DNA of 33,778 nt from Candidatus Rokubacteria bacterium RIFCSPLOWO2_02_FULL_73_56 (GTDB lineage: Bacteria > Methylomirabilota > Methylomirabilia > Rokubacteriales > CSP1-6), in NCBI GenBank assembly GCA_001788495.1, contig MGCF01000091.1, forward strand, positions 1 to 33,778, read 5' to 3'. Under the pieces are notes generated by a model that saw only the letters and a list, made by a program, of their open reading frames with translations, was not told the origin of the DNA and ran no database searches. Each line of letters opens with the position of its first letter. The first letter of the stretch is position 1. Shown piece by piece: positions 1 through 33,778 of the stretch. The translations under genes and the position numbers were made by a program.

Positions 1-894
1 CTGATCGCGAGCGTCATCGTGTTCTCGCTCGCCCGGCTCATCCCGGGCGACGTCGTCACGCTCATGATGGAGGAGAACCAGTACGCGCAGGACCTCGCCG
101 AGATGCGCGCCAAGCTCGGCCTCGACCGATCGATCCACACGCAGTACGTCGACTGGATGGGCCGCGTCGCGCGCGGCGACCTCGGCCAGTCGCTCTACAC
201 GGGGAAGCCCGTGCTCCGCGAGCTGGCGTGGCGCCTGCCCGTGAGCCTCGAGCTCGGCGCGGTCGCGCTGGTCTTCGCCGTGCTGATCGGCGTCCCGATC
301 GGCATCGTCGCGGCGGTCCGCCAGGACACGCTCCGGGACTACGTGGCCCGGAGCGGCGCGATCCTCGGGCTCTCCGTGCCCGGCTTCTGGCTCGGCACGC
401 TCGTCGTCGTGCTGCCGGCGATCTACTTCGGCTGGAGCCCGCCGATCGAGTTCACCGCGTTCGCCGACGACCCGTGGCGGCACGTCGCGCAGTTCCTGCT
501 CCCGGGGCTCCTGCTGGGCGTCGCGTCGGCGGCCTCGATCATGCGGCTGACGCGGACCCAGCTGCTGGAGGTGCTGCGCCAGGACTACGTGCGCACCGCG
601 TGGTCGAAGGGGCTCGCCGAGCCGCGCGTGGTCCTCAAGCACAGCCTGAAGAACGCCCTGATCCCGGTGGTGACGGTGCTCGGCATCCAGATCGCGCAGA
701 TCCTGTCGGGGACCGTGATCTTCGAGTCGATCTTCGGGCTGCCGGGCATGGGCCGCTTCCTCTTCGACGCGATCACCGAGCGGGACTACCCGGTCATCCA
801 GGGGATCAACCTCGTCATCGTCGCGACGGTCGTGCTGGTCAACCTGGTGGTGGACGTGGCGTACGCGTGGCTCGACCCGCGCATCCGGTACTGA
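1..894 (+). CDS. ABC transporter permease, DppB/OppB type (5' partial)
   Basis: Inner-membrane permease of a binding-protein-dependent importer of the dipeptide/oligopeptide/nickel class. The frame is open from base 1, so the start and first transmembrane helix lie outside the window. Several hydrophobic segments are visible. The cytoplasmic EAA loop, the contact site for the ATPase, is clear near the C-terminus: EVLRQDYVRTAWSKGL followed by HSLKNALIPVVTVLG. The protein ends in the family-typical WLDPRIRY. The next gene starts five bases after the stop and encodes the partner permease, so the two are almost certainly co-translated. The substrate-binding protein and ATPases would lie upstream or elsewhere. 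The exact substrate (peptide, nickel, opine or sugar-peptide) cannot be read from a permease. Family assignment is firm; substrate is unknown. Confidence 0.93.
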   Translation: MIASVIVFSLARLIPGDVVTLMMEENQYAQDLAEMRAKLGLDRSIHTQYVDWMGRVARGDLGQSLYTGKPVLRELAWRLPVSLELGAVALVFAVLIGVPIGIVAAVRQDTLRDYVARSGAILGLSVPGFWLGTLVVVLPAIYFGWSPPIEFTAFADDPWRHVAQFLLPGLLLGVASAASIMRLTRTQLLEVLRQDYVRTAWSKGLAEPRVVLKHSLKNALIPVVTVLGIQIAQILSGTVIFESIFGLPGMGRFLFDAITERDYPVIQGINLVIVATVVLVNLVVDVAYAWLDPRIRY

Positions 895-899
895 CGCCC

Positions 900-1820
900 G
901 TGGCGCGGCCGGTCGAGATCGAGCAGGTCGAGCGGTGGGCGGTCGGCGGCGCGCGCCCCGGCGCGCTGCACAGGGCGCTCGTCGGCCTGGCGCGGTTCTG
1001 CCGGGGGAAGCCGCTCGGGGCGTTCGGCGGGCTGGTCGTGCTCGCACTCCTGCTGGCGGCCGCCTTCGCCGAGCACATCGCGCCGTACGACTTCGACGCG
1101 CAGATCCCCGGCGCGCGGCTGGTGCCGCCCGGGACGGAATTCTGGTTCGGCACCGACAACGTGAGCCGCGACATCTTCAGCCGGATCGTGTTCGGCGCGC
1201 GCGTGTCCGTCACGGTCGGCTTCTCCACGGTGCTCCTGGCGGCGCTCCTCGCGGCGACGATCGGGATCACGAGCGGCTACTTCCGCGGGCGCTACGACAT
1301 CGTGGTCCAGCGGATCGTGGACGCCTGGCAGTCCTTCCCGTACCTGGTCATCATCCTGTCGCTCCTCGCCGTGCTCGGCCCGGGCATGCTGAACACGATC
1401 CTCTCGCTCTCGATCCTGACGGCGGCGGCGACCTCGCGCGTGATCCGGAGCGCGACGCTCTCGGTCGTCGAGCACCCGTACATCGAGGCCGCGCGCGCGC
1501 TCGGGAGCGGGCACGCGCGCCTCATGCTGCGCCACATCCTGCCCAACGTGGCGCCGACGATCGTCGTGGTCGCGACGATCTCGCTCGGCGGCGTGATCCT
1601 CGCCGAGTCGGCGCTCTCGTTCCTCGGCTACGGCGTGCCGCCGCCGCATCCCTCGTGGGGCGGCATGCTCTCCGGCTCGGGCCGCACGTACATGTACAAG
1701 GCGCCGTGGATGGCCATCTGGCCCGGCGTCGCGATCTCGCTCGTCGTCTTCGGGTTCAACATGCTCGGCGACGCACTGCGCGACGTCCTCGACCCGCGTT
1801 TGCGTGGCCGTGCGAGGTGA
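900..1820 (+). CDS. ABC transporter permease, DppC/OppC type
   Basis: Second permease of the same importer, 306 residues, close to the usual family length of about 300. A GTG start is chosen because it lies five bases after the upstream stop, where the DppC-like N-terminal tail begins; no strong Shine-Dalgarno is seen, which fits translational coupling. The OppC N-terminal helix is followed by the periplasmic segment around FWFGTDNVSRDIFSRIVFGA, characteristic of DppC proteins. The EAA loop is seen as EAARALGSGHARLMLRHILP, then ILAESALSFLGYGVPPP. The end, DALRDVLDPRLRG, is also typical. No ABC ATPase genes follow: the next 300 bases hold a promoter and a structured RNA, so this operon ends here. 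Family is certain; substrate is not known. Confidence 0.94.
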   Translation: MARPVEIEQVERWAVGGARPGALHRALVGLARFCRGKPLGAFGGLVVLALLLAAAFAEHIAPYDFDAQIPGARLVPPGTEFWFGTDNVSRDIFSRIVFGARVSVTVGFSTVLLAALLAATIGITSGYFRGRYDIVVQRIVDAWQSFPYLVIILSLLAVLGPGMLNTILSLSILTAAATSRVIRSATLSVVEHPYIEAARALGSGHARLMLRHILPNVAPTIVVVATISLGGVILAESALSFLGYGVPPPHPSWGGMLSGSGRTYMYKAPWMAIWPGVAISLVVFGFNMLGDALRDVLDPRLRGRAR

Positions 1821-1842
1821 GCGGCGCCGCGCGATAAGACTC

Positions 1843-1871
1843 TTGACGAGGGCGTGGCGCAGGCGTACAGA
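1843..1871 (+). promoter_or_regulatory. sigma70-like promoter ahead of the structured RNA
   Basis: TTGACG at 1843-1848 and TACAGA at 1866-1871 are separated by exactly 17 bases, the optimal spacing for a vegetative promoter. It lies 22 bases after the permease stop and points into a hairpin-rich stretch without a convincing gene. The predicted start site is about 1878. This is a pattern match and has not been tested. Confidence 0.55.
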
Positions 1872-1877
1872 GGAAGC

Positions 1878-2111
1878 GACGGCGGTCGTGAACCAGCGGG
1901 TCGCACCGCCGTTGGGCCCACTCCAGCCAGGAGGTGTGGATGGAGAATACCCCACCGGACTCGGCAGCTGCGCCGCCTGGAGCTTGCTAGCAGCCTCGAG
2001 CGGCGCCCAAAGACCTGCAGGACCAAGGGCCCGGCTGATGCCGGGACGCGCAGCAGAGCCTGCGCAACCATGACAGGGGCCGTCGTGGGCGGGGACGCCC
2101 GCCCACGCCCC
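1878..2111 (+). ncRNA. candidate structured non-coding RNA or long 5' leader
   Basis: A run of perfect inverted repeats fills this stretch: CGGCGGT 1880-1886 with ACCGCCG 1905-1911; TTGGG 1912-1916 with CCCAA 2006-2010, enclosing GCGCCGC 1970-1976 with GCGGCGC 2000-2006; CCCGGC 2030-2035 with GCCGGG 2040-2045 around a TGAT loop; GCGCAG 2048-2053 with CTGCGC 2060-2065; and a final 9-bp GC hairpin. A good promoter precedes it. Open frames across it encode Arg/Pro/Ala-rich sequences resembling no family. It could be a free small RNA, the leader of the C39-like gene that opens directly behind it, or the RNA-coding end of a decayed mobile element such as an IS110-type bridge-RNA region. No known RNA family was recognised with certainty. 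No transposase is next to it. Confidence 0.5.
2085..2106 (+). terminator. GC-rich hairpin ending the structured RNA
   Basis: GTGGGCGGG (2085-2093), loop GACG and CCCGCCCAC (2098-2106) form a perfect 9-bp stem. GGGGC at 2076-2080 and GCCCC at 2107-2111 can lengthen it. There is no T-tract, so it could be a weak or Rho-assisted terminator, a processing barrier, or simply the last domain of the RNA. Confidence 0.4.
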
Positions 2112-2288
2112 CACTGAACGGACCTGCCCACCGATCTCTTCCTCGCCGCGTCCGGATTCTCCGCCGCGGGTCTGCTCGCGGCCGTTCCGCCCGCCTGCCG
2201 TCGCGGCGTCGATCCCGCGCCGGCGTCGCGGGCCGACGGTGACGACGCGCTGCTCGAGTTCCCGGAATGGCGGCCGCGCCGGCCCGCC

Positions 2289-3149
2289 GTGCGCCTCGTG
2301 CCCACCCTGAGCGTCCTCGCCGAGGCCTCCCCGGCCTTCCGCTTCGAGGTGTCGGCGCGCGCGGCCGGTGGGTGGACGCCCTGGGTTGGCGCGGCGACGG
2401 TGGGAGACGCCGGCTTCGCGCCGCTCCCCGCGGCGGCGGGCGCGCTCGCCGCCGAGATCGACGAGCTCGTCGCCGCCCCGCCCGCCGACGCCGTGCGGCT
2501 GCGCCTGCGCCTGCCGGTGGCCGGCGCCGCGGCGCTCGCCCGGGCGCCCTGGCTGGTGGCGCTCTCGGCGTGGGACGGCGCGCCGGAGGCGTCCGACGCC
2601 GCGACGAACCCGCGCGTGCGGCTCGCGGTGCCGCCGCGCAGCCAGATGGAGGAGGACCCGGCGATCCGGATGCGCATCTGCTCGCCGACGAGCGTGGCGA
2701 TGGTCCTCGAGCACCACGGGCGGCGGGTCGCCACGGCGGCGCTCGCCGCGGAGGTGTTCCACGCCGGGCTCGACCGCTACGGCGTCTGGCCCGCGGCGAT
2801 CCGCGCCGCGGGCCGGCACGGGGTCGCCGGCTACGTGCTGCGCTTCCCGGGGTGGGCGGCGGCGGCCTGGTGCCTCGCGCAGGGGCTGCCGGTGATCGCC
2901 TCCGTGCGGTACGCGGCGGGCGAGCTCTGCGGCGCCGCGCTCGCGGAGACCTCCGGGCACCTGCTCGTGCTGACCGGCGTGGACGGCGAGCGGGTCCTCG
3001 TCAACGACCCCGCGGCGCCCTCCGCCGCGAGCGTCGCGCGCAGCTACGCGCGCGCCGAGCTCGGGCGCGCGTGGCTCGCGCGCGGCGGCGTCGGCTACGT
3101 GCTCTTCAGGCCGACCACGTCCCCCAGCGCCCGTTCTCCACGGCCGTGA
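2289..3149 (+). CDS. C39-like (papain-fold) peptidase family protein
   Basis: The C-terminal half carries the C39_2-type papain fold: a catalytic Cys in RICSPTSVAMVLEHHG, His in TSGHLLVLTG, and Asn/Asp in VLVNDPAAPS. The N-terminal half is a beta-rich domain with a GGWTPWVG-type motif seen in related exported proteins. The listed GTG is the first conventional start codon. The same frame stays open upstream to a TGA at 2115 with strong GC3, and a hydrophobic stretch (LFLAASGFSAAGLLAAV) there looks like a signal sequence. The real start may therefore be the CTG at 2124, or the 5' end may have been damaged. It is probably exported and acts on peptides or cell-wall links (inference). Its last 44 bases overlap the convergent hydrolase gene. 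Fold is fairly sure; start is unsure. Confidence 0.8.
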   Translation: MRLVPTLSVLAEASPAFRFEVSARAAGGWTPWVGAATVGDAGFAPLPAAAGALAAEIDELVAAPPADAVRLRLRLPVAGAAALARAPWLVALSAWDGAPEASDAATNPRVRLAVPPRSQMEEDPAIRMRICSPTSVAMVLEHHGRRVATAALAAEVFHAGLDRYGVWPAAIRAAGRHGVAGYVLRFPGWAAAAWCLAQGLPVIASVRYAAGELCGAALAETSGHLLVLTGVDGERVLVNDPAAPSAASVARSYARAELGRAWLARGGVGYVLFRPTTSPSARSPRP

Positions 3150-3945
3150 GGAACTCGGCGACGTGCAGGTTGAAGAGGCCGGGCTCCTCGATGTTGACCG
3201 TGTGGCCGGTCATCGGGACGACGACGAGCCCGGCGTGCGGCAGGTGCTGGCGCATGAACAGCGCGGGCTCGACGCACGGCGCGTCCTGGTCGCCCGTCAT
3301 CACGAGCGTCGGCACGCGGAGCGCGTGGAGCTCGCGCTCGAGCTCGAAGATCGTCTTGCGCGCGACGATCACGCCGCGGATGAGGCGGGCGCAGGCCGTC
3401 GCGTCGTGCTCCCGCGCGTAGGCGAGGAACTCCTCCCAGCCGCGCGGGTCCTTGTGGCGGAAGGCCCGGCGGGTCGGCAGCGTCTGGAAGTTGCGGATCA
3501 GCGCCTCGATGCCGTCGCGCTCGAGGGCCTCGGCGGTCGCGCGCTGCGCCGCGACGAACTCCTCGCGGCCGACCGTGCCGCTGCCGCAGCCCACGATGAC
3601 CAGGCTCCGGACCATCTCCGGGTGCGCGATGCCGAAGTTGAGGGCGACGTTGGCGCCCATCGAGCAGCCGCCGACGTGCGCCTGGCGGACCCCGAGATGG
3701 CGCAGGAGCTGGTGCAGGTCCTCGATGAGCGTCGCGTGCGTGTACGCGGCGGCGTCCTTCGGGACGCTCGAGGGCGGGTAGCCGCGGTGGTTGTACGTGA
3801 TGACGCGATAGCGTCGGGCGAAGTGCCGGACCTGGGGCTCCCACGAGCGGTAGTCGCCGCCGAACTCGTGGCTCCACACGAGCGGGACGCCCTGGCCGGT
3901 GTCCTCGTAGTAGAGCTCGACGCCGTTGACGCGGGCGGTGGGCAT
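3106..3945 (-). CDS. alpha/beta hydrolase
   Basis: A 279-residue alpha/beta-hydrolase-fold protein, normal in length. The nucleophile elbow is GGCSMGAN (catalytic Ser). The acid is probably in MTGDQDAPC, and the catalytic His is in GHTVNIEEP. The N-terminus, VNGVELYYEDTGQGVPLVW, is the usual first strand and oxyanion region. No signal peptide is visible, so it is cytoplasmic. The ATG is preceded by GGGAGGG about eight bases upstream. The substrate cannot be inferred: the family includes esterases, enol-lactone hydrolases and C-C hydrolases. A TACAAT box on this strand 24 bases upstream faces an identical box for the divergent lipoprotein gene. The 3' end overlaps the convergent peptidase gene. 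Confidence 0.9.
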   Translation of the reverse strand: MPTARVNGVELYYEDTGQGVPLVWSHEFGGDYRSWEPQVRHFARRYRVITYNHRGYPPSSVPKDAAAYTHATLIEDLHQLLRHLGVRQAHVGGCSMGANVALNFGIAHPEMVRSLVIVGCGSGTVGREEFVAAQRATAEALERDGIEALIRNFQTLPTRRAFRHKDPRGWEEFLAYAREHDATACARLIRGVIVARKTIFELERELHALRVPTLVMTGDQDAPCVEPALFMRQHLPHAGLVVVPMTGHTVNIEEPGLFNLHVAEFLTAVENGRWGTWSA

Positions 3946-3968
3946 CGTCGGGACCCTCCCCAGGGCGG

Positions 3969-3992
3969 ATTGTAACCAACTCGGGGTACAAT
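3969..3992. promoter_or_regulatory. face-to-face TACAAT -10 boxes between divergent genes
   Basis: ATTGTA (3969-3974) and TACAAT (3987-3992) are exact inverted copies separated by 12 bases, so each strand carries a consensus-like -10 box directed at its own gene. The minus-strand box would give the hydrolase mRNA a leader of about 16 bases with its Shine-Dalgarno. The plus-strand box lies only nine bases before the lipoprotein ATG, which suggests a nearly leaderless transcript. Neither has a good -35. The pair could also be an operator. Confidence 0.45.
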
Positions 3993-4001
3993 GCGGCGCG
4001 A

Positions 4002-4259
4002 ATGCGAAGGACGCTGGGAGCGATCGGTCTGGCGGTGCCGCTGCTCGTCGTCGCGTGCGGCCGGAGCGACAACCGCGAGTGGATGAAGATCGATCGACCG
4101 TACACGACCGCGGAGTTCCGGCGCGACTACGCCGAGTGCTCGAAGGGCGGCAAGCTCGACGAGGATTGCATGAAGCGCCGGGGCTGGGTCGCCGTCACGC
4201 CGCCGAAGACCGAGGAGAAGCCGACCGAACCCCAGGGGCCGGCCTACCGGCCGCGCTAG
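4002..4259 (+). CDS. small lipoprotein of unknown function
   Basis: An 85-residue protein with a type II signal peptide: an MRR start, a hydrophobic core and lipobox VVAC with the lipidated Cys at residue 19. The mature part contains two cysteines in AECSKGGKLDEDCMKRRGW, a C-x(n)-C-M-x(3)-G-W arrangement found in various small proteobacterial envelope lipoproteins and possibly forming a disulfide. The C-terminus is Pro/Lys/Glu-rich and likely disordered. No Shine-Dalgarno precedes the ATG and a TACAAT box sits nine bases upstream, so translation may be leaderless. It is followed by two hairpins and faces the paralogue pair on the other strand. No function can be assigned. Confidence 0.8.
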   Translation: MRRTLGAIGLAVPLLVVACGRSDNREWMKIDRPYTTAEFRRDYAECSKGGKLDEDCMKRRGWVAVTPPKTEEKPTEPQGPAYRPR

Positions 4260-4276
4260 GACTGTCGGCGTATCGA

Positions 4277-4305
4277 GGAGCGCCACGGGTTTCCCGGGAC
4301 GCTCC
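4277..4305 (+). terminator. two-tier hairpin after the lipoprotein gene
   Basis: GGAGCG (4277-4282) pairs with CGCTCC (4300-4305), and inside it CGGG (4286-4289) pairs with CCCG (4293-4296) around TTT. It lies 17 bases after the lipoprotein stop, in the gap between convergent genes. Confidence 0.4.
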
Positions 4306-4319
4306 GAGCGCTGGGGGGT

Positions 4320-4346
4320 GTGGGGGGCCAGTTCGGGGCCCCCCAC
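4320..4346. terminator. bidirectional terminator-like hairpin
   Basis: GTGGGGGGCC (4320-4329) and GGCCCCCCAC (4337-4346) form a perfect 10-bp stem with a seven-base loop. It sits between the convergent lipoprotein gene and the minus-strand gene ending at 4351, so it can serve both. There is no long T-tract on either side. Confidence 0.55.
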
Positions 4347-4350
4347 GTTG

Positions 4351-4836
4351 CTAGACGGCCTCGCGCTCGCGGGGCGCAAGGTACCGCTCGGCGAGCCGCG
4401 CCGCCAGGTCGCGCACGCGGTCCGTGGTCCCGGCGTCGGCGTTGAGGGCGGCGAGGCTCTCCGCGATCCGGATGCACTGCTCCACCATCGAGCGGTCGCC
4501 GATCGCGCCGAATGCCTCGGCCGCGTCGAGCACGCCGTTGAGCGAGCCCTGCTGCCGGGCGCGGAAGAGCGCCGTCCAGTAGGTCTCGCGCGCGCGCGCC
4601 TCGGAGGCCCGGGCGAAGCCCGGGATCGCGCCGATCCGGAGCGACGCCGCCGCGACCTCGACGAGTCCCACCCAGCCGGGGCTCCCGAGCGCTGCCGCGT
4701 AGGCCTGGCGCCAGGCGCGCACGGCGGCGCTGGCGTTGCCCTCGGCGAGCGCCTCGTCCATCCGCTGCAGGTGCTGCGTCCACGAGCCCTCCGCCGTGCT
4801 CAGCATCGGGATGATCCGGTCGATCCCAGCCTTCAT
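4351..4836 (-). CDS. hypothetical helical protein, cytoplasmic paralogue
   Basis: A 161-residue alpha-helical protein. The ATG is chosen because GAGGGGG precedes it by about eight bases; the open frame extends further upstream only with unlikely Arg/Ser-rich sequence. It aligns over its whole length with the next upstream gene: RAWRQAYAAALGS versus LAWREGYAAALAS, YWTALFRARQQGS versus YRAALFRARDSAS, and MVEQCIRIAESLAAL versus VVEQCIRVARGLAAL. Unlike that neighbour it has no signal peptide. The repeated helical pairs resemble TPR/SEL1-like packing, but no domain was recognised with certainty. The two genes lie 28 bases apart and are probably one operon. Function unknown. Confidence 0.75.
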   Translation of the reverse strand: MKAGIDRIIPMLSTAEGSWTQHLQRMDEALAEGNASAAVRAWRQAYAAALGSPGWVGLVEVAAASLRIGAIPGFARASEARARETYWTALFRARQQGSLNGVLDAAEAFGAIGDRSMVEQCIRIAESLAALNADAGTTDRVRDLAARLAERYLAPREREAV

Positions 4837-4864
4837 CGCGAGCCCCCTCTCGTCGTTCTCGGTC

Positions 4865-5413
4865 TCAGTTGGTGACGCGGAGCCGCTCGACTTCGAGCTC
4901 GCGCGCCGCCCAGCGCTCGGCGAACCGGCGCACCTGCGCCTCGGCGCGCGCGTCGCGCACCAGCGCGGCCAGCCCGCGCGCGACGCGGATGCACTGCTCG
5001 ACGACCTCGCCGTCGCCGAGCCCGGCGAACGCCTCGGCCGTGCGCAGCACGCCCGCGACGGACGCGGAATCACGCGCGCGGAAGAGCGCGGCGCGGTAGA
5101 TCTTCCTCGCCTTGGTCCGCGCCGCCGCCCGGAAGGCGCCGGCGTCACCGATGCGGAGATAGACGTCGCCGACGGCGATCAACCCCTCCCAGTGGCGGCT
5201 GGCCAGCGCGGCCGCGTACCCCTCGCGCCAGGCCAGGAGGGCGCCGCGCACGTCCCCGCCGTCGAGCGCCGCCTCGCTGCGCTCGAGGTGTGGTTGCCAC
5301 TGGGTGTGCCTCTCGATGGCCAGCGCATGGCTGGCGTGCGTCTCGTGGACCGCGCCAGCGACGAGCGTCAGCGCGATCAGGAAGACCCGGAGCACCGGCA
5401 GATAGCGAGTCAT
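4865..5413 (-). CDS. hypothetical exported helical protein, paralogue of its neighbour
   Basis: A 182-residue protein. The ATG at the listed start has AGGAGG five bases upstream and opens a clear Sec signal peptide: MTRYLPVLRVFLIALTLVAG, with cleavage likely after THA. The mature part is a helical tetratricopeptide-like chain homologous to the following cytoplasmic gene, including VVEQCIRVARGLAALV. The pair therefore looks like a duplication in which one copy is exported and the other retained. The promoter must lie in the AT-rich gap shared with the divergent regulator gene. That gap carries three TGGTCAA-type repeats, so joint control by one DNA-binding protein is plausible but is only inferred. 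Function unknown. Confidence 0.78.
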   Translation of the reverse strand: MTRYLPVLRVFLIALTLVAGAVHETHASHALAIERHTQWQPHLERSEAALDGGDVRGALLAWREGYAAALASRHWEGLIAVGDVYLRIGDAGAFRAAARTKARKIYRAALFRARDSASVAGVLRTAEAFAGLGDGEVVEQCIRVARGLAALVRDARAEAQVRRFAERWAARELEVERLRVTN

Positions 5414-5519
5414 CACATCCTCCTGAAGCTCGATCAGCGTGCTCACGACTTTCCGGTAATCGCAAGGACGGGGCCAACACGGAATCGCTTTTAGATCACA
5501 TACTTAGAAACTTTACGAA

Positions 5520-5566
5520 CTGGTCAAACACGGGGGTGGTCAAGAGCTGAACAGCAGATTGACCAG
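5520..5566. promoter_or_regulatory. TGGTCAA repeat cluster in a divergent control region
   Basis: TGGTCAA occurs at 5521-5527 and 5537-5543, with the inverted form TTGACCA at 5559-5565. The first and third copies extend to an 8-bp inverted pair, CTGGTCAA/TTGACCAG. The cluster lies in an unusually AT-rich gap of about 155 bp between the exported helical protein and the giant regulator. It is a candidate operator. Read on the minus strand, the first two copies are TTGACC and could instead be -35 boxes, although no -10 at ideal spacing was found. The third copy ends four bases before the first ATG of the regulator. Confidence 0.45.
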
Positions 5567-5569
5567 CGA

Positions 5570-8500
5570 ATGTATGATCGAAGTGAGATGAAACCGCTGG
5601 GGGAGCTCATCGGAGCGAGCGCGGTGATCGAGCAGGTCCGGGACCGGATCGGCCGGCTGCTCGAGCGCCAGCACGAGTCGCGTCGCCTGCCGCCGGTCCT
5701 CATCGAGGGTGAGACCGGCACGGGCAAGGGGCTGCTCGCCCGGATGATCCACCGCGCCGGGCCGCGCGCCGACGGGCCCTTCGTGGACGTCAACTGCGCG
5801 GCCATCCCGGAGACGCTGCTCGAGGCCGAGATGTTCGGCTACGAGCGCGGCGCGTTCACCGACGCGCGGCGCGCCAAGCCCGGCCTCTTCCAGACCGCCC
5901 ACCGCGGCACGATCTTCCTCGACGAGGTGGGGCTCCTGCCCGAGGCACTCCAGTCGAAGCTCCTCAAGGTGCTCGAGGAGCGCAGCGTGCGCCGGCTCGG
6001 CAGCACGCGCGACGAGCCCGTGGACGTGTGGGTGCTCACCGCGACCAACGAGGACCTGCGCCGGGCGATCCGCGAGCGGCGCTTCCGCGAGGACCTCTAC
6101 CACCGCCTCGCGGTGCTCACGCTCTCGCTGCCGCCGCTGCGCGAGCGCGGCGAGGACGTCGTGCAGCTCGCCGACCACTTCCTGACGCGCGCCTGCGCCG
6201 ACTACGGCGTGGCGCCCAAGGGCCTCGCCGCGGACGCGCGCGCCGCGCTCCTGGCCTACCCGTGGCCGGGCAACGTGCGCGAGCTCGCGAACCTCATGGA
6301 GCGGATCGCCCTGCTCGCGCCCGAGCTCGAGGTCGGCGCCGCGACGCTCGGGCTGCCCGTGGTGCCGTCCGCGGCGCGGGCGCCCGCCGCGCCGCTCGCC
6401 GCCGAGCCCGAGGCTGCCAGCTCGCTCGAGGACGCCGTGCGCGAGCGCGTCGCCGAGGCCTTGCGCCAGACGGGCTGGAACATCTCGCGCACCGCCGCGC
6501 GGCTCGGGATCTCGCGCAACACGCTCAAGGCGCGCATCGCGAAGTACGGGCTGCGGCAGGGGGCGCCCGCCCCCGCGCCGGTCGCGCCCGCGCCGCGCGC
6601 CGAGGGGCGGCCGGCGCCCCCGCCGGCCCCGGCCGCCGCGCCCCCGCCGCCCCGGGCCGCGCCGCCGCTCCGCTGGGAACGCCGGCGCGTGACCCTCCTG
6701 CGCGCGGCGCTCGCCGTGGCGCCGTCGGCGGACCCGCCGCTCGAGACGAGCCGCGCGCTCGAGGTGATGATCGACAAGGTCCGCAGCTTCGGCGGCCGCG
6801 TCGAGGGCATGAGCCCCGGCGGCGTCGTCGCCGCGTTCGGCCTCGAGCCCATGGAGGACGCGTCGAGCCGCGCCGCGCTCGCCGCCCTCGCCATCCAGAG
6901 GGCGCTCGAGCACGCGCGGCGGGAGGACGAGGCGGCGCCGGCGGCGACGCTCGGGATCCACGCCGGGGAGTTCCTCGTCGGCCTGGGGGGCGGCACGCTG
7001 GAGCTGTCCGAGGAATCCCGCCGGGAGGCGCTCACCGCCCTCGACGCCCTCGTGGAGCGCCGGGAGCCCGGCGCCGTCCTGGTGAGCGCGGCGACGGAGC
7101 CGTTCCTCGTGCGCCGCTTCGAGCTCCGGCAGGTCGGCACCCCACGGGGGCAGGCGTTCGCCATCGCGGGTCCCGAGCGGGTCGGGCTCGCGATCGGGGG
7201 GCGGCTCACGGGCTTCGTCGGGCGCCGCCACGAGCTCGACCTGCTGCTCGGCCGGCTCGAGTCCGCGGTGCGCGGCCAGGGGCAGGTCGTCGGGATCAGC
7301 GGCGAGCCCGGCATCGGCAAGTCCCGCCTGCTCCACGAGTTCCGCGGAACGCTGGCCGGCCGGCCGCTGGCCATCGTGGCCGGGCGGTGCCGGGCCTGGG
7401 GCCCCGGCGTGCCGTACCTGCCGGTGCTCGACCTCGTCCGGCAGATCTGCGGGATCACGGAGGCGGACTCGGCCGCGCAGGTCGCCGAGAAGATCCGCAC
7501 GGCGCTGCTCGAGGCGGGCCTCGACCTGCTCGAGAGTCTCCGGCAGGTGATCCACCTGGTCGGCCTCGAGCGCGAGGCCGAGTGGCTCGACGCGCTCGAG
7601 CCGGAGCCGACGAAGGAGCGCATCTTCGCGACGCTGCAGCGGCTGGTGCTCGGGCAGTGCCGCACGGGCCCGCTCGTCGTCCTGGTCGAAGATCTCCAGT
7701 GGATCGACACGACGTCGGAGGAATTCCTGACCGCGCTCGCCGGCCTCGTCGCCGGCGTGCCCATCCTGCTCGTGTCCACGTACCGACCGGGGTACCGGCC
7801 GCCGTGGATCGACCGCTCGTACGCGACGCAGGTGGCGCTGCAGCCCCTCAGGCCGGCCGAGGGCGCGCACGTCGTGCGCGCCGTGCTCGGCGCCGACGCG
7901 GCGCCGGACGCCCTCGTCGGGCTCATCGTCGACAAGGCCGAGGGCAACCCGTTCTTCCTGGAAGAGCTGGCGCGGAACATCAAGGAGCAGGAGGGCGGCG
8001 CGCCGCTCGTGACCCTGCCCGACACGATCCAGGAGGTGCTCCTCGGGCGGATCGACCGGCTTCCCTCGGAGGACCAGCGGCTGCTCCAGCTCGCCGCCGT
8101 CGTGGGCAAGGACGTGGACCTGTCGGTCGTCCGCGGCGTCAGCGAGCTCCCCGACGCCGAGCTGCGGCGCGGCTTCGGCCGCCTGCAGGGCGCCGAGTTC
8201 CTCTACGAGACGCGCTCCGGGCCGGAGCCGCGCTACACCTTCAAGCACGCGCTCACGCACGACGTGGCGTACGCGAGCCTCCTCGAGGGCCAGCGCCGCG
8301 CCCTGCACGCGCGGAGCCTCGACGCGATCGAGCGCCTCCATCCCGACCGCCTGGCCGAGCACGTCGAGGCGCTCGCCCACCACGCGGTCGAGGGCGGGGT
8401 GCTGGCGAAGGCGCACGGGTACCTGCGCCAGGCGGGGCTCAAGGCGTTCACGCGCTGCGCGCACCGCGAGGCCGCCGCCTACTTCGAGCGCGCGCTCGCG

Positions 8501-9685
8501 GCGCTGGCGGCGCTCCCCGAGGACCGCGCGCGGGCCGCCGAGGCGGTCGACCTGCACTTCGAGCTCAGGATCGCGCTGCAGCCGCTGGGCGAGCTCGACC
8601 GGACCGTGAGTGCGCTGCGGCGCGCGGAGGCCCTCGCGCGGGAGCTCGGCGACCAGACGCGGCTCGGGCGGGCGCTGGCGTTCCTGACCGACTACTTCCG
8701 GCTGACGGGCGACCAGACCCAGGCCGTCGAGTACGGGCGCCAGGCGCTCGCGATCGCCGAGGTCGTCGACGATCTCCTGCTGAAGCTGCGGACGAAGACC
8801 TACGTCGGACAGACGCGCTATGGCCTGGGCGATTACCGCGGCGCGGTCCCGCTGCTCCGGTGGAACGTCGCGGCGCTCGAGGGCGAGCGGAAGCACCAGG
8901 CGCTCGGGTTCGCGCAGCTCCCCTCCGTCCACTCGCGGACCTGCCTCGTGTGGTGCCTCGCCGAGCTGGGCGAGTTCGCCGACGGGATCAGGCTCGGCGA
9001 GGAGGCGGTCGGCATCGCCGAGGCCGTCGACCACCCGTTCACGCTCGCGACAGCGTGCGCGGGACTCGGCGCCGTGCACCTCCGCCGTGGCGACCTCGAG
9101 GCGGCGATCCCGGTGCTCGAGCGCGGTCTCGAGCTCTGTCGGACCTTCGGCCTGTCGCTCTGGCTGCCGCCGTTCGCCTCGCGCCTCGGGCTCGGCCTGG
9201 CGCTCGCCGGGCGCGCCCCCGAGGCCGTGCCGCTGATCGAGCGCGCCGTCGCGCAGTCGGACGCGATGCGGCTGGTGGCGGGGCACTCGCTGGTGCTCTG
9301 CTGCCTGGGGGAGGCGTACCTGCGGGCCGGGCGCGCCGGCGACGCGCGCGACGTCGCCCGCCGGGCCCTCACGCTCGCGCGGAGCCAGGGCGAGCGCGGC
9401 CACGAGGCGTGGGTGCTGCGGCTCCTCGGCGAGATCGCGCTCGCCACGGACTCCGGCGCAGACGGCGCGCGGGAGCCACTCGCCGAGGCGCTCGCGCTGG
9501 CGGTGGAGCTCGGGATGCGGCCCCTCGCGGCGCTCTGCCGGCTGGGGCTCGGCACGCAGGCGCAACGCGCCGGGGACCGGGTCGCGGCGCGCGCGGCGCT
9601 TCAGGCCGCCGCGGCCGAGCTGTCCGAGCTGGGGATGCCCCGCTGGCTCGCCTCGACCGCGGCGGCGCTGTCGGAGCTAGGCTGA
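5570..9685 (+). CDS. multidomain regulator: sigma54 AAA+, Fis HTH, cyclase-like domain, STAND-like ATPase, TPR
   Basis: A 1371-residue protein. Residues 10-245 form a sigma54-activator AAA+ domain, with Walker A GETGTGKG near 47 and TIFLDEVG as Walker B. The sigma54-contact loop reads GAFTDA (about 94-99) instead of GAFTGA. Residues 285-330 are a Fis-type helix-turn-helix (NISRTAARLGISRNTLKARI). A Pro/Ala linker leads to a degenerate class III cyclase-like domain (about 370-520) lacking the metal-binding aspartates. Then comes a second ATPase with Walker A GEPGIGKS near 578 and LVVLVEDLQWID near 702, followed by TPR-like helices to the end. Inferred role: a signal-sensing transcription factor gated by the C-terminal sensor. 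ATG 5570 is the first start; ATG 5588 is an equally good alternative. The altered GAFTGA loop leaves sigma54 dependence uncertain. Confidence 0.88.
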   Translation: MYDRSEMKPLGELIGASAVIEQVRDRIGRLLERQHESRRLPPVLIEGETGTGKGLLARMIHRAGPRADGPFVDVNCAAIPETLLEAEMFGYERGAFTDARRAKPGLFQTAHRGTIFLDEVGLLPEALQSKLLKVLEERSVRRLGSTRDEPVDVWVLTATNEDLRRAIRERRFREDLYHRLAVLTLSLPPLRERGEDVVQLADHFLTRACADYGVAPKGLAADARAALLAYPWPGNVRELANLMERIALLAPELEVGAATLGLPVVPSAARAPAAPLAAEPEAASSLEDAVRERVAEALRQTGWNISRTAARLGISRNTLKARIAKYGLRQGAPAPAPVAPAPRAEGRPAPPPAPAAAPPPPRAAPPLRWERRRVTLLRAALAVAPSADPPLETSRALEVMIDKVRSFGGRVEGMSPGGVVAAFGLEPMEDASSRAALAALAIQRALEHARREDEAAPAATLGIHAGEFLVGLGGGTLELSEESRREALTALDALVERREPGAVLVSAATEPFLVRRFELRQVGTPRGQAFAIAGPERVGLAIGGRLTGFVGRRHELDLLLGRLESAVRGQGQVVGISGEPGIGKSRLLHEFRGTLAGRPLAIVAGRCRAWGPGVPYLPVLDLVRQICGITEADSAAQVAEKIRTALLEAGLDLLESLRQVIHLVGLEREAEWLDALEPEPTKERIFATLQRLVLGQCRTGPLVVLVEDLQWIDTTSEEFLTALAGLVAGVPILLVSTYRPGYRPPWIDRSYATQVALQPLRPAEGAHVVRAVLGADAAPDALVGLIVDKAEGNPFFLEELARNIKEQEGGAPLVTLPDTIQEVLLGRIDRLPSEDQRLLQLAAVVGKDVDLSVVRGVSELPDAELRRGFGRLQGAEFLYETRSGPEPRYTFKHALTHDVAYASLLEGQRRALHARSLDAIERLHPDRLAEHVEALAHHAVEGGVLAKAHGYLRQAGLKAFTRCAHREAAAYFERALAALAALPEDRARAAEAVDLHFELRIALQPLGELDRTVSALRRAEALARELGDQTRLGRALAFLTDYFRLTGDQTQAVEYGRQALAIAEVVDDLLLKLRTKTYVGQTRYGLGDYRGAVPLLRWNVAALEGERKHQALGFAQLPSVHSRTCLVWCLAELGEFADGIRLGEEAVGIAEAVDHPFTLATACAGLGAVHLRRGDLEAAIPVLERGLELCRTFGLSLWLPPFASRLGLGLALAGRAPEAVPLIERAVAQSDAMRLVAGHSLVLCCLGEAYLRAGRAGDARDVARRALTLARSQGERGHEAWVLRLLGEIALATDSGADGAREPLAEALALAVELGMRPLAALCRLGLGTQAQRAGDRVAARAALQAAAAELSELGMPRWLASTAAALSELG

Positions 9686-9856
9686 GCGCCCCTTCCGCCG
9701 CACCGTGCGCGTCTCGATGCGCACCTGCCGGAGCATCGGCGCGTGGCGCCTGAGCAGCCGCCGGAGCTCGAGCTGGAGCGCCTCGACGTCGTGCGCATCG
9801 AGCTCGCCCACCAGCTCGATGCGATGCACCTCGCGGCGGTCGGTCGGGCGCGCCAC
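9677..9856 (-). CDS. small hypothetical protein, 59 residues
   Basis: A GTG-started frame of 59 codons in which all but three third positions are G or C, matching the coding habit of its neighbours. The sequence is charged and helical, with VHRIELVGELDAHDVEALQL followed by an Arg-rich tail. It follows the 50-residue gene by 16 bases on the same strand, and its last nine bases overlap the end of the convergent giant regulator. There is no clear Shine-Dalgarno, so coupling to the upstream small gene is likely if it is real. No family recognised. Confidence 0.45.
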   Translation of the reverse strand: MARPTDRREVHRIELVGELDAHDVEALQLELRRLLRRHAPMLRQVRIETRTVRRKGRSA

Positions 9857-9872
9857 GCCGAGCCGCGGCGGG

Positions 9873-10025
9873 CTACTTCCGGATCCGGACCTGGTTCCCG
9901 TAGGCCTTGATCGCGCCCTGGATCTTCTTCTTGACCCCCCGGAGCTGCTTCCTGTCGAGGGGCCCTCGCATGAGGATGCTGACCCGGCGCTTCTGCTTCG
10001 CCGACAGCGGGCTCTTGAACGGCAT
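9873..10025 (-). CDS. small basic protein, 50 residues
   Basis: The ATG is preceded by GGGGAGG seven bases upstream, a strong ribosome-binding site. Nearly all of the 50 codons end in G or C. The product, beginning MPFKSPLSAKQKRRVS and ending YGNQVRIRK, is very rich in Lys and Arg with almost no acidic residues, so it may bind nucleic acid or membranes (inference). It lies 50 bases downstream of the ATP-grasp gene on the same strand and is followed by another small gene. No family recognised. Confidence 0.6.
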   Translation of the reverse strand: MPFKSPLSAKQKRRVSILMRGPLDRKQLRGVKKKIQGAIKAYGNQVRIRK

Positions 10026-10075
10026 GGCGATCCTCCCCTGCTGCGATAGGTGGTGAGGCAGCTCAGGCGGGCACC

Positions 10076-11146
10076 CTACCCCCGCGCGTCCACGATCCTA
10101 TCGAATAAATCGTCTTCATGGAAGACGCCTGTCGGGGTGTCGAGGTCCCGCACCGTGTAGTACCCCTCCGCCGGCTCGTAGACGTCGTGCAGGTCCACGC
10201 GCGCCCCGAGGGCGATCCGGACGAACGCCGCCGCCAGGTTGTGCCGACCGGTGAGGTCGTAGACGTTGGTCCCCGACGGGAAGCGCCCGGCGTTGATCTC
10301 CGTGATGCAGACGGCGCCGCGGCGGTCCTCGCGCAGGTCGAAGTTGAAGACCCCGGACGCTCTCGGGTCGAGCACCCGGATCGCCGCCGTGCACGCCTCC
10401 ACCACCCGGGGCTCGCGGACGGTCTTCGCGAGCTGGGACACGGAGGAGATGCCGCTCGGCTGGGCGCCGCCCCCGAAGTAGGAGAGGCGCTCGCAGGTCT
10501 TCACGAGGATCAGGGCGCCGTCCTTCCACAGGGCCATGCAGGAGAAGTCCCGCCCCGGCAGGTACTCCGACAGCGTGAAGGCGGTGACGGGGACGCCGCG
10601 CATCTCCCGCCAGTAGGCGATCCAGCCCCGCGCCTGCTCGGGCCGCCGCATCGGCGCCGCCCCCATCGAGCCGCTGCCCGCGCGGATGCGGCACCAGACC
10701 AGCGGGCCCGGCAGGCGCGCGAACAGCCCGTCGAGCGCCTCGAGGCTGCGCACGGGGTAGGTGAGCGGGGCGGGGATCCCGTGGCGTCGGAGCAGCCGGG
10801 CCAGGCGGTACTTGTCCTGGCACAGCTCGACCACGGCGGGCCGCGGCAGGAACACCCGGCAGGGCAGTCGCGCCCGCGCGCGGGCGAGCGCGCGCACCTC
10901 GGCGTCCGTCGTCGGCACGAGCAGGTCGATTCGCTCGCGCGCGGCCACCCGTCCGAGCCCGCGCAGGAAGTCCGGATGGGTCACGTCGGGCACGAGGTAG
11001 TTCCGGGCGGCCGTGGACTTCCGGAGGATGAAGCGGTCCGAGTGGCAGCCGACGACGGCGAGCGAGGGGAGCCCGGCGCGGAGGCTCCGGATCAGGTTGC
11101 TGGCCGCCGCGCCCCCGGCCCCCGTGACGAGCAGCCGCGCCCTCAC
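10076..11146 (-). CDS. ATP-grasp domain protein
   Basis: A 356-residue enzyme with the arrangement of carbamoyl-phosphate-synthase-like ATP-grasp ligases. It has an N-terminal Rossmann-like pre-ATP-grasp domain (LLVTGAGGAAASNLIRSL), a central ATP-binding region (CQDKYRLARLLRRHGIPAP), and metal/phosphate-binding residues near GVFNFDLRED and ITEINAGRFPSGTN. Such enzymes join a carboxylate to an amine, thiol or other nucleophile through an acyl phosphate. Neither substrate can be read here. The GTG start overlaps the stop of the upstream metallopeptidase as GTGA, so the genes are translationally coupled. It sits in a minus-strand row with DinB, the peptidase and two small proteins. Family assignment is good; reaction unknown. 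Confidence 0.85.
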   Translation of the reverse strand: MRARLLVTGAGGAAASNLIRSLRAGLPSLAVVGCHSDRFILRKSTAARNYLVPDVTHPDFLRGLGRVAARERIDLLVPTTDAEVRALARARARLPCRVFLPRPAVVELCQDKYRLARLLRRHGIPAPLTYPVRSLEALDGLFARLPGPLVWCRIRAGSGSMGAAPMRRPEQARGWIAYWREMRGVPVTAFTLSEYLPGRDFSCMALWKDGALILVKTCERLSYFGGGAQPSGISSVSQLAKTVREPRVVEACTAAIRVLDPRASGVFNFDLREDRRGAVCITEINAGRFPSGTNVYDLTGRHNLAAAFVRIALGARVDLHDVYEPAEGYYTVRDLDTPTGVFHEDDLFDRIVDARG

Positions 11147-12378
11147 GGGCGCCGGCTCCGCGCCGCGATCCCCCGCTGGGCGAACGCGCGGCGGATGACC
11201 CGGCCGTAGCGCCCCCCCGCGAGCCGGCGGTCGGCCGCCACGAGGTTCCCGGCGACCCGGGCGAACGTGGCCGGCCCCGGGCGCGTCCGCTGCCAGGCCA
11301 GCGCGAGCAGCCGCGCGAAGTCGGCGGTGGCGTGCCGGAGGGCGTCGGCGAAGCCGTCGGGGTTCAGCCGGTAGCGCCCGCCGAACTCGCGACGGAGCGC
11401 GCGCCGGGACCGGGCCGTGGCGCGGCTCGAGCGCCGCGCGAGCCGGCTCGAGATCAGCTCGCGGCGCACGAGGTGGCTCTCGTAGATCTCGACGAGCACC
11501 TCGTACGCGGCGCCGAGGAACGGCCGGCCGTACGTGTGGAAGTCGCCCTTCCGCCGGGCGCGCGCGACGTCGGCGAGGCGCTTGTCGTGGAACGCGGTCC
11601 GCGCCTCCAGACGGCCGCTCCACTCGCTGCGGAACTCGCCGATCCGCGACGCGACGTTGCGGGAGTGGAGCTTGCCGCGGGTCTGCTCGAGCAGGTGGGC
11701 CACCACGCGGTCGAAGTGCAGGACGGCGACGAGCGACACGAGGTCGGCGGCGGCCTCGACGTGCGCCTGGTGCTCGAAGGCCGCCTCGCCCGCGGGCGTG
11801 CGCCCGATCACGGCCCGCAGGATGTGATGGCCGACCTCGTGGGCGACGACATCGAGGTTCTCGCAGTAGGGCTGGCGCGGGTCCGCATCGGCGAAACCGA
11901 ACTCCACGTAGCCGACGCCCGAGTAGGCGTTGTCGCCGAGGCGGGGCACCCGCGGGATGAGCTCGAATCGCCGCTGCCGCGGGTTGAGGCGCAAGCGCAG
12001 GCGCCGGCCGAGATAGTGCTCCCAGATGTCGAGCACGCACGCGGCGGCCGCGAACGTCGCGGCGGCGGAGAACGCGGGCGTCCCGGGCCTGAGGTGGTCG
12101 AAGTGGCCCTGCGCGTTCGGCCGCACCGGACGCCGGCGCGGCTCGCCGCGGGGGTACGGCGGGCGCCAGAGGTACTCGCCGGTCGCGAGGCGGCGATAGG
12201 GCGCCTTGTGGAGGGCGTCCACGACCTGGAGGCGGCCGTCCCTCGGCCCGGCCGCGATCGCGCCGGGCGGCGCGGCGAGGCGGACGAGCCGCGGCAACTC
12301 GAAGCCCCGCACGGTCGTCGCCTGCGGGTAGAGCAGGAAGCGCGTGCCCCCCTCGGGGAACCGGTACTGCGCGCTCAG
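11143..12378 (-). CDS. HEXXH zinc metallopeptidase-like protein
   Basis: The zinc site is seen in VVAHEVGHHILRAV (HEXXH), with a likely third ligand in the following helix (EAAADLVSLVAVLH), as in gluzincin-type peptidases. No signal peptide is evident. The start is uncertain. High GC3 continues up to a CTG that overlaps the DinB stop as CTGA, mirroring the GTGA overlap at this gene's own 3' end, and that CTG is used here. A GTG at 12312 gives a protein 22 residues shorter, and a GTG at 12432 would run 58 bases into the DinB gene. The C-terminal 100 residues are Arg-rich and helical. The pairing with DinB recurs in fused form at 32013-33005. The peptidase role is inferred from the motif; no substrate is known. 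Confidence 0.72.
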   Translation of the reverse strand: MSAQYRFPEGGTRFLLYPQATTVRGFELPRLVRLAAPPGAIAAGPRDGRLQVVDALHKAPYRRLATGEYLWRPPYPRGEPRRRPVRPNAQGHFDHLRPGTPAFSAAATFAAAACVLDIWEHYLGRRLRLRLNPRQRRFELIPRVPRLGDNAYSGVGYVEFGFADADPRQPYCENLDVVAHEVGHHILRAVIGRTPAGEAAFEHQAHVEAAADLVSLVAVLHFDRVVAHLLEQTRGKLHSRNVASRIGEFRSEWSGRLEARTAFHDKRLADVARARRKGDFHTYGRPFLGAAYEVLVEIYESHLVRRELISSRLARRSSRATARSRRALRREFGGRYRLNPDGFADALRHATADFARLLALAWQRTRPGPATFARVAGNLVAADRRLAGGRYGRVIRRAFAQRGIAARSRRP

Positions 12379-12866
12379 GCTTTCCCTTCGAGCGCGCGCT
12401 CGAGCTGGTCGAGGTGGTTGTCGTCGTGCCACGCCATCATGCTGACGAAGTCGTCGATCGTCATCCGCCCGCGCGTGGCGTGCACGCCGCCGCGCGCGAG
12501 CTGGCCGGGCGCGAGCTTGCGGAGGTAGGCGAGCGTCTCGGCGCGGCGCCGGCGAAAGGCGGCGAGCGCGGCGCCGGCGTCGCTCCGGAGGTACTGGCGC
12601 TCCTCGGCCCAGCGATCCGGGCTCACGCCCAGGAACTTCGGCTCGTCCATGGCCAGGATCGACTCGAAGCGGCCCATGAACGACTCCTCGGTGTCGCGGA
12701 GGTGGCAGAGAACCTCCTTCGCGGCCCAGTTCTTCTCGTCCGGGCGGCGCGCGAGGACGGCGTCGCTTCGGCCCGCGAGCGCGGCGGCGAGCTCGTCGGC
12801 GGTGCGCTCGAGGCGCTTCAGACGGTCGGCGAGCGGCTGCCTGGCGTACTCCTCCATGGTCGGCAT
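12375..12866 (-). CDS. DinB-family protein
   Basis: A 163-residue four-helix-bundle protein of the DinB superfamily, as suggested by the conserved histidines in LCHLRDTEE and MMAWHDDNHLDQL, which form the metal triad of this fold. The family includes thiol-dependent S-transferases such as bacillithiol or mycothiol transferases, and proteins without known activity. The sequence is highly similar to the C-terminal half of the 32013-33005 protein, from the initial MP-x-x-EE to the terminal RALEG-x-A. It heads the minus-strand operon with the metallopeptidase and the ATP-grasp enzyme. No strong Shine-Dalgarno was seen before the ATG. Confidence 0.85.
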   Translation of the reverse strand: MPTMEEYARQPLADRLKRLERTADELAAALAGRSDAVLARRPDEKNWAAKEVLCHLRDTEESFMGRFESILAMDEPKFLGVSPDRWAEERQYLRSDAGAALAAFRRRRAETLAYLRKLAPGQLARGGVHATRGRMTIDDFVSMMAWHDDNHLDQLERALEGKA

Positions 12867-12918
12867 GGCGAGACTCTACGCCAGCCACCGGGCGACTGCC
12901 AGCCCGTTTCGCCGGCGC

Positions 12919-13965
12919 TCAGCGCGAGCGGAGCTGGAGCGCGTGCCCGTCCGGGTCGCGCGCGACGAACGCGGCGCGGGGCGCAGCGCCCGCGTCGGGC
13001 AGCGTGACGACCCGCGAGGAGACGAGCGGCGCCCGGGCGGCCCGGAGCGCGGCCGCGGCCGCCCCGGCGTCGGGCGTCGCGAGCACGACCTGCCAGTGCG
13101 CGAGGTCGTTGGCGCGCGCGTCCACGGGGGCGGCCCGCCCGCCGGGCGGCGCCAGGTACTCGAGCAGCTCCACGCCGGGGCCGGCGGCGGCGCGCAGCGT
13201 GGTGATGCGAAGACGCGCGCCGAAGACGTTGTTGAGCCGCTCCTGCTCCGGTCCCCAGTTCTCGCTCCGGCCCGCCACGCGCAGCCCGAGCGCGTCGCGC
13301 CAGAAGCGGAGGCTCGCGTCCGTCGCGCCCACGACGATCGCGGTGTGGTCGATGCCGAGGAAGACGCGGTCGCTCGGCCGGTGCCAGCGCGGGTCGCCCT
13401 TGCCGGGCGGGAACTGGAGGATCTCGAGCGGGTGCCCGTCCGGGTCCTTGAAGTAGAAGGCCCGGATGCCGCCCGCGCTCGGGTTCCAGTCGGGCAGCGT
13501 CTGCGGCGCGGGCGAGACGTGCTCGACCCGGTGCCGGCGCAGCCAGAGGTACGCCTGGTCGATGTCGTTGACGACGATCGCCACGTGCTGGAACCACCGG
13601 TCGTTGCTCCGCGAGTCCGCGGGTAGCGGGCGGCCCCTGGGCGTGAGGAACTCGGTGAGCTCGATCGCCTCGGCGCCGAGCGTGAGGCGCGCGACCCGCA
13701 GCCGCGCGCCGAAGACGCCGTGCACGTGCTCGACCTCGTCGCCCCACGCCTCGACGTCGGAGACCTTCTCGAAGAAGAGGACCCTGGTGTAGAAGGCGAT
13801 CGCGCGGTCCATGTCCGACACGGTGATGCCGACGGCGTCCACGGCGCGCGCCAGCGCCGCGGGCGCGGACTGGTCGGCCGGCGCCGGGCCCTTCACGCCG
13901 AGCAGGAGCGCGAGCGCGACGAAGAGGAGGGCGGTCCGTCTCGCCAGCGAGGGATCGCGGTGCAT
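12919..13965 (-). CDS. exported VOC (glyoxalase/bleomycin-resistance fold) protein
   Basis: A 348-residue protein. The ATG is preceded by GAGGAG at eight bases and begins a signal peptide (RRTALLFVALALLLGV, likely cleaved after PAPA or ADQ). The mature part contains two repeated vicinal-oxygen-chelate units. Each begins with a typical strand (VDAVGITVSDMDRAIAFY; LGIDHTAIVVGATDASLRF) and closes with DPDGHPLEILQF or DPDGHALQL. VOC enzymes use a divalent metal for isomerase, dioxygenase or lyase chemistry; here the location is periplasmic and the substrate unknown. Its start overlaps the aquaporin stop by one base (TGATG), so the two are coupled. Confidence 0.85.
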   Translation of the reverse strand: MHRDPSLARRTALLFVALALLLGVKGPAPADQSAPAALARAVDAVGITVSDMDRAIAFYTRVLFFEKVSDVEAWGDEVEHVHGVFGARLRVARLTLGAEAIELTEFLTPRGRPLPADSRSNDRWFQHVAIVVNDIDQAYLWLRRHRVEHVSPAPQTLPDWNPSAGGIRAFYFKDPDGHPLEILQFPPGKGDPRWHRPSDRVFLGIDHTAIVVGATDASLRFWRDALGLRVAGRSENWGPEQERLNNVFGARLRITTLRAAAGPGVELLEYLAPPGGRAAPVDARANDLAHWQVVLATPDAGAAAAALRAARAPLVSSRVVTLPDAGAAPRAAFVARDPDGHALQLRSR

Positions 13966-14771
13966 CACGGCGCTCCTCGGGGCCTGTAGCCGCAGCGGAA
14001 GATGCAGCGGCGCGGGTTGTCGTGGTGGAGCTTGGCGCACCGGACCGGGCCGCGCGCGAGCCGCGCGTACAGCTCGGCCGCGAGCAGCATGCCGAGCGGC
14101 GGCGCCGCGAGGTAGACCCAGAACGCCGTCCAGACGCTCGCGGGCAGCGCGGAGGCGAAGGTGCGCGCCGGGTTCAGGCTCATGCCCGAGAGCGGCGCCT
14201 CCACGGTGATGTACGCCGCGACCAGCACGCCCGCGAACAGGCCCGTGCGCCGCGCGAGACGGGGCGTGTTCGACGCGGCGAGGACGACCGTCATCAGGAG
14301 GAACGACATCGCGGCCTCGGCGACGAACGCGACGCCCGCGCCGCGCGCGCCGGGCACGGTGACGACCCAGCGGACCGACGGGTCGGCGACGAGCCCCCGC
14401 GTGGCCGCCCAGACGAGCACCAGGCCCACGACACCGCCGGCGGCCTGCGCCGCCGCGTAGCCGAGGGCGTCCGGGCCGGCGATCTTGCCGAGACGGAAGA
14501 ACGTGAGTGTCACCGCGGGATTGAAGTGGGCGCCCGATCGCTGGCCCCAGGGCGAGTAGATCAGGCCGACGGCGGTGAGCCCCATCGCGAGCCCCATGAG
14601 CGAGCGGCGGAGCAGGGGATCGCCGACCGCCGGGGGCACGGCGGAGGCCGGATGGAACAGGAGCACGGCGAAGCCGCCGGCGGCCGCCATGAACAGGCCG
14701 AGGCCGGCCGCCTCGATCAGGTACTCGGGCCAGTGGAGGCTCGGCGCGTCCCGCATCGGCCCGTGAGACAC
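13965..14771 (-). CDS. MIP-family channel (aquaporin)
   Basis: Six-helix channel of the major intrinsic protein family for water or small neutral solutes such as glycerol. Both half-helix NPA motifs are intact: GAHFNPAVTLTFF in the first half and GMSLNPARTFASALP in the second, the Arg after the second NPA being the selectivity-filter residue. About 268 residues. The C-terminal tail is unusual in having three cysteines (CAKLHHDNPRRCIFRCG). Start: the GTG gives the listed length; ATG 14756 is an alternative five codons in. It is translationally coupled to the exported VOC protein. Whether it conducts water or glycerol cannot be decided from the motifs alone. Confidence 0.9.
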   Translation of the reverse strand: MSHGPMRDAPSLHWPEYLIEAAGLGLFMAAAGGFAVLLFHPASAVPPAVGDPLLRRSLMGLAMGLTAVGLIYSPWGQRSGAHFNPAVTLTFFRLGKIAGPDALGYAAAQAAGGVVGLVLVWAATRGLVADPSVRWVVTVPGARGAGVAFVAEAAMSFLLMTVVLAASNTPRLARRTGLFAGVLVAAYITVEAPLSGMSLNPARTFASALPASVWTAFWVYLAAPPLGMLLAAELYARLARGPVRCAKLHHDNPRRCIFRCGYRPRGAP

Positions 14772-14821
14772 GCCGAATCCGGGGCGCGATTCCGCGTGTC
14801 GAACTGACGAGGAGGGGGCGT

Positions 14822-15058
14822 GTGCTGGCGTGCCGGGAGGCGATCGCGATCCTGGGAGACTACGTCGCGGCCGAGCTCGGCGGCGAGGCGGCGCAACGGC
14901 TCGAGCGCCATCTCGCGGAGTGCGACGAGTGCGTGGCGTATCTCCGCACCTACCGGAGGACGCGCCAGCTCGCGGCGGGCGCGATGCGCACGGAGATGCC
15001 GGCGGCGCTCCGGGCCCGCCTGCGCGAGTTCCTCCTCTCGACCCTCAGGCGACGCTGA
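14822..15058 (+). CDS. soluble zf-HC2 anti-sigma-like zinc-finger protein
   Basis: A 78-residue protein with GAGGAGGGGG just before its GTG start. It carries the zinc-binding pattern of ZAS/zf-HC2 anti-sigma domains: an N-terminal Cys (LACREAIAIL) and H-x(3)-C-x(2)-C in HLAECDECVAYL. There is no transmembrane segment and no sensor domain, so it would be a cytoplasmic anti-sigma-type module. No sigma gene is adjacent; the nearest is the STAS-sigma gene 2.2 kb downstream. A clear paralogue lies at 31621-31857. It is divergent from the aquaporin gene. Confidence 0.82.
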   Translation: MLACREAIAILGDYVAAELGGEAAQRLERHLAECDECVAYLRTYRRTRQLAAGAMRTEMPAALRARLREFLLSTLRRR

Positions 15059-15070
15059 GCGCGGCCGGGC

Positions 15071-15415
15071 TCACGCGGCGCGCGCCAGATCCTCCGGCTC
15101 GAGCGCGTGCGCCGGCCGGACCACGAGCTCCCAGCTCCGCGGCACCAGGGCGGCGACGACGGGCCACGCCTCCTCGGCGAGCCACTCGTAGCCGTGCGGC
15201 GTGGACAGCACGACGCGCCCGGGGCGCAGCAGCGTCCGCGGGTGCACCTCCACCGAGAGCAGCGACTCGCCGTGCAGGCGCCGGTTGACGGCGGCGCGCA
15301 CGACGGCGGCGAGCAGGTCCGCGCGGGCGTGGCGCCGGTCGGCGCGGATGCCCCAGACGAGCGGGCCGATGACCAGCGCCAGGATCAGCGCGAGCGCCAC
15401 GATCATCCCGATCAT
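15071..15415 (-). CDS. small membrane-anchored hypothetical protein
   Basis: A 114-residue protein with one N-terminal transmembrane helix (MIGMIVALALILALVIGPLV) and a soluble C-terminal domain of unknown fold (LLRPGRVVLSTPHGYEWL, then SWELVVRPAHALE). The ATG is chosen because GGAGG lies nine bases upstream; the open frame continues far upstream only because it mirrors the activator gene on the other strand. It is convergent with the zinc-finger gene and divergent from the GAF-sigma54 activator, which suggests possible co-regulation. No family recognised. Confidence 0.7.
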   Translation of the reverse strand: MIGMIVALALILALVIGPLVWGIRADRRHARADLLAAVVRAAVNRRLHGESLLSVEVHPRTLLRPGRVVLSTPHGYEWLAEEAWPVVAALVPRSWELVVRPAHALEPEDLARAA

Positions 15416-15532
15416 ATGTGTTGTCCTCCACCCCTTGCGATGGGCGCGCCCCGTCATCGGATTCGCCGGACTCCCCCGGCCCCGCGCGCGCACCCGGGCG
15501 CGCCGCCGCCCGGAGCCCCGCACCGCCGGGCG

Positions 15533-15538
15533 TACAAT
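15533..15538 (+). promoter_or_regulatory. TACAAT -10-like box before the GAF-sigma54 activator
   Basis: A consensus-like TACAAT stands 15 bases before the activator ATG in very GC-rich sequence. No convincing -35 is visible. The same hexamer precedes the small lipoprotein gene. Confidence 0.3.
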
Positions 15539-15553
15539 GGGGGGCCAGCCGCC

Positions 15554-17137
15554 ATGGCGAGCCGGCCCCCGGACACGAGTGCCGCGAGCGAGGCGGAGCG
15601 GTACCGCACGCTCCTGGAGATCAACAACGCGCTGGTCTCCAACCTGACGCGCGACGCGCTCTTCCACGCGATCGCCCGCGCGCTCCGCCGCGTCGTGGAC
15701 TTCGAGCGCGCCGCGATCTTCCTGCACGACCCGCGGCGCGACGTGCTGAGCCTCTACGTGCTCGAGTCGTCGCTGTCCTCGACGTACTTCGTCGTCGGCC
15801 TGGAGATGGGCGCGGGCGAGACCCACGTGGGCCGCGCGTTCCAGCGCCAGGAGCCGCTGCTCCGCCGCGACCTCGAGCGGGAGCGCGAATTCCCGATGGA
15901 GGATCGCGCGCTCGAGGACGGCGTGCGCTCCTACGTGATCGTCCCGCTGATCGTGCGCGGTCGGAGCATCGGCGTGCTGGCCGTCGCGAGCACGCGCCCC
16001 GGGCGGTACGCCGGCGCCGACGTGGCGTTCCTGCAGCAGGCCGCGAACCAGGTCGCGCTGGCGATCGAGAACATGAAGGCCTACGAGGAGATCGGGACGC
16101 TGAAGGCGCGGCTCGAGCGTGAGAACGTGTACCTCCGGGAGGAGATCAAGCGGGAGCACGACTTCGTCGAGATGGTGGGCTCGAGCCCGGCCCTCCTGGC
16201 GGCGCTCCGCCGGGTCGAGCAGGTCGCGGCCACCGACGCCACGGTGCTCGTCACCGGCGAGACCGGTACCGGCAAGGAGCTGATCGCGCGGGCCATCCAC
16301 GAGCGGAGCGCGCGCCGCGCGCAGCCGCTGGTCAAGGTGAGCTGCAGCGCGATCGCGTCGGGCCTCGTCGAGAGCGAGCTCTTCGGCCACGTCAAGGGCG
16401 CCTTCACCGGCGCGCTCGAGCGGCGTATCGGACGGTTCGAGCTCGCCGATCACGGCACGATCTTCCTGGACGAGGTGGGCGAGCTCTCGCTCGAGACGCA
16501 GGTGAAGCTGCTCCGCGTCCTCCAGGAGCGGGAGTTCGAGCCCGTCGGCAGCAGCGCGACGAAGCGCGTGGACGTGCGCGTCATCGCCGCCACGAACCGC
16601 GACCTCGCGGAGGCGGTGCGTACGGGCCGCTTCCGCGCCGACCTCTTCTATCGCCTCAACGTGGTCCCGCTCGAGGTCCCGCCGCTGCGCGCGCGGCGCG
16701 GGGACATCCCGCAGCTCGCGATGTTCTTCCTCGAGCGCTTCGCGCGCGAGTTCGGCAAGCGCGTCGAGCGCCTCTCGGACGGAACGCTCGAGCGGCTCGC
16801 CGCCTACCCGTGGCCCGGCAACGTCCGGGAGCTCTCGAACGTGATCGAGCGCGCGGTGGTGCTCGCCGAGGGGCCGGTGCTCGAGATCGGCGCCGACGTC
16901 CTGCTCGCCGCGCCCGAGGCGTCCGCGCGCCCGCCGGCCGTCGGCGCGGGGTCCGGCGGCCTCGGCGCCGCCCTCGAGCAGGTCGAGCGGGAGCGGATCC
17001 TCGCCGCGCTCGCCGAGGCGGACTGGGTCATCGAGGGCCCGAAGGGCGCCGCCCACCGCCTCGAGGTCCATCCCAGCACCCTGCGCAGCCGGATGGAGCG
17101 GCTCGGGATCAAGCGGGCCGGCCACGACGCCTCGTAG
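15554..17137 (+). CDS. GAF-domain sigma54-dependent transcriptional activator (FhlA/NorR-like layout)
   Basis: A 527-residue regulator. Residues about 15-180 form a GAF sensor domain (LFHAIARALRRVVDFERAAI; QQAANQVALAIENMKAYEEI), followed by a short coiled linker. The AAA+ domain has Walker A GETGTGKE near 236, an intact sigma54-contact loop GAFTGA near 282, Walker B TIFLDEVGEL, the arginine-finger region RFRADLFYRL, and YPWPGNVRELSNVIERAV. The C-terminal Fis-type DNA-binding helix-turn-helix is at about 475-520 (HRLEVHPSTLRSRMERLGI). It activates sigma54 promoters in response to a ligand bound by GAF; ligand and targets are unknown. In contrast with the giant regulator in this window, all sigma54-contact residues are canonical. 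Confidence 0.93.
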   Translation: MASRPPDTSAASEAERYRTLLEINNALVSNLTRDALFHAIARALRRVVDFERAAIFLHDPRRDVLSLYVLESSLSSTYFVVGLEMGAGETHVGRAFQRQEPLLRRDLEREREFPMEDRALEDGVRSYVIVPLIVRGRSIGVLAVASTRPGRYAGADVAFLQQAANQVALAIENMKAYEEIGTLKARLERENVYLREEIKREHDFVEMVGSSPALLAALRRVEQVAATDATVLVTGETGTGKELIARAIHERSARRAQPLVKVSCSAIASGLVESELFGHVKGAFTGALERRIGRFELADHGTIFLDEVGELSLETQVKLLRVLQEREFEPVGSSATKRVDVRVIAATNRDLAEAVRTGRFRADLFYRLNVVPLEVPPLRARRGDIPQLAMFFLERFAREFGKRVERLSDGTLERLAAYPWPGNVRELSNVIERAVVLAEGPVLEIGADVLLAAPEASARPPAVGAGSGGLGAALEQVERERILAALAEADWVIEGPKGAAHRLEVHPSTLRSRMERLGIKRAGHDAS

Positions 17138-17251
17138 CCCACCGGGGCGGATCTCGTGGGTCCCGCGAGCCTTCGTGGGCCGCGCGGTCAAGCCGCCCGC
17201 GCCCCCGCCTTGTTCCACGCCACCTTGCGTCGAGGTCCGCCAGGGCGTCCG

Positions 17252-17278
17252 GCGCGCACGGCTCTTGCAGCCGCGCGC
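17252..17278 (+). terminator. two-tier hairpin between activator and STAS-sigma gene
   Basis: GCGCG (17252-17256) pairs with CGCGC (17274-17278), and CGGCT (17259-17263) pairs with AGCCG (17269-17273) around CTTGC. It lies 19 bases before the STAS-sigma ATG and 114 after the activator stop, so it may terminate the activator transcript or act in the leader of the sigma mRNA. No T-tract. Confidence 0.35.
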
Positions 17279-17297
17279 CTGCGGAGACCCGGGGCGC

Positions 17298-18188
17298 ATG
17301 CTCAAGATCGACGCGGTCGAGGCGCCGGACGGGATGTCGACCCTCCGGCTCGAGGGACGTCTCGTCGGTCCCTGGGTGGAGGAGCTCGGCCGGCTCACCG
17401 AGCCGTTCCTCGCGGGCGGGCGCGGGCTCGTCCTGCACCTGGCCGGCGTGGCCTTCGTGGATCGGCGGGGCGTGGGGCTGCTCCGCGGACTCGCGGGGCG
17501 CGGCGTCCGGCTGGCCGCCCCGACGCCGTTCGTGGCCGAGCAGCTCCGGGCCTGGGAGGACACCATGGGCGCGACGACGACCGACCTCGAGCTGGTGGAA
17601 GGGCTGCGCCGCGGCGACCCCGCGGCGCTCGAGGCCCTGATGCAGCGCTATGCGCCGCGCGTGTGGCGCCTCGTGCACGGGATCACGCGCTCGTCCTCCG
17701 ACGCCGAGGAGGTCGTGCAGGACGTGTTCCTCGGCCTCGTGCGCTCGATCGCGGGCTTCGAGGGGCGCGCCCGGCTCGGCACGTGGATCTACCGCATCGC
17801 CACGAACGCGGCCCTCAACAAGCGCCGCGGCCGGCGCTTCCAGGTCGAGGTCTCGCTCGACGCCGAGCTGCCGCGGTTCAGGGCCGACGGCCACCGCGAG
17901 GGCGCGCGCGCCTGGGTCGTCGCCGACTGGTCCGCCACCCCGGAGGCGGAGCTGCTCTCGCGCGAGCGCCGCGCCGCGCTGACGGACGCCATCGCGGCCC
18001 TGCCCGAGCGCCACCGCGCGGTCCTGATCCTGCGCGACGTCGAGGAGCTCGCGAACGGGGAGGTCGCCGAGATCCTGGGCGAGTCGGTCGCCTCGGTGAA
18101 GTCACGCCTGCACCGCGCGCGCATGGCGCTGCGCGAGCGGATGACGCGCGTCATGATGGCGCCGCCCGCCCGGGCCGCCGTGCCGTAG
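17298..18188 (+). CDS. STAS-like domain joined in frame to an ECF-type sigma70 factor
   Basis: A 296-residue frame. Residues 1-88 resemble a STAS/anti-anti-sigma domain (DGMSTLRLEGRLVGPWV; VAFVDRRGVGLLRGL). The usual phospho-acceptor Ser of the D-S-x-G motif is Arg here, so phospho-switching is unlikely. Residues 97-285 are a sigma70 region 2 and region 4 pair: EALMQRYAPRVWRLVHGITR, DAEEVVQDVFLGLVRSI and RLGTWIYRIATNAALNKRRG (region 2), then LPERHRAVLILRDVEEL and VASVKSRLHRARMALRERM (region 4). An internal ATG at 17565 with its own AGGAG site would yield a normal-sized ECF sigma of 207 residues, so two products are possible. No anti-sigma gene is adjacent; the zf-HC2 proteins at 14822 or 31621 are candidates. 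Domain calls are firm; the fusion as the sole product is not. Confidence 0.82.
   Translation: MLKIDAVEAPDGMSTLRLEGRLVGPWVEELGRLTEPFLAGGRGLVLHLAGVAFVDRRGVGLLRGLAGRGVRLAAPTPFVAEQLRAWEDTMGATTTDLELVEGLRRGDPAALEALMQRYAPRVWRLVHGITRSSSDAEEVVQDVFLGLVRSIAGFEGRARLGTWIYRIATNAALNKRRGRRFQVEVSLDAELPRFRADGHREGARAWVVADWSATPEAELLSRERRAALTDAIAALPERHRAVLILRDVEELANGEVAEILGESVASVKSRLHRARMALRERMTRVMMAPPARAAVP
17555..17567 (+). promoter_or_regulatory. internal Shine-Dalgarno and ATG for a stand-alone sigma factor
   Basis: GGGAGGA ending five bases before the ATG at 17565-17567 sits inside the STAS-sigma frame exactly at the boundary between the two domains. The downstream part starts MGATTTDLELVEGLRRGD, where ECF sigma factors normally begin. 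This supports an internal translation start. Toeprinting or ribosome profiling would decide it. Confidence 0.5.
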
Positions 18189-18199
18189 CCGCGTCGGCC

Positions 18200-18239
18200 C
18201 CGAGCGCCTGGCGCCCCGCCCGCGTCTCGTGGCGCTCGG
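18200..18239 (+). terminator. terminator-like inverted repeat after the sigma gene
   Basis: CCGAGCGCC (18200-18208) and GGCGCTCGG (18231-18239) form a perfect 9-bp stem with a 22-base loop, 12 bases after the sigma stop and about 70 before the dehydrogenase gene. No T-tract. It probably separates the two transcription units. Confidence 0.4.
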
Positions 18240-18307
18240 ACGCGAACCGCGGGGAACGCCCGCCGTGTCTCAAGGGCGCCACGAAAACCGCCGACGAGGA
18301 GCCAGCC

Positions 18308-19114
18308 ATGGACTCTCAGCCGCTCCGGGGACAGAAGGCGCTCGTGACGGGCGCGAACTCGGGCATCGGCGCGGGCATCGCCCGCGCGCTCGGCGCCGCC
18401 GGCGCCGCCGTCGTCGTCAACTACGTGTCGAAGCCCGAGGACGCGGCCCGGGTCGTGGACGACATCTCGGCCAACGGCGTGGACGCGCTGGCGATCCGCG
18501 CCGACGTCTCCCGGGAGGCCGAGGTCGAGACGATGTTCGCCGGGATGGAGCAGGCCTGGGGCGGCATCGACATCCTCGTGAACAACGCGGGGCTCCAGCG
18601 CGACGCGGTGTTCCCCGAGATGAGTCTCGAGCAGTGGAACACCGTGCTCGGCGTGAACCTGACCGGCATGTTCCTCTGCGCCCGGGCGGCGGCGCGCAGG
18701 ATGATCCGCCGCGGCGTCCGCCCGGAGATCTCCCGCGCGGCCGGCAAGATCATCTGCGTGTCGTCCGTCCACGAGGTGATCCCCTGGGCGGGCCACGTCA
18801 ACTACGCGGCGTCCAAGGGCGGCGTCGGCATGTTCATGAAGTCGCTCGCGCAGGAGCTCGCGCCCCACCGGATCCGCGTGAACTCGGTGGCGCCGGGCGC
18901 GATCATGACGCCGATCAACCGCGAGGCCTGGTCCACACCCGAGGCGCTCGCGGCGCTCCTGCGGCTCATCCCCTACGGGCGCATCGGGCTCCCGGAGGAC
19001 ATCGGCAAGGTCGCGGCGTTCCTCGCCTCCGACGACGCCGACTACGTCCACGGCCAGACGATCTACGTGGACGGCGGGATGACCCTCTATCCCGAGTTCG
19101 CTCACGGAGGGTAG
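18308..19114 (+). CDS. SDR-family glucose 1-dehydrogenase-like oxidoreductase
   Basis: A 268-residue short-chain dehydrogenase: cofactor motif TGANSGIG, NNAG, catalytic Ser in SSVHEVIPW, and Tyr-x-x-x-Lys in NYAASKGG. Several stretches match the Bacillus-type glucose 1-dehydrogenase subgroup closely, notably SSVHEVIPW, PGAIMTPIN and the C-terminal DGGMTLYPEF. Oxidation of a sugar at C1 with NAD(P) is therefore the best guess, but SDR substrates are hard to assign by sequence. GAGGAG precedes the ATG by about nine bases. The GMC oxidoreductase gene begins five bases after its stop, then the debranching enzyme overlaps by four, so the three form one sugar-related operon. Confidence 0.88.
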   Translation: MDSQPLRGQKALVTGANSGIGAGIARALGAAGAAVVVNYVSKPEDAARVVDDISANGVDALAIRADVSREAEVETMFAGMEQAWGGIDILVNNAGLQRDAVFPEMSLEQWNTVLGVNLTGMFLCARAAARRMIRRGVRPEISRAAGKIICVSSVHEVIPWAGHVNYAASKGGVGMFMKSLAQELAPHRIRVNSVAPGAIMTPINREAWSTPEALAALLRLIPYGRIGLPEDIGKVAAFLASDDADYVHGQTIYVDGGMTLYPEFAHGG

Positions 19115-19119
19115 GCGAC

Positions 19120-20685
19120 ATGGCGGCACGCTACGACATCGCGATCGTCGGGACCGGCGCGGGCGGCGGCACCCTCGCGTGGGCGCTGGCGGGGACCGGC
19201 AAGCGCATCCTGCTCCTCGAGCGCGGCGAGTACGTTCCGCGCGAGAAAGACAACTGGAGCACGCGGGCCGTCAACCTCGAGGGCAAGTACGCCACCAGGG
19301 AAGTCTGGCGCGACCGGGACGGCAACGCGCTCCACCCGCACACGAACTACTGGGTCGGCGGCAACACCAAGTTCTACGGCGCCGCGCTCTTCCGCCTGCG
19401 TCGCGAGGACTTCGGCGAGGTCAAGCACCACGGCGGGGTCTCGCCGGCGTGGCCGATCTCCTACGAGGACCTGGAGCCGTACTACACGCGGGCCGAGCAG
19501 CTCTACCACGTGCACGGCGAGCGCGGCGTCGATCCCACGGAGCCGCCCGCCGGCGCGCCGTACCCGCACCCTCCGGTCAGCCACGAGCCGCGCATCCAGC
19601 GGCTCAGCGACGACTGGGCGCGCCTCGGCCGCCGTCCGTTCCACGTCCCGCTCGGCGTGATGCTCGACGAGCGAAATCCGCAGGCGAGCCGCTGCATCCG
19701 CTGCGAGACCTGCGACGGCCACCCGTGCCTGGTCTCCGCCAAGGCCGACGCCCAGGTGGTCTGCGTGGACCCGGCGCTCGCGCACGACAACGTCACGCTG
19801 TTGACCGGCGCCTGCGTGCGCCGGTTCCTGACGAGCGCCTCGGGCCGCGAGGTGACGGGCCTGGTCGTCGAGCGCGGGGGCGCCACCGAGACGTACGCGG
19901 CCGACCTGGTGGTCGTCGCGGGCGGCGCCATCAACTCCGCGGCGCTGCTCCTGCGCTCGGCCAACGACCGGCATCCGCGTGGGCTGGCCAACGGCTCGGA
20001 CGTCGTCGGCCGGCACTACATGGGCCACGTCAACTCGGTGCTCATGGCGGTCTCGAAGTGTCCGAACCCGACGGTCTTCCAGAAGACCCTCGCCCTCAAC
20101 GACTTCTACTTCGGCGCCGAGGACTGGGAGTGGCCGATGGGGCACATCTCGTTCGTCGGCAAGCTCGACGGCGACACGCTCCGGGCCGGTGCCCCGGCGC
20201 TCGCGCCGGGCTTCACCCTCGAGCTGATGGCGCGGCACTCGCTCGACTTCTGGCTCACCTCGGAGGACTTGCCCGACCCGGACAACCGCGTCACGCTGGA
20301 TCGAGAGGGGAACGTGGTGCTCGCGTACCGCCCGAACAACGAGGAAGGCCACCGGCGCCTCGGCGCGAAGCTCAAGGACCTGATGGCGCAGCAGACGCGC
20401 TGCCGCGTCCACGGCCACGCGTGCCACGAGGGCCTGTTCGCCCGCAGCCTCTATCTCGGGCAGCGGATCCCGCTGGCGGGCGTGGCGCACCAGAACGGCA
20501 CGGTCCGCTTCGGGCGGGATCCGAAGACGTCGGCGCTCGACGTGAACTGCCGCGCGCACGAGGTGGACAACCTCTATGTGGTGGACGCGAGCGTCTTCCC
20601 GTCGAGCGCCGCGGTGAACCCCGCGCTCACGATCATGGCCAACGCGCTCCGGGTCGCCGACCACCTCGTGGAGCGGCTCGCGTGA
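19120..20685 (+). CDS. GMC-family FAD-dependent oxidoreductase
   Basis: A 521-residue flavoprotein of the glucose-methanol-choline family. The N-terminal ADP-binding fold is IAIVGTGAGGGTLAWAL, and the C-terminal GMC signature region ends VVDASVFPSSAAVNPALTIM. A cysteine-rich insert, RCIRCETCDGHPC, is present as in a subset of bacterial GMC proteins. The FAD-linked domain probably oxidises an alcohol group of a sugar or polyol and passes electrons to a carrier (inference from family). No Tat signal is visible. GGAGGG in the tail of the preceding dehydrogenase gene serves as its Shine-Dalgarno. It is co-transcribed with the glucose-dehydrogenase-like and debranching genes. Confidence 0.88.
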   Translation: MAARYDIAIVGTGAGGGTLAWALAGTGKRILLLERGEYVPREKDNWSTRAVNLEGKYATREVWRDRDGNALHPHTNYWVGGNTKFYGAALFRLRREDFGEVKHHGGVSPAWPISYEDLEPYYTRAEQLYHVHGERGVDPTEPPAGAPYPHPPVSHEPRIQRLSDDWARLGRRPFHVPLGVMLDERNPQASRCIRCETCDGHPCLVSAKADAQVVCVDPALAHDNVTLLTGACVRRFLTSASGREVTGLVVERGGATETYAADLVVVAGGAINSAALLLRSANDRHPRGLANGSDVVGRHYMGHVNSVLMAVSKCPNPTVFQKTLALNDFYFGAEDWEWPMGHISFVGKLDGDTLRAGAPALAPGFTLELMARHSLDFWLTSEDLPDPDNRVTLDREGNVVLAYRPNNEEGHRRLGAKLKDLMAQQTRCRVHGHACHEGLFARSLYLGQRIPLAGVAHQNGTVRFGRDPKTSALDVNCRAHEVDNLYVVDASVFPSSAAVNPALTIMANALRVADHLVERLA

Positions 20686-22655
20686 TCGACTGGGGCCGCG
20701 AGGTCGCGGGCGACCTCGCCACCGCCGAGCGGCGCGAGTGGCTCTGCGCCAACGGCCTCGGCGGCTTCGCGTCGGGCACGGTCGCGGGCACGCTGACGCG
20801 CCGCTACCACGGCCTGCTGGTCGCGGCGCTCACGCCGCCGCTCGGGCGCACGCTGCTCGTGGCGGACGTGGACGAGACCGTCGAGTACGACGGGCTCACC
20901 CGGCCCCTCGCGACCCACCGCTGGGCCGGCGGGGTCGTGGACCCGCCGGGCTGGCAGGCGATCGAGCGGTTCACCCTCGACGGGACCTCGCCCGTGTGGA
21001 CGTACGCCGTGGCCGACGCCCTCGTCGAGAAGCGCGTCTGGATGGAGCCGGGCGCCAATACGACCCACGTGCGCTACCGGGCGCTGCGCGCGCGGGGGCC
21101 CGTGGGGCTCGAGCTCAAGGTGCTCGTCAACCACCGCGACTACCATGGGAGCACGCACGGCGACGCCTGGCAGATGGACGTCGCCGCCGTGCGGCACGGC
21201 GTCAGGGTCGTCGCCTTCCCGGGCGCGCGGCCGCTCCTGCTGCTCGCCGAGGGCGCGGAGGCGCGGATCGCCCACACGTGGTACCGCCGCTTCGACCGCG
21301 CCGCCGAGCGCGCGCGCGGGCTCGACGCCGAGGAGGACCACCTGCACGCGGCGACCTTCCGCGCGGCGCTTCCGCCCGGCGGGACGCTGACGCTCGTGCT
21401 CTCGGCCGAGGGCGACCCGGCGCTCGACGGCGAGGCCGCCCTCCGGCGGCGCGCGCGGCACGAGGCCGACGTGCTCGCGGCGTGGCGGCGCGCGCAGCCG
21501 GCGGCGCGGGGCGCGCCCGACTGGGTCCGCCGGCTCGTCCTCGCCGCCGATCAGTTCGTCTCCCGGCGGCCGCTGGCCGACGATCCCCTCGGCATGACCG
21601 TGATCGCCGGCTACCACTGGTTCGGCGACTGGGGGCGCGACACGATGATCGCGCTGCCGGGACTCACGCTCACGACCGGCCGCCCCGACGTCGCGCGCCG
21701 CATCCTCACGACCTTCGCGCGCTTCGTGGACCACGGGATGCTCCCGAACCGCTTCCCGGACGCGGGCGAGGCGCCCGAGTACAACACCGTGGACGCGACG
21801 CTCTGGTACGTCGAGGCGATCCGCGCCTACCATGCGGCGACGGCCGACGACGCCACGCTGAAGGAGCTCTGGCCGGTGCTCGAGGAGATCGTCCGCTGGC
21901 ACCGCACGGGCACCCGGTACGGCATCAGGGTGGATCCGGCCGACGGGCTGCTCGCCTCGGGCGAGCCCGGCGTGCAGCTCACGTGGATGGACGCGAAGGT
22001 CGGCGACTGGGTCGTGACGCCGCGCACGGGCAAGGCGGTCGAGATCAACGCGCTCTGGTACAACGCGCTTCGCGCGATGGCCGGCTTCGCGCGACGGCTC
22101 CACCAGCCGGCGGAGGCGTGGGAGGCGGCGGCGGCCCGGGTGCAGGCCGGGTTCGAGCGGTTCTGGAACGCGCCGGCCGCCTGCTGCTACGACGTGCTCG
22201 ACGGGCCGGCGGGGGCCGACGACGCGCTCCGGCCGAACCAGATCCTCGCCGTGTCGCTGCCCGAGAGCCCGCTGGCGCCCGAGCGCCGCGCGCAGGTCGT
22301 GGACGCGTGTGCCCGCCACCTGCTCACCTCGTACGGGCTCCGGAGCCTCGCGCCCGGGCACCCGCAGTACCGGGGCCGCTACGGCGGCGACCAGGTCGCG
22401 CGCGACGGCGCCTACCATCAGGGCACCGTGTGGGCGTGGCTCCTCGGCCCGTTCGCGCTCGCCCACTTCCGGGTGCACGGCGACGCGGCGGCCGCGCGCG
22501 GCTTCCTCGCGCCGCTCGAGCACCACATGGGCGACCACGGCGTCGGCTCGATCGCCGAGATCTTCGACGGCGATCCGCCGTTCGCGCCGCGCGGCTGCAT
22601 CGCGCAGGCCTGGTCCGTCGCCGAGACCCTGCGCGCCTGGCACGCGCTCGCCTGA
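20682..22655 (+). CDS. amylo-alpha-1,6-glucosidase / glycogen debranching enzyme family protein
   Basis: A 657-residue protein of the archaeal/bacterial-type debranching family. The N-terminal beta domain begins with the conserved WLCANGLGGFASGT and RRYHGLLVAAL. The (alpha/alpha)6 catalytic domain carries GDWGRDTMIALPGLTL and the C-terminal DGAYHQGTVWAWLLGPF, both hallmarks of this family. It hydrolyses alpha-1,6 branch glucose from glycogen-like glucans, so it can supply free glucose to the neighbouring glucose dehydrogenase and the glucokinase further downstream (inference from context). The GTG start overlaps the GMC stop as GTGA. Length is normal and all domains are present. Confidence 0.92.
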   Translation: MIDWGREVAGDLATAERREWLCANGLGGFASGTVAGTLTRRYHGLLVAALTPPLGRTLLVADVDETVEYDGLTRPLATHRWAGGVVDPPGWQAIERFTLDGTSPVWTYAVADALVEKRVWMEPGANTTHVRYRALRARGPVGLELKVLVNHRDYHGSTHGDAWQMDVAAVRHGVRVVAFPGARPLLLLAEGAEARIAHTWYRRFDRAAERARGLDAEEDHLHAATFRAALPPGGTLTLVLSAEGDPALDGEAALRRRARHEADVLAAWRRAQPAARGAPDWVRRLVLAADQFVSRRPLADDPLGMTVIAGYHWFGDWGRDTMIALPGLTLTTGRPDVARRILTTFARFVDHGMLPNRFPDAGEAPEYNTVDATLWYVEAIRAYHAATADDATLKELWPVLEEIVRWHRTGTRYGIRVDPADGLLASGEPGVQLTWMDAKVGDWVVTPRTGKAVEINALWYNALRAMAGFARRLHQPAEAWEAAAARVQAGFERFWNAPAACCYDVLDGPAGADDALRPNQILAVSLPESPLAPERRAQVVDACARHLLTSYGLRSLAPGHPQYRGRYGGDQVARDGAYHQGTVWAWLLGPFALAHFRVHGDAAAARGFLAPLEHHMGDHGVGSIAEIFDGDPPFAPRGCIAQAWSVAETLRAWHALA

Positions 22656-22661
22656 CCGGAT

Positions 22662-22690
22662 GTCCGGGGGAGCGCCGCCGCTCCCCGGAC
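22662..22690 (+). terminator. strong hairpin after the debranching gene
   Basis: GTCCGGGG plus AGC on the left pairs with GCTCCCCGGAC on the right, an 11-bp stem with one bulged G and a GCCGCC loop, seven bases after the stop. No T-tract. It probably ends the sugar operon or protects the mRNA 3' end. Confidence 0.5.
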
Positions 22691-22775
22691 ACGGAGGCCC
22701 TGAGCCGATGGCTTCTCGCTCTCCGCGAACCGGGGCGCCCGACCGCCGTGTCCCACCGGCGGGAGGACCCAGGCC

Positions 22776-22925
22776 ATGAGCAAGACCGGAGGCGCGCCCG
22801 TGCTCGCGCTGGCCGACAGCATCATCTACCTGACCGCGCTGCTCGCCGACCGGCGCCGCGCGATCGACCGCTACATCGACTACTTCGGTGAGACATGGCG
22901 TCCGCACGGCCGACGCGCCTCCTGA
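22776..22925 (+). CDS. small hypothetical protein, 49 residues
   Basis: GGGAGG stands nine bases before the ATG. Almost all codons before the overlap end in G or C, so the frame looks genuinely coding. The product has an amphipathic or hydrophobic helix (LALADSIIYLTALLADRR) followed by RAIDRYIDYFGETW. The last 31 bases overlap the start of the NDH-2-like gene in another frame, which suggests translational coupling. It may be a small membrane-associated partner of that enzyme (speculative). No family recognised. Confidence 0.5.
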   Translation: MSKTGGAPVLALADSIIYLTALLADRRRAIDRYIDYFGETWRPHGRRAS

Positions 22926-24505
22926 TCCTCGGCGGGGGCTTCGGCGGCGTCTACACCGCGATCGCCCTCGAGAAGCTCCTGCGGCGCGAGCTCCGGCGGG
23001 GCGAGGTCGAGCTCGGCCTCGTGAGCCGCGAGAACTACCTCGTGTTCCAGCCCATGCTCCCGGAGGTGATCTCCGGCAGCATCGGCCTCCTCGACACGAT
23101 CACGCCGATCCGCCGGCTCTGCCCGCGCACGAACCTCTACACGCGCGAGGTCGAGAAGATCGACCTGGCCAGGCGGCGCGTCTCGGCGGCGGCGGGCTTC
23201 GGCTCGCGCCAGTGCGCGCTCGAGTACGACCATCTCGTGCTCGCGCTCGGCAACGTGACGAGCTTCGCGGGCCAGCCGGGCCTCGCCGAGCACGCGCTGC
23301 CGTTCAAGTACCTCGGGGACGCGCTCGCGCTGCGCAACCGCATGATCCACACGCTCGAGGAGGCGGACATCGAGCCGGACCCCGAGATGCGCCGGGCGCT
23401 GCTCACGTTCGTCGTCGCGGGCGGCGGCTTCTCGGGCGTGGAGGCGGTCGCCGAGCTGAACGACTTCGTGCACGCCGGCGCCCGGAGCTTCAAGAATCTC
23501 CGGCGCGAGGAGATCCGGGTCGTTCTCCTGCACGCGGGCGGCCTCATCCTGCCCGAGCTGTCGCGCTCGCTCGCCGAGTTCGCCCAGCGGCTCCTCCGGC
23601 GGCGGGGCGTCGAGATCCGCCTCGACACGCGCCTGGCCGGCGCGACGGCCGACGCCGCGCTGCTCGCCGACGGCGGGCGGATTCCCACGCGCACGCTCGT
23701 CAGCACCGTGCCGTCGGCGCCGAACCCGCTCCTGGCCGCGCTGCCGCTCAAGATGGAGCGGGGGCGCATCGTCGTGGACGGCCACCTCGCGGTCCCCGAT
23801 CACCCGGGGGTCTGGGCGGTCGGCGACTGCGCCTGGGCGCTCGACGGGCGGAGCGGCGAGCCGTGCCCGCCGACGGCGCAGCACGCGACGCGCCAGGCGC
23901 GCTGCGTCGCCGAGAACGTCGCCGCGACGCTCCGGGGGGCGGCGCGGCGGACGTTCGCGTTCACGGCGCTCGGCAAGATGGGCGCGCTCGGCCACCGCTC
24001 GGCCGTCGCCGAGGTCTTCGGCGTCAAGCTCTCCGGCTTCCTCGCGTGGTGGCTCTGGCGGACGATCTATCTGCTGAAGCTGCCGGGACTCGACCGCAAG
24101 CTCCGCGTCGCGACCGACTGGACGCTCGACCTGCTCCTGCCGCCCGATATCGTCCAGCTCAAGACCGAGAAGCCCGCGGGCATCCGCCGCGAGCACTTCG
24201 AGCCGCGCGAGGTGATCTTCCGCGAGGGTGACCGCGGCGACCGGCTCTACGTGATCGTGGACGGCGAGGTCGAGGTCCTCAAGCAGGTGCCCGGGCGGGG
24301 CGAGGTCCCGCTCCGGCGGCTCGGCCCGGGCGAGGTCTTCGGGGAGATCGCGCTGATCAGCGACCAACCGCGCTCCGCGATGGTCCGGAGCGTGAGCGGC
24401 GTGAACCTCATGGCGGTGGACCGCGAGGCCTTCCAGGCGCTGTTCGCGAACCTGCCGCCGCTCCGCAGCTTCTTCGAGTCGTTGCTCGACGCGAGGAGCG
24501 CGTGA
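22895..24505 (+). CDS. NDH-2-like FAD-dependent oxidoreductase with C-terminal cyclic-nucleotide-binding domain
   Basis: A 536-residue fusion. Residues 1-420 are a type II NADH dehydrogenase-like flavoprotein: FAD site LLILGGGFGGVYTAIAL, NAD site FVVAGGGFSGVEAVAEL, a C-terminal FAD contact GVWAVGDCAW, and a hydrophobic segment near residues 376-400 (FLAWWLWRTIYLLKLPG) like the NDH-2 membrane anchor. Residues about 430-530 form a CRP/PKA-type cyclic-nucleotide-binding fold (FREGDRGDRLYVIVDGEVEV), with a phosphate-binding cassette close to consensus (FGEIALISDQPRSAM) including the Glu and Arg that hold a cyclic nucleotide. This suggests NADH:quinone oxidoreduction gated by cAMP or a similar ligand, which is inference. 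A 49-residue gene overlaps its start. Confidence 0.9.
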   Translation: MASARPTRLLILGGGFGGVYTAIALEKLLRRELRRGEVELGLVSRENYLVFQPMLPEVISGSIGLLDTITPIRRLCPRTNLYTREVEKIDLARRRVSAAAGFGSRQCALEYDHLVLALGNVTSFAGQPGLAEHALPFKYLGDALALRNRMIHTLEEADIEPDPEMRRALLTFVVAGGGFSGVEAVAELNDFVHAGARSFKNLRREEIRVVLLHAGGLILPELSRSLAEFAQRLLRRRGVEIRLDTRLAGATADAALLADGGRIPTRTLVSTVPSAPNPLLAALPLKMERGRIVVDGHLAVPDHPGVWAVGDCAWALDGRSGEPCPPTAQHATRQARCVAENVAATLRGAARRTFAFTALGKMGALGHRSAVAEVFGVKLSGFLAWWLWRTIYLLKLPGLDRKLRVATDWTLDLLLPPDIVQLKTEKPAGIRREHFEPREVIFREGDRGDRLYVIVDGEVEVLKQVPGRGEVPLRRLGPGEVFGEIALISDQPRSAMVRSVSGVNLMAVDREAFQALFANLPPLRSFFESLLDARSA

Positions 24506-24663
24506 TCCGTCTGGCGCCGGCCCTCGTCGCGGGCCCGGACCTCGCCGCGCTCCTGGTCCCCGTCGCGACGGCCGAGTAGCCGGCGCCGCGGCCCCCGCGG
24601 GCGTGTCCTCCCGGGGGCACGCTGGAGCGCCGGCGGCGCCCGACCCGTGGTAGGTTCGACGCC

Positions 24664-25026
24664 ATGAGCGAGCCGGGGCCCGTCACCCTGCACGACCACC
24701 TGAGGGACGTCGGCGGCCCCCTCGTCGAGGACCTGACGCTCCTGCTCACCCGGCTCGCGGTCGCGGGGCGGATCATCGCGCGCGCATCTCTCTCTCTCTA
24801 CCCGCTCTACCCGGCCGACGCCGGCAAGGCGGACGGCAGGCTCCGGCTCCAGGACGAGGCCGCGCCGATGGCGTTCATCGCCGAGCAGGCGGGCGGCCGC
24901 GCGTCCACGGGCCGCGAGCGGAGCATGACCATCCCGCCGGCCACGCCGCACCAGCGGGTGCCGCTCCTGATCGGGAGCGCCGAGGACGTGGCGCCGGCGG
25001 AGGACTTCAGCGCAGGGAGGCAGTGA
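24664..25026 (+). pseudogene. fructose-1,6-bisphosphatase class I remnant, internally deleted in frame
   Basis: The 120-residue frame has recognisable FBPase class I ends but no middle. Residues 1-41 match the family N-terminus (VTLHDHLRDVG; LTRLAVAGRIIARA). From about residue 48 it jumps to the C-terminal segment (LYPADAG, GRLRLQDEAAPMAFIAEQAGG and HQRVPLLIGSAEDV). Class I enzymes are about 330 residues, so roughly 210 are missing, including the metal-binding DPLDG-type catalytic core; activity is not expected. The reading frame and codon bias are intact, which implies a recent event, an assembly collapse, or retention of a short product. A CT tract and a tandem 9-bp repeat lie at the junction. 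The stop overlaps the aldolase start as TGATG. Confidence 0.8.
24796..24813 (+). repeat. tandem 9-bp repeat at the FBPase deletion junction
   Basis: CTCTACCCG occurs twice head to tail, directly after a CT dinucleotide tract at 24787-24799. It lies exactly where the N-terminal and C-terminal FBPase segments meet, so slippage or recombination there may have caused the deletion. Confidence 0.6.
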
Positions 25027-25952
25027 TGATGACGGACCGGACGAAGGAGATCCTGAGCTGGTACGGCAGCGACAGCCCGGGCACCCTCGCCAACCTCGCG
25101 CGCCTGCTCGAGCACGGCACGCTCGCGGGCACGGGCAAGCTCGTGATCCTGCCCGTGGACCAGGGGTTCGAGCACGGGCCGGGGCGCTCGTTCGCGATGA
25201 ACCCGCCGGGCTACGACCCGCGCTACCACTTCGCGCTGGCGCTCGCGGCGGGCTGCAACGCGTACGCGGCGCCGCTCGGCTTCCTCGAGGCCGGCGCGCG
25301 CGAGTTCGCGGGGCAGCTCCCGCTGATCCTCAAGCTCAACAGCCACGACGTGCTGCTCGAGGAGCGCGATCCCGCGCAGGCGCTCACCGGCAGCGTCCGC
25401 GACGCCGTGCGCCTGGGCTGCGTCGCGATCGGCTTCACCATCTACCCGGGCTCGGAGCACCGCCTGGCGATGTACGGCCAGCTCCGCGAGCTGGCCGAGG
25501 AGGCGAAGGCGCACGGGCTCGCCGTGGTCGTGTGGTCCTACCCGCGCGGCTCGGGGCTGTCCAAGGACGGCGAGACGGCGATCGACGTCACCGCGTACGC
25601 CGCGCACATCGCCGCGCAGCTCGGCGCCCACGTCATCAAGGTGAAGCTCCCGTCCGGGCACCTCGAGCAGGCCGCCGCCAAGAAGGTCTACGAGAAGGAG
25701 GGCGTGCCGATCGGGACGCTCGCCGAGCGCGTGCGCCACGTCGTCCAGGCCGCGTTCGACGGCCGCCGGATCGTGATCTTCTCCGGGGGCGCGGCCGACC
25801 GCGACGAGGCCGTGTTCGAGCAGGTGCGCGCGATCCGCGACGGCGGCGGGTTCGGCTCGATCATCGGGCGCAACTCGTTCCAGCGGAAGAAGCCGGAGGC
25901 GCTCCGCTTCTTGAAGACGATCATGGACATCTACTCGGGGGCGACCAAGTAG
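25026..25952 (+). CDS. class I fructose-bisphosphate aldolase (DhnA/FbaB type)
   Basis: A 308-residue aldolase of the archaeal/DhnA class I family. It catalyses reversible cleavage of fructose 1,6-bisphosphate to dihydroxyacetone phosphate and glyceraldehyde 3-phosphate through a Schiff base. Visible landmarks are LVILPVDQGFEHGPGRSF near the N-terminus, the lysine-containing strand HVIKVKLPSGH, and the phosphate-binding ends IVIFSGGAADRDEAV and GFGSIIGRNSFQR. GGGAGG lies six bases before the chosen ATG, which overlaps the stop of the FBPase remnant; a second ATG follows at once. With the bisphosphatase and glucokinase neighbours it marks a glycolysis/gluconeogenesis operon. Confidence 0.93.
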   Translation: MMTDRTKEILSWYGSDSPGTLANLARLLEHGTLAGTGKLVILPVDQGFEHGPGRSFAMNPPGYDPRYHFALALAAGCNAYAAPLGFLEAGAREFAGQLPLILKLNSHDVLLEERDPAQALTGSVRDAVRLGCVAIGFTIYPGSEHRLAMYGQLRELAEEAKAHGLAVVVWSYPRGSGLSKDGETAIDVTAYAAHIAAQLGAHVIKVKLPSGHLEQAAAKKVYEKEGVPIGTLAERVRHVVQAAFDGRRIVIFSGGAADRDEAVFEQVRAIRDGGGFGSIIGRNSFQRKKPEALRFLKTIMDIYSGATK

Positions 25953-25957
25953 CGTCC

Positions 25958-26947
25958 GTGCTCCTGGCGGGCGACGTCGGCGGGACCAAGACGGCGCTCG
26001 CGCTCTTCGAGTCGCGGGGCGCGGACCTGGTGCCCGTGCGCGAGGCGGCGCTGCCGAGCCGGGACTTTCCGGGGATCGAGGCGGTGATCGCGCGGTTCCT
26101 CGCCGGCGGCCCGCGCGTGGCGATCGACGCCGCGTGCTTCGGCGTCGCCGGCCCTGTCGTGGACGGCCGCTGCGTCGCGACGAACCTCCCGTGGGAGCTG
26201 GACGAGCAGGGGCTCGCCGCGGCGCTCCCGGCCAAGCGGGTGCGGCTCCTGAACGACCTCGCCGCCACGGCTCACGGCGTGCTGGGGCTCCCGCGCACGG
26301 CGCTCGCGACCCTCCAGGCGGGCACGCCCCGCGCGGGGAACATGGCGCTGATCGCGCCGGGCACGGGGCTCGGCGAGGCGCTGCTGATCTGGGACGGCGC
26401 CCGCCACCTCGTCGTCGGCTCCGAGGGCGGCCACGCCGACTACGCGCCGCGGAGCGATCTCGAGGCCGAGCTGCTCGCCGCGCTGCGCCGCGAGCACGGG
26501 CGCGTGAGCTGGGAGCGCGTCGTCTCCGGGCCCGGCCTCGTCGCCGTCTACCGGTTCCTGCGCGCGCGCGGGGGCGCGCCGGAGCCGGCGGGGCTCGCGG
26601 CGCGGCTCGCGCGCGAGGACCCGGGCACGGTCGTCACCGAGACCGCGCTCGCGGGGACCGACCCGGTCTGCGTCCAGGCGCTCGACCTGTTCGTCGGGGC
26701 CTGCGGTGCCGAGGCGGGCAACCTCGCGCTCAAGGCGCTGGCGCTCGGCGGCGTGTTCGTCGGGGGCGGAATCGCGCCGCGGATCCGCGGCAAGCTCGCG
26801 GACGGGACCTTCGTCGCCGCCTTCCGCGCCAAGGGCCGCTTCGCCGAGCTGATGGCCGCCATCCCGATCCACGTCGTGCTCGAGCCGCGCACGGCGCTGC
26901 TGGGCGCCGCCCGCATCGCCCTGAGCCTCCGCGGCGGAGGCGGCTGA
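25958..26947 (+). CDS. glk: glucokinase
   Basis: A 329-residue ROK-unrelated (Glk-type) glucokinase that phosphorylates glucose with ATP. The phosphate-1 motif is LLAGDVGGTKTALALFE. The catalytic Asp lies in LLNDLAATAHG, the adenosine/phosphate-2 region in APGTGLGEALL, and conserved EGGHADYAPR and LGGVFVGGGIAPRI follow. The GTG start is five bases after the aldolase stop and coincides with the beginning of the conserved domain; no strong Shine-Dalgarno is present, so coupling is likely. It can use glucose released by the debranching enzyme or the downstream glucosidase (context inference). It is convergent with the DinB-like gene at a distance of 15 bases. Confidence 0.93.
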   Translation: MLLAGDVGGTKTALALFESRGADLVPVREAALPSRDFPGIEAVIARFLAGGPRVAIDAACFGVAGPVVDGRCVATNLPWELDEQGLAAALPAKRVRLLNDLAATAHGVLGLPRTALATLQAGTPRAGNMALIAPGTGLGEALLIWDGARHLVVGSEGGHADYAPRSDLEAELLAALRREHGRVSWERVVSGPGLVAVYRFLRARGGAPEPAGLAARLAREDPGTVVTETALAGTDPVCVQALDLFVGACGAEAGNLALKALALGGVFVGGGIAPRIRGKLADGTFVAAFRAKGRFAELMAAIPIHVVLEPRTALLGAARIALSLRGGGG

Positions 26948-26962
26948 GCCCCGGCGCGGAGC

Positions 26963-27415
26963 TCAGACTGCCAGCGCGGCCTCGATGTCCTTCAGCCGGT
27001 GGGCTGCCGAGTGGCCGTCGAAGTCCAACGGCCACTGCGGCGACCGGTCCCCGCGAAACCGCACCTCCGGGATCCTCGCGAGCGTCCGCAGCACGTCGGC
27101 CTGCACCTGGCGATGCCACGCGAGGACGGCGCGCGGCGCCCGGCGCCGCCAGCGCTGGTAGATCAGCCGGTTGATCTGCTCCACGTCGAGGCCGCGCATC
27201 TCCGGCAGTCGGCGCTCGCCGCGGAGCACGCGGGCACTGTGCGCTTTCCAGTAGGTGACGTGGGCCAGGACGTCTTTCACCGTCCACGGGTCGCGCCCGG
27301 GCGGCCGCGGGGCGCGCCGCCTCCAGTCCGCGGGGCGCAAGCGCGCGACCAGACGGTCGAGCGCTGCGAACTCGCGTCGCGTCCGCGCGATGACGCCCTT
27401 GCGGGTGTGGCGCAT
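26963..27415 (-). CDS. DinB-superfamily protein (DfsB/DUF1706-like)
   Basis: A 150-residue helical protein of the DinB/maleylpyruvate-isomerase-like superfamily: [20 protein letters not shown] carries the first metal-type histidine, and the end [17 protein letters not shown] carries the other two. It is only distantly related to the two other DinB proteins of the window. The Arg-rich N-terminus ([16 protein letters not shown]) is followed by a basic loop. The ATG has GGGG a few bases upstream. It is divergent from the selenoprotein gene, sharing a 75-bp gap that must hold both promoters. Confidence 0.75.
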
Positions 27416-27490
27416 GTCCCCGACATCATAGCGCAGGGTTGCATCGGGCCGGGAGTCGGCGTGTCCTATGCTGGGGTCAGGGGAGGAGCC

Positions 27491-28861
27491 ATGGACCGAT
27501 ACGATCTGCTGGTCATCGGCGGGGGCGCGGCCGGCATCAACGCGCTCAAGCAGGGGCTCAAGCTCGGGGCGCGCGTGGCCCTCGTGGACTCGGGCCCGCT
27601 CGGCGGCGCCTGCATCAACCGGGGGTGAATTCCCAAGAAGACCTTGGTAAGGTCTGGGCGGATCCACCGGCTGGTCAAGGAGGCAGGCGCCTTCGGCACG
27701 CGCACGGGCCCCGTCAGCCTCGACTGGGACGCGCTCGTGCGCCGTCAGCACGCGATCGTGCGCGAGCTCCAGCCCGCGCCGGCCGCCTTCGAGCGCGCCG
27801 GCGCGAAGGTGTACCTGGCCGATGCGCGCTTCGTGGACGCCCACACGGTGCAGGCCGACGGGCACCGCGTGCAGGCCGACCGGATCGTCATCGCGGCGGG
27901 GTCCGAGCCCGTCCTGCCGCCGCTCCCCGGGCGCGAGCTCGCGATCACCTCCGACCGGATCCTCTTCCTCGAGCGCTTCCCCGAGAGCCTCGTGCTCGTC
28001 GGCGCGGGCGTGATCGGCCTCGAGATGGCGAGCGCCTTCGCCGACCTCGGCGCGCGGGTCACGCTGCTCGGCCGCGAGCCCGAGATCCTGCCGGCGCTCG
28101 ACGCCGACGTGGCCGCGTACCTCCGCGCGCTGCTCGAGGCGCGCGGGGTGACGTTCCACCTCGGCGCGCGCGTCGCGCGCCTGTCGGGCGAGGCCGGGCG
28201 CGTGACGGCGCACGTCACGACGGGCGCCGGGCCGGCTGCGGTGACGGCGGCGCAGGTGTGCCTCGCGGTCGGCCGGCGCTACGATCCGGCGCGCGCCGGC
28301 ACCGACGCGCTCGGCCTCGCGCGGGGGCGCCTCGGGCTCCAGGTGGACGCGCACCTCAAGACGTCGCTCCCGCACATCTACGCGGCGGGCGACGCGGCGG
28401 GCAACCAGCAGCTCACGCCGACCGCGGCGTACGAGGGGCGCGTGGCGGCGCTGAACGCCCTCCAGGGCGACGTGCAGACGGTGGACTACACGGTCGTCCC
28501 GCAGGCGGTCTTCACGACGCCCGAGGTCGCACGCGTCGGCCTCACCCACGCGGAGGCGCTGGCGCGGGGCGTCCGGTGCCACGTCGCGCGCCACGACCTG
28601 CGGGGCGCGTCGAACGGCCGGGCCACCGGCGAGGACGCCGGGTACCTGAAGCTCGTGTTCGACGGCGCCTCGGAGCGGGTGCTCGGCGTGCAGATGGTGT
28701 CCTACGCCGCGGCCGAGCTGATCCAGCTCGCGGCCCTGGCGATCCGGACCGGCGCCGACGCCGCCCTGCTGTCGAGCCAGCTCTCCATCCACCCGAGCCA
28801 CGGCGAGCGGCTGATCAAGATCTTCGGTCACGACCACCACGAGGTCTGCGAGCCCGCATGA
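27491..28861 (+). CDS. selenocysteine-containing pyridine nucleotide-disulfide oxidoreductase (dihydrolipoyl dehydrogenase/mercuric reductase-like)
   Basis: Read as one 456-codon frame with TGA at 27626-27628 decoded as selenocysteine 46. FAD site [19 protein letters not shown]; redox motif GGACINRG then Sec then IPKKTL, so the family CxxxxC disulfide becomes Cys41-Sec46. The NAD site is [20 protein letters not shown] (about 167-186), the second FAD contact is [11 protein letters not shown], and the C-terminal dimer domain holds the catalytic HPSHGE (His/Glu pair). The frame is identical on both sides of the TGA, and nothing but this residue is missing. GGGAGGAG lies directly before the ATG. 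A SECIS-like hairpin follows the TGA. It uses NAD(P)H to reduce a disulfide, metal or selenium-type acceptor; the acceptor is unknown. Alternative: a recent nonsense mutation. Confidence 0.85.
27632..27658 (+). promoter_or_regulatory. candidate bacterial SECIS element
   Basis: Directly after the in-frame TGA, CCCA (27632-27635) pairs with TGGG (27655-27658), and above a four-base bulge GACCTT (27640-27645) pairs with AAGGTC (27649-27654), leaving the apical loop GGT. The loop is 18-20 bases after the TGA, matching the roughly 19-21 of E. coli fdhF, and contains the G-U that SelB recognises. Codons in this stretch (ATT, GTA, TCT) are AT-ending, unlike the rest of the gene, as expected if RNA structure constrains them. 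Confidence 0.75.
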
Positions 28862-28917
28862 GCGCGCGATCCGGTCCCGGGGCTCGGCGTGTCCAAGGCG
28901 TGGAGGGGTGGCGAGCC

Positions 28918-31560
<2,643 letters not shown>

Positions 31561-31579
31561 CCGGGCCCTCGTGGCCCGG
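31561..31579 (+). terminator. hairpin directly after the glucosidase stop
   Basis: CCGGGCC (31561-31567), loop CTCGT and GGCCCGG (31573-31579) form a perfect 7-bp GC stem that begins on the base after the stop codon. No T-tract. Confidence 0.45.
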
Positions 31580-31620
31580 GCCCTCCGCGAGCAGCTCACC
31601 CGACACCTGGGGCCGCACGC

Positions 31621-31857
31621 ATGACCTGTCAGGACGCGATCGCGATCCTCGCGGACTACCTCGAGGCGGCGTGCGGGCCGGAGCTCTCGGCGAAGCTCGA
31701 GGCGCATTTCGCCGACTGCGAGCCCTGCCGCGCCTACCTCGCGACCTACAAGAAGACGCGCGAGCTGGCCGCCGCGGCCCAGCGCGTCGAGATGCCCGCC
31801 GAGATGAAGCGGCGCCTGCGCGCGCTGCTCCTGGAGCAGCTCCGGCGGGACGGCTGA
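31621..31857 (+). CDS. soluble zf-HC2 anti-sigma-like zinc-finger protein (second copy)
   Basis: A 78-residue paralogue of the protein at 14822-15058. The two share AIAIL-x-DY, LE-x-H-x-A-x-C-x-x-C-x-AYL, TY-x-x-TR-x-LA, and the R-x-EMPA-x-x-x-x-RLR end. Zinc ligands are Cys3 in MTCQDAIAIL and the H-x(3)-C-x(2)-C of HFADCEPC. There is no membrane helix or sensor domain and no adjacent sigma gene. It lies 60 bases downstream of the glucosidase with a hairpin between, so it may have its own promoter. The Shine-Dalgarno is weak. Confidence 0.8.
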   Translation: MTCQDAIAILADYLEAACGPELSAKLEAHFADCEPCRAYLATYKKTRELAAAAQRVEMPAEMKRRLRALLLEQLRRDG

Positions 31858-31997
31858 CGGCGCGGTAAGATTGCGGCAGGCGCGCCCGCCGCGTCGCCGC
31901 GCCCGCGGCGACGGGTGAAGCCGCCGCGACGCGGCCAGCGCCGCAAGGCGGGGATGCCGGCCCCCGCGCCGTCGCCGCGGATAGCCGCCGGAGTAAC

Positions 31998-32012
31998 GCC
32001 CGGCCGGCGGGC
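31998..32012 (-). terminator. small hairpin abutting the HEXXH-DinB stop
   Basis: GCCCG (31998-32002), loop GCCGG and CGGGC (32008-32012) form a 5-bp stem that ends on the base before the stop codon of the minus-strand gene. Short and without T-tract, so weak. The rest of 31858-31997 shows only GC-rich sequence with no gene recognised. Confidence 0.3.
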
Positions 32013-33005
32013 CTACGCCCTGCCCTCGAGCGCGCGCCGGAGCTGGTCCAGGTGGTTGTCGTCGTGCCAGGCCATGATCCCCGCGTGCTCGCCGATCGTC
32101 AGACGCCCGAGCGCCCGGCTGATGCCGGTTCGGGCGAGGTCCGCGGGGCCGAGGCTCCGGTAGAGGGCGAGGGTCTCCTCGCGCCGCCGCCGGAAGGCGG
32201 CGAGCGCGGCCCGGGCGTCCTGGCGCGCGTACTGGCGGTCCTCGGCCCAGCGGTCCTGCTCGGCCGGCGGGAGGGGCGGCGCGTCGAGCGTCCGCGCGAG
32301 CCAGATCCGGAGCCCGAAGTACTCCTCGGTGTCGCGGAGGTGGCAGACGATCTCCGTCGCCGACCAGTTCCTCGGGTCGGGACGGCGCGCGAGCGCGGCG
32401 TCGCTCCGGCCCTCGAGCGCCGCGGCGAGCTCGTCGGCCGTGCGGCCCATCCGCTCGAGGTGCTCCGCCACGGGCCGCTTCATCCGCTCCTCGATCGCCG
32501 GCATGGCCGCTCTCCTCTCGGGCACGAGCTGGTAGAAGAGGCTCGACTCGCGCTTGTAGAAGCCCTCGGTGTGGAACGAGTCGGCGAGGCGCAGGCCCGT
32601 GTAGTCCACGTGGTGGCCGACCTCGTGCAGGAGCGTGCGGAGGTACGTGCGGAAGGCGACGACGCGCTTCTGCTTCGCCGTCCGCATCCAGAGCTGGATC
32701 TTGATCGGCGTGCCGCGCTCGTTCGTGTAGAGCCCGTGCAGCTCGCCCCAGCGGGCCGACGGGCGCGCGGCCAGCACCTCGACGCGCACGGGCGGCAGGC
32801 CCATCGCCGCGCAGAGCCCGCCGATCAGCGCGGCGCTCGCCCGCTGGGTCGCCGCCCGGTCCTCCGCGGCGAGCGCCGCCTCGAGCGCGGCGACGCGCGG
32901 GTGGAGGTCGGCCGGGCGCGGCAGGCGGATCTCGGTGAGCCCGTCACTCTTGCGGTAGATCGCCTGCTGGGCGCGGCTGAGCCGCGCGTAGTACGCGAAC
33001 GCCAC
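32013..33005 (-). CDS. HEXXH zinc-peptidase-like domain fused to a DinB domain
   Basis: A 330-residue frame. Residues 1-165 hold a metallopeptidase-like domain with TLLHEVGHHVDYTGLRLADS (HEXXH plus a downstream Glu-containing helix). Residues 168-330 are a DinB bundle, with VCHLRDTEE and GIMAWHDDNHLDQL, almost collinear with the separate DinB protein at 12375-12866. An internal ATG at 32504 with AGGAG upstream starts exactly where the DinB homologue starts (MPAIEERMKRP versus MPTMEEYARQP), so a separate DinB product may be made. The GTG start is three bases after the enoyl-CoA hydratase stop. Substrate and role unknown. Confidence 0.78.
   Translation of the reverse strand: MAFAYYARLSRAQQAIYRKSDGLTEIRLPRPADLHPRVAALEAALAAEDRAATQRASAALIGGLCAAMGLPPVRVEVLAARPSARWGELHGLYTNERGTPIKIQLWMRTAKQKRVVAFRTYLRTLLHEVGHHVDYTGLRLADSFHTEGFYKRESSLFYQLVPERRAAMPAIEERMKRPVAEHLERMGRTADELAAALEGRSDAALARRPDPRNWSATEIVCHLRDTEEYFGLRIWLARTLDAPPLPPAEQDRWAEDRQYARQDARAALAAFRRRREETLALYRSLGPADLARTGISRALGRLTIGEHAGIMAWHDDNHLDQLRRALEGRA
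32502..32518 (-). promoter_or_regulatory. internal Shine-Dalgarno and ATG for a stand-alone DinB product
   Basis: On the minus strand GAGAGGAGA precedes the in-frame ATG at 32504-32502 by about seven bases. The position coincides with the domain boundary and with the start of the homologous single-domain DinB gene, which supports an independent start. Confidence 0.45.
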
Positions 33006-33008
33006 GGC

Positions 33009-33778
33009 CTACGTGCCGGTGAAGCGGGGCTCCCGCTTCTCGAGGAAGGCCCGGGCGCCCTCGAGCCGGTCCTCGGTGGTGCGGAGCAGCGTCGCCAGGT
33101 CGTTCTCGAGCCGGAGCCCCTCGGCGAGCGGCAGCTCGAGCCCCTTCACGACCGCCTCCTTCGCGTAGCGGAGCGCGACGGGCGCCCTGGCGGCGAGCGC
33201 GCGCGCCAGCTCCTGCGCGGCGGCCAGCACCTCGCCCGGCGGCACGACGCGCTCGACGAGGCCGATGCGGAGCGCCTCGGGGGCGCCGATCCGCGCGCCC
33301 GTGAGGATCATCTCGAGCGCCTTCCCGCGGCCGACCAGGCGCGGCAGCCGCTGGGTGCCGCCGCCGCCCGGGATGATCGCCAGGCTGATCTCGGTGAGGC
33401 CGAGCTGCGCGTCCTCGGCGGCGATGCGGATGTCGCACGCGAGCGCCAGCTCGAGCCCGCCGCCGAGGGCGTAGCCGCGGATCGCGGCGATCATCGGCTG
33501 GGGGCAGCGGTCCATCACCGCGCGGAAGTCGACCCGCTTCCGCTCTTCCCGGAACCTGACCGGCACCGGGGGCTGGACGAACTCTCGGATGTCGGCGCCG
33601 GCGGAGAACGCGCGCTCCCCGGCGCCCGCGAGCACGACCACGCGGACCGCGTCGTCGACCGCGAGGCGCGTGAAACACTCGGTCAACTCGCGGCGCATCG
33701 GCTCGTTCATCGCGTTGAGCACGTCGGGGCGGTCGAGCGTGACCGTCGCGACGCCGTCGGCGGCTGCGTAGCGGATCG
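33009..33778 (-). CDS. enoyl-CoA hydratase/isomerase (crotonase) family protein (5' partial)
   Basis: The frame is open to the window edge; upstream residues IRYAAADGVATVTLDRPDVL are the conserved crotonase N-terminus, so only a few residues are missing. The oxyanion-hole motifs FSAGADIREF and GYALGGGLELALACDIRIA are present. Both acid/base glutamates expected of hydratases appear to be kept, one in LTEISLAIIPGGGGTQRL and one in GRGKALEMILTG. It therefore probably hydrates a trans-2-enoyl-CoA in beta-oxidation or a related pathway, with chain preference unknown. The HEXXH-DinB gene starts three bases after its stop, so the two share an operon. Confidence 0.92.
   Translation of the reverse strand, partial: IRYAAADGVATVTLDRPDVLNAMNEPMRRELTECFTRLAVDDAVRVVVLAGAGERAFSAGADIREFVQPPVPVRFREERKRVDFRAVMDRCPQPMIAAIRGYALGGGLELALACDIRIAAEDAQLGLTEISLAIIPGGGGTQRLPRLVGRGKALEMILTGARIGAPEALRIGLVERVVPPGEVLAAAQELARALAARAPVALRYAKEAVVKGLELPLAEGLRLENDLATLLRTTEDRLEGARAFLEKREPRFTGT

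Follow-up and report, generated by a model that had tools for sequence, protein, structure and literature searches.

Comparative evidence shows that a flavoprotein disulfide reductase of Candidatus Rokubacteria bacterium RIFCSPLOWO2_02_FULL_73_56 is encoded in a frame whose UGA at codon 46 is recoded to selenocysteine (Sec). Taken as a whole, the reading is very probable: a C41-xxxx-U46 flavoprotein disulfide reductase in which Sec is inserted through SelB and a hairpin and takes the redox role proposed below. The gene lies on the forward strand of the window, the whole 33,778-nucleotide stretch of DNA that was analyzed. Inspection of the sequence placed the Shine-Dalgarno-like GGGGAGGAG before the ATG at 27491, and the only in-frame TGAs in 27491-28861 are codon 46 and the terminal stop at 28859-28861. 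The features of the gene are as follows.

27480-27490, forward strand: Shine-Dalgarno-like GGGGAGGAGCC upstream of the ATG (from the sequence)
27491-28861, forward strand: gene for the predicted Sec-containing class I flavoprotein disulfide reductase, 456 amino acids, stop TGA at 28859-28861
27611-27613, forward strand: TGC, Cys41, the first (interchange) Cys of CxxxxU, invariant
27626-27628, forward strand: TGA, predicted Sec46, the second (flavin-proximal, charge-transfer) position of the motif (from translation and relatives)
27639-27655, forward strand: putative bSECIS hairpin AGACCTT-GGT-AAGGTCT, 7-bp stem, GGU apical loop at 27646-27648 (geometry per PMC13188914)
28790-28807, forward strand: HPSHGE with His434 and Glu439, invariant in the family (from alignment)
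28826-28858, forward strand: C-terminal tail with Cys453 (from alignment and relatives)

The preliminary description had placed a TGA at 27626-27628 in an otherwise unbroken frame behind a ribosome-binding site. These coordinates are exact, and the codon is the sole internal TGA. It had also put this TGA on the second cysteine of a CxxxxC motif, which is indeed exactly residue 46 of the frame, and had predicted an annotation as two truncated open reading frames; the standard list holds two, one ending at 27628 and the other starting at 27644. Its proposal of a selenoenzyme is supported by the sel genes, by the TGA kept in relatives, and by the hairpin.

A reductase match below 1e-100 was present in 20 of the 95 genomes analyzed for the phylum. 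Codon 46 was TGA in 19 of 19 intact TGA frames, found in 18 genomes (window included) of 12 genera, and the other intact Sec copies were 63-84% identical to the window reductase. Their motif was always GG-x-C-[IV]-[NH]-RG-TGA-IPKK; at one locus (L046), the match begins three residues later than in the other copies. A twentieth Sec copy (L045, genome G063) is damaged and reads VNRG-TGA-IP, followed by an internal deletion and a frame break. At another locus (L031:1501-2884, genome G076), the reductase frame continues into the downstream GH63-like gene, through either a fusion or an assembly deletion.

One orthologue, L044, is 55-56% identical and has TGC at codon 46, in a genome that retains selA, selB, and tRNA-Sec; the distant homologues also carry Cys there. 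Position 46 thus varies as the preliminary description had anticipated, TGA in relatives and Cys in L044 and the distant homologues, and stops elsewhere in the clade, which it had named as evidence against its claim, were not found. The family is sharply bounded, since the next match to L044 within the phylum has 32% identity. All 20 genomes with family members fall in one taxonomic family, and the named Sec copies come from Candidatus Rokuibacteriota groundwater MAGs. Outside the phylum, the distribution rests on one species-genome scan with six peptide patterns, in which the Sec forms were Rokubacterial only and the Cys forms were at most 38% identical. The tree joined the family, L044 included, in one clade (support 100/100); with support of 45/49 for L044 branching before all Sec copies, it fits a change of Cys to Sec as well as one of Sec to Cys.

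According to the published rule, a bSECIS element combines a 4-16-bp stem with a 3-9-nt loop whose first two nucleotides are G, the loop lying 16-37 nt after the UGA (PMC13188914). The window hairpin, which begins 10 nt downstream of the UGA, has this geometry, with a 7-bp stem and a GGU loop 17 nt after the TGA. A GGU-loop hairpin occurred at exactly +17 in 19 of 19 intact Sec copies. Fifteen copies retain GACCTTGGTAAGGTC, including the codons TTG, GTA, and AGG, whose shares among synonymous codons in the rest of these genes are 3.3%, 0.8%, and 7.1%; in all 15 genes, no stretch of four codons is rarer than the one that contains GACCTTGGTAAGGTC, and the joint usage of the window's stem codons (TTG-GTA-AGG-TCT) is 1.2e-7. 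The four divergent copies form the stem from different bases, as GCCCT-GGTC-AGGGC (two copies), GGCCTT-GGTC-AAGGCC, and GGCCCT-GGTG-AGGGCC, with the GGU kept at +17. The Sec copies are related, and the 15 have an identical stem by descent.

A position-fixed synonymous-codon shuffle test (40,000 shuffles, six representatives) reached the stem in none of the 40,000 shuffles for five representatives and in 0.6% for L041. This test was chosen third, after a covariation alignment and an unrestricted hairpin search; beside that choice, +17 is common to all copies and lies inside the published range. The hairpin search at any position did not reach significance for most copies, no matching family was found in Rfam, and the folding energy of the 45-nt stretch was ordinary for GC-rich DNA (z = -0.37). 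There was no covariation in the stem in the ungapped alignment; because loops of 3 nt and of 4 nt both occur, the stem is not visible in a plain MAFFT alignment. Given the ordinary energy and the absence of ungapped covariation, the case for the hairpin is made by its position, loop sequence, codon rarity, and absence from Cys homologues: neither L044 nor any of 74 Cys homologues had a stem of at least 4 bp at the hairpin position. Since codon 46 is TGA in all 19 intact TGA frames and the hairpin beats the synonymous-codon shuffles, the TGA is not there by chance.

The genome of the window (G000; 4.05 Mb, 93.9% complete) has tRNA-Sec (selC) at C164:16319-16412 (69.8 bits), selA at C164:17726-19078 (577 bits), and selB at C164:19108-20991 (376 bits), clustered within 5 kb of one contig, with selD at C64:53472-54416 (336 bits), so that all four genes the preliminary description had proposed to look for are present. 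The tRNA-Sec sequence has TTCA where the UCA anticodon is expected. The selD gene (L023) is itself a TGA-containing selenoprotein gene, with its in-frame TGA in ACAG-U-ASK and an 8-bp hairpin 3' of it. Across the phylum, selA scored above the cut-off in 83 of 95 genomes. One marker-complete MAG (G087, the genome of L041) contains the Sec reductase, and selA, selB, and tRNA-Sec were not found in it; all three are present in its congener G086. Because selA, selB, and selC form one cluster and G086 has all three, a missing contig is likely in G087; had the machinery been lost, the reductase gene should be decaying, and no such decay was seen.

UGA-reading Cys tRNAs exist elsewhere, and position 46 is Cys in homologues, which would fit a changed code or a special tRNA through which UGA is read as Cys or Trp. 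Nevertheless, the complete Sec machinery of the genome includes tRNA-Sec, the reductase gene itself terminates with TGA, and at the published distance stands a hairpin of the SECIS type, which SelB requires. We regard decoding as Cys or Trp as very unlikely.

Between the window and six relatives, dN/dS was 0.03-0.34 before the TGA and 0.2-0.46 after it; by these ratios, purifying selection acts on the codons to either side, and the two parts are coding in one frame. Every Sec UGA competes with release factor, and the site could be leaky and regulated, with the UGA mostly terminating, Sec minor or selenium-dependent, and the product ratio being the function. However, the 45-residue stub contains just the start of the FAD domain, and selection on the 410 downstream codons implies that the full product matters, leaving a leaky site as improbable as the Cys or Trp reading. 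Less probable still is a pseudogene with a nonsense TGA and a decaying downstream frame: although standard annotation yields two fragments, the codon-46 TGA stands in 19 intact frames (the others 63-84% identical to the window), the ratios indicate purifying selection on either side, and there are no other stops. A sequencing or assembly error of a TGC or TGT codon has next to no probability, for although the window comes from a MAG, 18 genomes have the TGA, including named groundwater MAGs from different isolates and assemblies, and the hairpin accompanies TGA forms only.

The Sec-encoded protein scored above the Pfam gathering score for both Pyr_redox_2 (206.8 bits) and Pyr_redox_dim (90.6 bits), and with both domains, CxxxxC/U, and HPxxxE, it has the marks of a class I flavoprotein disulfide reductase. 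Cys41, Lys50, Glu178, His434, and Glu439 are invariant in the family, while position 46 is U or C; His434-Glu439 in HPSHGE is presumably the acid-base dyad of GR/DLD-type reductases. Among solved chains, glutathione amide reductase (2r9z) is nearest in sequence, followed by mercuric and glutathione reductases, and lipoamide dehydrogenase (2eq6) is nearest in fold. An AlphaFold2 model built from 19 family members (mean pLDDT 76, pTM 0.76) gave TM values of about 0.8-0.86 against the lipoamide dehydrogenase, glutathione amide reductase, and MerA structures. The protein has the fold, the FAD, NAD(P), and dimerization domains, the CxxxxC site, and the His-Glu dyad in common with GR, DLD, and MerA of class I but differs from them in its predicted Sec in place of the second redox Cys.

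The NCBIfam scores for lipoamide dehydrogenase, MerA, and glutathione reductase were close together, each below its curated cut-off. Dihydrolipoyl dehydrogenase (TIGR01350) scored 335.7 bits against 408.8, and mercuric reductase (TIGR02053) 330.7 against 454.45, with a single tail Cys in place of the C-terminal Cys-Cys. For glutathione-disulfide reductase, the scores were 321.6 against 480 (NF004776), 307.5 against 606 (TIGR01424), and 247.3 against 556 (TIGR01421), and glutathione synthetase (TIGR01380) was not found in the genome. The Sec-type high-Mr thioredoxin reductase was rejected as well, the C-terminal GCUG being absent from the reductase; an ordinary TrxB is encoded elsewhere in the genome. 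Two other proteins of the genome, ordinary DLDs of the Cys type, exceed the DLD cut-off (537 and 462), and one is also above the Sth transhydrogenase cut-off. Since the reductase stays below the cut-offs for DLD, MerA, and GR, and other proteins of the genome exceed that of DLD, it is by these profiles a separate subfamily and not the cell's DLD. Homologues found outside the family are at most 38% identical to it. The earlier label "dihydrolipoyl-dehydrogenase-like" therefore holds at the superfamily level and not for the DLD family itself.

Neighboring genes in one branch encode fructose-bisphosphate aldolase, glucokinase, and a large GH63-like protein, and those in the other encode a short-chain dehydrogenase and M24 or M16 peptidases; in neither branch did the gene context point to the substrate of the reductase. 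The large glycosidase-like gene of the window (28918-31560), GH63-like by eye and with no NCBIfam match, lies directly 3' of the reductase, and a GH63-like gene with 74-82% identity is also near the reductase in L146, L147, and L148. At L150, L151, and L152 of the other branch, a short-chain dehydrogenase gene is close upstream of the reductase, including at the Cys46 orthologue. Elsewhere in the window, 22895-24505 encodes a type II NADH dehydrogenase-like protein that weakly matches the Nterm_to_SelD oxidoreductase family and whose C-terminal part weakly matches cyclic-nucleotide-binding regulators.

In the CxxxxC motif of GR and DLD, substrate is attacked by the first Cys, and the second engages FAD in a charge-transfer complex. 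Because Cys41, Lys50, Glu178, His434, and Glu439 are invariant, this usual chemistry would be possible with a selenolate beside the flavin. SelB and Sec-tRNA(Sec) would recognize the hairpin 10 nt past the UGA, with Sec inserted instead of termination. From the family's known mechanism, we infer a redox chain from FAD through Cys41-Sec46 to the substrate: electrons would pass from NAD(P)H to FAD and on to the Cys41-Sec46 selenylsulfide, after which Cys41, together with the His434-Glu439 dyad, would reduce the oxidized substrate, a disulfide or another compound, and Sec46 would serve in charge transfer and as the leaving group.

A Cys near the end of the C-terminal tail, mostly in H[DE]xHExC, was present in 18 of 18 Sec copies with a readable C terminus (17 intact copies and L045). 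It is absent from the Cys46 orthologue, and 3 of 85 C-terminal tails in Cys-homologue loci had a Cys after HPxxxE. As the Sec copies are related, this association is only suggestive of a tail that works together with the Sec pair; the pLDDT of the model is under 50 in the tail. We infer that Cys453 may act in the partner subunit's active site, either accepting electrons from Cys41-Sec46 or binding substrate there. A three-residue selenium relay is conceivable though rather doubtful, in which Cys41 and Sec46 stand by the flavin and Cys453, which goes with Sec, would act at the partner subunit's site; it would either transfer electrons to a substrate that is large or metal-bound, or hand over a metal or metalloid in the manner of the MerA tail.

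Animal high-Mr thioredoxin reductase and thioredoxin-glutathione reductase belong to the same superfamily and have Sec in a C-terminal GCUG tail. To our knowledge, the Sec-containing flavoprotein disulfide reductases so far, the animal thioredoxin reductases, have selenium in this tail and not in the flavin-facing pair. The arrangement in the Rokubacterial reductase would be reversed, with a flavin-proximal Sec and a tail Cys instead of a tail Sec and a flavin-proximal Cys-Cys. Two bacterial Sec flavoproteins of the wider superfamily, CoA-disulfide reductase (UGxP, TIGR03385) and type III sulfide:quinone reductase (HxxU, NF049943), are the flavoprotein entries of the 2026 inventory of 119 bacterial selenoprotein families (PMC13188914). 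They are other families with other motifs, whereas the Rokubacterial motif is the CxxxxU of the GR/DLD class, a type absent from that inventory (PMC13188914, Table 1). NF041115, a metal-binding selenoprotein formerly called "putative mercuric reductase" (UxxU; PMC13188914, PMC9312934), resembles the reductase in name only; it has two Sec, is modeled as a metal-binding protein, and was not in the best 25 of the reductase's 48 NCBIfam matches. The reductase is also not among the new families of the deep-Sep paper (PMC12013277). A groundwater survey (Deng et al. 2026, Cell Rep 45:116760, cited in PMC13188914) predicted 63 selenoprotein genes in one Methylomirabilota MAG. The survey may already list this sequence, so the family is new in the sense of not found described, rather than shown to be unseen.

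The Sec reductase would be an added family in the bacterial selenoproteome, one that annotation pipelines would split in two. The natural flavin-facing Cys-Sec pair, together with a natural Cys46 orthologue (55%) in a related genome, would make the role of selenium directly testable, as redox potential, charge-transfer spectrum, and resistance to over-oxidation could be compared between Sec and Cys46. Were the relay true, the enzyme would be a mirror image of the animal thioredoxin reductase.
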